Origin: Kocuria rosea subsp. polaris
GTDB taxonomy: Bacteria; Actinomycetota; Actinomycetes; Actinomycetales; Micrococcaceae
NCBI GenBank assembly: GCA_023896275.1
Contig: MLDA01000002.1
Coordinates: 124,001-188,000, forward strand
Length of the DNA stretch: 64,000 bases
Reading direction: 5' to 3'
Part shown: positions 1 through 64,000 of the stretch, in pieces
Position numbering within the stretch: position 1 is the stretch's first letter
How the letters are laid out: the number at the start of each line of letters is the position of its first letter
The notes under the pieces: generated by a model
The model's database searches: none
What the model was told of the DNA's origin: nothing
Seen by the model: the letters and a program-made list of their open reading frames with translations, nothing else
Translations under genes and position numbers: made by a program

Positions 1-2292
<2,292 letters not shown>

Positions 2293-2443
2293 GGGAATCT
2301 CCTTGCTGGATGACTTCCGCGACCCCGTCGTCACGCTGAATCGGAACTCACGCTACCAAGAATGCGCGATTGATGAGTCAGTTCACATGCTCGGGCGTAA
2401 CGATGCAAGACAGAGCGGCGCGCACGTGTAACACACGACGGCG

Positions 2444-4976
<2,533 letters not shown>

Positions 4977-4980
<4 letters not shown>

Positions 4981-5246
4981 GGGAGGAGTGAGATGATCAT
5001 GCCGCCGAACTCGCCGGCGAAGAGGATGAGGTGCGGAACGGTGAGTACCGCGCCCACGCCGGCGGCGATCTGCGCATACTTGCGGTTGCGGACCGTGGGC
5101 TCGGGGTGCGGCCCGTCGGCGCGGAAATCGTAGGTGAGCATCGCGCCCATGATCATGCCGACCAGTGGCACGACGACGGCAGCCACGAGGGCCACGATCG
5201 TCCGGGTTTTCAGATACTCCGTGGCCGCGATGCTCTGAGTGCTCAT
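4977..5246 (-). CDS. Small two-helix membrane protein, unknown function
   Basis: Encodes 89 residues with two hydrophobic segments (about residues 17-39 and 64-88) separated by a short polar loop containing DFRADGPHPEPTVRNRKY. No family recognised. Its stop codon overlaps the stop of the convergent FUSC-like gene by four bases. The start looks leaderless: TATGAT at 5253-5258 followed by exactly six bases, then ATG. Confidence 0.75.
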
Positions 5247-5259
5247 CTCCAGATCATAC

Positions 5260-6192
5260 CTAGGACGACTGCTGCCAGGTGGCCCGGGTGCCGCCCGGCC
5301 GCAGGGCGGAAAGCTCGTGCTGGATTCGACGGCGGAGTTCGTGCGCGTCCAGCGTGCGGGAGCCGCCGTGGGCCAGCAGGTACAGCAGCGTGCCTAGGCG
5401 TTGGAGCCGCCAGTCGCGCTCCGTCCGCGGGTTGCGGGCGGCTACGGCGCGGTGGATCTCCCGGTCGAAGAGGTTGGGCTCGTCCAGCTGACGCTGCCGC
5501 AGCTCGGCGGTGAGTTTGGCCTGGACCGGGTCCGACTCCTCGTGGTCCGTCTGACGCAGGGCCACGGAGTAGCGCTCGGCGGCGTCCAGGTCGCCGCCGT
5601 CGTACGCCATGAAGGCCGCCAACGCGAGCGCGGACTCCACCCACTTCCAGCGACCGAAGTTGCCATCGAAGGGCAGCTCGGTCAGGATCTCGAGGATCCG
5701 CCAGGCGCTTGCCCGGTCGTCGAGATCGACGACGAACAGCTGCGCCAGCGCGTAGATCGCCTCGAGATGGGCGCCGGCCTTCAGGTTCACGCCGCGGGCC
5801 AGCCGGGCCGTCGGTTCGAGCACGCGGGGCTCGTCCGGGTACCCTTCGGCGATCGAGAGCAGGACCGCCTCGGGCGACTCCGGCTCGACGGGCAGTGACT
5901 GCAAGTCGTCGAAGCTCAACTGCGGCGCCGGAGCCGAGGTGTGCACGCGGATCGACGAGCCGTAGGCGATCGTCGCCTTCTGCCCGCTGGCCAACGTCGC
6001 CTCCACCAGGGCGGGCGTGCCGAAGCTGTCGGTCACGACGCCGAGCTTCTTCACTTCAGCGCTGGGTGTTCCGTGGCGGGTGATGAACCGGTCGCCGACG
6101 CGGACCTGCTCCGCGCGGACATTGCGGACGCGGACGGCGGGCTGATCGGGCTCGTGGGGCGGGGTGCGGCGCTGCGGCATGAGGTCCTGCAT
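5260..6192 (-). CDS. Conserved hypothetical protein (about 310 aa)
   Basis: No confident family. The first 95 residues look like a small beta-rich module (VRVGDRFITRHGTPSAEV...ATIAYGSSIRVHT) and the remaining two thirds are helical, Leu/Ala/Arg-rich and tetratricopeptide-like in texture. It lies 17 bases downstream of the DUF4916 gene on the same strand and is probably co-transcribed with it. Two starts are possible: ATG 6192, or ATG 6180, which has AGGA five bases upstream and would remove four residues; I kept the longer one. No signal peptide or membrane helix is visible, so a cytoplasmic location is inferred. Confidence 0.7.
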   Translation of the reverse strand: MQDLMPQRRTPPHEPDQPAVRVRNVRAEQVRVGDRFITRHGTPSAEVKKLGVVTDSFGTPALVEATLASGQKATIAYGSSIRVHTSAPAPQLSFDDLQSLPVEPESPEAVLLSIAEGYPDEPRVLEPTARLARGVNLKAGAHLEAIYALAQLFVVDLDDRASAWRILEILTELPFDGNFGRWKWVESALALAAFMAYDGGDLDAAERYSVALRQTDHEESDPVQAKLTAELRQRQLDEPNLFDREIHRAVAARNPRTERDWRLQRLGTLLYLLAHGGSRTLDAHELRRRIQHELSALRPGGTRATWQQSS

Positions 6193-6209
6193 GGTGTTGA
6201 GGGGGCGGT

Positions 6210-6749
6210 TCAGGGGCACCAGCCCACGTGGGCCAGTGCCTGCTTGATGATGTTCCCGCGGCCCCCCGGCAGCTCGGACTGCACGTCCACGCTCAGCGCC
6301 GCCTCCGGACTCATCCAGTTCAGGTCGAGCGCGTCCCGGCGCGGGTTGCACTCGCCGCGTACGGGGACGATGTAACAGAGCGCGATCGCGTGCTGGCGTT
6401 CGTCGGTCAAACCCGTCTCCGACGGGGAGGGAAAGTACTCGGCCACTGTGAACGGAGCGGGCGACGGCGGCAGCTGCGGCATGGCCAGCGGCCCCAAGTC
6501 CTGCTCGATGTGCCGGGTCAGCGCAGCGCGCACCGTCTCGCGGTACATCACGCGGCCGGAGACGAACGCGAACTTGAACTGGGCTTCGGCATTCGCCGTG
6601 TACAGCAGGCCGATGTCCGTCACGTAGCCCAGCGGGTCCACGCGGACCGGGATCGCCTCGACGTAGGCGATGGGCAGCCGTTGGCGAGCCTCGAAGAGGT
6701 CTTCGTCGGATAGCCACCCGGGATACGGGTCAGGGGTGCGTACGCTCAT
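6210..6749 (-). CDS. DUF4916 / Nudix-like protein with degenerate Nudix box
   Basis: A 179-residue protein matching the actinobacterial DUF4916 family: GWLSDEDLFEARQRLP near the start, LGPLAMPQLPPSPAPFTVAEYFP in the middle and a DALDLNWMSPEAA tail. A Nudix box can be traced (G-x5-E then RHIEQDLG) but the catalytic REUxEE core reads RHIEQD, so two of the metal-binding glutamates are changed. It may bind rather than hydrolyse a nucleoside diphosphate compound; this is inference. First gene of a probable two-gene unit. An AT-rich TAAACAT precedes the ATG. Confidence 0.8.
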   Translation of the reverse strand: MSVRTPDPYPGWLSDEDLFEARQRLPIAYVEAIPVRVDPLGYVTDIGLLYTANAEAQFKFAFVSGRVMYRETVRAALTRHIEQDLGPLAMPQLPPSPAPFTVAEYFPSPSETGLTDERQHAIALCYIVPVRGECNPRRDALDLNWMSPEAALSVDVQSELPGGRGNIIKQALAHVGWCP

Positions 6750-6960
6750 ACTCCATGTTTAGCGCATTCGGCAGCGAACGGGCATCAGCCGCCCCGTAGG
6801 AGCGACGAATTGAGTGGTTGGGGAATACGAATCGGTGGTCTATTGTTGAACGTGAATGCGATACCGTGAGCTCCTGCGCGCGTAGACGCAATCCGTCACC
6901 ACCCCGAGGCGCCCCTTCCGCTGAAACCGGAGAGCCGGCGTCGTACTTTTAAGGACCCCT

Positions 6961-8517
6961 GTGCACAACGACTCCGCACCCGAAACCACCGCGCCGCACC
7001 CGGTCGCATCGGGTCACGCCCCGGCGGCCGCGGCTCCTGAGAACCAGAAGCTGGCCCCGGCGGCGCGGACCACGATTCTCGTGCTCCTGATCGCCGCATT
7101 CGTGGTGATCCTGAACGAGACCATCATGAACGTCGCGCTGCCACGCCTGCAGGAGACGTTCGGCGTCACCGCCGACACCGTCCAGTGGCTCGTGACCGCC
7201 TTCATGCTGACGATGGCCGTCGTCATCCCGACAACCGGCTACCTGCTGCGCCGGCTCTCCATCCGCACCGCGTTCATCCTCGCGATGGCGCTCTTCTCCG
7301 CCGGCACGCTCATCGCCGCGCTCGCGCCCATCTTCGGGGTGCTCGTCTTCGGCCGCGTCATCCAGGCCACCGGAACGGCGATCATGATGCCGCTGCTGAT
7401 GACCACGATCCTCGACATCGTCCCGCCCGCCAAGCGCGGCGTGATGATGGGGAACGTCTCGATCGTCATCTCGGTCGCCCCGGCGATCGGCCCGACCATC
7501 TCCGGCCTCATCCTGCAGTACATGCAGTGGCGCATGATCTTCTTCGTGGTCCTGCCGATCGCGATCGTCACGCTTGTCCTCGGCGCCCGCATGCTCGGAC
7601 GCATGACCGAGGAAACCCAGCAGACAGCGACCCCACTGTCCTTCCCGTCGCTGCTGCTCGCGATTCCGGGCTTCGGCCTGCTCGTCTACGGGCTCAGCTC
7701 GCTGGGCGGTGGCCACGGAGCCGAGAGCGGCACGACGGCGGCCGCCGGCCCCGGTGCCACGCCGTTCATCGCGCTGGGCATCGCTCTCGTCTGCCTGACG
7801 GTGTTCACCTTCATGCAGTTGCGCCTGCAGCGCTCCGACCGCGCGCTGCTGGACCTGCGCCCGTTCAGCTATCGGCCGTTCACGGTCTCGCTGCTGCTCA
7901 TGGTCATGGCCATGGTGGCGCTGTTCGGCGTCATCATCCTGCTGCCGATGTACTTGCAGACCGTGCGCGGGCTCGACCCGCTGGCGACCGGCCTGCTGCT
8001 GCTTCCGGGCGGGCTGCTGATGGGCTTGCTGGCGCCATTCGTCGGCCGCGCCTACGACAAGGTGGGCCCGCGCCCGCTCATGATCCCGGGCGGTGCGCTG
8101 CTCGTCATGGTGCTCGCCGGGTACACGCAGCTGACCGCGCAGACGCCGGTGTGGATGCTCGTCGTCGCGCACCTGGTGATGTCGCTCAGCTTCGCCCTGC
8201 TGTTCACTCCGGCCTTCACGACCGGTCTGAACCCGCTGCCGCACCACCTGCACTCGCACGGCTCGGCCGTTCTCAGCACGCTGCAGCAGCTCGGCGGCGC
8301 AGCGGGCACGGCCCTGCTGGTCGGCATCATGGCCTCCGGGACGGCCTCGGCCATGGCCGCCGGCGTCGGGGACCTCGATGCCGCAGTGCAGGGTTATCAG
8401 GCCGGCTTCCTCGCCGCGACGTTCTTCGCGGCCGGGGTCTTCGCGCTGACGTTCCTGATGCGCAAGCCGGTCTACGAGGAACTCGCCGACTCGCAGGCGG
8501 TGCCAGCCGCCCACTAG
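6961..8517 (+). CDS. MFS drug exporter, DHA2 (EmrB/QacA) type
   Basis: A 518-residue transporter with about 14 hydrophobic helices, the number expected for the DHA2 branch of drug:proton antiporters. Characteristic stretches are VILNETIMNVALPRLQ in helix 1, the motif-A-like GYLLRRLSIRT loop, GRVIQATGTAIMMPLL and the motif C AIGPTISGLIL. The first 35 residues are Ala/Pro-rich and cytoplasmic. GTG 6961 is the start: AAGGA lies five bases upstream. Substrate unknown; no adjacent TetR-type regulator. It converges on an Old Yellow Enzyme gene and the two share a 21-bp hairpin. Confidence 0.9.
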   Translation: MHNDSAPETTAPHPVASGHAPAAAAPENQKLAPAARTTILVLLIAAFVVILNETIMNVALPRLQETFGVTADTVQWLVTAFMLTMAVVIPTTGYLLRRLSIRTAFILAMALFSAGTLIAALAPIFGVLVFGRVIQATGTAIMMPLLMTTILDIVPPAKRGVMMGNVSIVISVAPAIGPTISGLILQYMQWRMIFFVVLPIAIVTLVLGARMLGRMTEETQQTATPLSFPSLLLAIPGFGLLVYGLSSLGGGHGAESGTTAAAGPGATPFIALGIALVCLTVFTFMQLRLQRSDRALLDLRPFSYRPFTVSLLLMVMAMVALFGVIILLPMYLQTVRGLDPLATGLLLLPGGLLMGLLAPFVGRAYDKVGPRPLMIPGGALLVMVLAGYTQLTAQTPVWMLVVAHLVMSLSFALLFTPAFTTGLNPLPHHLHSHGSAVLSTLQQLGGAAGTALLVGIMASGTASAMAAGVGDLDAAVQGYQAGFLAATFFAAGVFALTFLMRKPVYEELADSQAVPAAH

Positions 8518-8545
8518 GCGGGCTCAACACCCCCGGCCCAGTACG

Positions 8546-8595
8546 CAACGACGAGTGGTTGCCTGAATTCAGTTTCAGGCAACCACTCGTCGTTG
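8546..8595. terminator. Long perfect hairpin between convergent genes
   Basis: Arms 8546-8566 and 8575-8595 are a perfect 21-bp inverted repeat with an 8-base loop (8567-8574). It lies 28 bases after the exporter stop and 29 bases before the convergent oxidoreductase stop. There is no T-run on either side, so it would be a U-less actinobacterial-type terminator acting in both directions. Confidence 0.75.
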
Positions 8596-8624
8596 TGCAG
8601 CGTGCTGAGCTGCGTGGCCGCGGT

Positions 8625-9728
8625 CTACCAGCGACCGCGCCAGAGCTGCTTGGCCCGCGGATTCTCCGCCCGCGGCACCTCCAGCTCGCTCGCCGCGACG
8701 GCGGCCCAGTGCGGGTTCACCAGTGCGGCGCGGGCGATGGCCACGCCGTCGGCCTGACCCGTGGCGAGAATGTGCTCGGCCTGGATGCCGGTGGTGACGC
8801 CGCCGACGGCGGTGACGAACGCGTCGGTGCCCTCGAGGCCCTCCTTGACGGCCGCGGCCAGCGGCGTCTGGTAGCCCGGCCCGGTGCGCGGACCGCGGTA
8901 CGGCCCGATGCCGGAGGAGGAGAGGTCGAAGGTGATGACACCCATCTCGCGCAGCTCGCGGGAGAGCTGCACGGTCTCCCGCAGCGTCCAGCCGTCGTCG
9001 ACCCAGTCGGTGCCGGAGAAGCGGATGCCGAGCACTTTCTCCGCGGGCCAGACCTCGCGCACCGCCGCGACGACCTCCTTGACCAGACGCGTGCGGTTCT
9101 CGTAGGAGCCGCCGTACTCGTCCGTGCGGCGGTTCACGAGCGGGGAGAGGAACTGGTGCAGCAGGTATCCGTGGGCGGCGTGGATCTGGATCATGTCGAA
9201 GCCGGCGGCGTCGGCGCGGCGGGCGGCGTCGGCCCAGTCCTGCACGATCCCGGCGATCTCCTCGGCCGAGAGCTCGCGGTTCTCCGCGTAGCCGAAGATG
9301 TCGGTGACGGAGGCGGAGACGGTCGTCCAGCCGCCGTCGGCCTGCGGGACCGAGCCGTCCTCGAAGCCGGGCAGCATCGGCCACGTGGAGGCCTTCGCTC
9401 CGGCGTGGGCCAGCTGCAGGCCGGCGGCCGCGCCGTTGGCGTGCACGAGATCGACGATCCGCGCCCACGCATCCTGCTGATCCTCATTCCACAGGCCCGT
9501 GTCGCGCGGGGAGATGCGGCCGGCGGGGTTCACGGCGGTCGCCTCGGCGATGACCAGGCCGAAACCGCCGGCGGCCAGGGCGCCCAGGTGCGAGAGGTGC
9601 CAATCGGTCGGAACGCCATCCTCAGCGTCGACCGAATACTGGCACATGGGGGCCACCACCGCGCGGTTGCGCAGCGTGAACCCTCCGTTGTTGGTGGACA
9701 GGGTCACGGGTTCGAAGAGAATGCTCAC
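8625..9728 (-). CDS. NADH:flavin oxidoreductase, Old Yellow Enzyme (YqjM/NamA-like)
   Basis: FMN-dependent ene-reductase that reduces activated C=C bonds with NAD(P)H. The 367-residue length fits the YqjM/NamA class. Visible signatures are APMCQYS near residue 28 (the class-specific Cys), the HLGALAAGGFGLVIAEATAV strand, the HAAHGYLLHQFLSP substrate-pocket histidines, NRRTDEYGGSYENRTR, and the phosphate-binding end GVAIARAALVNPHW. Start is GTG 9728; no convincing Shine-Dalgarno, and no TAnnnT at the usual leaderless distance, so the start is less sure than the identity. Physiological substrate unknown. Confidence 0.93.
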   Translation of the reverse strand: MSILFEPVTLSTNNGGFTLRNRAVVAPMCQYSVDAEDGVPTDWHLSHLGALAAGGFGLVIAEATAVNPAGRISPRDTGLWNEDQQDAWARIVDLVHANGAAAGLQLAHAGAKASTWPMLPGFEDGSVPQADGGWTTVSASVTDIFGYAENRELSAEEIAGIVQDWADAARRADAAGFDMIQIHAAHGYLLHQFLSPLVNRRTDEYGGSYENRTRLVKEVVAAVREVWPAEKVLGIRFSGTDWVDDGWTLRETVQLSRELREMGVITFDLSSSGIGPYRGPRTGPGYQTPLAAAVKEGLEGTDAFVTAVGGVTTGIQAEHILATGQADGVAIARAALVNPHWAAVAASELEVPRAENPRAKQLWRGRW

Positions 9729-9786
9729 GTCGAGCCCAACCGCCGAGGCGCCGCGCGTATTCCGTGCCCCGCGCGCCGCCGGACCG

Positions 9787-12030
9787 CTAGCAGCGCTTGA
9801 GCTGCCCGTCGGTGCCGTAGACCGCCGTCGCCGAAAGCGCGGCCGGACCGCCCACGAGCACGCTTGTCCATCCGTTCATGCTCGCCTGCGCCGACGCGAT
9901 CGACGCCGGCAGGCAGGACTTGCGTGCGAGCATCAGCGGAGCGTCGTTGTAGGCGGCGGCGACGGCGCCCGTGAGGCCGTCGGCGAAGGACGAGCCGTTG
10001 GCGTAGAACTGGCGCTGCGCCCCGTTGCTGGTGTGGCTCGCGGTGTTCGGCCAGTAGCTCTTGGCGATGACCGCTGACGTCGCGTACCGGTCGGCCCCGG
10101 AGAAGCGCACGATCGTGACGTTCGGCAGGATCTTCTTGACCTGCGCCTCGACGCTCGTGGAGACGACGCTTGTGCCGCCGGCGATCGCCACGTGGGTCGG
10201 TTTCAGGCGGCGCAGCTGGTCGGCCGTCGCCTTCGGCAGACTGTCGGTGGACGTCAGCAGCAGGGGCAGTTTCCGTTTCGCGGCGACCGCCGCCAGCGAC
10301 AGGGCGTCGGGGAAGTCCTTGCCGGTGGCCAGGTACACCGTCCCGGCACTCGGGAAGTTCGAGGCGACGTCGGCCGCCGTCTCGTAGCGGGTCTCGCCGT
10401 GGTGCCGTTTCACGGGTGCGACGGCGGCCAGGCTCGTCGCCGTGGCCCCGGAGACGGCACCCTGACCGCCGACGATGTGGATGTTCGACGGCTTGAGCCG
10501 CTTCAGTTCGGTCATCGTCGCGCCCGGCACGCCGGACTTCTGCACGATCAGCAGCGGAGCGTTCAACCGGGTCGCCAGAGAGCTGGCGGAGAGCGCGTCG
10601 GGGAAGTCCTGGCCGGAGGCGACGACGACGTTGCGCGCCCCCGACGGGAACGTCTGCTTCGAGACCGCTGCCGCGGTGCTGTAGCGGGTGTCGCCGTAGA
10701 GCCGCTTCGAGCCCATGCGGGTGATCGTGTCTTGGAGCGAAGCGTCCCAGAGATCGACGCCCAGGTAGTCGGTCGTCATGCGGTAGGGCGTGCTGCGGCG
10801 GTTCTGCGCGAAGTCCTTGAGCCCCTGCAGGTCCCCGTTGAAGACGTTGGCGTCGAAGGGCTGGGTCCGGTCGCCGAGGTCCGATTTGTCGGTGTACTGC
10901 CACATGGCGAAGGTCGTCCAGCCCGCGGGCAGCTGGCGGGGGTTCTTCGGCTGGTTGGTCTTTTCCGGGTAGGCGGCCACGTGCAGCGGCCAGCTGCGCA
11001 GGCTGGTGTCCCCGGTCAGGCAGCTGTCCCAGAAGTCTCGCCCGGTGTAGATCATCGGCAGCCGGCCCGTGCGGTACTTCACGCGCTCGCCGAAGTCGCG
11101 CACCCACTTCGCCAGCTGTGCCGACGTCATGCCGTAGCAGCGGTCTCCCTTGCCGTCGGGGTGCAGGGAGGCTGAGTAGGGGTTGGTCTCGATGTCGAGC
11201 AGCGGCGGCAGGGTCTTCCCGTCGGCGCTCCAGCCGCCACCGCTGGCGACGAAGTAGTCGGCCTGGGCGGCACCGGAGGAGGAGGCGGGCAGCGCGAAGT
11301 GGTAGGCGCCGCGGAGCATGCCCTGCTGGCCGGCACCGGCGTACTGGGTGCTGAAGTGCGCGTTCTTGATGTTCTGCGCGCGGGTGCCCTCGGTTGCTTT
11401 CACGTAGGCGAACCGGCTGCCCTGACCCCACGCGTACTTCCAGTCGACGGTGCCCTGGTGATTCGAGACGTCGATGCCGAGCACGCCCGGCGGCCGGTAA
11501 CTCGTCCGAGTGCTGAGGGCCTTGGCGGGCGCGCTGCGCTCAAAGGCGCCGCGCGCCGCCGCGACGGCGTCGTCCTCCCCGGCGATCTCGGCGAGCCCTT
11601 CGGCGTACGCGAGCAGTTCGCTGCGCGTGGGTACGGTGGCGTCGCCGGTCTCGGCGAGGCGGGATTGCGTCGCGCCCAGATCCGTGCCCGGGAGGCCGAG
11701 GACCGAGTACGCGTCAGCGGCCAGGCCCGTGCGAAGGGTGTTGCTGACGGTCCGGGCGCTGAAGGCCTCCCAGATCGCGATGGCGGCGCTCGCCGCGTCG
11801 TCAGCGCTCGACGACGGAGTCTCCACCGCGGTCGGCGACGGTAGCTCCTCGGCGCTGTCGGCCGGCGTGGCGGACGGTTGGGACAGCGGGGCTGTCGTCT
11901 CCTGTCCGGTCTCCAGCCCGGGCCCCGGTTCCGGGGCCGGTGCGGCGGCCGCCGAAGAACCGAGGGCGGTCGTCGCCACGAGCACGGCGGCGGCGAGTGC
12001 GGTCAGCGGGAAGCGGACGGCGTTGATCAC
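9787..12030 (-). CDS. Secreted GH25 lysozyme with CWB2 cell-wall-binding repeats
   Basis: A 747-residue exported muramidase. Residues 1-30 form a signal peptide ending in an Ala run; residues 31-75 are a Pro/Ser/Thr linker. The GH25 catalytic domain (about 183-395) shows GIDVSNHQG with D187, FAYVKATEGT, and the acid residues in LLDIE (D279, E281). The C-terminal third holds three cell-wall-binding type 2 repeats, each with a variant of RYxTAAxVS, VVxASGxxFPDALS and an I/V-xxVGGxxxVS segment; CWB2 modules anchor proteins to secondary wall polymers. Start GTG 12030 has AAGAGG six bases upstream. A role in wall turnover or lysis of neighbours is inferred. Confidence 0.92.
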   Translation of the reverse strand: MINAVRFPLTALAAAVLVATTALGSSAAAAPAPEPGPGLETGQETTAPLSQPSATPADSAEELPSPTAVETPSSSADDAASAAIAIWEAFSARTVSNTLRTGLAADAYSVLGLPGTDLGATQSRLAETGDATVPTRSELLAYAEGLAEIAGEDDAVAAARGAFERSAPAKALSTRTSYRPPGVLGIDVSNHQGTVDWKYAWGQGSRFAYVKATEGTRAQNIKNAHFSTQYAGAGQQGMLRGAYHFALPASSSGAAQADYFVASGGGWSADGKTLPPLLDIETNPYSASLHPDGKGDRCYGMTSAQLAKWVRDFGERVKYRTGRLPMIYTGRDFWDSCLTGDTSLRSWPLHVAAYPEKTNQPKNPRQLPAGWTTFAMWQYTDKSDLGDRTQPFDANVFNGDLQGLKDFAQNRRSTPYRMTTDYLGVDLWDASLQDTITRMGSKRLYGDTRYSTAAAVSKQTFPSGARNVVVASGQDFPDALSASSLATRLNAPLLIVQKSGVPGATMTELKRLKPSNIHIVGGQGAVSGATATSLAAVAPVKRHHGETRYETAADVASNFPSAGTVYLATGKDFPDALSLAAVAAKRKLPLLLTSTDSLPKATADQLRRLKPTHVAIAGGTSVVSTSVEAQVKKILPNVTIVRFSGADRYATSAVIAKSYWPNTASHTSNGAQRQFYANGSSFADGLTGAVAAAYNDAPLMLARKSCLPASIASAQASMNGWTSVLVGGPAALSATAVYGTDGQLKRC

Positions 12031-12092
12031 GGGGGGCCTCTTCTGGTCGGTGCGCGGTGGAGTGAGTGTTGAGTCGACAGAGCGTGTGCGGC

Positions 12093-12923
12093 TCAGGTGC
12101 GGGCGGCGGGGCCGCGTTCGCCGGCGGTCACGGGAATCTCCAGCACATTGCCCCGCGGGGGTGCCGGGCAGACGGCATGGTCCGAGAACGCGAAGGGGAA
12201 GACGAGCGTGCGGTTGAAGTCGACGAGCAGGCTCCCGTCGACCGCCGGGGCGGGGATAGTGACGAAGCGCCACGCCGGCGTCGATTCGCCGTTGGTCCGG
12301 TCCGTGAAGAGCAGCGTGAGGGAGCCGTCGGCCCCTTGCTCGGCGGCCAGCCGCTGCCCGTCGGCGGGTCCGCCGATGAAGACGACGTCGCCGGCGATCT
12401 CTGCTGTCAGGATGGTGTCGGCCCGGAAGCTGCCGATCGTCTCCGTGCGTGGTGCCGGGTACGGTTCGAAGCGGGCGGCGAGCACCCACGCCGGATCGAA
12501 TTCGAAGGTCGGAACGCCTGCGAAGGCGTCTCGCGCGGGCGTGCTGCGGGCGCGCGTGCGGATCATGTAGCGGCCGCCGCGCACGCCGAGTTCGACGACG
12601 GTCTCGTCCGTCCCGCCGTCGTTCGTCGCGGGTACTCGCAGCCAGTAGCGCGACTCGTCCTCGCCCACCGAAGCGGTCAGCGGCGCGGTCACGGGTGTGC
12701 CGGCGTCGTAGTCGAGGACCGTCGCGTCGGGCGCGGGGGTGTAGACGGCCGCGCCGTGCGAGACGGCGAACTCGCCCGGGACGAGCTCGAGCGGGCCCGG
12801 CACGGCAGGCAGCCACTGGTAGGACGTCAGCGTCAGCCAGCCGAATTCCGCGGCCAGGCCTTCCTCGCGGAGGCGGTGCCACTGCCGCCAGGACGCCTCG
12901 GCGTTGTTGATCGGTTGCTTCAT
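12093..12923 (-). CDS. DUF1684 domain protein
   Basis: 276 residues matching DUF1684, a family of unknown biochemical function. The diagnostic C-terminal end is present: VDFNRTLVFPFAFSDHAVCPAPPRGNVLEIPVTAGE, where the Cys-Pro-x-Pro-Pro and final AGE are conserved. The N-terminal half contains GWLTLTSYQWLP. No signal peptide, so cytoplasmic. The start appears leaderless: TATGCT (12930-12935), six bases, ATG. It is upstream of the lysozyme gene on the same strand with 62 bases between; the lysozyme has its own ribosome binding site, so co-transcription is possible but not shown. Confidence 0.85.
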   Translation of the reverse strand: MKQPINNAEASWRQWHRLREEGLAAEFGWLTLTSYQWLPAVPGPLELVPGEFAVSHGAAVYTPAPDATVLDYDAGTPVTAPLTASVGEDESRYWLRVPATNDGGTDETVVELGVRGGRYMIRTRARSTPARDAFAGVPTFEFDPAWVLAARFEPYPAPRTETIGSFRADTILTAEIAGDVVFIGGPADGQRLAAEQGADGSLTLLFTDRTNGESTPAWRFVTIPAPAVDGSLLVDFNRTLVFPFAFSDHAVCPAPPRGNVLEIPVTAGERGPAART

Positions 12924-12963
12924 ACCAACAGCATACGGGCGGGCGCGGGCGGCCGCGCCGGCC

Positions 12964-13554
12964 TCAGGCGCGCGTGCGGCGCTCGGAACGGGCGAGGACA
13001 GCGGCGAGGGCCAAGCCGAGGAGCGCGCCGAGCCCCATCGACAGCAGCGTCGCGGACCACGTGGGCCAGCCCGTGAGCGTCTGCGTGAGGTAGCCCAGCA
13101 GCATCATCCACGCCGCCCAGAGGCCGGCGCCGAGGCCGGCGAGCGCCGCGAACGACCCCGGCGTCACTCCCGCGATGCCGGCGGCGGCGACCGAGGCGGT
13201 GCGGCCGCCGGACACGAAGCGGAGCCCGAGCAGCGAGGCGTACGTGGTCTCGCGGCCGACCCGGTTCATCAGCGCGACCGTGTTCCGGTGAACCCAGCGG
13301 CCCCACCGGAAGCGGTCGAGCCACGTCGTCAGGCCGCGGCGGAAGACCCAGTAGAGTCCCATGTCGCCGAGCCAGCAGCCGCCCGCCGCGGCGACCCACG
13401 CGAAGACGGGGTTCAGGTGCCCGGCCGCCACCATGGGGCCCGAGCCGAGCACGAACAGCTCGGACGGCACGGGCGGGAAGGGAGCGTCGAAGGCGACCAG
13501 AAACGCCGTGATCAGGTAGTACAGGGTGGCGTTACCGCCGAGCACGTCAGGCAC
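12964..13554 (-). CDS. DedA-family membrane protein
   Basis: A 196-residue membrane protein of the DedA/SNARE-associated group, proposed flippase-like proteins linked to lipid homeostasis and membrane potential. Seen: an N-terminal hydrophobic segment followed by AFDAPFPPVPSELFVLGSG (the family's acidic re-entrant motif region, with P-P-x-P-x-E), GDMGLYWVFRRG in place of the more common GDxxxYxIGRxxG, and RFVSGGRTASVAAAGIAG, which resembles the F-x-R-x-x-P-G-x-R motif with changes. Its start overlaps the stop of the pseudouridine synthase gene by eight bases, suggesting translational coupling. Confidence 0.85.
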   Translation of the reverse strand: MPDVLGGNATLYYLITAFLVAFDAPFPPVPSELFVLGSGPMVAAGHLNPVFAWVAAAGGCWLGDMGLYWVFRRGLTTWLDRFRWGRWVHRNTVALMNRVGRETTYASLLGLRFVSGGRTASVAAAGIAGVTPGSFAALAGLGAGLWAAWMMLLGYLTQTLTGWPTWSATLLSMGLGALLGLALAAVLARSERRTRA

Positions 13555-14515
13555 GGGGCGCGTCAGTAGGGCGTTCGGAGAGCTGAAGCCGCGAGTCGAA
13601 CCGGACGTCGGCGCCCGTGATGGGGTCGCGGAACTCGATGCCGCGGGCCAGCAGCTGCAGGGGCCGGGCGTAGTCGTCGGGGGCCTTGTCCCAGAGCCGC
13701 GGGTAGAACGCGTCGTTCAGGATGCCGAGACCGAGCGCGGCCATGTGCACGCGCAGCTGGTGGGTCTTGCCGGAGTGCGGCTTGAGCAGGAAGTGTCCGA
13801 CGGTGGCGCCCGCGTGGGAGCCGGCGCTCACTCCCGTGCCCAGCACGTCGATCCAGGACTCCGCATTCGGCTCCCCGGATTCGACGATCGCCCGCAGCTG
13901 GCCTTTCACCTTGGTCATGCGGTTGCGGTAGACGAGCGGGAACCCGTGCGCCGCGCGCAGCTGATCGGCCCCGGCCGCGGGGGCGTCGAGCGCGGAGACA
14001 CACTCGTACTCCTTGCGGATCTCGCGCCGCTCGAACAGCGTCTGGTAGAGGCCGCGGGTGGCCGGGTTGGTGGAGAAGAGCAGGATCCCGGAGGTCGCCC
14101 GGTCCAGCCGGTGCATCGGGATGAGGTGGTCGATGCCAAGCCGGTTGCGCAGCCGCACCAGCGCGGACTCCTGCACGAACCGCCCGCCGGGTGTGGTCGG
14201 CAGGAAATGCGGCTTGTCGACGGCGAGCAAGTGCTCGTCCTGGTGCACGATCGACTCGGTGAAGGGGATCGGTTCCTCGCGCGGCGCCTCGCGGTAGTAC
14301 CAGAGGAATTCGTGCTCGCGCAGCGGGGTCTCCCGGCGGATGGGGGAGCCGTCGATGCCGACGACCTCGCCGTCGTCGAAACGGCGCAGCAGCCCGTCCG
14401 GGTCGACGTGGCCGAATCGGTGCATGACGTAGTCCAGCACGGTGTCCCAGCCACTCTCTGGCAGGTGCAGGCGGGTAGCGCCGACCCCGTTGCGCACTGG
14501 GAGGGGAGACTTCAT
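13547..14515 (-). CDS. RluA-type rRNA/tRNA pseudouridine synthase
   Basis: A 322-residue pseudouridine synthase. The catalytic Asp is in MHRLDRATSG, the invariant HRLDxxTSG motif of the RluA family; the late motif KPHSGKTHQLRVHMAALGLGILNDAFYP is also present. An N-terminal region resembling an S4-like domain (DTVLDYVMHRFGHVDPDGLLRRF) precedes it. The target RNA position cannot be assigned. ATG 14515 is used; GTG 14521 is a possible alternative two codons upstream. The downstream DedA gene overlaps its end. Confidence 0.92.
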   Translation of the reverse strand: MKSPLPVRNGVGATRLHLPESGWDTVLDYVMHRFGHVDPDGLLRRFDDGEVVGIDGSPIRRETPLREHEFLWYYREAPREEPIPFTESIVHQDEHLLAVDKPHFLPTTPGGRFVQESALVRLRNRLGIDHLIPMHRLDRATSGILLFSTNPATRGLYQTLFERREIRKEYECVSALDAPAAGADQLRAAHGFPLVYRNRMTKVKGQLRAIVESGEPNAESWIDVLGTGVSAGSHAGATVGHFLLKPHSGKTHQLRVHMAALGLGILNDAFYPRLWDKAPDDYARPLQLLARGIEFRDPITGADVRFDSRLQLSERPTDAPRA

Positions 14516-14546
14516 GGCCACCGCACTAGTCTCTCACGAGGCCGGG

Positions 14547-15659
14547 TCACCCGTCGGCGCGCTGGTCCGTGCTCTCCTCCTTGCCCAGGAGCCGGCGCTG
14601 GTGGGCGCGGCGGCTGTAGGTGGCTTCGCGGATGTCGTCGTCGCTGTCGAAGTTCGACCCCAGCGCGCCGGCCATCGTGCCCAGGGAGGCGGCGAGCCAT
14701 GAGAGCGCCGCGTAGTCGCTGAGCCCGACGGGGTGACCGAGCTGTGACTCCAAGTACGCGGTGTCGACGATCGCGAGCGAGCCGGCGAAGAGGACTAGGT
14801 AGATGACCGCGTACATGAGGGCCACCGAGAGCACCACGGTCGTGACGGTCGCGGCGTTGTCGAGGGCGGCCTGGTTCGACGCGGACCCCACGCCGACGCG
14901 TCCCGAGCCGGCGTGTTCGATGGTGGACCGTCGCGTCCATAGGCCATTGCGCACGATAAGCCACGTACTCAAGGTCAACACGGCGACGATGCTGATCAGC
15001 AGCAAACGCCGGGTCGGCAGCACGTCGGACATGTCCCAGATACTGGAGTAGAAGATTCCGAACGCCCCGGCTGCGGCCGCCGTCGCGATGCACGTCGAGA
15101 GCGCGGTGAGCAGCCGGCCGGGCCGGTTGTTCCTGACCATGCCCGCCCACAACCGCAACGCCGAGAAGCGCGAGTCGAGCGTCACGAAGAGGCTGCCGTC
15201 GCCGGGCACGTGGTGCGCGGTCCGCACGCCTGGGGTGCGCACCTCGCCGTCCTGGTCGCCTTCGTCCTCCGGTCCCTGCCTGCGGTGCAGCGTCAGAGCG
15301 AGGTCCGTCAGCATCGTGCGCAGCCGGGCGGTCAGGCGCCACAGGCCGAACCCGGGCAGCGACAACAGCGCCGCCCCGGCGCCACGGTCGAGTTCGTAGG
15401 CCAGCGGCTGTCCGTCGTAGGTCCGCGGCAGATCGGTCACGTAGACGAGGTAATCCCAGTCGCGTTCGGCGGCCAGCCCGCCGGCGCGCCCCATCAGGCG
15501 GATGTCGCCGTCGGAGTCCAGCGGCAGGGCGCCGCGCTCGACGACGACGGTCCAGTCCTCGCCGTCGGCCTCGTCGAGGCGCTGCTCGACGACGTCGCGG
15601 GCCCGCCGGCACACGTTTTCCGGCAGGCCCGGGTCGGCCATGATTCCGATGGTCGGCAT
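14547..15659 (-). CDS. Hypothetical multi-pass membrane protein
   Basis: 370 residues, no family recognised. The first 130 residues are soluble (TIGIMADPGLPENVCRRARDVVEQRL at the start looks like an alpha/beta fold); then a polar linker, then four hydrophobic segments between roughly residues 185 and 345, with an acidic/Arg-rich cytoplasmic tail. GGAGG lies seven bases before ATG 15659, a strong ribosome binding site. Lies between nei and the pseudouridine synthase on the same strand, so it could be part of a longer operon. Confidence 0.75.
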   Translation of the reverse strand: MPTIGIMADPGLPENVCRRARDVVEQRLDEADGEDWTVVVERGALPLDSDGDIRLMGRAGGLAAERDWDYLVYVTDLPRTYDGQPLAYELDRGAGAALLSLPGFGLWRLTARLRTMLTDLALTLHRRQGPEDEGDQDGEVRTPGVRTAHHVPGDGSLFVTLDSRFSALRLWAGMVRNNRPGRLLTALSTCIATAAAAGAFGIFYSSIWDMSDVLPTRRLLLISIVAVLTLSTWLIVRNGLWTRRSTIEHAGSGRVGVGSASNQAALDNAATVTTVVLSVALMYAVIYLVLFAGSLAIVDTAYLESQLGHPVGLSDYAALSWLAASLGTMAGALGSNFDSDDDIREATYSRRAHQRRLLGKEESTDQRADG

Positions 15660-15701
15660 GGGTGGCCCTCCTGTGGGTTCGGTGGCGATCCCGCCCGCAC
15701 A

Positions 15702-16526
15702 TCACACGGTGGTGGCGGCGGCGGGCTCCGTCTGCTCGCGGTAGGGGACTGGCTGGCACGACGGGCAGAAGAACGTGAGTCGCTCCTGACCGTTCTCGGG
15801 TGGTCCGAGCGGCATCTGCCGGATCGGGGTCTGGCACAGGTAACACGGCCGCCCCGTGCGCTGGTAGACCCAGTACGGGTCGGTCAGCTCGGTCGGTGTG
15901 GTCTTGCGCCGGTTCCGGTCCTTGTTCGCGTGCAGCAACAGGAAGCAGCGCTCGATGATCCGGGCCAGGTCCGGCACCGCGCTGACCGGCATGAGCGGGT
16001 GCGTCTTCGTGATGAACAGGGTCTCAGACCGGTAGATGTTCCCGATGCCGGTCAGATTCCGCTGATCCATCAGCGACAGTCCGATCGGCAGGTCCGGTCG
16101 CATCAGCATCCGCTCGCGCACCTCCTCAGGGTCCCAGGCGTGCCCTAGCGGGTCCGGTCCCAGATGACCGACGGCCTTGTGCTCGAGCCGCGTCGGGAAC
16201 ACCCGCAGCAGCCCGAGGTCGACGCCGATGGCCTCGAAAGAGTCGTTCGCCAGCACGCATCGGACCTTGTGCGCCGGCGTCCGCCAGCGCTCGCCGGGCG
16301 CGTACACGTCCCACCTCCCGTCCATCATCAGGTGCGTGTGCACGGTCAGGTCCGCGACCCGGATCAGCAGATGCTTGCCGCGCGAAGCGACCGACTCCAC
16401 CGGGTATCCGGTCAAATCCAGCGTCGCACATTGCGGGACCCGGAAATCGCTCTTGGTCAACTGATGTCCGGTCAGCGTCGCGTCCAACATGCGTGCGGTG
16501 CGGAATACAGTATCGCCCTCAGGCAC
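15702..16526 (-). CDS. nei: Fpg/Nei-family DNA glycosylase-AP lyase (endonuclease VIII)
   Basis: Base-excision repair enzyme removing oxidised bases. It begins MPEGDTV, giving the N-terminal Pro2 nucleophile and Glu3 used by the family; the PEGDT form is typical of Nei rather than Fpg. The helix-two-turn-helix LTGIGNIYRSE is present, and the C-terminal zinc finger has CYLCQ and FFCPSCQ cysteine pairs. 274 residues is normal. The start overlaps the last eight bases of lhr, so the two are translationally coupled; lhr-nei adjacency is also known in mycobacteria. Confidence 0.95.
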   Translation of the reverse strand: MPEGDTVFRTARMLDATLTGHQLTKSDFRVPQCATLDLTGYPVESVASRGKHLLIRVADLTVHTHLMMDGRWDVYAPGERWRTPAHKVRCVLANDSFEAIGVDLGLLRVFPTRLEHKAVGHLGPDPLGHAWDPEEVRERMLMRPDLPIGLSLMDQRNLTGIGNIYRSETLFITKTHPLMPVSAVPDLARIIERCFLLLHANKDRNRRKTTPTELTDPYWVYQRTGRPCYLCQTPIRQMPLGPPENGQERLTFFCPSCQPVPYREQTEPAAATTV

Positions 16527-19500
16527 GGAATCTCACCCCGTTCGGTGCTGCGTAAAATCCGGCCGCGCGGAGTGCGTCGGCCAGTGCGGTGCCGCCGATT
16601 GGCTGCCCGCCTACTCGTTCGATCCCCAACTTTTCGATGCGCGCCAGTTTCAGCGCGCCCACCAGCGCGGTTGCGGCGGCGTCGAGCGCCGCTTCTTCCG
16701 TGCTGAAGCTCAACATGGTCTTGCCGCCGCGCTCGAGGTAGAGCGTCAGCTCCCCGTCGACCAGGACGACGACGGCGCCCGCCTTCCGGCCCGGGCGGTG
16801 CCGCCCGCGCCCGCCCGCGGCCTCGGGTGCTGCGGCGCCGGCTGCCTCCGCGCCCGGCTCGGGCGGCTCCGGCCACGGCAGGGCCGCACCGAACGGGTTG
16901 GCCGGGTCGGTGGCGGCGAGGGCCACGGCGCGGCGGCGGCCGGAGCGAGCGGTGGCGTCGTCGTCGTGCCCTGAGGCGTGGGTGCGGAGGCGGTCGATCG
17001 TCGCCGACAGCGCGAACTGCGCTGCGCCGAGGTGTTCGATGAAGTAGCCGCGGCGGACACGGCCGGACTCCTCGAGCCGGGCCAGCACCTTGTACACGAG
17101 CGCGAAGCCGCCGGCGACGTCCTCGCTCATGACCGGGCCGCGCGTGAGCACCCCGTAGCGGTCCAGCAGCAGCTCGGCGGTGGCGTGCGTGCGGATCGTC
17201 GGATCGGCCTCGCCGCGCGGCACGAGCGACCAGCGGCCCGTGGCCTTCGCGGCCTGCGCCGGAGTGAGCATCCCGGTCGTGGAGGCCAGCGCGTCGGCCG
17301 GGTTCGCGCCGGCGCGTAGGCCCGATTCGGCCTGCTCGGCCAGGCGGTTCCGCAGCCCTGAGCGCAGGGACAGCCGGGTGGGCCGGCCGAGGCGCGCCCG
17401 CGGGGTCGATGCGCGACGACGGTGGGCCGTCTTGCCGCCGTCGAGCAGCCCGCGGACGGGGGCGAACGTGTCGTTCGTGACCCGACCGGCGAAGAACAGC
17501 TCCCAGAGGGCCTCGACGAGTTCGCCCTGCGGAACGTCCGGGGCAGCCTCGGCCAGCTGCCGGAAGAAGTATGCGCCGCCGCCGGCGAGCGTCTCGAGTA
17601 GCCGGGACTGGACCGCCGTGGGTTCCGGCTCCGCGTCCGCGGCGGGCAGGGTCAGCTCCGCGCTGGCGGCCGGGTGGAACGCGACCCAGCCGTCGGTGCC
17701 GGCCAGCGCGCCGGCCCCGGTCGCCAGGACCTCCCCGGTGGAGAGGAGCTCGTCCAGGTAGCCGGGCTGGTAGTCGGCGACGCGGCAGGGCAGGATGTGG
17801 GACTCCCACGCGCTCGCCGGGGCAGGGTAGCCGGCGAGCTGCTCGAGCACCGTGGCCACGCCGTCGATCCCGCGCAACGCCGGCGCCGTCGACGCGCCGT
17901 CTCCGACGAACTGCCATTCGGGCAGGAAACGGGCGTAGGCGTCGCCGGGCACGGGCTCGACCTCGGCGCGCAGCGCCGCCAGGGAACGGCGGCGGATCCG
18001 GCGCAGGACCTCCCGCTCGCACCACTCGAGCCCGGCGGAATCGGCGTCGAGCCCGTCGTGCCCCGCGGGTGTGTGGTGCTCGGCGGCGAGCAGCTCGGGC
18101 GGGCGGAAGGCGCCGTCGGAGACTCGCCCGTCCTGCGCAAGGCGCTGCAGGGCCACCCGCACGACGCCGACGCCCAGGCCCAGCGCGGCCGCCGCCTCGT
18201 GCGCGGTGAAGGGTCCGTGGGTGCGCGCGTAGCGGCCGACGAGATCGCCGAGCGGGTCGTCGACGGGCTCGACGAACGCCAGCGGGACGCCGATCGGGAG
18301 GGCGACGCCGAGCGCGTCGCGCAGCCGGGCCGCGTCCTCGATCGCGGCGTACACCTCGCGCCCGGAGAGCTGGACCTTCAGGGCGCGGACGCTGCGCACG
18401 AGCTCCTGGGCCCAGCGGTTCACCTGCTCGGTAGGGATGCCGGCGGGCTCGAGGCGCTCGGCGAGTTGGGCGGCGTCGAGCGGGCCGAGCAGGCGCAGCA
18501 GGTCGGCGACGGCCTCGACGCCGCGCTCGTCCGTGTCCGCGCGCAGGCGGTACCCGTCGGCGGTGCGCTGCAGCTCGGCGGCGGTGCGGGTAATGACGTC
18601 GGCGTCGAGCAGCTCGCGCAGCTCGGTGCGGCCGAGTAGGTCGCCCAGCAGCGTCGGGTCGAGCGAGAGTGCGGCGGCCCGGCGCTCGGCCAGCGGGGAG
18701 TCGCCTTCGTAGAGGAACTGCGCGACGTAGCCGAAGAGCAGGGACTGGGCGAACGGGGAGGGCGAGCGCGTCGTCGTCTCGAGGACCCGGATGCTGCGGG
18801 ACTGCACGGCGGCCGCGATCGCGGAGAGAGCGTCGAGGTCGTAGACGTCCTGCAGGCACTCGCGGGCGGTCTCGAGGATGATCGGGAACGTCGGGAACTT
18901 CTTGGCGACGTCGAGCAGCTGGGCCGAACGCTGGCGCTGCTGCCAGAGCGGGCTGCGCTTGGAGGGGTTCTGGCGCGGCAGCAGCAGGGCGCGGGCCGCG
19001 CATTCGCGGAAGCGCGACGCGAAGAGGGCGGAGCCACCGACCTCTCGGGTGACGATCTCGGCCAGCTCGTCCGGCTCGAAGTCGAAGAGCTCGGCGCCGG
19101 GCGGCTCGTCCTCCATCATCGGCACGCGCAGCACGATCCCGTCGTCGGCGGCCATCGCGGACCCGTCGAGTCCGTAGCGCTCGCGCAGCCGGGCACCCAC
19201 GGCGAGGGCCCACGGCGCGTGCACGGGCATGCCGAACGGGGAGTGCAACACGACCCGCCAGTCGCCGAGCTCGTCCTGGAACCGCTCGACGACGAGGGCC
19301 CGGTCGGTCGGCAGCGCGCCGGTGGCCTCCTGCTGTGCGGCGAGGTAGCCGCGGAGGTTGGCGACCGCCCACGCATCGAGACCTGCGGACGCGAGGCGGG
19401 CGGCGGCGTCGTCCTCGTCGAGCGCGGCGACCTCGCGGCGGAACGCGCCGACGGCGTGGCCGAGTTCGACGGGGCGGCCGGGACCGTCGCCGTGCCAGAA

Positions 19501-21453
19501 GGGCAGCTTGCCGGGCTGGCCGAACGCGGGCGTGACGAGCACGCGGTCGTGCGTGATGTCCTCGATCCGCCAGCTCGTGGCGCCGAGCGCGAAGACGTCG
19601 CCGACCCGCGACTCGTAGACCATCTCCTCGTCGAGCTCACCGACGCGGCGGCCTCCCGTCCGTGCGGCGCCCGGCCGTTCCTCCTCGGTGCCGACGATGA
19701 AGACGCCGAACAGGCCGCGGTCGGGGATCGTGCCGCCGCTGGTCACGGCGAGCCGCTGGGCACCGGGGCGGCCGGCGAGGGTGCCGGCGTCGCGGTCCCA
19801 GACGATCCGGGGGCGCAGCTCCGCGAACTCGTCGGACGGGTACTTCCCCGCCAGCAGGTCGAGCGTCGCCTCGTACGCAGAGCGGGGCAGGGCGGCGAAC
19901 GGGGCGGCCCGCCGGACGACGTCGTACCACTCCTCCGCGTCGATCTCGCCGAGCGCGGTCGCGGCCACGGTCTGCTGGGCGAGGATGTCGAGCGGGTTGG
20001 CGGGGATGCGCAGGGGCTCGATGCGCCCGGCGAGCATGCGCTCGACGGTGACCGCGGTCTCCAGCAGGTCGCCGCGGTGTTTGGGGAAAAAGTAGCCGGC
20101 GGAGGCCGCGCCGACTTGGTGGCCGGCGCGACCGACGCGCTGCAGGCCGGAGGCGACCGAGTTGGGGGACTCGACCTGGATGACGAGGTCGACGAGGCCC
20201 ATGTCGATGCCGAGCTCCAGCGAGCTGGTCGCGACCACGCAGCGCAGCCGACCGGACTTGAGCCCGTCCTCGATGTCGGCGCGCTGCTCCTTGGAGACGG
20301 AGCCGTGGTGGGCGCGGGCGAGCACGGGATCGGCGCCGGAAGTCTGTCCCGCCTGGGCCATCATCTCGGCGGGAGTGCGCGTCGTCGGGGCGGAGCCCCG
20401 AGCCTGCTCGCGCACCGCGGCGAGGCCGTCGCCCCACTCGTCGCCACCGCTGGAGAGTTCGAGGCGCTCGGCATGGATCTCGTTGAGCCGGCCGGTCAGG
20501 CGCTCGGCGAGGCGGCGGGAGTTGGCGAAGACGATTGTGGAGCGGTTGGCCTCGATGTGGTCGACGATCTGCTCTTCGACGTGCGGCCAGATGCTTGCCT
20601 GCGGCTGCAGGCCGGAGGCCGGACCCATGTCGTGGGCGCCGGCGGCCGCCGGCAGGTCCGTCATGTCCTCGACGGGCACGGACACCGTCAAGTCCCACTT
20701 CTTGCGGCTTTCCGGTGCGACGACGGTGACGGGACGGGACCCGCCGAGGAACCGGGCGACCTCGGCGTGGGGTTCGACGGTCGCGGAGAGCCCGATGCGC
20801 TGGGCCGGGGCCGGCAGCAGCGCGTCGAGGCGCTCGAGCGAGACCGCGAGGTGGGCGCCGCGCTTCGTCCCGGCGACGGCGTGCACCTCGTCGAGGATCA
20901 CGGTGTCGACGCCGGCGAGGGACTCCCGGGCGCGGCTCGTCAGCATGAGGAACAGCGATTCGGGGGTCGTGATGAGGATGTCCGGCGGGTTCGTCTGGAG
21001 CTTTCGCCGCTCGTTGGCCGGGGTGTCGCCGGAGCGGACGCCGACCCGGATCTCGGGCGCGGATGCGCCGAGGCGGGCCGCGGTCTGCGTGATCCCGATG
21101 AGTGGGCTGCGCAGGTTGCGCTCGACGTCGACGCCGAGCGCCTTGAGCGGGGAGATGTAGAGGACGCGGGTCGAACGCTTCCGCTCGGCCTTCGCCGGCA
21201 ACTCGGGCAGCGGTTGCGCGTCGGCGTCCGCGCCGGCTCCGCCGCGGACGAGGGAGTCGAGGGCCCAGAGGAACGCGGACAGCGTCTTTCCGGAGCCGGT
21301 GGGCGCGACGACCAGGGCGTTCTCACCTCGGGAGACCGCGTCCCAGGCGCCGGCCTGGGCGGCGGTCGGCGCAGCGAAGGCGCCCGCGAACCATTCTCTG
21401 GTCGCGGGTGTGAAGCGGTCCAGGACCGCCGTCTGCGCTACTGAATCCGATAT
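16519..21453 (-). CDS. lhr: Lhr-family ATP-dependent helicase, apparent AUA start codon
   Basis: Large SF2 helicase acting on DNA and DNA:RNA hybrids. Seen in order: motif I APTGSGKT (about residue 47), LYISPLKALGVD, DEVHAV (motif II), GLSATVE (III), ATSSLELGIDMG (V), QRVGRAGHQ (VI), then the long Lhr-specific winged-helix and C-terminal domains; 1644 residues fits Lhr-Large. No ATG, GTG or TTG exists in frame between the upstream stop and motif I. GGAGGT lies six bases before ATA 21453, and translation from there gives the expected N-terminus (LDRFTPATREWF). The first 16 bases overlap the lipoprotein gene; the end overlaps nei by eight bases. A sequencing error turning ATG into ATA cannot be excluded. 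Confidence 0.93.
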   Translation of the reverse strand: MSDSVAQTAVLDRFTPATREWFAGAFAAPTAAQAGAWDAVSRGENALVVAPTGSGKTLSAFLWALDSLVRGGAGADADAQPLPELPAKAERKRSTRVLYISPLKALGVDVERNLRSPLIGITQTAARLGASAPEIRVGVRSGDTPANERRKLQTNPPDILITTPESLFLMLTSRARESLAGVDTVILDEVHAVAGTKRGAHLAVSLERLDALLPAPAQRIGLSATVEPHAEVARFLGGSRPVTVVAPESRKKWDLTVSVPVEDMTDLPAAAGAHDMGPASGLQPQASIWPHVEEQIVDHIEANRSTIVFANSRRLAERLTGRLNEIHAERLELSSGGDEWGDGLAAVREQARGSAPTTRTPAEMMAQAGQTSGADPVLARAHHGSVSKEQRADIEDGLKSGRLRCVVATSSLELGIDMGLVDLVIQVESPNSVASGLQRVGRAGHQVGAASAGYFFPKHRGDLLETAVTVERMLAGRIEPLRIPANPLDILAQQTVAATALGEIDAEEWYDVVRRAAPFAALPRSAYEATLDLLAGKYPSDEFAELRPRIVWDRDAGTLAGRPGAQRLAVTSGGTIPDRGLFGVFIVGTEEERPGAARTGGRRVGELDEEMVYESRVGDVFALGATSWRIEDITHDRVLVTPAFGQPGKLPFWHGDGPGRPVELGHAVGAFRREVAALDEDDAAARLASAGLDAWAVANLRGYLAAQQEATGALPTDRALVVERFQDELGDWRVVLHSPFGMPVHAPWALAVGARLRERYGLDGSAMAADDGIVLRVPMMEDEPPGAELFDFEPDELAEIVTREVGGSALFASRFRECAARALLLPRQNPSKRSPLWQQRQRSAQLLDVAKKFPTFPIILETARECLQDVYDLDALSAIAAAVQSRSIRVLETTTRSPSPFAQSLLFGYVAQFLYEGDSPLAERRAAALSLDPTLLGDLLGRTELRELLDADVITRTAAELQRTADGYRLRADTDERGVEAVADLLRLLGPLDAAQLAERLEPAGIPTEQVNRWAQELVRSVRALKVQLSGREVYAAIEDAARLRDALGVALPIGVPLAFVEPVDDPLGDLVGRYARTHGPFTAHEAAAALGLGVGVVRVALQRLAQDGRVSDGAFRPPELLAAEHHTPAGHDGLDADSAGLEWCEREVLRRIRRRSLAALRAEVEPVPGDAYARFLPEWQFVGDGASTAPALRGIDGVATVLEQLAGYPAPASAWESHILPCRVADYQPGYLDELLSTGEVLATGAGALAGTDGWVAFHPAASAELTLPAADAEPEPTAVQSRLLETLAGGGAYFFRQLAEAAPDVPQGELVEALWELFFAGRVTNDTFAPVRGLLDGGKTAHRRRASTPRARLGRPTRLSLRSGLRNRLAEQAESGLRAGANPADALASTTGMLTPAQAAKATGRWSLVPRGEADPTIRTHATAELLLDRYGVLTRGPVMSEDVAGGFALVYKVLARLEESGRVRRGYFIEHLGAAQFALSATIDRLRTHASGHDDDATARSGRRRAVALAATDPANPFGAALPWPEPPEPGAEAAGAAAPEAAGGRGRHRPGRKAGAVVVLVDGELTLYLERGGKTMLSFSTEEAALDAAATALVGALKLARIEKLGIERVGGQPIGGTALADALRAAGFYAAPNGVRFRA

Positions 21454-21605
21454 GGCCCGACCTCCAGCAACTCTTCGTCCGCCGACGCGCTGGGATCCGT
21501 CTCCGACCGTCCTTCAGGAGGGGAGGGTCTGGTGCTCGCGCACGACGCAAGGAGGAGCGCCGCGGCGGCCGCGGCGGCGAGAGCGACCAGCTGGCGAATC
21601 TTCAC
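21438..21605 (-). CDS. Small lipoprotein, 55 aa
   Basis: Short gene that is easy to overlook. GTG 21605 is preceded by GGAGGAAAACC, a strong ribosome binding site. Residues 1-22 form a lipoprotein signal: MKIRQ, a hydrophobic Ala/Leu stretch and the lipobox LASC with Cys22. The mature part is about 34 residues, Ser/Pro/Glu-rich, acidic, ending VGPYRIQ. No family recognised. It lies 39 bases after rlmH and overlaps the start of lhr by 16 bases, and it contains the lhr ribosome binding site. Whether the peptide itself matters or its translation gates lhr is unknown. Confidence 0.7.
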   Translation of the reverse strand: MKIRQLVALAAAAAAALLLASCASTRPSPPEGRSETDPSASADEELLEVGPYRIQ

Positions 21606-21644
21606 GGTTTTCCTCCAGACGTCCTACTCACAACCTACCCGAAG

Positions 21645-22103
21645 TCACGTGTGGTGGTACGGGCGGCCCCCGGAAATCTCCTGCGCGCGGTAGAGCTGCT
21701 CGGCCAGGATGAGCCGGACCAGCTGGTGCGGGAAGACCAGTTTGGAGAGGCTCCAGACGAAGTCGGCCCGCTGGTGTACGGAGTCCGCAACACCGTACGC
21801 GCCGCCGATGATGACGGTGATCGGCTTCGACGAGTCGAACTGCCGTTGCAGCCTGGCGGCCAGGTCCGGCGAGTCGATGTTCCGTCCTCGCTCGTCGAGC
21901 AGCACGACGTGGTCCTGGGCGCCGATCTTGGCGAGCAGCCGCTCGCTCTCCTCGGAACGGGCGGCGTCCGCCTCGCGCGACGAGTGCGGCAGCAACTGCC
22001 ACGTGACGTCGTACGGCTTCTTCATGCGCTTGGCGTAGCGATCAATCCCCTCGCTCACCCACGACTCGTGCTTCTTACCGATGGCCAGAACCCGAATTCC
22101 CAT
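21645..22103 (-). CDS. rlmH: 23S rRNA pseudouridine-1915 N3-methyltransferase RlmH
   Basis: SPOUT methyltransferase that methylates pseudouridine 1915 in helix 69 on the assembled 70S ribosome. 152 residues, the usual length. The knot elements are clear: HVVLLDERGRNIDSPDLA, then ITVIIGGAYGVADSV (SAM-binding glycine loop) and the C-terminal LSKLVFPHQLVRLILAEQLYRAQEISGGRPYHH. In most actinobacteria the middle motif reads GGAxG, matching here. First gene of a same-strand run with the lipoprotein, lhr and nei. Confidence 0.96.
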   Translation of the reverse strand: MGIRVLAIGKKHESWVSEGIDRYAKRMKKPYDVTWQLLPHSSREADAARSEESERLLAKIGAQDHVVLLDERGRNIDSPDLAARLQRQFDSSKPITVIIGGAYGVADSVHQRADFVWSLSKLVFPHQLVRLILAEQLYRAQEISGGRPYHHT

Positions 22104-22158
22104 GTCCCTATCCTCTCAAGGGTCAGCCTGCCAGCCGGCCCCCGCGTTTTGGCCGCCG

Positions 22159-24093
22159 TCAGCGAGCGGGCTGCTGGTCGCCGTCGTGGTCCGCATCGAC
22201 GGGCGAGCGGGGACTCTGTTCGGCGGCCGGGGCGACCGCACGGATGGCTCCCGTCTCCGGGGTCCAGCCGTCGGCGTATTCGCCGGACTCGTAGTCGTAG
22301 TCGACGGGATTGCCGTCTTCGTCGTAGCGCTGGTACCACTCGGTGACCTCGTCGGCGCTCGAATCGAACGCGGCGCCGGCGCCCTCACCTTCCGCGGCCT
22401 TTTCGACGGAGAGGGCGAAGTCGTCCCCGTGTTCGTCGATGCCGGAGCGCACCGCGTTCTCGAGCGCGGTCTGCGCGTATTCGGTGCGGATGACCGCCGG
22501 ATCCGTCTGCAGGTCCTTGAAGAACGCGGCGATCATCATCAGGAGGATGACCGCGAAGGGCAGCGCCGAGACGATGATGAGGTTCTGCAGGCCGGAGAGG
22601 GCCTCGTTGCCGCCGATCAGCAGCATGACGACGGCGATGCCCATCATCGCCAGTCCCCAGAAGATGGTGACCTTCTTGTCCGGGTCGGGATTGCCGCGCT
22701 GCGAGAGCGTGCCCATCACCAACGAGGCGGAGTCGGCGGAGGTGATGAAGAAGACCGCCAGGCAGAACATCGCGATGAACGGGGTGATCGAGCCCAGCGG
22801 CAGGGCATGCAGCACCTCGAACAGCAGGTCCTGCGGCGACGTGTCCGCCGTGATCGAGTCGTTGCCGTTGGCACGCATCCACAGTGTTGTGCCGCCGAAT
22901 GTGCCGAAGGCCAGGACACACACCATGAAGGGTACGGCCAGGGTCGCGAAGATGTACTGCTTGAGCGTGCGGCCGCGCGAGATCCGGGCGAGGAAGATGC
23001 CGACGAACGGCGCCCAGGAGGCCCACCAGGCCCAGTAGAAGACGGTCCACGCCTCGGAGAACGCCGCCGCTTCCTCGCCCCACGATGCGCTGCGCGTCAT
23101 CATCTCGAAGAAGTCGCCGAAGTACTCGAACGTCGCCGAGGGCAGGAAGTTCAGCAGGAACAGGGTCGGTCCGGCCACGAAGATGAAGACGGCGAGGCCG
23201 AAGGCCGCGGTCATATTGATGTTGGAGAGCCAGCGGATGCCGCGGCCGACACCGGAGACGGCGGAGAGAATGAACCCGATCGTCAGCACCATGATGATCA
23301 CGATCAGGGCGGAGTTGCCGATGTCTCCGAGGCCGGAGACGATCTCGACGCCGCGGCCGATCTGCAGGGTGCCGATGCCGAGCGATGCCGCGGTCCCGAA
23401 CAGCGTCGCCACGATGGCCAGCATGTCGATGGCCTTGCCCTGCCACCCGTTGACGCGGTCCCTGCCGAAGATCGGCGTGAAGATCGAGCTCATCAACGGC
23501 ACGCGGCCGCGGCGGTAGGCGCCGTAGGCGACGGCGGCGCCCACGAGCGAATAGAGGGCCCAGGCGTGGAACCCCCAGTGGTACAGCGTCTGGGCCATGG
23601 CCTTGTGCATGGCTTCGATCGTTTCCGGGTCCGCGGCGCCGGGCGCCGGATTCATGTAGTAGTAGAGGGGCTCGTAGGGCCCGAAGAAGAAGATGCCGAT
23701 CCCGACGCCTGCGGAGAACATCATCGTGATCCACGAGAACGTCTTGAACTCCGGTTTCTCACCGTCGCGCCCGAGGGGGATTCGACCGTACTTGCTCAGC
23801 CCCAGGTAGATGAGGAAGGCGAGGACGATCGCGACCAGGATGTTGAAGAGCCATCCGGTGTTGGCGACGACCCACGTCAGCGCGACGCCGGAGACCGCGG
23901 TCAGCGACTCCGTGCTGGTGACGCCCCAGATGATGAACCCGACGATCAGGACCGCCGCGATGCCGAAGACGAGGCGGTCGGTGCCGTAGCGGACCCGCTG
24001 TTCGTCGACGGAGATGCCGGGGACGAGTCCGGGGTGGGTGTCGTGCGGATAGTCGGTGTCGACGGGCGTGCTGGTGGGCCGTGGCGCGTCCAC
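22159..24093 (-). CDS. BCCT-family betaine/choline/carnitine transporter
   Basis: Sodium- or proton-coupled uptake of trimethylammonium osmolytes. 12 hydrophobic helices are visible across 644 residues, with the family signature FYWAWWASWAPFVGIFLARISRGRT and the glycine-rich MMFSAGVGIGIFFFGPYEP in the helix that forms the substrate pathway. The C-terminal tail (about 120 residues) is long, acidic and Tyr/Asp-rich; in BetP-type carriers such tails sense osmotic stress, so osmoregulation is inferred. Start GTG 24093 has GAGGAGGAACC immediately upstream; more distant in-frame ATG codons (24123, 24141) lack this. Confidence 0.93.
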   Translation of the reverse strand: MDAPRPTSTPVDTDYPHDTHPGLVPGISVDEQRVRYGTDRLVFGIAAVLIVGFIIWGVTSTESLTAVSGVALTWVVANTGWLFNILVAIVLAFLIYLGLSKYGRIPLGRDGEKPEFKTFSWITMMFSAGVGIGIFFFGPYEPLYYYMNPAPGAADPETIEAMHKAMAQTLYHWGFHAWALYSLVGAAVAYGAYRRGRVPLMSSIFTPIFGRDRVNGWQGKAIDMLAIVATLFGTAASLGIGTLQIGRGVEIVSGLGDIGNSALIVIIMVLTIGFILSAVSGVGRGIRWLSNINMTAAFGLAVFIFVAGPTLFLLNFLPSATFEYFGDFFEMMTRSASWGEEAAAFSEAWTVFYWAWWASWAPFVGIFLARISRGRTLKQYIFATLAVPFMVCVLAFGTFGGTTLWMRANGNDSITADTSPQDLLFEVLHALPLGSITPFIAMFCLAVFFITSADSASLVMGTLSQRGNPDPDKKVTIFWGLAMMGIAVVMLLIGGNEALSGLQNLIIVSALPFAVILLMMIAAFFKDLQTDPAVIRTEYAQTALENAVRSGIDEHGDDFALSVEKAAEGEGAGAAFDSSADEVTEWYQRYDEDGNPVDYDYESGEYADGWTPETGAIRAVAPAAEQSPRSPVDADHDGDQQPAR

Positions 24094-24283
24094 GGTTCCT
24101 CCTCGGTAGGCGAACAGGTCCATCCGGGAGGCGGTATTCATGCAGTGGTCCGGAGCTTTTTCGGCCCTGGTTTCAGTCGAGGCGCGCGGACGCGCCCGCG
24201 ACAACCCCGCCGGACAAAACCAAAAACCTACGGATGATGTGCATCACCTGTCAATCTGAAGCGGCAGGAGGGCGACGGGTACG

Positions 24284-25288
24284 TCAGCGTTCGGACGGCG
24301 CCGCCGTCGTGCTCCTGACGACGAGCTCGGGTGAGACCCAGGTGTGCGAATGCCGATGCGTCGGATGGTCGAGTTCTCCCGCGAGCCACCGCACGATCTC
24401 GCGGCCTTGTTCAGCGGGACGCTGACGCAGAGTGGTCAGGCCGAAGGGGGTGGCCAGAAGCTGGTCGTCGGTCCCCACAATAGACACGTCGGCTGGAACA
24501 TCAAGACCGGTGTCGCGCGCTGCGAGGATGAGGCCGAGCGCGATGTCATCCGTCGCGGCGTAGAGCGCACGTGGACGATGCGGGGAAGCGAAAAGTTCAC
24601 GGCCGGCGGCGTAGGCCGATGTGAAGTCGGGGTCGAGGCGCAGCTCTTGGGGGCGAGCGAGGCCGGCTCCGGCCAAAGCGGCGGCATAGCCACGGTGGCG
24701 TGCATCCTCGGCCGCGTAGAGCGAAAGGTCGGTTGCGCGACGGCCCCCGACGAAATGTATCTCTTGATGCCCGAGCGCGATGAGGTGTTCCGTCGCGATC
24801 CGGCCCGCAGCGACATCGTCCAGACACCACGTTCGAATGCCGTCGGTCGCTTCCCCGACTCCTGCCACGGGCAGTTGCATCTCGCGAAGCTGTTTAATCT
24901 CGTCAGGAGTCAGCGCGAAGTTTCCTGAGACCACCGCATCCACGTGTTTGCGCCGCTGGAAGTGATCGAACGCCCTGCGGCGCCGGGTACCCACGTCGCC
25001 CAAATTGTAGAGGACGACGTCGAAGTCGAGTTCGAGGGCGGCTTCAGCGACACCGTCGAGCAGGGTACCCGTGAACCACGTGTTGCAGGCCGGGACAATG
25101 GCGGCGATCATTCCGGATTTTCCGGTGGCCAGACTGACTGCCGCCGGGGACGCCACATAGTCGAGTTCCCGGGCGACTGCCAGCACGCGTTCGCGAGTTC
25201 CGCTGGCCACCAGACGCCCGGAGAGCGCGCGCGACGCTGTCGACTTGGAAACGCCCGCGGCGCGAGCGACGTCGGCTAGGGTCGCCAT
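24284..25288 (-). CDS. LacI-family transcriptional regulator
   Basis: 334-residue repressor. N-terminal helix-turn-helix and hinge: TLADVARAAGVSKSTASRALSGR, with the LacI-type AxxAGVSxxTxSRAL pattern, followed by a periplasmic-binding-protein-like effector domain (SGMIAAIVPACNTWFTGTLLDG to the C-terminus, including DVSIVGTDDQ). Divergent from a sugar ABC operon, so it very probably controls that operon in response to its sugar. ATG 25288 has GGAGGA eight bases upstream; an in-frame upstream codon at 25345 is less plausible. Confidence 0.93.
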   Translation of the reverse strand: MATLADVARAAGVSKSTASRALSGRLVASGTRERVLAVARELDYVASPAAVSLATGKSGMIAAIVPACNTWFTGTLLDGVAEAALELDFDVVLYNLGDVGTRRRRAFDHFQRRKHVDAVVSGNFALTPDEIKQLREMQLPVAGVGEATDGIRTWCLDDVAAGRIATEHLIALGHQEIHFVGGRRATDLSLYAAEDARHRGYAAALAGAGLARPQELRLDPDFTSAYAAGRELFASPHRPRALYAATDDIALGLILAARDTGLDVPADVSIVGTDDQLLATPFGLTTLRQRPAEQGREIVRWLAGELDHPTHRHSHTWVSPELVVRSTTAAPSER

Positions 25289-25383
25289 GGGCGCGGTCCT
25301 CCTCGGAGCAGCGGTTGTCGAGGGTGAGTCTATCCCCGGCGGCACAGGGCATGGACGTTTGGTCTCAGTTCGACAACGGGACT

Positions 25384-25411
25384 TGGAAGCAAGTGTGATG
25401 TGCGTTACGGT
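25384..25411 (+). promoter_or_regulatory. Candidate promoter of the sugar ABC operon
   Basis: TTGGAA (25384-25389) and TACGGT (25406-25411) are separated by 16 bases, close to sigma-A consensus spacing and with the TAnnnT pattern at -10. Transcription would begin around 25418, leaving a leader of about 70 bases to GTG 25491. Assigned by eye. Confidence 0.45.
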
Positions 25412-25418
25412 TCACGGA

Positions 25419-25432
25419 TGGAACCGGTTGCG
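25419..25432. promoter_or_regulatory. Candidate LacI-family operator
   Basis: TGGAACCGGTTGCG is an imperfect 14-bp palindrome with a central CG (AACCGGTT core), the layout of LacI-family operators. It falls right at the predicted transcription start of the ABC operon, where a repressor would block initiation. Its owner is inferred to be the divergent LacI gene. Confidence 0.45.
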
Positions 25433-25490
25433 GTCGCGTGGACCGGGGTCATCATCAGCACTTTCAGGAGACGAAAAAGGGGAACACGTC

Positions 25491-26831
25491 GTGGGACATT
25501 CGCAGCGTCGCTTCACCACCGGACTGGGCATCGTGGGCGTCAGCGTCCTCGCCTTGACCGGGTGCGTGGGGGACATGGAAGGGCAGGGCGGCGACGAAGC
25601 CGACTGCAGCGTCTATGAGCAGTACGGCACCTTCGAAGGTGCCGAAGTAAGTGTCTTCGGATCTATCCTCGATCTCGAGGCGGACCTGCTGAACGAGTCG
25701 TGGGCCGACTTCGAAGAGTGCACCGGGATCAGCATCGCCTACGAGGGCACCAGCGAATTCGAAGAGCAGGTCAACGTTCGCGCACAGGGCGGCAACGCTC
25801 CGGACCTGGCGTTCTTCCCGCAGCCCGGCCTGCTTTCCACCCTGGTGGAACAAGGACACATCATCCCCGCTGCCGAGTCGGTTGAAGCCAACGCCGACGA
25901 GTTCTGGAGCGAGGACTGGAAAACCTACGGCACGGTTGACGGCGAGTTCTACGCCGCCCCGCTCATGGCGAACATCAAGGGCTACGTCTGGTATTCGCCG
26001 TCGTTCTTCACGGAGAACGGTTATGAGGCGCCCACCACGCTGGATGAAATGGACGAGCTGACCGCCCAGATCGCGGACGACGGTACGACGCCGTGGTGCG
26101 TTGGCTTCGGTTCCGGATCAGCCACGGGATGGCCCGGCACTGACTGGCTAGAGGACTACGTCCTGCGCCTGCACGGCCCTGAAGTCTACGATCAGTGGGT
26201 CAACCACGAGATCCCGTTCAACGACCCGCAGATTGTGGAAGCAATGGATCGCGTGGGGGACATCATCAAGAATCCCGACTACGTCAACGGCGGATTCGGT
26301 GACATCAGCACCATCACCAGCACCGATTTCGGCGACGCCGGGTTGCCGATTCTGGACGGCGAGTGCGCGCTTCACCACCAGGCCTCCTTCTACGCGGGCT
26401 TCTGGCCCGAGGGAACCACCATCGCCGAAGACGGAGACGTCTACGCGTTCTTGACGCCGCAGGAATCTGCGGACGGGGAGCTGGCCGTGACGGGCGGCGG
26501 CGAATTCGTGGGTGCGTTCCGCGAGTCGGAGGAGATCACCGCCGTGCAGACGTTCTTGGCGACGGACACCTGGGCCAATAATCGCGTCAGCCTCGGTGGC
26601 GTTGTCAGCGCCAACAACGGTGTTGACCCCGCCAACGCTGAAGAATCCGGACAGCTGCTCGTCGACGCGATCGCGCTGCTGCAGAACCCGGACACGACCT
26701 TCAGGTTCGACGGGTCGGACCTGATGCCCGGTGCCGTGGGCGCCAACAGCTTCTGGAGCGCCCTGGTCGACTGGGTCTCCGGCGACGATACGGAAACTGT
26801 CCTGAAACGCGTCGAGGACAACTGGAACTAA
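25491..26831 (+). CDS. Sugar ABC transporter substrate-binding lipoprotein (alpha-glucoside type)
   Basis: 446-residue extracytoplasmic solute receptor. The N-terminus has a short charged start, a hydrophobic segment and the lipobox LTGC, so it is membrane-anchored after export. The body resembles the AglE group of cluster-B binding proteins: ISIAYEGTSEFEEQVNVRAQGGNAPDLAFFPQPGL near residue 85 and DTTFRFDGSDLMPGAVGANSFW near the end. GTG 25491 is preceded by GGGGA at seven bases. First gene of a three-gene import operon. Alpha-glucoside as substrate is inferred from family resemblance only. Confidence 0.88.
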   Translation: MGHSQRRFTTGLGIVGVSVLALTGCVGDMEGQGGDEADCSVYEQYGTFEGAEVSVFGSILDLEADLLNESWADFEECTGISIAYEGTSEFEEQVNVRAQGGNAPDLAFFPQPGLLSTLVEQGHIIPAAESVEANADEFWSEDWKTYGTVDGEFYAAPLMANIKGYVWYSPSFFTENGYEAPTTLDEMDELTAQIADDGTTPWCVGFGSGSATGWPGTDWLEDYVLRLHGPEVYDQWVNHEIPFNDPQIVEAMDRVGDIIKNPDYVNGGFGDISTITSTDFGDAGLPILDGECALHHQASFYAGFWPEGTTIAEDGDVYAFLTPQESADGELAVTGGGEFVGAFRESEEITAVQTFLATDTWANNRVSLGGVVSANNGVDPANAEESGQLLVDAIALLQNPDTTFRFDGSDLMPGAVGANSFWSALVDWVSGDDTETVLKRVEDNWN

Positions 26832-26843
26832 CCCGCGGCGTGT

Positions 26844-26874
26844 GGCGGGTGGGGCTGGCAAAGCCCCACCCGCC
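26844..26874 (+). terminator. Intercistronic hairpin (attenuator-type) after binding-protein gene
   Basis: Perfect 13-bp GC-rich stem, arms 26844-26856 and 26862-26874, loop GGCAA, followed by a weak T-rich CTCGTCTTTC. It sits between the binding-protein gene and the first permease gene. In binding-protein transport operons such stems often stabilise the upstream message or cause partial termination, raising receptor over permease. Confidence 0.65.
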
Positions 26875-26928
26875 TCGTCTTTCACGCCCTGCCGGTCACC
26901 GGTCGGGGCGATGGACTCTGGAGACAAC

Positions 26929-27900
26929 ATGACATCACTCGACCTGCTGGGAAAGTTCCTGCAGTTCGCCACCGGACTTTTGGTTTTTGCCATTGTGGTG
27001 GCTCTCATCCTGTTCCTACTCGATCGCGGCGCCAAAGCGGAGAAAACGACACTCCAGTTGGGCTTGTTCCTCGGCCCGGCGCTGGCGCTCTTGGGGATTG
27101 GCCTGATCTACCCGGCCATTCGCACCAGCTTCTTGGCTTTCACGGACCGTGCTGGCGAATTTAATGGGTGGGACAACTTCGTCTGGATGTTCACGCAAGA
27201 TCAGGCGTTGATCACCTTGCTGAACACCTTCGTCTGGATCGTCTTGGTCCCGATCATCTCCACGACGATCGGTTTGATCTATGCCGTGTTGATCGATAAA
27301 TCGCGTGGTGAGAAGTACTTCAAGATGCTGGTCTTCATGCCCATGGCGATTTCATTCGTCGGTGCCGGCATCATCTGGCGATTCATGTACGCATACCGCT
27401 CGGCAAACTACGAGCAGTACGGTCTGGTCAACCAGATCATCGTCAGTCTGGGCGGGGAGCCGCAGCAGATTCTGCAGTCGTGGCCGGGCAACACGCTCGC
27501 GTTGATCGTGGTGATGATCTGGATCCAGACGGGTTTCGCGATGACCGTCCTGTCAGCGGCGATCAAAGGTGTCCCCGCTGAACAACTGGAGGCGGCTGAG
27601 CTCGACGGCGCGTCGGCGTACCAACGGTTCCTCCAAGTCACCGTCCCGGGGATTCGGTCCTCGTTGGTGGTTGTCGTGACCACGATCATGATCGCCACGC
27701 TGAAGATCTTCGACGTCGTCCGAACCATGACGGCCGGAAATTTCAACACCTCGGTGGTCGCCAACGAGATGTACACGCAGGCGTTCCGCGCCGGCGAGCC
27801 GGGGCGCGGCGCCGCGCTGGCTCTGATCCTGTTCGTGATGGTCACGCCGATCGTCATCTACAACGTCCGCGTCCTGATGAAGCAGAGGCAGATCCGATGA
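26929..27900 (+). CDS. Sugar ABC transporter permease (MalF/AglF-like)
   Basis: 323 residues, six to seven transmembrane helices. The cytoplasmic EAA loop that docks the ATPase reads EAAELDGASAYQRFLQVTVPGIR, close to the EAAxxDGAxxxxxFxxIxLP consensus of CUT1 permeases. An unusually hydrophobic N-terminal helix precedes the standard FLGPALALLGIGLIYPAIRTSF start. ATG 26929 has TGGAG six bases upstream; an ATG at 26911 is possible but lacks this. The next permease gene overlaps its stop (ATGA). Confidence 0.92.
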   Translation: MTSLDLLGKFLQFATGLLVFAIVVALILFLLDRGAKAEKTTLQLGLFLGPALALLGIGLIYPAIRTSFLAFTDRAGEFNGWDNFVWMFTQDQALITLLNTFVWIVLVPIISTTIGLIYAVLIDKSRGEKYFKMLVFMPMAISFVGAGIIWRFMYAYRSANYEQYGLVNQIIVSLGGEPQQILQSWPGNTLALIVVMIWIQTGFAMTVLSAAIKGVPAEQLEAAELDGASAYQRFLQVTVPGIRSSLVVVVTTIMIATLKIFDVVRTMTAGNFNTSVVANEMYTQAFRAGEPGRGAALALILFVMVTPIVIYNVRVLMKQRQIR

Positions 27901-28862
27901 GCCAGCAGACAGCAGTCCCCCCTTCCGGCCCTGAACGCATCGCCCGGCTGGCGGCAAAGACCACCCGCGTCAAGACGAAGCTGTCGACCCGGATTGCAAC
28001 GGCGGCGGCGTTGGTCATCGCGACCTTGTGGACCATTCCCACCTTTGGGCTCTTCGTCTCGTCATTCCGGGAACGCGAACTGATCGAATCCAGCGGCTGG
28101 TGGACGTTGTTCCAGAACCCGGGTTTCACGTTCGGCAACTATCAGGAAGTCCTGCTGTCCGGATCGTCGTCGGCACCCCAGCTAGGTGAGTACTTCGTCA
28201 ACTCGCTCTTCATTGCGATCCCGGCGACTTTGTTCCCGCTGGTGCTCGCGGCGATGGCGGCCTACGCGTTCGCCTGGATCAAATTCAAAGGATCATCAGC
28301 GCTCTTCGTGATGGTCTTCGCCTTGCAAATCGTCCCACTGCAGCTGGCGCTGATCCCGCTTCTCCAACTCACGGTCTCCTTTTTGCACCCCTTGATGGGC
28401 GCCATCGGAGATGCGGTGCCGATCATCCCGGATCAGCAGTACCTGCCGGTGTGGATCGCGCATACGATTTTCGCGTTGCCGTTGGCCATCTTCCTGCTGC
28501 ACAACTTCATCGCAGAAATCCCCGGCGAGGTGATTGAGGCGGCTCGCGTTGATGGGGCGGGCCACGCGCAGATTTTCATGAAGATCGTGCTGCCTCTGGC
28601 TCTGCCAGCGCTGGCATCGATTGCGATTTTCCAGTTCCTCTGGGTCTGGAACGATCTGCTGGTGGCTCTGGTGTTCTCCTCGGGAACCGCAGACACCGCA
28701 CCCCTGACGCAGCGCCTGGCGGAACTCGCCGGATCGCGCGGCCAGAATTGGGCACGCCTGACCGCTGGCGCTTTCGTGTCGCTGGTGGTGCCGCTGATTG
28801 TCTTCTTCAGCCTGCAGCGTTACTTTGTCCGCGGATTGCTGGCGGGCTCCGCGAAGGGGTGA
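27897..28862 (+). CDS. Sugar ABC transporter permease (MalG/AglG-like)
   Basis: 321 residues, six transmembrane helices, second half of the permease pair. EAA loop: EAARVDGAGHAQIFMKIVLPLALPALA. The ATG overlaps the stop of the previous gene as ATGA, typical of coupled permease partners. No ATP-binding subunit follows; the next gene is luxS on the opposite strand. In actinobacteria such CUT1 permeases are commonly served by one shared MsiK-type ATPase encoded elsewhere, which is the likely explanation here. Confidence 0.93.
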   Translation: MSQQTAVPPSGPERIARLAAKTTRVKTKLSTRIATAAALVIATLWTIPTFGLFVSSFRERELIESSGWWTLFQNPGFTFGNYQEVLLSGSSSAPQLGEYFVNSLFIAIPATLFPLVLAAMAAYAFAWIKFKGSSALFVMVFALQIVPLQLALIPLLQLTVSFLHPLMGAIGDAVPIIPDQQYLPVWIAHTIFALPLAIFLLHNFIAEIPGEVIEAARVDGAGHAQIFMKIVLPLALPALASIAIFQFLWVWNDLLVALVFSSGTADTAPLTQRLAELAGSRGQNWARLTAGAFVSLVVPLIVFFSLQRYFVRGLLAGSAKG

Positions 28863-28872
28863 GCCGGGGGAC

Positions 28873-29364
28873 CTAGGCGAGGACGCTGCGGTCGAAGGCG
28901 TCCAGGCTGATGCCCTGATCCAGGACGACCTTGGCCCACTCTCTGGCCGAGTGCAGGCTATGGTCGCGGTAGTTGCCGCAGCTGACGGCCTCCGTCCCGG
29001 GCACGTCTTCCCAGGTGATCCGCTCGGCGAGGTCCTCTAGGGAAGACTTGACCGCAGCGGCGATGGTCTCCGGCGTCGGCTCGCCCCAGGCGATGAGGTG
29101 GAAGCCGGTGCGGCAGCCGAAGGGGGAGAAGTCGATGAGGCCGTCGAGGCGCGTGCGCAGGAGGGCCGCCATCGTGTGCTCGATCGTGTGCAGCCCGGCG
29201 GTCGGGATCTCGCCCTCGTTGGGCTGGACCAGACGGACATCGTAGTTGGAGATGGCATCGCCGTGGGGGCCGTGTTCGACCCCGATGCGGCGCACGTAAG
29301 GCGCCTTCACCTTGGTGTGGTCCAGTGAGAAGCTCTCGACTTCGGCAAGTTCGACGTCATTCAT
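28873..29364 (-). CDS. luxS: S-ribosylhomocysteine lyase LuxS
   Basis: Cleaves S-ribosylhomocysteine to homocysteine and DPD, the precursor of AI-2. 163 residues. Metal ligands H59 and H63 in LHTIEHTMA, the base E62, the catalytic Cys84 in FGCRTGFH, and the third metal ligand C129 in [11 protein letters not shown] are all present, so it should be active. The start is leaderless in appearance: TAGACT, six bases GGCCGC, ATG 29364. Divergent from a nucleosidase that would make its substrate. Confidence 0.96.
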
Positions 29365-29434
29365 GCGGCCAGTCTAACGCTAGTGTTGACGCGCAGAACA
29401 TGGGCCGGGAGGCCACTCGAGCGAGAGGAACACG

Positions 29435-29995
29435 ATGACGAATCGGAACACGCTGCTGGTCTTCGCGCACCGCGACGAGGCGAGTGCGTTCGCCGACGTG
29501 GAGCACCTGGTCAGCGGCATCGGCAAGGTCAATGCGGCGACGTCGCTGGGCCGCGCGCTGGCCGACGGCGATGTCGACGAGGTGCTCGTGTTGGGCACCG
29601 CGGGCGTCATCGGCGACGGCGACTCCCGGTTGGACCTCGACACGGTCTACCAGGTGACCACGCTCCTCCAGCACGACTTCTCGCTGCCCTCGCCAGTGCT
29701 GCACCCCGCTGGCGAGGTCTTGGCCGGTGGTCCCACGGCCACAATGGCCACCGGGGACGTCTTCGTGCAGGACGACGCCCAGCGCGCCCGCATCGCTGGG
29801 CTCGGGGCCGAGCTCGTGGACATGGAGGGGTACGCGTTCGCGAGCGTGTGTGCGCGCTTTGACGTCCCGCTGCGCATCTTCAAGATCCCGTCTGACTTCG
29901 CTGACAGCACGACGACGGCGGAGGAGTGGGACACGATCGTCTTCCGCAAGAGCGAGCAGCTGCGCGCCTTCTGGGACGAGACGCTCTCCCGTTGA
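29435..29995 (+). CDS. Pfs-like nucleosidase (probable SAH/MTA nucleosidase)
   Basis: A 186-residue nucleoside phosphorylase-fold protein, shorter than the ~230-residue MTA/SAH nucleosidase. Seen: SGIGKVNAATSLGRAL near residue 27, VLVLGTAGVIG, the substrate-binding LVDMEGYAFASVCARFDVPLRIFKIPSDFAD with the Glu of DMEG and the catalytic Asp of SDFAD. Context next to luxS supports hydrolysis of S-adenosylhomocysteine to adenine plus S-ribosylhomocysteine. ATG 29435 has GAGGA five bases upstream. Substrate is inferred from position and motif, not proven. Confidence 0.85.
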   Translation: MTNRNTLLVFAHRDEASAFADVEHLVSGIGKVNAATSLGRALADGDVDEVLVLGTAGVIGDGDSRLDLDTVYQVTTLLQHDFSLPSPVLHPAGEVLAGGPTATMATGDVFVQDDAQRARIAGLGAELVDMEGYAFASVCARFDVPLRIFKIPSDFADSTTTAEEWDTIVFRKSEQLRAFWDETLSR

Positions 29996-30010
29996 AGCGC
30001 CCAGTGAGTC

Positions 30011-30041
30011 GACGTCGTTCTGCTCATTCCTAAACGACGTC
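30011..30041. terminator. Hairpin between convergent nucleosidase and GNAT genes
   Basis: GACGTCGTT (30011-30019) and AACGACGTC (30033-30041) form a perfect 9-bp stem with a 13-base loop, located 16 bases after the nucleosidase stop and 36 bases before the GNAT stop. No T-run. Probably a bidirectional terminator. Confidence 0.5.
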
Positions 30042-30076
30042 TGCTCACGCCGCCTTCGCGACGCTGGCGACGGGCG

Positions 30077-30619
30077 CTAGTCGTGCAGGATCCGCTGATA
30101 GAGGTTGTGATCCTGCCAGGTCCCGGCGATCTGCAAGTAGCGCGGGGCCATCCCGATCTGCTGGAATCCTGCCTTCAGCAGGACTCGCTGTGAACCGATG
30201 TTGTGCAGGAGGGTGCTGGCCTCGATGCGGTGCAGTCCGAGGCCGGTGTGCGCTGTTGCGACAATTTCACGCACAGCCGCAGATGCCAGGCCGCGCCCGG
30301 CGTACCGGCTGTCCACCCAGTACCCCAGGCCGGCGCTCTGGAACGGACCGCGCACGATCCCGGCCAGGTTGAACCGGCCGACGAGCTCGTCGTGAGCAAA
30401 CAGCCCCAGCGGATATTCGTCTCCGGTCGAGTGCCGAGCGAGGCGCCGGTCGATGTCGTCGGCTTGCCAGGGCTCGGTGTAGTACGCGTCGGGACGTACC
30501 GGTTCCCAAGGTGCCAGGTACTGACGATTACGTTGGGACGCGGCTGCCAACGCTGGGGCATCACTCGGGCGGAGGAGGCGCAGGCTGACGTCGTCGGTGA
30601 GTTGGCCTGAGTCGAACAC
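30077..30619 (-). CDS. GNAT acetyltransferase, RimJ/RimL-like
   Basis: 180 residues. The layout is that of N-terminal protein acetyltransferases of the RimJ/RimL/ribosomal-protein group: SLRLLRPSDAPAL at the start, LGYWVDSRYAGRGLASAAVREIVATA (acetyl-CoA pyrophosphate loop, R-x-x-G-x-A) and LHRIEASTLLHNIGSQRVLLKAGFQQIG. The target is not identifiable. Start GTG 30619 has TATTGT six bases upstream and no Shine-Dalgarno, fitting leaderless translation. Confidence 0.85.
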   Translation of the reverse strand: MFDSGQLTDDVSLRLLRPSDAPALAAASQRNRQYLAPWEPVRPDAYYTEPWQADDIDRRLARHSTGDEYPLGLFAHDELVGRFNLAGIVRGPFQSAGLGYWVDSRYAGRGLASAAVREIVATAHTGLGLHRIEASTLLHNIGSQRVLLKAGFQQIGMAPRYLQIAGTWQDHNLYQRILHD

Positions 30620-30650
30620 CGTCCAACAATAGTCCTGCGCCCGTCGGTGA

Positions 30651-31607
30651 TCAGTCGGTCGACGCGTTGAGATCGGCGAGGGCCAGCAGCGCGCGCTCCG
30701 GGTGCTCTGCGATCCGGTTGAGGACGTAGAGCCACCACTGTGGACCGTAGACGACGTACTCCCGTGTGGCGTAGCCCTCGGCGTTCAGCGTGTCCAGCAG
30801 GCCGTTTCCGAGTCCCTGGAGCATCTCGAACTCGACGTGTGCCCCGCGCAGGTCCTCGCCGAGTTCGGACGTCAAGGCGTGCACGAGTTGCGGATCATGG
30901 GTTGCGAGATTGACGCGATGACCGGCCCTGACCAGGGTGGTGGCCATCGACAGGTAGGCCGCTGTCATCGGCTCGGAGTCGCGGGGATAGGCGACGGCCT
31001 CCGGTTCGAGGAACGCGCCTTTGACCACACGAACGGGACCCGGCAACTCCAGGCAACGGGCAAGATCCTCCGGAGTGCGGTGCAACCGCGCCTGCAAGGT
31101 GATTCCCGTTTCCGGGAAGTTCGAGGCGACCCGCTCATAGATATCCAGAACCAGATCGGTTCGGTCCGAACCTTCCGCGGAGATCATGACGGACGTACCG
31201 GCCTCGCGCGCGGCCTGGGCGATGGAGGTGACGTTCGCCAGACCCAAGTCAGGCGAGACCACGGATCCGATGTGGGAGAGGTCGAAGGAGAGGGTGGCGG
31301 GCTCATCGGCCGCTCCAAGCAGTCGGGCCAGACTGACGAATTCCTGTGTTTCCCGAGCGGCGATTTCCGCGTCGCGCACGGATTCACCGACGCACTCGAT
31401 GCTGCCGCGGTGACCCCGGGCGGCGTTGGCAGTCACGAGGGCCAGGGCGCCGTCGATCGTCTCCCCGGCCGTGTAGCGGCGGGCGATGCGCCGTGCCAGA
31501 GACGCCTGGCCGTGATCGGCCATGACGCGGGCCTTGAGTTCCTCGTCGAGGGCCCAGGCGCGTAGCGTGTCGGCGGCGCGGGCCACTGTTTTTTCGTCGA
31601 TCAGCAT
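30651..31607 (-). CDS. Proline dehydrogenase (monofunctional)
   Basis: FAD enzyme oxidising proline to pyrroline-5-carboxylate at the membrane face. 318 residues, a TIM-barrel of the short bacterial PRODH type. Conserved stretches: VRVVKGAFLEPEAVAYP (R-x-x-K-G), NLATHDPQLV, EFEMLQGLGNGLLD and the substrate-contacting YVVYGPQWWLYVLNRIAEHPER with paired Arg-x-x-E-x-x-x-R. No P5C dehydrogenase is adjacent. TAGCAT then CAAGGA then ATG: the six bases carry both leaderless spacing and an AAGGA, so either initiation mode is possible. Downstream GNAT follows after 31 bases. Confidence 0.9.
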   Translation of the reverse strand: MLIDEKTVARAADTLRAWALDEELKARVMADHGQASLARRIARRYTAGETIDGALALVTANAARGHRGSIECVGESVRDAEIAARETQEFVSLARLLGAADEPATLSFDLSHIGSVVSPDLGLANVTSIAQAAREAGTSVMISAEGSDRTDLVLDIYERVASNFPETGITLQARLHRTPEDLARCLELPGPVRVVKGAFLEPEAVAYPRDSEPMTAAYLSMATTLVRAGHRVNLATHDPQLVHALTSELGEDLRGAHVEFEMLQGLGNGLLDTLNAEGYATREYVVYGPQWWLYVLNRIAEHPERALLALADLNASTD

Positions 31608-31663
31608 TCCTTGATGCTACTGCGGGAGAACTGCCTCGCTGCCGAACCGGGCCTGAGGCAACG

Positions 31664-31697
31664 AAAAGCCCCGCAGATCAAGGGATCTACGGGGCTG
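31664..31697. repeat. 34-bp direct repeat, distal copy (candidate att site)
   Basis: Identical over 34 bases to 34890-34923, in the same orientation, and itself a hairpin with a T-tail on the minus strand. The other copy is the terminator of tRNA-Ser(CGA). The two copies bracket 3.2 kb of mobile-element debris, as expected for the two ends of an integrated element. Removing one copy and the interval would place the tRNA terminator directly upstream of the proline dehydrogenase gene. Confidence 0.75.
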
Positions 31698-32327
31698 GGT
31701 TGCCGGACCAGATCTGCTTCCGGGAGCTCGCCGTTGACGTAGTCCAGGGGTGAGGCGAACCGGGCGTGAACGGCGTGGTGCTGGTCATGCGCCGTGTGCA
31801 GTACTGCGTTGGAGGACAGCCGCGTGCTCTTCGGCGCCGCCAACAGCAGACCCGGGGACGCACCGGTCTTGCCATTGCGCTGGAACGGGCCGCAGCAGAG
31901 CATATTCACCGGTGGAATCAAGCACCCCTACGGATAGAGGCGTGAACGTTTGCTGAAGTGGATCTAGCGGTGTGGCAACACATTAATGTCCATGAGCCCT
32001 GATTCGTTACACCATTCCGCGTGCTCCACATCTGATATGTAGGTTATTCCTGTCAAGAGGCAGAGCTGAGCGGTCCGCGACTGGTTGTCGTGGACCGCTC
32101 TTCTTTGTTCCCGTCAGCCTGTGGTGGCCGGGGCCGGCGCGTCGTGTTCGACGGCGTTGTCAGACTGATATGCGCGGGTTGGTTACCGCAGGACGAGGTG
32201 TTCGGCTGGAGGGTGACCGCTGGTCTAGGTACCGGGCGTGGCCAGCACTGCTGGCTGCTCATAGATGTATCGCGGGTTTCCTCCACGCTGCCGGGACCGA
32301 TCGGTCATCAGTGCCGACGGGAAGTCT
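31698..32327. other. Non-coding or decayed left part of the integrative element
   Basis: No convincing gene. A minus-strand frame (31601-31921) reads through the repeat and contains LLLAAPKSTRLSSNAVLHTAHDQHHAV, which I cannot place in a family and regard as a possible remnant. A + strand terminator is at 32068-32108. The right-hand part, roughly 32100-32327, is probably the 3' non-coding end of the IS110 element. Confidence 0.5.
32068..32108 (+). terminator. Orphan intrinsic terminator
   Basis: GAGCGGTCC (32068-32076) pairs perfectly with GGACCGCTC (32092-32100), loop 15 bases, followed by TTCTTTGT. A classical Rho-independent terminator for + strand transcription, but no + strand gene is recognisable upstream; it may be left over from a lost cargo gene. 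Confidence 0.6.
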
Positions 32328-33431
32328 CTACTCAACCGGCCATGGGTGCTCCTGTTGCACGGGTGCGGCCAGGGACCAGCACCAACCGGCGAGCTCGCGG
32401 GCCACGGCCACGTTCGCGATCACGCGTCGTTTCCGGCGGGCCTCGAACTTCTCCCACTGCCGGTGCAGTCGGTGGTTGCCCTGGTGTCCGCGGACGCGGG
32501 AGACTTCGTCGGCACGGTCCTAGCGGGCCTGCATCTCTCGCGAGGGCTGGTATCTGCGCCGGTGGTGCCAGGCGGCTTCGACCAGGAGCCGGCGGGCGTG
32601 GGTGTTCCCCGTTTTGGTGATCGGGCCCTGGGCCCGCGTCGCGCCGGAGGAATGTTCCGACGGTGCCAGGCCGAGGTAGGCGCCGATGGTCTTTCCAGTG
32701 AATCGGGTCCAGTCTCCGACCTCGACGGTGAGACCAAACGCGGTCAACACGCTGATCCCGCGCAGACACATCAGTGCGTGCACGATCTCCGCGTACGGTT
32801 CCGATTCCGCCAGCACCGTGATCCGGCGGTCGAGTCCGTCGCGGCGAGCGAGCGTGAGCTCGACCGTTTCCAAGCAGGAGTCGTACGTTGCTTGCAGGAC
32901 CGGGTCCTCGAAGCGTTGTCGATGCAGCCATGCGTGGTGGGCGTTCGTCCAGGTCCGTCCGCCCGAGTACACGATGCCGTGGCGCAGCAGCAGTTTCGAG
33001 AGCCGGTGCCGGGCCCGCATCAGATCTGCCCGGACGTCTTCACGGGCGCGGACCAGGTCCCGGGCCGCTTCGCGGCGGGTTCCCGGTACTGTCACCGGCG
33101 TGATCTGGTCCAGCAGGTTCAGCCGGGCGAGGTGCTCGGCGTCGCGGGCGTCGGTCTTCACTCGGTCCCCGGGTGGGCGCTGGAGCTTCGACGGAGCGGC
33201 GACCACGCATGTGAAGCCGGCAGCTTCCAGGGCCCGGGCGAGTCCGAACCCGGTCGGGCCGGCCTCGTAGACGACGCGCACCGGTGGTCCCAGTCCCTTG
33301 ACCCAGTCCACGACCCCGGTGTTGTTCCCTGGTAGTCGCTGTCGGAGGATCTCGCCGGTGCGCTGATCGATCGCGCAGCCGACGATGCTACGGGCATGGA
33401 CATCCAATCCGACGTAGGTACGCTGGTTCAT
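32328..33431 (-). pseudogene. IS110-family transposase interrupted by an in-frame amber codon
   Basis: IS110 recombinases combine a RuvC-like DEDD domain with a C-terminal serine domain. Here GLDVH supplies the first Asp, YEAGPTGFGLARAL the Glu, and KTDARDAEHLARL the last two Asp; the transposase-20-type part reads IGAYLGLAPSEHSSGATRAQGPITKTGN, with the Ser-rich site. Translation from ATG 33431 (GGAGG seven bases upstream) runs 303 codons to TAG at 32520-32522, then continues in frame for 63 codons (HRLHRQWEKFEARRKR... VAVARELAGWCWSLA), the normal IS110 C-terminus, to TAG 32328. So one nonsense mutation, probably TGG to TAG, removed the last sixth. Both catalytic motifs remain upstream of the stop; activity is uncertain. 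Confidence 0.9.
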
Positions 33432-33542
33432 GACTGGAACCTCCAGACGTTCAAATGTGGCTCTACCAGTCCACACCCGCCACGGCGGGATGGGAACAGG
33501 ACCGGCAACCCACGTGGATGCTTTGAACGCGAGGTTCCAGTC
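33432..33542 (-). ncRNA. Candidate IS110 bridge RNA / structured leader
   Basis: The 111 bases directly upstream of the transposase ATG are enclosed by a perfect 12-bp inverted repeat (33432-33443 with 33531-33542); a second helix CGTTCAAA/TTTGAACG stacks just inside it, and a CCCGC/GCGGG hairpin lies in the middle. The transposase ribosome binding site is inside the 3' arm. IS110-group elements encode a bridge RNA in exactly this position, upstream of the recombinase; assignment here rests on position and structure only, with no guide loops verified. Confidence 0.45.
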
Positions 33543-33620
33543 CTACGTGCAGGACCGGCCCCACTTCATATCGTCTAGACGCCCCTACGATTCGCCTTGC
33601 TTGCCACGTAGGGTCACCCC

Positions 33621-33971
33621 ATGGGACTCAAAGATTGGGTGAAGGATGCCCCCGTTGCGATGTTCGACAAGGTGGTCTTGCGTAAAGATAGGGTGCAAAT
33701 GCTGTCAGGGGCCGATAAGGGCAGCTACCCCCTCCAAGGAGTGGAGGCCACTGTTGATACAGGAGAGGCCCTATCGAAGCGGGTGACTCTGACCCGGCTA
33801 GTGGCTACCGGGGCGTTTGCTCTGGCTTGGCGCAAGAAGCAAGGCGGGGAGTCCTTTTTGGCGATAGAGGGGCCAGACTTTGCCTGGATGGTACTCGTCA
33901 AGCGGGGCCAGTATGCCAAGGCGAAGACATTCGCGGCCAAAGTCAACGAAGCAGCGAGGCTAGCTGCCTAG
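33621..33971 (+). CDS. Small hypothetical protein (116 aa) inside the element
   Basis: No named family. It has an N-terminal DWVKDAPVAMFDKVVLRKDRVQM, then YPLQGVEATVDT and LVATGAFALAWRKKQGGESFLAIEGPDFAWMVLV, a pattern of short beta strands plus a C-terminal helix AKTFAAKVNEAARLA that resembles small PH-like proteins common in actinobacteria. Codon use is noticeably less G/C-biased than the core genes, fitting acquired DNA. The start is leaderless in appearance: TAGGGT, CACCCC, ATG. It looks intact and may be the only functional cargo of the element. Confidence 0.7.
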   Translation: MGLKDWVKDAPVAMFDKVVLRKDRVQMLSGADKGSYPLQGVEATVDTGEALSKRVTLTRLVATGAFALAWRKKQGGESFLAIEGPDFAWMVLVKRGQYAKAKTFAAKVNEAARLAA

Positions 33972-34379
33972 AACTTCACTGTCGAGTACTCGGCCCGATA
34001 GTCGACCTCGCAACCGGAGAGCAACTCCCGCTCATGATGACGAGGCGTGAATAGCGGCAGCAAGACGCCGAAGGCTACGCGAGCGTGAGGCCTCGGAATG
34101 AAGCTGCCGACACACGCCAACGACAGGAGGGTGACCTGTGCGTTTGAGTGCTGGTCCGCGTCGGTTCTCCTTGTGCTCGTCCGCGGGAGCGTGTTTGTAC
34201 TGGCGGATACCGAAGCCAGCGTGTTGGCCCCCGTCTCGACTGGTGCAAGATCGCGGTCCGGCTCGGCATCTTCGAGGTTCGGTGCTTCGATGGTCGCGCC
34301 AACCTTCCAGAATCCTCGCCAGCGTCCGCCGCGTCTGCTCGGCGTTATCCGCGTATTCCAGATGCAGCATCGACGTTGA
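33972..34379. other. Decayed sequence without recognisable genes
   Basis: Several open frames cross this stretch on both strands but none has a ribosome binding site, sensible codon use or a recognisable domain. Probably degraded element DNA between the small hypothetical gene and the integrase remnant. Confidence 0.5.
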
Positions 34380-34834
34380 TGCTGAGGTCGATGAGCGCAC
34401 CCTCGAGGGCATTGGCATAGACGGGCGGCCCGCCGGAGGAGATGCAGCGTGCCGAGGAGAGTGCCCCATGTCCCGCAGGGGGTGAGTTAGTTTGCCCGGG
34501 TAGCGCGTTCCCCGGCTCCCACCGAGGCTTGATGACAACCGCAGGAGCACCCAGATAACCGTGCAGTCGACAGATTGCTATCGTCGGCGAGCGCGGCGCG
34601 GATGGCGTCGTCGAGTCCGAGCCTTCGAATTCTTCCGGCCCTTGCTTCGTTGGCCAGCTTGAAGCTGCTCCCGTTCGTGTCGAGGAAGTCCTTCGGCTCT
34701 ACAGCCTTTCTCTCGTCGCGGTAGCCGCGCGACTGCTGACCATCCATGGGCCACGCCGTTCGACTGTGTAGGTAGTAGGTACGGCCGCCGTCGGCGCGGT
34801 CTCGAACTCGGATACTGGCCCTTGGGCTCCCCAA
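34380..34834 (-). pseudogene. Remnant of a tyrosine-recombinase integrase
   Basis: Broken gene next to the tRNA. A minus-strand frame starting at TTG 34834 reads RASIRVRDRADGGRTYYLHSRT then QQSRGYRDERKAVEPKDFLDTNGSSF, the pattern of the N-terminal arm-binding domain of actinophage integrases. It runs to a stop at 34487. Immediately downstream, in other frames, LRDMGHSPRHAA (34443-34478) and ANALEGALIDL (about 34384-34413) resemble the box II GHSS region and C-terminal end. The central catalytic Arg/His section is not found, so there has been a deletion plus frameshifts. Identification is by motif memory and is tentative. Confidence 0.45.
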
Positions 34835-34889
34835 TCATCTGGCCAACAAATGTGGGGTTCTCGCCAACATGGCTGGTGGACGGCAAAGA

Positions 34890-34923
34890 AAAAGCCCCGC
34901 AGATCAAGGGATCTACGGGGCTG
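34890..34923 (-). terminator. tRNA-Ser terminator and second 34-bp repeat (candidate att site)
   Basis: On the minus strand this is a hairpin (AGCCCCGTAGATC pairing with GATCTGCGGGGCT) followed by TTTTTC, starting four bases after the tRNA-Ser 3' end. The same 34 bases occur at 31664-31697. It serves both as tRNA terminator and, by inference, as the attachment sequence. Confidence 0.8.
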
Positions 34924-34926
34924 CTC

Positions 34927-35017
34927 TGGCGGTGACGGTGGGATTTGAACCCACGGTACGGGGTTACCGTACACAACATTTCGAGTGTTGCACCTTCGGC
35001 CGCTCGGACACGTCACC
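34927..35017 (-). tRNA. tRNA-Ser (anticodon CGA)
   Basis: 91 bases including an encoded CCA end. Acceptor GGTGACG pairs with CGTCACC; the anticodon loop reads CTCGAAA, giving CGA for UCG codons. A long variable arm (GTACGGTAACCCCGTAC) confirms a class II serine tRNA; T loop GGTTCAAATCC is standard. It borders the integrative-element remnant. Confidence 0.97.
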
Positions 35018-35097
35018 AGACATGGATTCGTTTGCACGAAACCAGACTGGACCACTGTACCGGAGTCGACGCGGCACGCTCAAATCGGCCCGGGCCC

Positions 35098-35589
<492 letters not shown>

Positions 35590-35627
35590 CTAGTCCACCC
35601 GGTTCGCGCGGCTGGTAGTTTTGAGGC

Positions 35628-36266
35628 ATGCGAGTACAGGTTGTGGACCATCCGTTGGTCGCCCATAAGGTTTCCGTCCTGCGTGACAAGAACACCAGTT
35701 CGCCGGTGTTCCGGCAGCTCACCGACGAGCTGGTGACGCTGCTGGCGTACGAGGCCACGGGCGAGGTGAAGACGGTCGAGGTCCAGGTCGAGACGCCCGT
35801 CGCCACGACCACCGGCACCGCTTTCGCCAAGCCCACGCCGCTCGTCGTACCGATCCTGCGCGCCGGCCTCGGCATGCTCGAGGGCATGACCCGCCTGGTC
35901 CCGACAGCCGAGGTCGGATTCCTCGGCATGGCGCGGGACGAGGAAACGCTCAACATCGTCACCTACGCCGAACGCCTTCCGGATGACCTCACCGGGCGCC
36001 AGGTCTTCCTGCTCGACCCGATGCTCGCGACCGGCGGCACGCTCGTCGAGGCCATCAAGTTCCTCTTCGCCCGCGGAGCCGAGTCCGTGACCTGCATCTG
36101 CCTCATCGCCGCCCCCGAAGGCATCGCGCGGCTCGAGGAGACGCACGGCGACGACGACCGCATCCGACTGGTGCTCGCGGCCCTCGACGAGAAGCTCGAC
36201 GAGAACGCCTACATCGTTCCCGGCCTCGGCGACGCCGGCGATCGCCTGTACGGCCTGGCGCAGTAA
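35628..36266 (+). CDS. upp: Uracil phosphoribosyltransferase
   Basis: Salvage of uracil with PRPP to UMP. 212 residues, normal length. The PRPP loop is [12 protein letters not shown] near residue 131, with the uracil-binding end [18 protein letters not shown] and the flexible-loop [10 protein letters not shown]. Start ATG 35628 shows TAGTTT six bases upstream and a GAGG too close to serve as Shine-Dalgarno. Adjacent to tadA, an arrangement seen in other Micrococcales as far as I know. Confidence 0.97.
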
Positions 36267-36283
36267 CTCTCAGCCCGTAGTTC

Positions 36284-37750
36284 TCAGGCTGCGCGCGGCA
36301 GCTGGACCTCGAACGTCGTGCGGCCCGGCCGGCCGTCTTCGCGGCACCGGCTCTTCACATCGATCAATCCGCCGTGCGCCTCCACGATCGCCTTGACGAT
36401 CGGCAGACCTAGCCCGGTCGTGCCGTCCGAGCCCGACCGGGCCGCGTCCGCGCGCGTGAAGCGCTCGAAGACATGCGGCAGGAAGTCCTCGGTGATGCCG
36501 TCGCCGTCGTCGCTCACCGTCAGGGTCAGCGGCCCGTCGCCGCGGACCGCGAGCCGCACCGTCACCCGTGTGCCCTCTGGGGTGTGCTTGCGGGCGTTGG
36601 CGAGCAGATTCGACACGACCTGCCGCAGCTGGACCTCGTCACCGAGCGTCTCGACGGCCTCGGCCGGGACGTCCAGCTCCCAGATGTGGCTCGGCGCGGT
36701 CATCTGGAAGTCCGCCGCCTCCTCCACCACCAGGCGCGAGAGGTCGACGACGGCGGCGCCGCCCGGGCTGCTCGCCGCAGCGGAGGCGTCGTCGTGCCGC
36801 GCCTTCCGCTCGTCGAGGCGAGCCAGCAACAGCAGGTCGTCGACGAGCCGGCCCATGCGCCGGCTCTGGTCGAGCACGCGGCTCATGGCGGTGCGCCCGT
36901 CGTCGCTGAGGTGTTCGGTGGCGTTGACGAGCTCCGAGTAGCCGCGCACCGCCGCGAGCGGGGTGCGCAGTTCGTGCGATGCGTCGCCGACGAACCGGCG
37001 CAGCTTCTCCTCCGACGCCTGCCGTGCCTCCAGAGCACTGGTGACGTTGTCCAGCAGGCCGTTGAGCGCGTGCCCGACGTTGCCGGCCTCGGTGCCAGGG
37101 ACGGCGTCGTGGGCGGCAACGCGCTCGGCGACCTGTACGCGGCCGGCGTCGAGCTGCTGGGTGGAGACGTGCGTGGCCACCGCTGAGACCCGCTCGAGGG
37201 GCTTGAGGGAGCGGCGGACGATGACGGAGCCGATGAGGGCCGTGGCGGCGAGGCCGGCGAACGAGACGATCACGATCGTCCAGGTCAGCTGGTTGAGCGT
37301 GGCCTGCGTGCGCTCCTCGGGGAGGCCCGTGATGAGCACCGAGTCGTCGAGCCGGGCCGCGGAGACGCGGTAGTCGCCGATGCTGAGCTCGAGCGATTGA
37401 GGCTGGCGGCCGAGGGCCGTGCTCAGCAGGGCCTGTGTGTCCTGCGGGGACAGCAACGAGACGGTGTGGTGCTCGCCCGTCGTCGAGTCCAGGACGCCGC
37501 CGACAGCGAGGCGGTCATCGACCACGAGGAAGCTCAGTGTGCCCGAGGCCTGGCCCGGGGCCGAGAGCGGGTTGTTGTTGCCCGAGCTGCGCTGATGGTC
37601 CTGCGCGCGTTGAGCGGCGTTCGTGACCTCGGCGTCGAGCTGGCTGTACAACTGCGAATGCATGACCGCCTGCGTGATCAGGCCGATGACCAGGCAGATC
37701 AGCGCCAGCATGGCGACGAGCGCCAGCAGCATGCGGGTGCGAAGGCTCAT
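36284..37750 (-). CDS. Sensor histidine kinase, HAMP-HisKA-HATPase
   Basis: 488 residues. Transmembrane helix 1 at about 8-30, an extracytoplasmic domain of about 120 residues, helix 2 at about 157-178, HAMP linker, then HisKA with phospho-accepting H259 in VGDASHELRTPL. The ATPase domain has N box NLLANARKHTPEG, G1 SDDGDGI, F box FERFTRAD and G2 TGLGLPIVKAIVEAHGG. ATG 37750 overlaps the response-regulator stop as ATGA, so the pair is translationally coupled. The signal sensed is unknown. Confidence 0.94.
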   Translation of the reverse strand: MSLRTRMLLALVAMLALICLVIGLITQAVMHSQLYSQLDAEVTNAAQRAQDHQRSSGNNNPLSAPGQASGTLSFLVVDDRLAVGGVLDSTTGEHHTVSLLSPQDTQALLSTALGRQPQSLELSIGDYRVSAARLDDSVLITGLPEERTQATLNQLTWTIVIVSFAGLAATALIGSVIVRRSLKPLERVSAVATHVSTQQLDAGRVQVAERVAAHDAVPGTEAGNVGHALNGLLDNVTSALEARQASEEKLRRFVGDASHELRTPLAAVRGYSELVNATEHLSDDGRTAMSRVLDQSRRMGRLVDDLLLLARLDERKARHDDASAAASSPGGAAVVDLSRLVVEEAADFQMTAPSHIWELDVPAEAVETLGDEVQLRQVVSNLLANARKHTPEGTRVTVRLAVRGDGPLTLTVSDDGDGITEDFLPHVFERFTRADAARSGSDGTTGLGLPIVKAIVEAHGGLIDVKSRCREDGRPGRTTFEVQLPRAA

Positions 37751-38487
37751 GCGGCGGGCTTGAGAACGTATCCCGCCCCACGGACGGTATGGATCATGGG
37801 CTCGCGGCCGGCGTCGATCTTCTTGCGCAGGTAGGAGATGTAGAGCTCGACGATGTTGGCTTGGCCGCCGAAGTCGTACTCCCAGACGTTGGCCAGGATC
37901 TGCCCCTTGCTCATGACGCGGCGTGCGTTCTCCATCAGGAAACGCAGCAGATCGAACTCCGTCGCGGTCAGAGTGATCGATTCGCCGCCGCGCCGTGCCT
38001 CCCGCAAATCGAGGTCCAGCACCAGATCGCCGACGACGATCTCTGCTGCATCCGAGGCGGTCACGCCCGAACGCTCGACCAGGCGGTGCAGGCGCAGGAG
38101 GACCTCTTCCAGGCTGAACGGCTTCGTCACGTAGTCGTCGCCGCCCGAGGCGAGGCCCTCGATCTTGTTCTCCGTCGAGTCCTTGGCCGTGAGGAAAAGG
38201 ACCGGGACGTCCGGGAGGAAGGCACGGACTTTTCCGAGGACCTCGGGGCCGTCGAAGCCCGGCAGCATCCAATCGAGGATCAGCACGTCGGGCGTGAACT
38301 CGCGGGCGGCGGCGACGGCGTCGGGACCGTCGTGCGCGATCCGCGTCTCCCAGCCCATCATCCGCGAGCCCATGCTGACGAGTTCGGCGAGGGATGGCTC
38401 GTCGTCCACGACCAGCGCGCGCACGGGGGAGCCGTCCGGGTGGGTGAGGCGTGGCAGCTGGTGCGGGGCGAAGTTCTCCGGGGTCAT
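37747..38487 (-). CDS. OmpR-family response regulator
   Basis: 246 residues. Receiver domain with acid pair D28/D29 (VVDDEP), phospho-accepting D72 in LILDWMLPGFDG, the Thr of FLTAKD and Lys of VTKPFS; C-terminal winged helix ITLTATEFDLLRFLMENARRVMSKGQILANVW...NIVELYISYLRKKID, ending RGAGYVLKP. It resembles the TrcR/MprA type of actinobacterial regulators. First gene of the two-component operon. CACAGT lies six bases before ATG 38487, with AGAGGT between, so the start may be leaderless. Confidence 0.95.
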   Translation of the reverse strand: MTPENFAPHQLPRLTHPDGSPVRALVVDDEPSLAELVSMGSRMMGWETRIAHDGPDAVAAAREFTPDVLILDWMLPGFDGPEVLGKVRAFLPDVPVLFLTAKDSTENKIEGLASGGDDYVTKPFSLEEVLLRLHRLVERSGVTASDAAEIVVGDLVLDLDLREARRGGESITLTATEFDLLRFLMENARRVMSKGQILANVWEYDFGGQANIVELYISYLRKKIDAGREPMIHTVRGAGYVLKPAA

Positions 38488-38966
38488 ACCTCTACTGTGC
38501 CTCGGCAGTGTGAGCCGAATCTAGGTCTGGCCTGTGCGGAGACTGTGAAAGTATGGAAGTCAGTCGACGCTCTAGCACGTCGGCGTCAAGCATCCCGGCC
38601 GAGAACCCGGAGTATGACACCACCTGCACCAACGTATAAGTATTCGTTAGTACTCATAAAGGTGCGGACGTTTCGAGTGCGTTGAACAGATCTAACAACC
38701 TTGAGTGATTTCTGTGAGCATTTCGACCGACCCGAAGCGAATGATGCGGAAATGTGCCACTAGTGATCCTGGTCACAAAATGCACCACTTGTCTCACATG
38801 ATGGACGGCCCGGGCGAATATTACTTGCGGGTCGGCTTTGCCGCACGTCACACTGGGCAATGTGATCGTTGATCGGTACAGGACTCACCTCGGCTCTTCA
38901 CGCGGACCGAAGTGGACCCTGACCGGCTCGACGCGCCGGCTCACCGCACAGTAATGAGGTTTACAG
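38488..38966. promoter_or_regulatory. Long divergent intergenic region (479 bp)
   Basis: Upstream of both the two-component operon and the receiver-less regulator, and richer in A/T than its surroundings. It holds a CRP-type palindrome (38762-38777), a second inverted repeat TCACA...TGTGA (38848-38865) and AT-rich stretches around 38630-38660 and 38815-38825 that could be promoters. A 68-residue open frame on the minus strand (38654-38860) has no coding features and I do not call it. Confidence 0.55.
38762..38777. promoter_or_regulatory. CRP/GlxR-type binding site upstream of wHTH regulator
   Basis: AGTGATCCTGGTCACA matches TGTGA-N6-TCACA at nine of ten defined positions. It lies about 190 bases before the regulator ATG at 38967. 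A cAMP receptor-type protein is the expected binder. Confidence 0.6.
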
Positions 38967-39782
38967 ATGTCCGTCACTTCCGGATACGTCCACATCTCCG
39001 TTCGCAATGCCCAGAACCGCGCCGCAGCAGCACAGCGCCAGGCCTCCAGTCATGCTGGCTACGGTGCCGCGGCGCCGCAGCGTCCGCTGCACGCTGTGCC
39101 GGGTATTCAGGAGCGGCAGCCCATGACCGCGCCGATGCCCGTCGTCTCGCAGAACAGCCAGGCACGCGGCCCCCAAGCGGTCAAGAGTGATACGGAAGCG
39201 CGCGGCTTTGTCCTCTACGTCGGCATGGACGAGGCGACCGCCCAGGCCGCCGGCACGTCCCTTGGCAAGCTCGCCACACAGGTGCGCGCCTTCCTGCAGA
39301 CGCTGGCCCCCGACGCCAAGACCCATGCCGCCGTAGCGCTCGCTCCGGCCGACGCGCAGGGCGACAATATCGACGTCGTGCGCCAGGCGCTCGGGGACCC
39401 GACGGTCTCCCGCCGGCCCCGCGCAGAGGCGGCCCGTGCCCAGCAGGCAGCCCCGCGGCCCTCCGGTGTACTCATTGACCTTTCCCGGCGCGAGGTTCAC
39501 CTCGACGGCGAGTCGCTCAACCTCACCTACAAGGAGTTCGAGCTGCTCAACTACCTCGTGGAGAACGGCACGCGCACCGTCGGCCGCGAGGAGCTGCTCA
39601 CCAACCTGTGGCGCAATGCGGAGGAGATCCCGAACGAGCGCACCATCGACGTGCACATCCGGCGTCTGCGCTCCAAGCTCGGGCGCCTGGCCAACACTGT
39701 TCGCACCGTGCGCGGCCAAGGCTACCGCTTCTACGAGCACCCCGAGGTCGTCGTCTGGGCCGCCCCGGAGTACTCCATCTAG
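38967..39782 (+). CDS. Orphan winged-helix (OmpR-type) regulator lacking a receiver domain
   Basis: 271 residues. Residues 168-256 are a full OmpR/PhoB-type DNA-binding domain: VLIDLSRREVHLDGESLNLTYKEFELLNYLVENGTRTVGREELLTNLW, NERTIDVHIRRLRSKLGR, VRTVRGQGYRF. The first 75 residues are disordered (Ala/Gln/Pro). Between them, residues 80-145 hold a separate small domain beginning GFVLYVGMDEATAQAAGTSL and containing THAAVALAPADAQGDNIDVVRQAL; it has no DD/D/K receiver residues. It looks like a Micrococcaceae-specific family. ATG 38967 has GAGGT six bases upstream. A CRP-type site lies in its promoter region. Confidence 0.85.
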   Translation: MSVTSGYVHISVRNAQNRAAAAQRQASSHAGYGAAAPQRPLHAVPGIQERQPMTAPMPVVSQNSQARGPQAVKSDTEARGFVLYVGMDEATAQAAGTSLGKLATQVRAFLQTLAPDAKTHAAVALAPADAQGDNIDVVRQALGDPTVSRRPRAEAARAQQAAPRPSGVLIDLSRREVHLDGESLNLTYKEFELLNYLVENGTRTVGREELLTNLWRNAEEIPNERTIDVHIRRLRSKLGRLANTVRTVRGQGYRFYEHPEVVVWAAPEYSI

Positions 39783-39800
39783 TTAGAATCAGCCATCGCA

Positions 39801-39830
39801 GCGGCCGTTCCCCATCAGGGGAGCGGCCGC
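39801..39830 (+). terminator. Intrinsic-type hairpin after wHTH regulator
   Basis: Arms 39801-39813 and 39818-39830, 13 pairs with a single G-U, loop ATCA. It lies 18 bases after the stop codon, with only a scattered T downstream. Confidence 0.75.
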
Positions 39831-39870
39831 GAGTCGCTTAACGGATCTTCTGCGCGGATAGGGTTGAGGC

Positions 39871-40395
39871 ATGAGCGACCACCACATCAAGCGCCTGCTG
39901 CTGCTGAGGCATGCCAAGGCCGCCTTCCCGTTCGGCGTTGACGACCACTCGCGACCGCTGGGCTCCAGCGGTGATGCGGCCGCTCCGCTCGCCGGCCGCT
40001 GGATGGTGGAGAACGGTGTGGTCCCCGACTACATCGTCTGCTCGGATGCCCTCCGTACCCGCTCGACGTGCGCGTGGGTCTCGAGTGAATTGGGCGAGGC
40101 TGGTCCGACGCCGTACATCGACTCGCGTGTCTACGGTGCAGGTCCCGCCCGGTTGCTGTCGATCATCAACGAGACTCCGGAGACCGTCAGGACGCTGCTG
40201 GTCATCGGGCACCTGCCGACGGTCCAGGAGCTCGCTATGAATCTGGCGTCCAAGGAGTCGGACGAGTCCGCCGTGATGGACCTGGCGACGGAGTACCCGC
40301 CGCTCGGGCTGACGCTGCTGGAGGCGACCAAGCCGTGGGCCGAGCTCGACGGCCGGGACGCACGCGTCACCCGGTTCGCGGTGCCGCGACCATAG
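39871..40395 (+). CDS. SixA-like phosphohistidine phosphatase
   Basis: 174 residues of the histidine phosphatase superfamily, SixA branch. The catalytic LRHAKAAFP (RHG-type motif with H15), SDALRTRSTC with the second Arg, and IGHLPTVQEL with the second His are present. SixA-type enzymes remove phosphate from protein histidines; the target here is unknown, and small-molecule activity cannot be excluded. Start appears leaderless: TAGGGT, TGAGGC, ATG 39871. Confidence 0.88.
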   Translation: MSDHHIKRLLLLRHAKAAFPFGVDDHSRPLGSSGDAAAPLAGRWMVENGVVPDYIVCSDALRTRSTCAWVSSELGEAGPTPYIDSRVYGAGPARLLSIINETPETVRTLLVIGHLPTVQELAMNLASKESDESAVMDLATEYPPLGLTLLEATKPWAELDGRDARVTRFAVPRP

Positions 40396-40446
40396 GCTGC
40401 ACCGTTCGCTCCGTGGTGGGCGGCGCAACCGGCCGCTGAACGCAGA

Positions 40447-40472
40447 AAAGGCCCCGCCGAAGCGGAGCCTTT
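40447..40472 (-). terminator. Terminator of tRNA-Arg
   Basis: Arms 40462-40472 and 40447-40457 with loop CGAA (TTCG on the transcribed strand), ten of eleven pairs, followed on the minus strand by TTTTCTGCG. Confidence 0.75.
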
Positions 40473-40483
40473 CCTGATTCTTG

Positions 40484-40557
<74 letters not shown>

Positions 40558-40702
40558 ATATTTTGTTGTTTTCGCCGCCCGCCGTGCGTTCGACCTGTTC
40601 AACTATACACACGCTCTTTTGGGGTGCAAAATCGGATGCCTCCTCTCGTGGCCCACGAGGCGTTGATTTGTCGCCCTATGCTGGTTCCCCTAGACCGGTC
40701 TA

Positions 40703-40718
40703 TGTGACCTTAATCACA
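40703..40718. promoter_or_regulatory. Perfect CRP/GlxR-type site upstream of pckG
   Basis: TGTGACCTTAATCACA matches TGTGA-N6-TCACA at all ten defined positions. It is centred about 156 bases before the chosen ATG and about 125 bases before the candidate transcription start. Carbon-source control of gluconeogenesis by a cAMP receptor-type protein is the obvious reading. Confidence 0.7.
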
Positions 40719-40802
40719 ATTGGGTTGTGCGAAACCCCGGAAATCCGGGGGAGTGCCCGTCCGGGAGTCCCGGTACCAGCCGGTAGTGCGAAGTCCATCA
40801 CA

Positions 40803-40830
40803 TTCGAGGCAATAGCTGCGCCCGTAGCAT
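40803..40830 (+). promoter_or_regulatory. Candidate pckG promoter
   Basis: TTCGAG (40803-40808), 16 bases, TAGCAT (40825-40830). The start of transcription would be near 40837, giving a 30-base leader that contains the GGAGGGA ribosome binding site. Assigned by eye; other promoters nearer the CRP site are possible. Confidence 0.35.
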
Positions 40831-40866
40831 CGATACACCAGTAACAGCCCAATGGAGGGAATGGAC

Positions 40867-42708
40867 ATGAGCGAGAGCTCCACCAAGCAGGTCGACGACG
40901 CGCGGACCACGGCGCCTACTTCTCACGCGGCTCTGTCCGCTTGGGTGGCCGAGGTTGCCGAGATGACGAATCCTGCAGAGGTGTATTGGGTTGACGGCAG
41001 CCAGGAGGAGAACGACCGGCTGACCGCTGAGCTCGTCCAGACTGGAACATTTCGCCGGCTCAACGACGAGACGTTCCCCAATTCCTTCGCCGCCTTCTCC
41101 GACCCGGCCGACGTCGCCCGGGTCGAGGAGCGGACGTTCATCTGCTCGAAGGAGGAGAAGGACTCCGGCTTCACCAACAACTGGATGGACCCGGCGGAGA
41201 TGAAGGGCGTCCTCACGGAGCGCTTCACCGGCGCAATGGCAGGGCGCACGATGTACGTGATCCCATTCGTGATGGGACCCCTCGACGCCGAGCAGCCCCA
41301 GTACGGGGTCGAAATCACCGACTCCGCCTACGTCGTCGTTTCCATGCGCATCATGGCGCGCATCGGCACCGACGTGCTGCGCAAGATGGAGGCCGAGAAC
41401 GCGTTCTTCGTGCCGGCGCTGCACTCCGTCGGCGCACCGCTGGCGCCGGGCCAGGACGACGTCGCCTGGCCGTGCAACCCGGAGAAGTGGATCGTGCACT
41501 TCCCCGAGGAGCGCTCGATCTGGTCCTTCGGTTCCGGCTACGGCGGAAACGCCCTCCTCGGCAAGAAGTGCTACGCCCTGCGTATCGCCTCGGTCATCGC
41601 CCGCGACGAGGGCTGGCTGGCCGAGCACATGCTCATCCTCCGGCTGACGAGCCCCGAGGGCCGCTCTTACAACATCGCGGGCGCCTTCCCGTCGGCGTGC
41701 GGCAAGACCAACCTGGCGCTGCTCGACCCGACGATCGACGGCTGGAAGGCCGAGACCCTCGGCGACGACATCAACTGGATGCGCATCGGCAAGGACGGCG
41801 AGCTGCGCGGCGTCAACCCGGAGTACGGCCTGTTCGGTGTCGCCCCCGGCACCGGCTGGTCCACGAACCCGAACGCGATGCGCGCCATCGCCAAGGGAAA
41901 TTCCGTCTTCACCAACGTCGCCCTCACCGACGACGGCGGCGTCTGGTGGGAGGGCATGACCGACGAGGTCCCGGAGCACCTGACCGACTGGCAGGGCAAC
42001 GACTGGACGCCGGAGTCGGGGCGCCCGGCAGCGCACCCGAACTCCCGTTTCTGCACGCCCATCAGCCAGATCGACATGCTCTCCGACGAGTACTACAGCC
42101 CCGACGGCGTCGAGATCCACGCGATCCTCTTCGGCGGCCGGCGTAAGACCACCATCCCGCTGGTGACCGAGGCCCGCTCCTGGGCCAACGGCGTCTTCAT
42201 GGGGTCGACGCTCTCGTCGGAGACCACCGCCGCGGCCGCCGGCGCCGTCGGCGTGGTGCGCCGCGACCCGATGGCCATGCTCCCCTTCATCGGCTACAAC
42301 GCCGGTGACTACCTGAACCACTGGGACAAGATCTCCGGCCTGCTCTCCGCGGAGCGACGCCCCAAGATCTTCCTCGTGAACTGGTTCCGCCGCACGCAGG
42401 ACGGCGGGTTCGCGTGGCCCGGTTTCGGCGACAACTCGCGAGTGCTGAAGTGGGTCGTCGAGCGCATCGAGGGCACGGCTGACGCCAACGAAACCCCGAT
42501 CGGCTTTGTCCCCACGGGCGATTCGATCGACCTGACCGGCTTGGCCGACTACACCGCGGCCGACGTCGAGGCCGCTGTCAACGTCGACAAGGACGAGTGG
42601 ACGGCCGAGATCGACGGCATCGAGCAGTGGTACGCGAACTTCGGCGAAGCCCTGCCGGCGTCGCTGCGCGACGAGCTCGACGGGCTGAAGGAACGCCTCG
42701 GCGCCTGA
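40867..42708 (+). CDS. pckG: Phosphoenolpyruvate carboxykinase (GTP)
   Basis: Decarboxylates and phosphorylates oxaloacetate to PEP with GTP, the entry step of gluconeogenesis. 613 residues, GTP-type length. The phosphate loop is [13 protein letters not shown] with the reactive Cys of the GTP class; the [12 protein letters not shown] stretch, NYFRR-like [20 protein letters not shown] and the metal-binding His/Lys/Asp residues are in place. Of three clustered in-frame ATG codons, 40867 is preferred because GGAGGGA lies eight bases upstream; the first, at 40852, lacks one. PEP carboxylase at the left end of the window catalyses the opposite carbon flux. Confidence 0.97.
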
Positions 42709-42719
42709 CGCTCTGGCAC

Positions 42720-42750
42720 GAGGGCCCCGGACCAGCGGTCCGGGGCCCTC
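42720..42750 (+). terminator. Strong hairpin after pckG
   Basis: Perfect 14-bp stem GAGGGCCCCGGACC (42720-42733) with 42737-42750, loop AGC, 11 bases after the stop. No T-run; a U-less, very stable GC terminator. Confidence 0.8.
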
Positions 42751-42787
42751 GCGCGTCCGGAGGCCCTGCCAGGCCGGGGCAGCGTGG

Positions 42788-42807
42788 CTAGGCGACGAAT
42801 CACCTAG
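42788..42807. promoter_or_regulatory. Candidate PadR operator
   Basis: CTAGGCGACGAATCACCTAG is a 20-bp near-palindrome with seven of eight outer pairs matching, placed directly upstream of the CAGAAT that precedes the PadR ATG by six bases. Autoregulation by PadR proteins at such sites is common; assignment is inferred. Confidence 0.45.
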
Positions 42808-42826
42808 TTGGTGGCAGAATGGGGCC

Positions 42827-43354
42827 ATGATTCTCGCGCGGCTGATCCTCGGTCTCCTGACCCTGGCGCCCATGACCGGGTACGACCTCAAGAAGCACTT
42901 CGACTCCAGCATTAATCACTTCTGGAACGCCGACAAGGCCCAGATCTATCGGACGCTGAACAAGCTCGTCGATGACGGGCTCGCCGTCGTGCGGGTCGTT
43001 GCGCAGGAGAACTACCCCGACCGCCAGGAGCACCACATCACGGAGGCCGGCCGCGCCGAGCTCGCCGCTTGGCTGCAGACCGGGCTCGACCCCGAACCGG
43101 TCCGTGAGCCGTTCCTGGCCCGGCTCTTCTTCTCAGGCGAGCTCGAACGGGAGGACGTCTTCCGGATCCTGCGTGCCCGTCGCTCAGAGGTGACGGACCG
43201 ACTCGAGGACTACCGCGCGCAGCGGGCGGGGCTCGGCGACGTCTCGGGCTTCGACCGCCGCGCCTTCTTGATGGCGGCCACGCTGGAGCGCGAGGTCAGC
43301 CGGACCGAAGCTGAGCTCAAATGGCTGCGCACCGTCGAGAGGAGCATGCCGTGA
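42827..43354 (+). CDS. PadR-family transcriptional regulator
   Basis: 175 residues. N-terminal winged helix LILGLLTLAPMTGYDLKKHFDSSINHFWNADKAQIYRTLNKLVDDGLAVV, the PadR pattern, followed by ITEAGRAELAAWL and a C-terminal helical dimerisation part. The start is probably leaderless (CAGAAT, GGGGCC, ATG). Its stop overlaps the GTG of the hydrolase gene (GTGA), so both are one operon. Confidence 0.93.
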   Translation: MILARLILGLLTLAPMTGYDLKKHFDSSINHFWNADKAQIYRTLNKLVDDGLAVVRVVAQENYPDRQEHHITEAGRAELAAWLQTGLDPEPVREPFLARLFFSGELEREDVFRILRARRSEVTDRLEDYRAQRAGLGDVSGFDRRAFLMAATLEREVSRTEAELKWLRTVERSMP

Positions 43355-44157
43355 GCGAGAAAGCCGACCGCGTCGAGGGCGAGCGCGCGGACTACCCGGA
43401 GGTGCACGCCTCGCGGCGCCCCCGCCCGGATGGGGAGCGGACGCAGACCCTCGTCTTCCTGCACAGCGGCATGACCGGCAACTGGTCGTGGCACCGCCAG
43501 GTCGAGGCTTTCGGCGACTACCGGGTCCTGACCCCGCACCTGCCCGGCTACGGCACCCGCCGCGACGAGGACTGGAACGGGTTCGACAGCGCGGCCGACG
43601 ACGTCGCGGCGTTCATCGCCGATCGGGTTGAAGCCGGGCGCGTTCACCTCGTCGGGCTCGGGCTCGGCGGGCTGGTCGGGCTGCACGTCCTGTCACGCCA
43701 CCCCGAGCTGATCGACAGCGCGATCCTCTCCGGTGTGCCGACGGTTGCCCCGGCTGCGCCCGCGCGCACCGGTGCCGCTGCGCGGCTGCGGATCTGGGGT
43801 GGCGAATGGTTCGCCAAGATGCAGGCCGGCGCCTTCGGTGTCCTCGAAGCCGCGGAGAACGACGACGTCTCCACGGAGACCGCTCGCGCCGTCGCCCAGG
43901 ACCTGGCCGCGGTGGTCCTGCCCGATGGGCTCGACGAGTTCGACGGCCCCGTGCTGCTGGCCGCTGGTGCCAAGGAGCCGCCGCACATCCGCAAGGGACT
44001 CGATTCGTTGGACGGTCGTTTTGAACACGCGCAAGTGCGCATCGCACCGGGGATGCACCACGCCTGGAATCTGGAAGAGCCGCTGCTGTTCAATGCGGCC
44101 GTGCGCCGCTGGGCTGAACGGCACGAGGCGCATCCCCGGCTGGCCGACCCCGCGTAA
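43351..44157 (+). CDS. Alpha/beta-hydrolase-fold protein lacking the nucleophile serine
   Basis: 268 residues with the full fold: FLHSGMTGNWSWHRQVEAF (oxyanion region), YRVLTPHLPGYGTR, the nucleophile elbow region, and the late VRIAPGMHHAWNLEEP holding the catalytic His. The elbow reads HLVGLGLGGLVGL instead of the GxSxG pattern: residue 104, where Ser is expected, is Gly (codon GGG). It therefore should not act as a serine hydrolase. GTG 43351 overlaps the PadR stop and has AGAGGAG seven bases upstream. It might be a binding or accessory protein regulated by PadR; that is inference. Confidence 0.85.
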   Translation: MSEKADRVEGERADYPEVHASRRPRPDGERTQTLVFLHSGMTGNWSWHRQVEAFGDYRVLTPHLPGYGTRRDEDWNGFDSAADDVAAFIADRVEAGRVHLVGLGLGGLVGLHVLSRHPELIDSAILSGVPTVAPAAPARTGAAARLRIWGGEWFAKMQAGAFGVLEAAENDDVSTETARAVAQDLAAVVLPDGLDEFDGPVLLAAGAKEPPHIRKGLDSLDGRFEHAQVRIAPGMHHAWNLEEPLLFNAAVRRWAERHEAHPRLADPA

Positions 44158-44199
44158 GCTGCGTGGCCCCCAGAGCCGGCGGCAGAGACAGAAACACGT

Positions 44200-44233
44200 C
44201 GGCCGGGCGACGAGCAGTGCTCGCGCCCGGCCG
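44200..44233. terminator. Bidirectional terminator hairpin
   Basis: CGGCCGGGCG (44200-44209) pairs with CGCCCGGCCG (44224-44233); a smaller GAGC/GCTC hairpin (44212-44222) can form inside. It lies between the convergent hydrolase and hypothetical genes. Confidence 0.7.
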
Positions 44234-44273
44234 GCGTCGTCGTGGGTGCCCTGGCGGGCGCGCCAGAGGGAGG

Positions 44274-44750
44274 CTAAGCCCAGACCTTCAGTTCGCTGGC
44301 TTCGGTGGCCGGCTCGGCGAAGGCCCAGACGGGCTCTTCCTCGTCGGGTGACGGCGCGGTGTAGGCCTGGATGACGGCGACGGCCCCGCCCAGGTTGTGC
44401 TCGGCGGCGGCGTGGATCGCGTCGGACCCGTTCTCGAGCAGCGTCACGTCGGAGATCATCGCGACGGCACGGAAGTCGTCCTTCTGCTCGGAGAGCAGGC
44501 TGACCAGATCGTCCATCATGGCGTCGGCGTCGATGTCCGCCTCCGGGTCCTCGGCGTCCTCGGCCGGCTGGACGGCGAGCAGGCGCATCTCGCCCTCGTC
44601 GTCCTCCGCCGCGGTGAGACCGACGGCGAACGGCAGGAAGACGCCGTGCGCTTCGAGCTGTTCGCGCGCGATGCCCAGCGAGGTGCCGAGCAGGCGGTTC
44701 AATTCGTCGTGGGCCGCGGCGCCGATCTCGGCGATGCGGTTTTCGCTCAT
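44274..44750 (-). CDS. Hypothetical acidic protein (158 aa)
   Basis: No named family. Highly acidic in the middle (AEDAEDPEADIDADAMMDDLV) with helical ends; begins IGAAAHDELNRLLG. No signal peptide or membrane helix. Its ATG overlaps the phosphomannomutase stop as ATGA, so the two are translated together and may be functionally linked; similar small acidic partners are seen next to this gene in relatives, as far as I recall. Confidence 0.75.
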   Translation of the reverse strand: MSENRIAEIGAAAHDELNRLLGTSLGIAREQLEAHGVFLPFAVGLTAAEDDEGEMRLLAVQPAEDAEDPEADIDADAMMDDLVSLLSEQKDDFRAVAMISDVTLLENGSDAIHAAAEHNLGGAVAVIQAYTAPSPDEEEPVWAFAEPATEASELKVWA

Positions 44751-46171
44751 GGTTGACTCCTGACGATGTCGAGCACGGTGTTTCTGATCAATTCCATGGT
44801 GTCATGTCCGGCAGCCTCGCCGTTGTAGCGCAGGAACGGTTCGGTGTTCGACGGGCGCAGGTTGAACCACCACGAGCCGTCCGTAGCGGCGATGGTCGTC
44901 CCGTCCATGGTGTCGAGACTCACCTTGCCGAAACGTTCCCCGTTGCCCGTGAAGTGCTGGACGACGGCGGCCGTCGCGCCGCCCTTGTCCACGACCTCGG
45001 AGTTGATCTCGCCCGAAGCGAAGTACGGGTTGAACTCCGCCGCGAGTTCGGAGAGCGGCTTCTGCTGTTCGCCGAGGGCGGCCAGCACGTGCATCGCCGC
45101 GAGCATCCCGGTGTCGGCGTTGAAGAAGTCGCGGAAGTAGTAGTGCGCGGAGTGTTCGCCGCCGAAGACAGCCTGCTCAGCGGCCATGACGGCCTTGATG
45201 AACGAGTGGCCCACGCGGGTCACGACGGCGCGGCCGCCCTCGGCCTCGACAAGCTCCGGGACGGCGCGCGAGGTGATGAGGTTGTGGATGACCACAGGAG
45301 TCGTTTCGCCGGCGGCCTGGGCGCGGGCGATCTCGCGGCGGGCGACCAGCGCGGTGATCGCCGACGGCGTCACGGGCTCCCCGCGCTCGTCGATGACGAA
45401 GCAGCGGTCGGCGTCGCCGTCGAACGCGAGACCGAGGTCGGCTCCGTGCTCCAGCACGCCGGCCTGCAGGTCCCGCAGGTTCTCCGGCTCGAGCGGGTTC
45501 GCCGGATGATTCGGGAAGGTGCCGTCGAGTTCGAAGTACATCGGCACGATCTCGAGCGGCAGCCCGGGCAGCAGGGTGTCGCCCAGCACGGCCGGGGTCG
45601 TGAGCCCGCCCATGCCGTTGCCGGCGTCGACCACGACCTTCAGCGGGCGGATCCCCGAGAGATCCACGAGCGAGCGCAGGTACGCGGCGTAGTCCGCCAG
45701 GACGTCCACCTCGGAGACGGATCCCCCCTCGACCGCGCCGGGCAGGCCGGAAGCGAGGTACTGCATCGCGGTGTCGCGGATGTCGTAGAGCCCAGTATCG
45801 GCGGAGACAGGCACGGCCCCGGCCTTGGCCATCTTCATGCCGTTGTACTGCGCCGGATTGTGGCTCGCGGTGAACACGACGCCGGCCGCGTCCCGGACGC
45901 CGCATGCGAAGTAGAGCTCGTCGGTCGAGATGAGGCCGAGCAGCTCGACGCGGCCGCCGCGGGCCGCGGCGCCGCGGGCGAACGCGTCGGCGAACTCCGG
46001 CGACGACGGCCGCATGTCCCGACCGACCAGTACGGTCTGCCCGGACAGCCCGAGTACGTCCACGAACGCGGCTCCGACGGCCTCGGCCGACTCTGCGGTC
46101 AGCGATTCGCCGACCAGACCGCGAACGTCATACGCCTTGAAGGCGTCCATCAAATCTACGTTGGTTTTCAC
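44747..46171 (-). CDS. manB: Phosphomannomutase/phosphoglucomutase
   Basis: Interconverts hexose 1- and 6-phosphates, feeding GDP-mannose and other nucleotide sugars. 474 residues. The phospho-serine loop is FTASHNPAQYNGMK (Ser in TASHNP), metal binding by LAFDGDADRCFV, sugar binding by FGGEHSAHYYFRDF and phosphate binding by RPSNTEPFLRYN. GTG 46171 has TAGGCT seven bases upstream, probably leaderless. Followed by the acidic hypothetical in the same operon. Preference for mannose or glucose phosphates cannot be told; gene symbol is by convention. Confidence 0.95.
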   Translation of the reverse strand: MKTNVDLMDAFKAYDVRGLVGESLTAESAEAVGAAFVDVLGLSGQTVLVGRDMRPSSPEFADAFARGAAARGGRVELLGLISTDELYFACGVRDAAGVVFTASHNPAQYNGMKMAKAGAVPVSADTGLYDIRDTAMQYLASGLPGAVEGGSVSEVDVLADYAAYLRSLVDLSGIRPLKVVVDAGNGMGGLTTPAVLGDTLLPGLPLEIVPMYFELDGTFPNHPANPLEPENLRDLQAGVLEHGADLGLAFDGDADRCFVIDERGEPVTPSAITALVARREIARAQAAGETTPVVIHNLITSRAVPELVEAEGGRAVVTRVGHSFIKAVMAAEQAVFGGEHSAHYYFRDFFNADTGMLAAMHVLAALGEQQKPLSELAAEFNPYFASGEINSEVVDKGGATAAVVQHFTGNGERFGKVSLDTMDGTTIAATDGSWWFNLRPSNTEPFLRYNGEAAGHDTMELIRNTVLDIVRSQP

Positions 46172-46288
46172 GTCTTAGAGCCTAGCGCCAGACCAGCGTC
46201 GCGTGGGGGACGGGTGGGGCGGAGACTCGATTGGCCGGGCCCAGTTTGGTTAATCCTTGTAAACTTGACTTAACGGGTCCGGTGGCGC

Positions 46289-46465
46289 CTAGAAGAGACT
46301 CGATCGGGCGGGCTCGGACTCGCTCGTATCCCAGATGGAATCGCCCGTTCGTTCCAGGTCCGGCGCACGCCGCGACCGCATCGCCGTGTAGTACAGAACT
46401 CCCGCCGCAACAGCGATCAGCAGCAGCATGATCGCCGAGATGGCCCAGTTTTCGATCCCCATCAT
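46289..46465 (-). CDS. Small single-helix membrane protein (58 aa)
   Basis: Short gene below the usual length cut-off. Two consecutive ATG codons at 46465 and 46462 follow GAGGG. The peptide has an N-terminal hydrophobic helix (about residues 8-27, IMLLLIAVAAGVLYY), then RSRR and a polar, acidic tail ending SSLF. Orientation is probably N-out, C-in. Upstream of manB by 117 bases on the same strand, divergent from recQ. No family recognised. Confidence 0.55.
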   Translation of the reverse strand: MMGIENWAISAIMLLLIAVAAGVLYYTAMRSRRAPDLERTGDSIWDTSESEPARSSLF

Positions 46466-46633
46466 CCCTCATTCTTCGGATGCTCGATGTTTGTACTCGG
46501 TCGGCGCCGGAAATCCTCCCGCACGCTTAGTATGAATGATAGTGCACTGCGTGCCTTTCAGCAAGGCGGAAGTTGTCCACAATCGGTACGTGACGGCCGC
46601 AACGTGCGGTTGCCGCCTGACATACTGGCGGGC

Positions 46634-48766
46634 ATGGTGGAGAACACGAAAGCAAGGCCCGAAACCGAACTGCGACGTGACGCGACGGACGTCCTCCGGC
46701 GTCTGGTGGGACGGCCCGACGTCGATTTCCACGACGGGCAGTTCGAGGCGATCGAGGCGCTCGTCGAGGGCGGCCGGCGGGCGCTCGTGGTGCAGCGCAC
46801 CGGTTGGGGCAAGTCGGCCGTGTATTTCGTCGCCAGCCTTCTGCTCCGTGCTCGCGGAGCCGGGCCGACGCTCATCGTCAGCCCCCTGCTGGCCCTCATG
46901 CGTGACCAGGTGTCGGCCGCCGAGCGGGCCGGCGTACGCGCCGCCGCGATCAACTCCGCGAACGCGGTGGAGTGGGGCGAGATCAGGGGACGCCTCGAGG
47001 CCGACGACGTCGACGTCCTGCTCGTGTCCCCCGAAAGATTGAACAACCCGCGATTCCGGGCCGAACAGCTGCCGGACCTCGTGCGGCGGATGGGTCTGCT
47101 CGTGATCGACGAAGCACACTGCATCTCCGACTGGGGGCACGACTTCCGGCCCGACTACCGGCGGATCAAGGACCTGATCCGCGAGCTGCCGACGTCCGTT
47201 CCCGTGCTCGCGACGACGGCGACGGCCAACGAGCGCGTGGTGCACGACGTCGAGGAGCAGTTGGCAGCCGGCAGCGGCGAGGTCTTTTCGTTGCGCGGGC
47301 CGCTCGCGCGCAAGTCGCTGCGTCTGGGTGTTCTGAGGCTTTCGGGTCCTCGGGCTCAGTTGGCCTGGTTGCTTTCCAACCTGGGAAAGCTGCCGGGCAG
47401 CGGAATCGTCTACACCCTGACCGTCTCCGCCGCCGAGGACATTGCCCGAGCCCTGCGCGAGGCTGGACACGACGTCCGCGCGTACACGGGGCGCACTGAT
47501 GCGCAGGAGCGGGCCGAGGCCGAGGAAGCGCTCAAAGGCAACCGCGTCAAGGCACTGATCGCGACCAGCGCGCTCGGCATGGGCTTTGATAAGCCGGATC
47601 TGGGATTCGTCGTCCACGTGGGCGCCCCGAGCTCCCCGGTGGCCTACTACCAGCAGGTCGGCCGTGCCGGTCGCGGCACGGACAACGCAGACGTCCTGCT
47701 GCTGCCCGGGCCCGAAGACCGGGCGATCTGGCAGTATTTCGCGACGTCGTCGATGCCGGATCAGGAACGCGCGGAGGCCGTGCTGGCCGCCCTCGGGCAG
47801 AACGGAACGATGTCTGCCCCGCAGCTCGAAGCAAGCGTCAACCTCCGCCGCAGTCCCCTTGAACTGCTACTCAAGGTGCTCGCGGTCGACGGAGCGGTCG
47901 AGCGGGTCCAGGGCGGATGGTCATCGACCGGCGTGCCCTGGGCCTACGACGCGGAGCGCTACACGAGGGTCGCCGCGGCGCGCGTCGCCGAACAGAACGC
48001 CATGCTCGACTACGAGCACACCGACGGCTGCCGCATGGAGTTCCTCTCCCGCTCGCTGGACGACCCGGCCGCGGCGGCGTGCGGCCGCTGCGACAACTGC
48101 GCGGGCGTCTGGTACCCGACGGGCATCGAGGAGACCGCCCAGCAGGGGGCGCAGGCCGCGCTGGGTCGAGTCGGCGTGGAACTCGAGCCGCGCGCCATGT
48201 GGCCCTCCGGCATGGACCGGTTGGGCGTTCCCGTCAAAGGCAAGATCAAACCCGAGGAGCAGATGAGCTCTGGCCGCGCGCTGGCCCGCCTGACCGACCT
48301 CGGTTGGGGGTCGCGATTGCGCGAGATCTTCGAGGGCCAGGGAGCAGATGCGCCCATCGCCGAGGACATGCTCGGCGCGTGCGTGCAGGTGCTGTCCCAG
48401 TGGGGCTGGGACTCCCGGCCCGTCGCCGTGGTCAACCTGCCCTCTCGCCGTCGGCCCGAGCTCGTGCGCTCGCTCGCTCAGGGCCTCGCGCGCGTCGGCA
48501 GACTGCCCTACGGGGGTGAGCTGGTCTACGCGCAGGAAGGTCCCAGGAACGGTCCGGGTGGCAGCAGCGCCTTCCGTCTCGCCGACGTGTGGGAACAGTT
48601 CGCAGTCCCCGCCGACATGGCCTCCAACATCGCCAAGGCACCCGGACCGCTGCTCGTCGTGGACGACCTCGCGGACAGCCGCTGGACGATGACGGAGGCG
48701 GCGCGCACCCTGCGCCGCGCCGGGGCTGACGCCGTGCTGCCGTTCGCGCTTGCGCTGAACGCGTAG
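46634..48766 (+). CDS. RecQ-family helicase with C-terminal phosphoribosyltransferase-like domain
   Basis: 710 residues. Helicase core: motif I QRTGWGKS (residues 54-61), DEAHCISDWGHDFRPDY (motif II and the RecQ-specific aromatic loop), TATAN (III), ALGMGFDKPDL (V) and QQVGRAGRG (VI). A four-cysteine zinc site GCRMEF...CGRCDNC follows. There is no HRDC domain. Instead residues ~590-710 resemble a phosphoribosyltransferase: VNLPSRRRPELV and LLVVDDLADSRWTMTEAARTLRRAGADAV, which has the DD of the PRPP loop but SRWT where TGxT is usual. The start seems leaderless: TGACATACT (46618-46626), seven bases, ATG. An in-frame ATG further upstream would add a long implausible leader. Confidence 0.9.
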   Translation: MVENTKARPETELRRDATDVLRRLVGRPDVDFHDGQFEAIEALVEGGRRALVVQRTGWGKSAVYFVASLLLRARGAGPTLIVSPLLALMRDQVSAAERAGVRAAAINSANAVEWGEIRGRLEADDVDVLLVSPERLNNPRFRAEQLPDLVRRMGLLVIDEAHCISDWGHDFRPDYRRIKDLIRELPTSVPVLATTATANERVVHDVEEQLAAGSGEVFSLRGPLARKSLRLGVLRLSGPRAQLAWLLSNLGKLPGSGIVYTLTVSAAEDIARALREAGHDVRAYTGRTDAQERAEAEEALKGNRVKALIATSALGMGFDKPDLGFVVHVGAPSSPVAYYQQVGRAGRGTDNADVLLLPGPEDRAIWQYFATSSMPDQERAEAVLAALGQNGTMSAPQLEASVNLRRSPLELLLKVLAVDGAVERVQGGWSSTGVPWAYDAERYTRVAAARVAEQNAMLDYEHTDGCRMEFLSRSLDDPAAAACGRCDNCAGVWYPTGIEETAQQGAQAALGRVGVELEPRAMWPSGMDRLGVPVKGKIKPEEQMSSGRALARLTDLGWGSRLREIFEGQGADAPIAEDMLGACVQVLSQWGWDSRPVAVVNLPSRRRPELVRSLAQGLARVGRLPYGGELVYAQEGPRNGPGGSSAFRLADVWEQFAVPADMASNIAKAPGPLLVVDDLADSRWTMTEAARTLRRAGADAVLPFALALNA

Positions 48767-48805
48767 GGGGAACCGGCTCTCAGCGTCGAGGACTAGACTT
48801 ACCCC

Positions 48806-49693
48806 ATGCTGGAAACGCTGCTCTGGGTACTCCTACCGATCCTGGTCTTGACGCTCGGCTACTGGTGGATCACCAGCCTGCGGAGGCGCAACGCCCATCA
48901 GGTGGCCGCTGCCGTGACGCCCGAGTCGGCCCGAGCCGCCGCCGCGCGCCTGACGCCCGAGCAGCACCGCGCGGTGTATCGGAATCTGGCCGCCGGGAAC
49001 TTTCTCGCCGCCGTGCAGGAGTACCGCAACGCCACCGGGACACGCAGCTTCAAAGAGTGCATCGTCGCGGTCCGCAGCCTCGAGACACATCCCCAAGTCG
49101 CCGGCAACGGCGTCCAGCGCAGAGCCGAGCCGGAGAGCGCCGTCGGCACCGAGGGGCCGACGCCGGACGATCAGTTCGTCGAAGGGGCCGGATCACTGCC
49201 CGACGGTTTCGTGGTCCCCGACGACTGGACCCAGAAATTCGGCGGCGGATCCGGGCGCAGGATCGCGACCTACAAGATCACCGAGCAAGTCGACGGCCAG
49301 ACGCGCGAATTCAGCACCGCTGACCTGCCCCCGGCGGAAGCTGACCAGTTCCAGTCGCTCATGCGCGACGGAAACTTCGCTGGTGCGGCCGACCTGCTGG
49401 CCAACTACTCCGGGCTCACCCGCGAGAAGATCGAGCCCCTGCTCGAGTCCGCCCCGGATTCGGTCCGCGGTATCCCGGAGGGCGGAGCCACGGACTTCGG
49501 GTTCGAGGGAGAGGGGCCCGACGGGCGCATCTCGTTCAACTCGGCGAACTTGCCAGAGGAAGAGCGGGCCGCGTTCCTCAAACACCTCGCCGAGGGGCGC
49601 CTCGAGGAGGCCGGCCGGATCGTCTCCGAGTCCACCGGACTCTCGGAGGCCGCCGTCCGCCAGGTGCTCTCCTCCTTCAACGACGGGCGCTGA
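48806..49693 (+). CDS. Membrane-anchored protein with three L7/L12-CTD-like repeats
   Basis: 295 residues. One N-terminal helix (about 3-25), then a mostly soluble part. Three copies of a ~43-residue helical repeat occur at 49-92, 174-217 and 249-291. Each has the pattern L-x-P-E/A-x-x-x-x-F/V-x-x-L-x-x-G-x-F/L-x-x-A, then a T/SGL-type turn and A/I-x-x-x-L. The first copy, with EYRNATG and KECIVAVRSL, strongly recalls the C-terminal domain of ribosomal protein L7/L12. Function unknown. Downstream of recQ by 39 bases but with its own leaderless start (TAGACT, TACCCC, ATG). Confidence 0.75.
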   Translation: MLETLLWVLLPILVLTLGYWWITSLRRRNAHQVAAAVTPESARAAAARLTPEQHRAVYRNLAAGNFLAAVQEYRNATGTRSFKECIVAVRSLETHPQVAGNGVQRRAEPESAVGTEGPTPDDQFVEGAGSLPDGFVVPDDWTQKFGGGSGRRIATYKITEQVDGQTREFSTADLPPAEADQFQSLMRDGNFAGAADLLANYSGLTREKIEPLLESAPDSVRGIPEGGATDFGFEGEGPDGRISFNSANLPEEERAAFLKHLAEGRLEEAGRIVSESTGLSEAAVRQVLSSFNDGR

Positions 49694-49862
49694 GCCCCCG
49701 GGCCGTGGGGCCGAAAACACCTGACCGACTACGAATGGCCGGCTGAGACCGGCACGTAGCGGCAACTGCTGTGCGCCGTGCGCCAATCAGTGAACGTGGC
49801 GCAGATCATAGTGTGACTCCCAGCCGTGAAAAACGGTGTCCGCAAACCGGGGAGGACCACGC

Positions 49863-51506
49863 ATGGACGGCGCAGCCGAAGTGCTCATCACCAACGCCCG
49901 CATCGATCCAGACGGATCGGGCGGAGCGACCAGTGCCCAGATGGCGATCTGCGGCTCCCGCATCACGGCCCTCGGCGACGATTTGGGCGCGCACCGAGGA
50001 CCCGACACGAGGATCGTCGACCTGAACGGCCGCTACGTGATGCCCGGTTTCGCCGACGTCCACACCCACCATCTGCTGGCCGGCGAGGCAGACCTCTTTG
50101 AACTCCAGATCAGCCCCGCGGCCGGCCTGGACGAGTTTCTCGACCGGCTGGCCGCCCACGCGGCGCAGCTGGGTGCGGACGAATGGGTCGTCGGCGGGAA
50201 CTGGGGCAGCGGGCTGCTCGACACGATCAACACCACCGAAGCGCGCGCACGCCTGGACGAGGCCACGGGCGGCCGGCCCACGATGCTGCGCGACGACAGC
50301 AAACACAACCGCTGGGTCAACAGCGCCGCGCTCGCCGCCGCCGGCATCACCGACGCATCACCCGACCCGGACGGCGGGCAGATCCTCCGAGACCAGCGGG
50401 GGCGCGCCACCGGCGTCCTCATCGAAGCCGGAGGTCTCGCGGTCGAGGCGGCCCGGTCGGCGGCCGGGCAGGCCTCGGTCGAACGGACGGCCCGCGCCTC
50501 GGAACGCGGCATCGAGATCCTGCACTCCCACGGCATCACCGCTTTCCAGGACGCCGGAGCCTCGCTGCAGCTCCTCGAGGGCCTCAAGCACCTGGACGAC
50601 GACGGTCGGCTGAAGGCCTGGGTTGTGACGTCGATGCTCGCGAACGACTTTATCTTCGGCGTCGAGCCGCTCGGCGAGGGCATCATCGAGTGGCGCGAGG
50701 CGTACCGTTCGCCGCACCACCGGCCGGACTTCATCAAGATCTTCCTCGACGGCGTCCCGCCGACGCGCAGCGGCGCCTTCCTCGAGCCCTACCTCCCCGA
50801 CGACCTGCACGGGTGCGACCACCGCGGGCACACCACGATGAACCCGGCCGAACTCGAGGAGTGGCTGCTCTCCACAGCCGAGCGCGGCATCTCGGCCAAG
50901 ATCCACTGCACGGGCGACGCCTCCGTCAGGCTTGTGCTCGACACCGTGGAGAAGGTGCGCAAGCGTGGCTTCGACCGGCCTCGCTACCACGTGGCCCACG
51001 GCCAGTTCGTGCACCCGGACGACATCGGTCGCTTCGCGCAGCTCCGGGTCGAGGCGGACCTCTCGCCGGCGCTCTGGTTCCCGGGGGTCATCGCCGAGGC
51101 CATCGCGACGGTGCTGCCGGCCGAACGGGCGACCCGCATGCAGCCCAACCGCGACCTGCTCGACGCCGGCGCGGTCCTGGCCGGCGGATCGGACTGGCCC
51201 GTCGCCGAGAGCCCCAACCCCTGGGAGGCGGTCTACGGGCTCGTGACCCGGCAGGACCCGACCGGCCGCTTCCCCGGGACGCTGTGGCCCGAGCAGGGCA
51301 TCGGCCTTTCGCAGGCGATCGCCGCCTACACCACCTCGTGTGTGCGGGCCATGGGCCTCGACGACGTGACCGGAACGCTCACCCCGGGGCTCTCCGCCGA
51401 CTTCGTCGTCCTCGACGAGAGCCCCTACGACGTCGATATCGACCGGCTGCCGCGCTTCGGCGCGTCCCAGACGTGGTTCGCCGGCGAAACCGTCTACACC
51501 AAGTGA
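49863..51506 (+). CDS. Amidohydrolase, YtcJ/N-substituted formamide deformylase-like
   Basis: 547-residue metal-dependent hydrolase of the amidohydrolase-3 group. Metal ligands: PGFADVHTHHLL near residue 60, KIHCTGDASVRLVLD, YHVAHGQFV and the late Asp in LAGGSDWPVAESPNPW. The C-terminal small beta domain LTPGLSADFVVLDESPYDV is typical. Substrate unknown. ATG 49863 has GGGAGGA six bases upstream. The next gene, a major-facilitator transporter, starts 23 bases after its stop; together they look like an uptake-and-hydrolysis unit. Confidence 0.9.
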   Translation: MDGAAEVLITNARIDPDGSGGATSAQMAICGSRITALGDDLGAHRGPDTRIVDLNGRYVMPGFADVHTHHLLAGEADLFELQISPAAGLDEFLDRLAAHAAQLGADEWVVGGNWGSGLLDTINTTEARARLDEATGGRPTMLRDDSKHNRWVNSAALAAAGITDASPDPDGGQILRDQRGRATGVLIEAGGLAVEAARSAAGQASVERTARASERGIEILHSHGITAFQDAGASLQLLEGLKHLDDDGRLKAWVVTSMLANDFIFGVEPLGEGIIEWREAYRSPHHRPDFIKIFLDGVPPTRSGAFLEPYLPDDLHGCDHRGHTTMNPAELEEWLLSTAERGISAKIHCTGDASVRLVLDTVEKVRKRGFDRPRYHVAHGQFVHPDDIGRFAQLRVEADLSPALWFPGVIAEAIATVLPAERATRMQPNRDLLDAGAVLAGGSDWPVAESPNPWEAVYGLVTRQDPTGRFPGTLWPEQGIGLSQAIAAYTTSCVRAMGLDDVTGTLTPGLSADFVVLDESPYDVDIDRLPRFGASQTWFAGETVYTK

Positions 51507-51529
51507 ACCCACCCAGCGCAAGGAAGACC

Positions 51530-52759
51530 ATGACCACCTCATCGCTCCGCACCAGTGGCGACCTGCGTTCGCTCGTATTCGTCGGCGCCTACTCCGCCGT
51601 CCTCTATTCCGTTCTGCTCATCGCACCCGTCATCGCCGGCAAGCTCATCGCCGAATTCGAGCTCACGCCGACTCAGGTCGGGCTGGTCTTCTCCCTCGAA
51701 CTCGGCGCGTTCAGCCTCGCGACCGTGCCCGCCTATCTTTGGCTGCGCCGGGCCAACCTCAAATACGTGACGATCGGGTGCACGCTCGCGGTCGCCGCCG
51801 GAAACGCGGTCTCCGGGATGGTGGACGCCTACCCGGCCCTGCTCGCGGCCCGCTTCTTCACGGCGCTCGCGGCCGGCTCCATCACGGTGATTCTGCTGAG
51901 CCGGTGCTCGCGCGCCGGCAACCCGAGCCGGGCGTTCGGGGTGTTCGTCGTCGCCCAGCTGGCCATGGGTGCGCTGATCCTCGCCGTGTTCCCGGTGCTT
52001 TTCGCCGGCGTCGGCGTCGCCGCCGTGTACTGGACGCTGGCCGTCCTCGTGCTGTGCTGCCTGCCGGCGGCCCGGCTGCTCGACGGGGACTTTCTCCGCC
52101 GCGCCGCGTCGGAGCAAGCGGGCGCCCCCACCGCGGGACAGCACGCGTCGCGCGTCGGCTTCGCGTTGGCGCTCGCCGCGCTCTTCGCCTTCTACGTGGC
52201 GCTCTCCGGCACCTGGACGTTCATGGCCCAGATCGCCACCGCGGCCGGGATCGGGGAGGACCCGACCAGCCTAGTGCTCGCCATCGCCACGGTGGCGGGT
52301 ATCGCTTCCGCCCTGTTCGCCTCGATCCGTGGCGATACTCCCCACCGGTGGGCCTACCTCGCGGGCGGATACGCGGCGATGGGGCTCGCGGTCGCCCTGC
52401 TGGCCGGCGGCCCCGGGCTGTTGCGCTTCGCCCTCGCGGCCGTCGTCTTCAAATTCGCGTGGACGTTCATCCTGCCGTACCTGCTCTCGACGCTCGCCGA
52501 CGTCGGCGGTGGCGGTGGCCACGTCATGAACACGAGCAATCTCATGATCGGGTCCGGCTTCGCGCTCGGCCCGCTGCTGGGCGGGGCGCTCATCGAGGGC
52601 ACCGGCGGTTTCGGGACCATGATCGCGGTCTCCGTTCTCGGCGTCGTTCTCTCGGGCGCGCTGGTGCTGTGGGCCCACCCTCGGCGCGGTCGCGGCGGGC
52701 ACGACGACGCACCGCCGGCAGCCGACGCCGTGTCCGCGGGCGGTCAACGGGTGCCGTGA
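51530..52759 (+). CDS. MFS transporter
   Basis: 409 residues, about 12 hydrophobic helices, with the first half carrying an MFS-type loop (AYLWLRRANLKYVTIG) after helix 2. AAGGAAGACC precedes ATG 51530. Co-transcribed with the amidohydrolase, hence a likely importer of that enzyme's substrate or exporter of its product. Long in-frame extensions upstream lie inside the amidohydrolase gene and are not coding in this frame. Confidence 0.85.
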   Translation: MTTSSLRTSGDLRSLVFVGAYSAVLYSVLLIAPVIAGKLIAEFELTPTQVGLVFSLELGAFSLATVPAYLWLRRANLKYVTIGCTLAVAAGNAVSGMVDAYPALLAARFFTALAAGSITVILLSRCSRAGNPSRAFGVFVVAQLAMGALILAVFPVLFAGVGVAAVYWTLAVLVLCCLPAARLLDGDFLRRAASEQAGAPTAGQHASRVGFALALAALFAFYVALSGTWTFMAQIATAAGIGEDPTSLVLAIATVAGIASALFASIRGDTPHRWAYLAGGYAAMGLAVALLAGGPGLLRFALAAVVFKFAWTFILPYLLSTLADVGGGGGHVMNTSNLMIGSGFALGPLLGGALIEGTGGFGTMIAVSVLGVVLSGALVLWAHPRRGRGGHDDAPPAADAVSAGGQRVP

Positions 52760-52780
52760 CCCTGTCCGGGGGCTGTGGCG

Positions 52781-53257
52781 TCAGCGCGCGGCGCGGAACA
52801 GCACGAGCTGCGAGAGCGGATCGTCCGCGGGCACCCCGTGAAAGGACGGCCGGCGGGCGACCTCGGCGAAGCCGAGCCCCGCGTGCATCCGCAGCGATGC
52901 GGTGTTCCGCTCGTTCGTGAAGTAGTACGCGGATGCGGCGCGCTCCCAGATCCAGTCCAGGCGGGCCAGCGTCAGCGCGGTACCGACACCCCGCCGCCGG
53001 AAGTGCGGGTGCACGACGACGCCACCCAGGTAGTGCCCCGCAGGCGCCGGGCCGTCGGGCTCGCGGTGCAGGTGCGTCTTGCCCGCGCCCACGAGGTCCC
53101 CGCCGAGGAGTGCGACCTGAACAACGCGATGACCGCTCGATTGCAGGTCGTCGTCGCCCCAGCGCGGGTGACCCGCGGCGTCCTGCATCGCGTGCAGCGC
53201 GTCAAGGTCCTCGGTGCGCGCGCGGCGGACCATGAACTCCTCGAGCAGATTCGCCAT
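52781..53257 (-). CDS. GNAT acetyltransferase
   Basis: 158 residues. Acetyl-CoA site VVHPHFRRRGVGTALT (R-x-x-G-x-G/A) and the C-terminal YYFTNERNTASLRMHAGLGFAEVARRPSF are clear. Unrelated to the other GNAT at 30 kb. Target unknown. AAGACT lies six bases before ATG 53257, so the start may be leaderless; longer upstream frames run through the tRNA-Ser and are rejected. Confidence 0.88.
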   Translation of the reverse strand: MANLLEEFMVRRARTEDLDALHAMQDAAGHPRWGDDDLQSSGHRVVQVALLGGDLVGAGKTHLHREPDGPAPAGHYLGGVVVHPHFRRRGVGTALTLARLDWIWERAASAYYFTNERNTASLRMHAGLGFAEVARRPSFHGVPADDPLSQLVLFRAAR

Positions 53258-53316
53258 AGGGAGAGTCTTCCACGATCCCGTGGCCCAGTGCTGCGATCCT
53301 CCGCCAGATGAAAACA

Positions 53317-53343
53317 AAAAACCCCCTCTGACGAGGGGGTTTT
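53317..53343 (-). terminator. Terminator of tRNA-Ser(GCT)
   Basis: Stem ACCCCCTC/GAGGGGGT (53321-53328 with 53333-53340), loop TGAC, extended by A/T pairs on both sides and with TTTTTTGTTTT following on the minus strand. Confidence 0.85.
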
Positions 53344-53435
53344 TGGCGGACACGGGGGGATTTGAACCCCCGGTCGAGTTTAACCCCGACCCTTCATTAG
53401 CAGTGAAGTCCGTTCGGCCGCTCCGGCACGTGTCC
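53344..53435 (-). tRNA. tRNA-Ser (anticodon GCT)
   Basis: 92 bases with encoded CCA. Acceptor GGACACG/CGTGTCC, anticodon loop CTGCTAA giving GCT for AGC/AGU, long class II variable arm GGTCGGGGTTAAACTCGACC, T arm GGGGGTTCAAATCCCCC. Confidence 0.97.
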
Positions 53436-53530
53436 AGACCGCTGGCAAGCCAGCTAGACAAGACTAGCGAATCCGCCCGGTCCGATCAAAACGGGGCTCT
53501 CCCGGCACCGTGCTGACGCCGCCGGGCCAG

Positions 53531-55657
53531 TCAGCCGGCGACGTGACGCCATAAGAATTCGTAGCTGGTGGCCTGTTTGCGGGCGGTCTGCCGGTTGTCG
53601 GTGGCGCCGGCGTGCCCACCCTCGAGGTCCTCGTGATACCAGACGTTCGCCGCCCCGCGGTCGGACATCTTCGCGTACATCTTTCGCGCCTGGACCGGCC
53701 CGACCCGGTCATCGCTCGTCGCCGTCCAGATCAGGGAAGCCGGGAACACGGCCTCTGGGTCCATCTCGTCCAGCCGGTGCAGGGGCGAGAACGTCCGCAC
53801 GAACTCCCACTCCTCGGGCACGTCCGGGTCGCCGTACTCCGCGATCCACGAGTGCCCCGCGGAGAGCTGCGTATAGCGGCGCATGTCCAGCAGCGGGACG
53901 CCGCACGAGATCGCCCCGAACAGCTCCGGATAGCCGGTCATCATGTTGCCCATGAGTAGCCCGCCGTTGCTGCCGCCCGAGGCCGCCAGGTGTTCCGGGC
54001 TCGTGACGCCGCGGCTCACGAGGTCCCGCGCGATCGCCGCGAAGTCCTCATAAGCGCGGTGCCGGTTCGCCTTCAAGGCGGCCTGATGCCAGCGCGGCCC
54101 GTACTCGCCGCCGCCGCGGATGTTGGCGATCACGTACACGCCCGTGCGGCCGCCGTCGTTCCGGCGGGTCAGCCAGGCGCGGCCCACGGCCGCCGAGTAC
54201 GACGGCGTCAGGCTCACCTGGAAGCCCCCGTAGCCGTTCATGAGGGTCGGGTTGGCGCCGTCGAGCGCAAGGCTCTCCGGGCCGACCTGGAAGTACGGGA
54301 CGGCGGTCCCGTCGTCGCTCGTGGCGAAGTGCTGCTCGACGATCAACCCGCCCGCCTCGAAACGTTCGACGGCCCGCTTCACTGCGGTGAGACCGGACAG
54401 GGCGGGGGTGCCGTCGCCGACGCCCAGCGTGCCGCGCATCAGGGTCGACGGGGTGGTGAAACCGGTGCGCGTGAACCAGAGGTCGTTGCCGGCGTGCTCG
54501 TCCTCGTCGTCGACCACACCGACCGCGACCGTCTCGAGCGAGCCGCCCGCGTCGAGCTCGGTGAGCTCCCAAGCGCCAGCGGGGGAGGCGACGAGGACGG
54601 CGGAGACGACGTCGCGCAACACCGTCAGCACCAGGTAATCGCGGGTGAAGGCGTACGACTGCAGGGACGTGCGCTCGTCGGGAGTGAAGACCACCCGGAC
54701 AGTTCTCTCCCCGGCGAGGTAGGCCTCGAGCTCGGCGACGGCCAGGGAACCGGCCGGGACGAGGGTGCCGGCAGCGTCCCAGTCCGTGCGCGGGCTGAAA
54801 AGGACCCACTGGCGGTGCACGTCGACATCGACGTCGGTCGGGACGTCGATGAGCCGCCATTCGCCGTCCACCTCGACGTGGGCGCGGGAGTGGTGGAAGT
54901 CGATCATGTCGAACGCGAAGGAGCGCTCGAAGCCCGGAGTGGAGTCCCGGCTGACCACGGCCATCACGTGGTCCGCGGACACGGAGAACACCTCCGGCGC
55001 GTCCGCGGGGTCCAGGCCCCGCTCGAGCCGGCGGACGGTGCGCGCGTACGAGGACTTCGTGACGGTCGGCTGTCCGTCGGCGTCCGGTCCGAAATCGGTG
55101 GCGAGATAGATGGCGTCCGGCCCCGCCCACGACAGGCTGGTCTTCGCCACCGGGATGTCGAACCCTCCGGCGGCCGGGTCCACGAAGGTGCGGTCGACGA
55201 CGTCGTACTCGCGGACCCGGACGGCGTCACCGCCGTCGGGGGAGAGCTTGACCAGCGCGCGCCGGTACTCCTGCCCGGGCGCGGGCCGCAGCATCGTCAC
55301 TCCCGCATACATCCAGTCGATGCCCTCCGCGGCGGCGAGGGCGTCGACGTCGAGCAGGATCTCCCAGTCCGGGTCGTCGCGCAGGTACGAATCCCAGCTC
55401 GTGCGCCGCCAGAGGCCCTTGGGGTTCTCGGCGTCGCGCCAGAAGTTGTAGTAGAACTCCCCGCGTTTGACGACGCCCGGGATTCGGTCCTCGGCGTCGA
55501 GGGCCTCGAGCAGGGACGACTCCAGAGCCTCGAAGGCGGGGGTGTGCAGCCAGGCCTCGGTCGCGCGGTTGCGCTCGCGCACCCAGTCCAGCGCCGCGGG
55601 TGAATGGATGTCCTCGAGCCACGTGTACGGGTCCGTCGGGTGCGTCGTCTCGGTCAT
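53531..55657 (-). CDS. Prolyl oligopeptidase-family serine peptidase
   Basis: 708 residues, cytoplasmic (no signal). N-terminal beta-propeller (about 70-410, including YYNFWRDAENPKGLWRRTSWDSY) and C-terminal peptidase. The nucleophile is in SGGSNGGLLMGNMM, the acid in SDDRVGPVQARKMYAKM and the histidine in EGGHAGATDNRQ. It is the S9A/prolyl-oligopeptidase-like type that hydrolyses short peptides; exact substrate unknown. ATG 55657 has TAGACT six bases upstream and no Shine-Dalgarno: leaderless. Confidence 0.93.
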   Translation of the reverse strand: MTETTHPTDPYTWLEDIHSPAALDWVRERNRATEAWLHTPAFEALESSLLEALDAEDRIPGVVKRGEFYYNFWRDAENPKGLWRRTSWDSYLRDDPDWEILLDVDALAAAEGIDWMYAGVTMLRPAPGQEYRRALVKLSPDGGDAVRVREYDVVDRTFVDPAAGGFDIPVAKTSLSWAGPDAIYLATDFGPDADGQPTVTKSSYARTVRRLERGLDPADAPEVFSVSADHVMAVVSRDSTPGFERSFAFDMIDFHHSRAHVEVDGEWRLIDVPTDVDVDVHRQWVLFSPRTDWDAAGTLVPAGSLAVAELEAYLAGERTVRVVFTPDERTSLQSYAFTRDYLVLTVLRDVVSAVLVASPAGAWELTELDAGGSLETVAVGVVDDEDEHAGNDLWFTRTGFTTPSTLMRGTLGVGDGTPALSGLTAVKRAVERFEAGGLIVEQHFATSDDGTAVPYFQVGPESLALDGANPTLMNGYGGFQVSLTPSYSAAVGRAWLTRRNDGGRTGVYVIANIRGGGEYGPRWHQAALKANRHRAYEDFAAIARDLVSRGVTSPEHLAASGGSNGGLLMGNMMTGYPELFGAISCGVPLLDMRRYTQLSAGHSWIAEYGDPDVPEEWEFVRTFSPLHRLDEMDPEAVFPASLIWTATSDDRVGPVQARKMYAKMSDRGAANVWYHEDLEGGHAGATDNRQTARKQATSYEFLWRHVAG

Positions 55658-55780
55658 CCGCTCAGTCTAGGGTTCCCGCGGCGCGCTAGGCTGAAGGGGT
55701 TGCCGCCGTGTCCATCCGGGACGGCGGCTGAGGAGATTCGACGCGTCAGCATGCCCGCGCTCGGGCAGGGAGGAGCCCCA

Positions 55781-57919
55781 TTGTCCCGCGAGAGGTACGT
55801 CGTCACGGTCATCGGGGCGGGCCCGCGCGGCACGTCCGTGCTCGAACGCCTGCTGGCCCGCCTCGAGGCCGATCGGCGCGACCGCGAGCTGGCGCCGCAC
55901 GACGGGGAACCGCGCGCCGAAGGCTCCGCCGCGAGCACACCCGCCCGCCTTGCGATCCAGATCGTCGAGCCTTACCGGCCGGGCTCCGGTCATGTGTGGT
56001 CGAGCGCCCAGTCGCGCCTCTTCCTGATGAACACCCCTGCGATGTATCCGACGGTCGCCCCGCCGCGCGAGGGCGACGGGCCCGGGCTCACGTTCGAGCA
56101 GTGGCGCGGGCTCGGCGGCGACGGCGCGGTCCTCGCCCCCGTGGAGGAGCGGGAGCTCGAGGACCTCGGCCCCGGCGACTACCCCTCCCGCGCCCTCTAC
56201 GGGCGCTATCTCGAACATGTGCACGACGCCGTTGTCGCCCGCCTCCGCGCCCACCCCGACGTCGAGTCCGTCGAGCACCTCCGCGCGAGCGCCGTCGGCA
56301 TCGAGCGCCGCAGCGCGGACTACCGGATCGAGCTGACCGCACACGACGACGCCGTGCGCACCTCCCGCGGACGCATCGCACCGACGGCCGGGTTGAGCGA
56401 CCGGCGCCCGGGCGCGGCAGGCGTCGACTCCCACGTGCCCGAGGCCGTCGCGAGCGACGCCGTCGTGCTGGCCGTGGGGCACGTGCCCGCGGAGCTGAAC
56501 CCGCGGCAGGCCGCCGCCGGCCGCCGGGCCGAGGAGCTCGGGCTGACCTACCAGGGCCCCAACGTACCCTCCGACGTCGACTGGGCGGCGTTTCCGGGCG
56601 GGGAACCGCTGCTCGTGCGCGGGCTCGGGCTGAACTTCTTCGACGCGTTGGCGCAGCTGACCACCGCCCGCGGCGGCGACTTCGTGCCCACCGGCGCCGG
56701 CCCGGGCCGCGCGCTCGACTACCGGGGCAGCGGGCGCGAGCCGAAGATCTTCGCCGCATCCCGGCGGGGGGCGCCGTACCGGGCGAAGGCCGAAGTGCCG
56801 GCGTTCGTGCCGCCGAGCGTGGAGCTCGTCTACCTGACCTTCGAACGCGTGCACGCGCTCGCCGCCGCCGGCGCGCCCGGCGAACCCCGCGGCAAGGTGG
56901 GGTTCGACGCGCACATCTGGCCGCTGCTGCACCGCGACGTGCTGCGCACGTACTACCGGGTCGCCGCGCGAGTGGCCCCGGAACGTTTCCGCGACGCCGA
57001 CGAGTTCCTAACCCGCCTCGACGTGTTGCTGGACGCGCAGATCCACCCCGAACAGAACGTGCAGGGCACCCCCGTGCACGGCCAGGAGGTCTGGCGCTCG
57101 CAGGTCGCCGACCTCGTGGAGGAGATGGCGCCCGAGGTCGGCTGGCTGGACGTGCCCGCGCTCGGGGCGCCCTTCGCCAAGCGCGGCTTCACGAGCGCGG
57201 ACGCGTACCAGCAGGCGGTGCTCGAGTACCTGGAGGCCGACGCGGCCGGCTCGGCCGCGGGGGAGGACGACCCGCTGAAGATGGCGATCGGGGCGCTGCA
57301 CGCCGGCCGCCTGCTGACCAAGCGGCTCGTCGCCGAGTCGCTCATCGACGAGGTCTCGCGCACCGACGAGGTGCAGAAGTGGTTCGAACCGCTCGTCGAG
57401 GGCGCGGCCAGCGGTCCGCCCCTGCGACGCATCGAGGAGCTCGCCGCCCTCGCGCGCGCCGGCGTCGTCACCTTTCTGGGGCCGGACCCCGTGTTCACGC
57501 TTGACGACGAGGGCGAGTACTCCGGCGTCTTCACCGCCTCCTCGCGCTGGGTCGACGCCCCACCCGTGACCGCCCACCACATGCTCGAGGCGATGATGCC
57601 GGCCAACCGTGTCGCGCAGACGGCTTCGCCGCTGCTCAAGCGCCTGCAGGCCGACGGTCTCGCGCGTCCCATCCCGATCCCCACCGAGGACGGCGAGACG
57701 GTCCCGGGGCCGGGCTTCGACGTCGTCGGCACCCCGTACCGCCTTGTCGATGCGAGCGGGATCGCCCACCGGTCGATCTTCGTGCTCGGCCTGCAGCTCT
57801 CGGGCGTGCAGTGGGGCACCGCGATCGCGGCCGAGGCCGGGGGCTCGTACGACGACGGCGCCCGCACCCTCGCGGATGCGGACGCCGTTGCCGTGGAGCT
57901 GTTGCGCCTGGCGCGCTAG
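55781..57919 (+). CDS. FAD/NAD(P)-binding protein, HpyO-like family
   Basis: 712 residues. N-terminal Rossmann motif VVTVIGAGPRGTSVLERLLA, then WSSAQSRLFLMNTPAMYPTV (typical of the FAD-NAD(P)-binding domain PF13454-like family), and a C-terminal dinucleotide part DVVGTPYRLVDASGIAHRSIFVLGLQLSGVQWGTAIAAEAGGS. Members are predicted flavoprotein oxidoreductases of unknown substrate. TTG 55781 is preferred because GGGAGGAG sits five bases upstream; ATG 55751, ten codons earlier, has no such site. Its end overlaps the convergent nuclease gene by four bases. Confidence 0.8.
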   Translation: MSRERYVVTVIGAGPRGTSVLERLLARLEADRRDRELAPHDGEPRAEGSAASTPARLAIQIVEPYRPGSGHVWSSAQSRLFLMNTPAMYPTVAPPREGDGPGLTFEQWRGLGGDGAVLAPVEERELEDLGPGDYPSRALYGRYLEHVHDAVVARLRAHPDVESVEHLRASAVGIERRSADYRIELTAHDDAVRTSRGRIAPTAGLSDRRPGAAGVDSHVPEAVASDAVVLAVGHVPAELNPRQAAAGRRAEELGLTYQGPNVPSDVDWAAFPGGEPLLVRGLGLNFFDALAQLTTARGGDFVPTGAGPGRALDYRGSGREPKIFAASRRGAPYRAKAEVPAFVPPSVELVYLTFERVHALAAAGAPGEPRGKVGFDAHIWPLLHRDVLRTYYRVAARVAPERFRDADEFLTRLDVLLDAQIHPEQNVQGTPVHGQEVWRSQVADLVEEMAPEVGWLDVPALGAPFAKRGFTSADAYQQAVLEYLEADAAGSAAGEDDPLKMAIGALHAGRLLTKRLVAESLIDEVSRTDEVQKWFEPLVEGAASGPPLRRIEELAALARAGVVTFLGPDPVFTLDDEGEYSGVFTASSRWVDAPPVTAHHMLEAMMPANRVAQTASPLLKRLQADGLARPIPIPTEDGETVPGPGFDVVGTPYRLVDASGIAHRSIFVLGLQLSGVQWGTAIAAEAGGSYDDGARTLADADAVAVELLRLAR

Positions 57920-60807
57920 CAGGCACCCACCGAGGACCACGGGCCCCAGGTGCCGCCCGGCGCCTGGTTCCGGCTGTACCACTTGGCCTCGTAGGCGCGG
58001 TCGTCGAAGACGACCGTCTCGCCGCCGCGGTAGACCGCAGTCGCGGTCCAGGCGTTGGCTTCGCCGTCGACCGCGGCGCAGGCGAGGGCCTCGCCCTGCT
58101 CGGCCCAGGCGCCGTGCGCCCGGCTGCCCGGCTCCTCGCCGCGCGTCCACCACAGGGCCTCGAATTCGGCGCCCGCGTGGGAGACGGCATCTCCGGCACG
58201 GTACGTCGCGGACTTCTCCCAGGCGGGGGCGTTGCCGCCGCCGGCTGCGGGGGCCCGGATCCCGACGATCGCCGGGTCGTGGTCGGACGCGCGGTAGGGG
58301 TCCGCGGCGTAGAAGTCCGTCACGTTGTTGTTGTAGCGGCTGTACTCGAGCGCGATCGGCTCGTCGGCGTTGATGTCCCACACCGCCGAACCGGTCACGT
58401 CGGCGACGGCCGCCTCGGAACCGAGGATGTGGTCCAGCGAGCCGACCAGCCCCGCGAAGAGGTACGTGTGTTCCGTCTCGGCGCCGAGGTTGGCGTAGCC
58501 AGCCTCGTAGAACACCTGCATCGGGTCCTCCTGCGTGTAGGAGTTGAAGTCGCCGGTGAGGAACACCTTCTCGGTGTTCCGCTCCTGCTTCAGCCCGTCA
58601 GCGAAGGCCACGAGGGCCTCGGCCTGCCCGACGCGCGCCGCGTTCCAGGCACCCTGCCCGTCACCCGAGTCGGCGTTCCCGGTCCCATCCTTCGGGTCCG
58701 ACCCCTTCGACTTGAAGTGGTTCACGATCGCTAGGAACCGCGTGTCGGCGTTGCCGTGCCTGGCCTGGAAAGCCTGGGCCAGCGGCTCGCGGGCGTTGGA
58801 GAACGCATCGGAGTCCGTGAGGATGACGGACTCGTCGATCGGCTTGACGGTAGCCTTCTTGAAGATGAACGCCGTGCGGATCACGTCCTCCTCGGCGGGC
58901 AGCTCGGCCGGGCTGGGCACGAACGCCCATGCTTCCGAGCCGAGGTCCTCGTTGAGCGCGTCGGTCAGGGTCGCGAGCGCGAAGTCTCGGTCCTTGCCGA
59001 AAGCGGCCGAGTTCTCGATCTCCTCGAGGGAGACAACGTCGGCGCCGAGTGCGTTGATCGCCGCGACGATCTTGGCCTCCTGCCGCGCAAGGTTCTCGGC
59101 GTCCGCCGCTCCGCGCGGCCCGTTCGGGTTGCAGCGGTTGGTCGTCACCGGGGCGCCGTCGCGGTCCGTGTACCACGAACAGGTTCCGCCGAGCTCGTCC
59201 ACGAATTCGCGGCCCGTCGTCGGGAAGTAGTTCAGCACGTTGAAGGAGGCGAGTTTCACGTCGCCGCCGACCTCGGCCGGTGCCTCGGTCCGGGTGTCGG
59301 AGAACGACGCCGGAACGGCCGGGTGGTCGGCGCCCGTGACCTGCTCCTGCGGCTGGAAACGCCATTCGCCGAACCCGTAGTGCAGCACGACCGGCGCCGT
59401 GAACGTAGCCTCGGCTCCCACCCGGATGGGGGTGGCGGCGTCCAGGTACGGAAGGGGACTGCCCTTCGCGGCGTTGTTGCGCACATAGTCGGTGGTCGAA
59501 CCGTCGTCGAGAGTGATCGATCGCTGGGCGTTCTCGAGCTCGACCGCTGCGGCCAGCTCGGATCCGGCGGGCGCGACGTCGGTCGGCTGGGGCAGCAGGC
59601 GCTCACCTGCGACGAGCTCGCTCTCGCCGAAGACCAGGCCGACCTCGCCGTACTGGTTCAGGGAGTAGTTGTCGCCGACGTACCAGTCGCCCTCGGGCTG
59701 CCAGAGCATCGATTCGAACTTCTCGCGCTCGGCCTCCGCTGCGGGCCACGGTCCGGTCAGTGGCTTGACGGCCGCGGCCGGCTCGGCGAGCACAGAGACG
59801 GCCCCGGCGGTGGCGTCGACCTGCGTCAGGTCGTAGTACTCGGTCGCGGTGCCGGTGACCTCGACGTAGTCGTCCACGGCGACCTCGGAGACCAGGGCCG
59901 GGGCGTAGACGAACACGCCGTGGCTCGCGCTCGATTCCATGTCGCCGCCAGTGCCGGGCGTCTGGATGAAGAAGCCGTCGAGTCCACCGGTCGGGAACGC
60001 GGCCGTGACGACGCCACGGGTCTTCACGCGCTCGCCGGCGAGGGGAGTGCGCGCTCCCTCACCTTGGATCTCGGCGATCTCGACCTCGGCGGCGGGACCT
60101 GACGGCTCGTCGCCGTCTCCGGGCTCTCCGCCGTCGCCGGGTTCCTCACCGGCGCCGGTGGAAGACGTCGGGGTGACGGAGCCGCTGAGCGTGAAGTCGG
60201 CGGAGTTGTCGTCCGTATCGACGCCGCCGGCGCGGTTGAGCGACCTCGGGTCCGAGTTGCCGCTCGGGGCGGTCGCGGGCGCGGTCTCGTAGGTGTTCGT
60301 CGCACCGTAGCCGAGCACGTCGGCGACGTCCTCGACGCCGATGATCGAGCCCGTCGGCAGGGAAAGCCGAGTGTCGGTCTCTGCCAGCACGATCGTCCCC
60401 CGGCTGCCCGAGGGGTTGAAGCCGCCGCCGGCGACCACGTCGGCGGTGGGCAGCTCGGCGCCGTTGTCGCCGTTCGAGCCACCGGAGATCAGGAAGTGGC
60501 CGCCCGGGGCGACGGTGCCGGAGAGCTCCGTGAAGCCGTGCGGCGTGGAGTCGCCGGTAGCCGAGCGGTATTGCAGGCTCCAGCCGTCGAGGCTGACAGC
60601 CTCGTCGGTCGGGTTGAAGAGCTCAACGAACTTGTGGGTGTAGACGGCATTGGCGCTGCCGCCGGAGAGGTAGGCCTCGTTGATGACGACGCCGGCCGCG
60701 TCGTCGACGGTGCCCACCGGGGCGGCGGCTGCGGCCGGGGCGACGAGGGCCGTGGCTAGAAGGGCCGCCGCGATTGCTGATGGGCGGGCGAGATGATGTG
60801 GGCGCAC
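57916..60807 (-). CDS. Secreted ExeM/NucH-type nuclease with lamin-tail and chitin-binding-type modules
   Basis: 963 residues. Signal peptide (about 1-30, Ala-rich, cleaved near AAAA), an N-terminal lamin-tail-type domain (VINEAYLSGGSANAVYTHKFVELFNPTDEAVSL), a beta-rich OB-like linker region, then an endonuclease/exonuclease/phosphatase domain with KLASFNVLNYF, VVSLEEIEN (metal Glu), VNHFKSKG, LTGDFNSYTQEDP and YRASDHDPAIVGI. Two Trp-rich modules at the end (WEKSATYRAGDAVSHAG..., WTATAVYRGGETVVFDD...) match CBM5/12. GTG 60807 has AGAGGAAG five bases upstream. Likely extracellular DNA or RNA degradation; binding to chitin-like polymers is inferred. Confidence 0.9.
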   Translation of the reverse strand: MRPHHLARPSAIAAALLATALVAPAAAAAPVGTVDDAAGVVINEAYLSGGSANAVYTHKFVELFNPTDEAVSLDGWSLQYRSATGDSTPHGFTELSGTVAPGGHFLISGGSNGDNGAELPTADVVAGGGFNPSGSRGTIVLAETDTRLSLPTGSIIGVEDVADVLGYGATNTYETAPATAPSGNSDPRSLNRAGGVDTDDNSADFTLSGSVTPTSSTGAGEEPGDGGEPGDGDEPSGPAAEVEIAEIQGEGARTPLAGERVKTRGVVTAAFPTGGLDGFFIQTPGTGGDMESSASHGVFVYAPALVSEVAVDDYVEVTGTATEYYDLTQVDATAGAVSVLAEPAAAVKPLTGPWPAAEAEREKFESMLWQPEGDWYVGDNYSLNQYGEVGLVFGESELVAGERLLPQPTDVAPAGSELAAAVELENAQRSITLDDGSTTDYVRNNAAKGSPLPYLDAATPIRVGAEATFTAPVVLHYGFGEWRFQPQEQVTGADHPAVPASFSDTRTEAPAEVGGDVKLASFNVLNYFPTTGREFVDELGGTCSWYTDRDGAPVTTNRCNPNGPRGAADAENLARQEAKIVAAINALGADVVSLEEIENSAAFGKDRDFALATLTDALNEDLGSEAWAFVPSPAELPAEEDVIRTAFIFKKATVKPIDESVILTDSDAFSNAREPLAQAFQARHGNADTRFLAIVNHFKSKGSDPKDGTGNADSGDGQGAWNAARVGQAEALVAFADGLKQERNTEKVFLTGDFNSYTQEDPMQVFYEAGYANLGAETEHTYLFAGLVGSLDHILGSEAAVADVTGSAVWDINADEPIALEYSRYNNNVTDFYAADPYRASDHDPAIVGIRAPAAGGGNAPAWEKSATYRAGDAVSHAGAEFEALWWTRGEEPGSRAHGAWAEQGEALACAAVDGEANAWTATAVYRGGETVVFDDRAYEAKWYSRNQAPGGTWGPWSSVGAC

Positions 60808-60985
60808 TGGTTCTTCCTCTGGTGGGAAAGCGTTTAGCAAACGTTTGATACTTCACCAGAATCTCATGAACTGTGCATTGCGTCACGGTTGCCGGCAGAT
60901 GCACAAGCCCAGCGCCCGCTGATTCTGCCGGCCGGGCGGGGCGCGAACTGATCCCATTTCATGACGAGTGAAACAGTCTTCACGA

Positions 60986-61024
60986 CGAAGGGGAGCGGCG
61001 CCGTGTTGGCACCGCTCCCCTTCG
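60986..61024 (-). terminator. Terminator of tRNA-Ser(TGA)
   Basis: 17-pair stem with one G-U (61008-61024 with 60986-61002), five-base loop, located seven bases after the tRNA 3' end. Little T-richness follows. Confidence 0.8.
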
Positions 61025-61030
61025 TTGATG

Positions 61031-61118
61031 CGGATGGTAAGGGATTTGAACCCTTGGTACGGGGTCGCCGCACACCGGTTTTCAAGACCGGCTCCTTAGG
61101 CCGCTCGGACAACCATCC
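61031..61118 (-). tRNA. tRNA-Ser (anticodon TGA)
   Basis: 88 bases, CCA not encoded. Acceptor GGATGGT/ACCATCC, anticodon loop CTTGAAA giving TGA, long variable arm TGTGCGGCGACCCCGTAC, T arm AAGGGTTCAAATCCCTT. Third serine tRNA of the window. Confidence 0.97.
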
Positions 61119-61209
61119 AGAGTCTTAACCTTAGGTGCTGACCGCGATTCTCGCCAAAGCGGTGGGCTACCGTGGCAAGGGAAGCACCCCCGCGATCCGA
61201 GGAGCACCT

Positions 61210-62220
61210 GTGAAGAAAACGATGAGGGCCATCGAGTACACCGCGGCCGGAGGGCCGGACGTCGTCAAGGTGGCCACCCGCCCCGTCCCCCAGCCGGGGC
61301 CCGGCGAGGTCCTCATCAAGGTCGCGGCCGCCGGTCTGAACCGGGCCGACGTCGCCCAGCGCCGCGGCCTCTACCCGCCGCCCGCCGGCGAGAGCGACAT
61401 CCCGGGCCTCGAGGTCTCCGGGACCGTCGTCGAACGCGGCCCGGGCGTCCAGATCGGACAGGGGTACGACGACGGCGCCCACGTATGCGCGCTGCTCGCC
61501 GCCGGCGGGTACGCCGAGTATGTCGTAGCGCCCGTCGCGCAGACCGTCCCGGTCCCCGCGGGGGTTTCGCTCGTCGACGCCGCAGGACTGCCCGAGGCCG
61601 CGGCGACCGTCTGGTCCAATCTCGTGATGGAGGCCGGCATCGCGCCGGGGGAGCGGCTGCTCGTTCACGGCGCCTCCGGCGGCATCGGCTCGGCGGCGAT
61701 CCAGATCATGACGGCCTACGGGGTCGACGTGGCCGTCACCGGCAGTACGGCCGAAAAGCTCGAGTACGCGCGCGAGCTCGGCGCCGACGTCGTCATCGAC
61801 TATGGCGCGGAGGACTTCGTCGAGCGCATCCGCGAGGCGACCAAGGACAAGGACGAACCAGGCGCGGACGTCATCCTCGACGTCGTCGGGGCCAAGTACC
61901 TCGGGCGCAACGTCGACGCGCTCGGCACGGGCGGGCGGCTCGTGGTCATCGGGTTGGGCGGCGGTGCCCGGGCCGAGCTGGACTTGGCCAAGCTCATGGC
62001 CCGGCGCGGCCGGATCATCGCCACGACCCTGCGGTCCCGCCCTGTCGAGGAGAAGGCGCGGATCATGCAGGAGGTGCGCGAGCACGTCTGGCCGATGATC
62101 ACGCACAAGCACCTCACGGTGACGACCGACCGGGTCTTCGGCCTGAGCCAGGCTCGCGAGGCGCACGAGTACTTCGACTCGGGGGAGCACCGGGGCAAGG
62201 TCCTGCTCGTCGTCGACTGA
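61210..62220 (+). CDS. NAD(P)H:quinone oxidoreductase, zinc-free MDR family
   Basis: 336 residues of the zeta-crystallin branch. N-terminal MRAIEYTAAGGPDVVKVATRPVPQPGPGEVLIKV, no Cys-rich zinc loop (hence zinc-free), NADPH loop LLVHGASGGIGSAAIQIM (A-x-x-G-x-G-x-x-A), then the late RGRIIATTLRSRPVEEKARIMQEVREHVWP typical of this subgroup. Reduces quinones or enals. GTG 61210 with GGAG five bases upstream; ATG 61222 is a possible alternative. A hypothetical gene follows after 38 bases. Confidence 0.93.
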   Translation: MKKTMRAIEYTAAGGPDVVKVATRPVPQPGPGEVLIKVAAAGLNRADVAQRRGLYPPPAGESDIPGLEVSGTVVERGPGVQIGQGYDDGAHVCALLAAGGYAEYVVAPVAQTVPVPAGVSLVDAAGLPEAAATVWSNLVMEAGIAPGERLLVHGASGGIGSAAIQIMTAYGVDVAVTGSTAEKLEYARELGADVVIDYGAEDFVERIREATKDKDEPGADVILDVVGAKYLGRNVDALGTGGRLVVIGLGGGARAELDLAKLMARRGRIIATTLRSRPVEEKARIMQEVREHVWPMITHKHLTVTTDRVFGLSQAREAHEYFDSGEHRGKVLLVVD

Positions 62221-62258
62221 GGCCCAAGGCCGGAGTCGTACCGTGGCAAGATGTACGA

Positions 62259-62729
62259 ATGGGATTCTTCGCTGGTCTGCGCGAGGCCCGGCGCGACGAC
62301 AAGGAGCTCGGGCAGGGCGTGTGGCGGCGCGCCCACGACCGTTTCGAGCGCGGCCTCGACCGCTTCCACCAGGTCCTCGAGGGGATTGAGGGCGACGAGC
62401 TGTACAACGGGCTCGTGTCGGTTGCCAACGGGCTAGCCGAGCTGCAGGGGCCCGTTCGAGACGTGTGTCGGCGGGCCCAGGCCGCGAAGCCGAGTGCCGG
62501 CAACAACATCCCGGCCGGGGCCGACGTCGTGCACCGCGCGCTGTCGAAGGCGGCGAACGACTTGGCGATGGCTGCGCAGGCGGCCGCCATGGCGCGGCTG
62601 GAGGTCGAGCCGCTCGGTAAGGGAACGATCGGCAACGACCTGCATGCGCTCGAGAACGTGGCCCGCCGTGCCGAGACCGTTGCGGCGGGTGTGCGCGCCG
62701 CGCAGGACGCCGTCACGACCCTTAGTTAA
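62259..62729 (+). CDS. Conserved hypothetical protein (156 aa)
   Basis: Hidden behind a longer frame of the preceding gene. ATG 62259; the peptide begins GFFAGLREARRDDKELGQGVWRRAHDRFERGLDRFHQVLEG and is helical throughout, Ala/Arg-rich, without signal or membrane helix. It looks like a four-helix-type coiled protein. No family recognised. Follows the quinone oxidoreductase by 38 bases and could be co-transcribed. The second codon context (GGATTCTTC) and normal G/C third positions support coding. Confidence 0.75.
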   Translation: MGFFAGLREARRDDKELGQGVWRRAHDRFERGLDRFHQVLEGIEGDELYNGLVSVANGLAELQGPVRDVCRRAQAAKPSAGNNIPAGADVVHRALSKAANDLAMAAQAAAMARLEVEPLGKGTIGNDLHALENVARRAETVAAGVRAAQDAVTTLS

Positions 62730-62837
62730 GAAACGGTCCAAACCTCGGCGCGTTGCGTTTTATTCCCGCGCGGCCACCGTGTACGCGGTGGGCGATCACG
62801 TCTATTCGCGCCACGAGACGGGTGGCAGGATGTTCGG

Positions 62838-63683
62838 ATGACTACTTACGAGTCCCCACTTCTGAAGTTCACTGACGGCAACACCATCCCGCAGCTCGGC
62901 TACGGCGTCTGGCAGGTCGAGGACGATGTTGCGGAAAAGGTCGTCGGCGAGGCCTTCGCCGCCGGATACCGCCACATCGACACCGCGATGATCTATGGCA
63001 ACGAGGCAGGCGTCGGCCGGGCCATCGCCGCCTCGGGCCTTCCGCGCGAGGATCTGTTCATCACCACCAAGCTGTGGAACGGAGACCAGGGATACGAGGA
63101 GACGCTCGCCGCGTTCGACGCCTCGCTCGAGCGACTGGGCCTGGACTACGTGGACCTGTACCTGATCCACTGGCTGACGCCCAAGGCCGGAAAGTACGTG
63201 GAGACCTGGAAGGCCCTGGTAGAGCTGCAGAAGTCCGGCCGCGTGAAGTCGATCGGCGTCTCCAACTTCACCGTCGAGACCCTGCGGGAGATCGAGGACG
63301 CCACGGGTGTGGTCCCGGCGATCCACCAGGTCGAGACCCACCCGTACTTCCCGCAGGCCGAGCTTCGCGAATACGAGGACGCCAAGGGCATCGTGCACGA
63401 GTCGTGGTCGCCGCTGGGCAACAACTCGGAGCTGCTCGCGGAGTCGGCGCTCGCCGCCGTCGCCGAGAAGCACGGCGCCACCCCCGCCCAAGCTGTCATC
63501 GCGTGGCACCTGGCCAAGGGGAACGTCGTCATCCCGAAGTCGGTGACCCCGGAGCGCATCGTGCAGAACTGGGAGGCGCTCGGCGTCACCCTGGATGCGG
63601 ACGACATCGCCGCGATCGATGCACTGGACAAGGGTGCCGAGGGGCGCATCGGCGCAGACCCGGCGGAGGCCGACTTCCGCTAG
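62838..63683 (+). CDS. Aldo/keto reductase, DkgA-like (AKR5)
   Basis: 281 residues. Catalytic tetrad: Asp and Tyr in GYRHIDTAMIYGNE, Lys in ITTKLWN, His in LYLIHW. Cofactor site: KSIGVSNF, SWSPLGNN and VVIPKSVTPERIVQNWEALGVTL. Reduces carbonyls with NADPH; the closest known group handles 2,5-diketo-gluconate and methylglyoxal, but the natural substrate is unknown. CAGGAT is six bases upstream of ATG 62838, a leaderless pattern. Confidence 0.94.
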   Translation: MTTYESPLLKFTDGNTIPQLGYGVWQVEDDVAEKVVGEAFAAGYRHIDTAMIYGNEAGVGRAIAASGLPREDLFITTKLWNGDQGYEETLAAFDASLERLGLDYVDLYLIHWLTPKAGKYVETWKALVELQKSGRVKSIGVSNFTVETLREIEDATGVVPAIHQVETHPYFPQAELREYEDAKGIVHESWSPLGNNSELLAESALAAVAEKHGATPAQAVIAWHLAKGNVVIPKSVTPERIVQNWEALGVTLDADDIAAIDALDKGAEGRIGADPAEADFR

Positions 63684-63694
63684 GGGAAACAGAA

Positions 63695-63725
63695 AACGGC
63701 CGATCCGCGATGCGGATCGGCCGTT
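63695..63725. terminator. Bidirectional terminator
   Basis: Perfect 14-bp stem AACGGCCGATCCGC (63695-63708) with 63712-63725, loop GAT. On the minus strand it is followed by TTTTCTG, so it ends the tRNA-Thr transcript; on the plus strand it follows the aldo/keto reductase. Confidence 0.8.
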
Positions 63726-63731
63726 GCTCTG

Positions 63732-63804
63732 AGCCTCGTATCAGAATCGAACTGATGACCTTTTCATTACGAGTGAAACGCTCTACCGACTGAGCTAACG
63801 AGGC
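63732..63804 (-). tRNA. tRNA-Thr (anticodon CGT)
   Basis: 73 bases, CCA not encoded. Acceptor GCCTCGT/ACGAGGC, D arm TAGCTCAGTCGGTAGAGC, anticodon loop CTCGTAA giving CGT for ACG, T arm ATCAGTTCGATTCTGAT. Confidence 0.97.
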
Positions 63805-63885
63805 CTGTGGGCTTTGCTTCCCACGAGCGTCTACTTTATAGGAGATTTCGAGCCGAGGTCAAAACGAGCGCCTCCCGGTCAGTGG

Positions 63886-64000
63886 TCAACAGATTTTGCC
63901 GGGTTCGGGTGCTTCACCGTCGAGGAGGAACTCGTCGACGACGCGGGTGACGCAGTCGTTGCTGCGACCGTAGGCCGTGTGCCCGGCCCCGTCGTACGTC
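63886..64000 (-). CDS. C-terminal end of a TAP-like alpha/beta hydrolase (partial)
   Basis: Only the last 37 residues are visible before the window ends: YDGAGHTAYGRSNDCVTRVVDEFLLDG then PGKIC and a stop. GHTAYGRSNDC carries the catalytic His and conserved Cys of the TAP-like domain found in secreted tripeptidyl-aminopeptidase-type hydrolases, which usually end in a final Cys as here. The start lies to the right of the window. Confidence 0.75.
   Translation of the reverse strand, partial: TYDGAGHTAYGRSNDCVTRVVDEFLLDGEAPEPGKIC

What the first reader, a model, noticed from the sequence alone, without database searches (positions are those of the whole stretch)
33432..33542. Structured 111-nt region upstream of IS110 transposase: candidate bridge RNA
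A 12-bp perfect inverted repeat closes the region, a second helix stacks inside it, and a GC hairpin sits centrally. This is the place where IS110-group elements encode the bridge RNA that pairs with target and donor DNA. The closing helix also buries the transposase ribosome binding site, so the same fold could repress translation. If real, the guide loops would tell the target core at this locus.
Basis: partly seen in the sequence, partly recalled or inferred. Interest (0 to 1): 0.65.

Follow-up and report, generated by a model that had tools for sequence, protein, structure and literature searches.

The report
Transposase leader hairpin, not bridge RNA
The folded RNA in front of this jumping gene's transposase is real and conserved across many actinobacterial elements, but it most likely keeps transposase production low; the RNA that guides the element to its target is encoded at the other end, after the transposase gene.

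Summary
The structure is real; the bridge-RNA reading is wrong. The region is the 5' leader of an IS110-superfamily transposase mRNA (minus strand, ATG at 33431). Relatives, and target-site duplications restored when relatives are removed, place the element at 32034-33576 (1543 bp), with subterminal inverted repeats, a GL-P----SG motif and a 294-nt 3' non-coding region, as in the IS1111 type. That 3' region (32139-32296) encodes the bridge/seekRNA: its guide ACATCTA is complementary to the window's own target TAGATGT. Across 66 distinct guide/target pairs, the four target bases after the AG core match the guide at 80, 95, 89 and 79% (245 of 330 matches over five positions, against 108 +/- 8 permuted). 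The 5' region shows no such signal. It is nevertheless a second conserved RNA: 17 of 26 pairs show compensatory changes across 35 elements, it precedes the transposase in nearly every relative with a 5' end held, and Rfam lacks it. Its closing helix covers the Shine-Dalgarno sequence, so I favour translational repression of the transposase, as reported for ISPpu9. This copy is probably inactive: a TAG interrupts the transposase at codon 304.

The parts
32034..33576 (-). Whole IS1111-type element, counting one copy of the AG core (1543 bp)
   Evidence: Conserved ends in relatives; removing two relatives restores the 6-bp duplications of their IS481-like target
33575..33576 (-). Left core AG, within CTAG
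32032..32033 (-). Right core AG; target continues ATGTGG
33564..33572 (-). Left subterminal inverted repeat GATATGAAG
   Evidence: 8 of 9 bases complementary to the right copy; 9 of 9 in several relatives
32034..32042 (-). Right subterminal inverted repeat CTACATATC
33431..33543 (-). Conserved structured 5' leader (the finding)
   Evidence: Covariance model hit, 69 bits; covariation; fold
33531..33542 (-). P1 5' arm GACTGGAACCTC
33432..33443 (-). P1 3' arm GAGGTTCCAGTC, overlapping the Shine-Dalgarno GGAGG (33440-33444)
33522..33528 (-). P2 5' arm GTTCAAA; partner TTTGAAC at 33449-33455
33457..33513 (-). P3: GTGG/CCAC, conserved internal loop GUUG (33506-33509) / UAGAG (33461-33465), then CCGGTCC/GGACTGG and the GC hairpin
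32328..33431 (-). Transposase gene, interrupted by TAG at 32520-32522 (codon 304)
32139..32296 (-). 3' bridge/seekRNA region
   Evidence: Conserved in 78 loci; target covariation; consensus fold
32262..32268 (-). Target guide ACATCTA, complementary to top strand TAGATGT of the right target
32223..32228 (-). Left target guide CTAGAC (same as top strand)
   Evidence: Sequence identity to the left junction; not tested by covariation at scale
32165..32172 (-). Probable donor guide CATATCAG (identical to the right end)
   Evidence: 8-nt identity; 8.7% of shuffles do as well in this copy, conserved in relatives

Best explanation
The 111-nt region is the structured 5' leader of the transposase mRNA of an IS1111-type element. 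When the leader folds, helix P1 pairs the Shine-Dalgarno sequence with an upstream CCTC and keeps transposase translation low; the conserved P2/P3 core inside P1 sets the stability of that closure and is a candidate binding site for a factor that opens or locks it. Target and donor choice is made by a separate RNA from the 3' non-coding region of the same element. Shown here: the structure, its conservation, its place over the Shine-Dalgarno, and the location and target covariation of the 3' guide RNA. Inferred: transcription through the leader, repression of translation, and any regulating factor.
For: Fold z -4.75; 17 of 26 pairs with double changes, 0 of 500 shuffles; GGAGG invariant and paired; leader directly before the transposase in nearly every relative with a 5' end held and in 29 of 30 loci checked from other genomes, the exception being interrupted by another IS110 element; guide-target covariation lies in the 3' region and not here; a fold over the RBS represses transposase translation in ISPpu9 (PMC8450116).
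Against: No expression data. P1 is strong enough that some opening factor or co-transcriptional route must exist, and none is identified. A plain RBS hairpin does not need the strongly conserved internal loop. No promoter match was found at the consensus threshold. The window copy has a disrupted transposase, so it is not itself a good test case.
Confidence: 0.72

Rival explanations
1. One reading: the 5' region is the bridge RNA, with guide loops for donor and target.
For: Position 5' of an IS110-family transposase, where IS110-group elements encode theirs (PMC11208160); real structure.
Against: No target covariation, no complementarity beyond shuffles; a guide RNA with strong target covariation is in the 3' region.
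Confidence: 0.03
2. The leader is an aptamer bound by the transposase or its guide-RNA complex, giving autoregulation. This is compatible with, and more specific than, the best explanation.
For: Near-invariant CGUGGGUU and GG...CC core inside P1; exclusive association with this transposase clade.
Against: No binding data; no motif shared with the 3' RNA was recognised by eye.
Confidence: 0.22
3. An antisense RNA opens the leader, as Asr9 does in ISPpu9.
For: Precedent (PMC8450116).
Against: No antisense promoter match in the scan, and the scan covers only sigma-70-like consensus sites.
Confidence: 0.1
4. Leader CGUGGGUU pairs with AACCCGCG of the 3' RNA, so the guide RNA itself controls translation.
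For: 8-9 bp complementarity in most elements.
Against: Five elements with leader CGUGGAU keep the unchanged 3' sequence, giving an A-C mismatch without compensation; both segments have cis partners. Chance matches of this length between two conserved segments are not rare.
Confidence: 0.05
5. The inverted repeat acts as DNA, as a transposase binding site or cruciform.
For: It lies close to the left end.
Against: Asymmetric conserved internal loops, G-U pairs accepted in helices, a fixed place over the Shine-Dalgarno, and a distance to the left end that varies from 103 to 295 nt.
Confidence: 0.04

Closest known systems
IS1111-type elements with a 3' seekRNA (ISEc11, ISPa11, ISKpn4; PMC11187229)
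   Same: Subterminal inverted repeats, long 3' non-coding region, GL-P----SG motif, guide complementary to the top strand lying 5' of the bottom-strand match
   Different: Shorter inverted repeat (9 bp), longer transposase (367-368 aa against 330-350), and a second conserved structured RNA in the 5' leader
ISPpu9 5'-UTR (PMC8450116)
   Same: Structured 5'-UTR over the RBS of an IS110-family transposase, with a separate sense RNA downstream of the gene
   Different: ISPpu9's effect was shown by experiment and depends on an antisense RNA; here the evidence is covariation across many elements. Homology between the two leaders was not tested
IS110-group bridge RNA of IS621 (PMC11208160)
   Same: RNA-coding region between left end and transposase (position only)
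   Different: The 5' region here has no guides; the guide RNA is at the other end

Membership tests
IS110 superfamily (DEDD transposase) | DEDD N-terminal and Transposase_20 C-terminal domains | tested here: met
   PF01548 E 2e-15, PF02371 E 4e-17; NF033542 E 9e-63
IS1111 type | Subterminal inverted repeats of 11-13 bp (7-17 in another source), with 6-7 bp outside on the left and 3 on the right | tested here: inconclusive
   GATATGAAG/CTACATATC, 8 of 9 here and 9 of 9 in some relatives, 6 bp and 2-3 bp outside; short for the type
IS1111 type | Longer non-coding region downstream of the transposase | tested here: met
   294 nt downstream, 143 nt upstream
IS1111 type | GL-P----S(T)G motif | tested here: met
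   GLAPSEHSSG in the translation
IS1111 type | Downstream guide RNA with the top-strand complement preceding the bottom-strand match | tested here: met
   ACATCTA precedes CTAGAC; target covariation
IS1111 type | Transposase of 330-350 aa grouping with IS1111 in a phylogeny | tested here: not met
   Length 367-368 aa; phylogeny not run. I therefore say IS1111-type rather than IS1111 family
Bridge RNA / seekRNA (for the reported 5' region) | Segments that match and covary with the target | tested here: not met
Bridge RNA / seekRNA (for the 3' region) | Segments that match and covary with the target | tested here: met
Bridge RNA / seekRNA (for the 3' region) | Bound by the transposase and required for recombination | not testable with these tools
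   Needs purification and RNA sequencing
RBS-sequestering transposase leader (as in ISPpu9) | Conserved fold that pairs the Shine-Dalgarno sequence | tested here: met
RBS-sequestering transposase leader (as in ISPpu9) | Weakening the fold raises translation | not testable with these tools
   Needs reporter fusions
Any Rfam family | Score at or above the curated gathering cut-off | tested here: not met
   Only tRNAs in the window; no credible hit in 32000-33700

The most novel reading that the evidence does not exclude
The leader is an undescribed family of cis-regulatory RNA whose conserved core is recognised by the element's own transposase or guide-RNA complex, so that an RNA-guided recombinase controls its own synthesis through a second dedicated RNA.
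Probability: 0.22. Interest if true: 0.65.

Novelty: new variant of a known kind. Interest (0 to 1): 0.45.

Why it matters
Position alone (5' of the transposase) is not a safe way to annotate bridge RNAs: here a conserved, well-folded 5' RNA is not the guide. A genome paper assigns the guide of a Kocuria IS110 element to the upstream region on the general rule (PMC12500396); I did not test whether that element belongs to this clade. The 3' guide has an easily read 4-nt target code across dozens of elements, so targets of this clade can be predicted. The leader offers a direct, testable handle on how an RNA-guided transposase is kept in check.

Tried and rejected
Bridge RNA in the 5' region: rejected by the covariation scan and the complementarity test. 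Leader to guide-RNA pairing: an attractive 8-9 bp match, but natural variants are not compensated. A hairpin upstream of P1 that could compete with it (CCGGUCC/GGACUGG): present in the window and L037 but not in other close relatives by eye, so not pursued. Known Rfam family: none. Empty site of this very insertion in 149 genomes of the family: not found. Relatives among solved structures by sequence: none. Phage copies: none.

Full report
The observation. On the minus strand the sequence from 33542 to 33432 folds as described: a perfect 12-bp closing helix, a second helix stacked inside, and a GC hairpin. The minimum free energy is -59.1 kcal/mol against -42.5 +/- 3.5 for shuffles, z -4.75. 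The Shine-Dalgarno GGAGG at 33444-33440 lies in the closing helix, shortly before the ATG at 33431.

The element. The protein is an IS110-superfamily transposase. Close relatives share conserved ends: CTAGAC-GATATGAAG on the left and CTACATATC-AG on the right. In one related genome (G207) two copies sit exactly at the ends of copies of a 1.06-kb IS. Its transposase looks like the IS481 family to me (recalled, not tested), and unoccupied copies are preceded by CTAG plus one base. Rejoining the flanks of both copies restores the 6-bp duplications CCTAGC and CCTAGA found at the other end of the same IS copies. This fixes the boundary: a shared AG core, with the element at 33576-32034 in the window. 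The finding therefore lies inside the element. The non-coding region is 143 nt upstream of the transposase and 294 nt downstream.

Where the bridge RNA is. The downstream region contains a block conserved in 78 loci, nearly all from Actinobacteria. It has a fixed frame around a variable segment just before CTATG. The reverse complement of that segment predicts the bases that follow the core AG at the right junction. In the window, guide ACATCTA fits target TAGATGT; in L120, CACAACTA fits TAGTTGTG; in L037, ACACCTA fits TAGGTGT. With a fixed rule for choosing the junction, 66 distinct guide/target pairs give matches of 80, 95, 89 and 79% at the four positions after AG and chance level (27 and 26%) beyond. 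Over five positions 245 of 330 match, against 107.6 +/- 8.5 with permuted pairing (maximum 135 in 2000 permutations). A column scan recovers the same four positions as an antiparallel diagonal at z 11-14. The consensus fold has a target loop with two guides around a hairpin, and 14 of 25 predicted pairs show compensatory changes. The order of guides and the downstream location are those of the IS1111 type (PMC11187229; PMC11208160). The left guide (CTAGAC) and donor guide (CATATCAG) are assigned by identity; I did not test them by covariation at scale.

What the 5' region is. The same scan applied to the 5' region finds nothing comparable (best z 3.9, scattered), and the window's own leader has no more complementarity to donor or target than shuffles. 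Yet it is conserved. Leaders of 35 diverse relatives align with near-invariant CGUGGGUU and GGAGG. Under one structure 93.0% of cells pair, 17 of 26 pairs show changes on both sides, and none of 500 shuffles reaches any measure; sliding the partners drops pairing to 34-51%. I defined the structure on this alignment, so the slid control favours it, and related sequences can exceed shuffles; the number of distinct pair types in P1, P2 and P3 is the stronger point. A covariance model finds the leader directly before the transposase in nearly every relative whose 5' end is held, in 41 of 295 genomes of the family and in few genomes of a phylum-wide sample (strict filters). Of 30 loci from other genomes that I checked, 29 lead straight into an IS110-type gene; in the exception, L159, another IS110 element interrupts the leader's end. 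Rfam has no such family.

How it most likely works. P1 pairs the invariant Shine-Dalgarno sequence, and the neighbouring pairs have been kept by compensatory changes, which is what selection for a closed ribosome binding site would leave. The closest precedent is ISPpu9, where a 5'-UTR fold includes the transposase RBS, mutations that weaken it raise translation, and an antisense RNA appears to open it (PMC8450116). I infer the same kind of role here. The strongly conserved core inside P1 suggests recognition by something; the transposase complex is the natural guess and is untested. Direct pairing of leader and guide RNA is possible on paper, but natural variants break it without compensation.

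State of this copy. The transposase frame has a TAG at codon 304 (32522-32520), where four close relatives have tryptophan and run to 368 aa. The genome holds only two other fragments of this element. The copy is probably inactive, so tests belong in intact relatives.

Limits. There are no expression data; the sequences share ancestry; the target rule comes from one clade; placement inside IS1111 proper was not tested by phylogeny, and the transposase is longer and the inverted repeats shorter than is usual for that type.

Noticed in passing
31664-31706 and 34890-34932: A 43-bp direct repeat (91% identical) of the terminator region of a tRNA-Ser gene brackets the 3.2 kb that holds the element: probably the remnant of an island integrated beside that tRNA.
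   Followed up: no
32068-32100: A 14-bp stem-loop just inside the right end, conserved in close relatives, with its T-run on the + strand: a likely terminator against antisense transcription entering the element.
   Followed up: no
L117, L118, L122 (also L037, L119): Relatives insert precisely at the ends of an IS481-like element, at its CTAG duplication; the element thus parasitises another IS.
   Followed up: partly
L035 and L036 (own genome): Two relics of the same element in the genome: a left end with an internal deletion and a solo right end.
   Followed up: partly
L072 2314-2501; L050 near 1643: Elements of this clade sit next to or inside leader fragments of other copies.
   Followed up: no
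L121: A close relative whose guide (TTGACCTA) and target (AGATCA) both differ from its sisters: natural reprogramming, with mismatches.
   Followed up: no
32520-32522: In-frame TAG in the transposase where relatives have tryptophan; the frame is otherwise open to 32330.
   Followed up: yes
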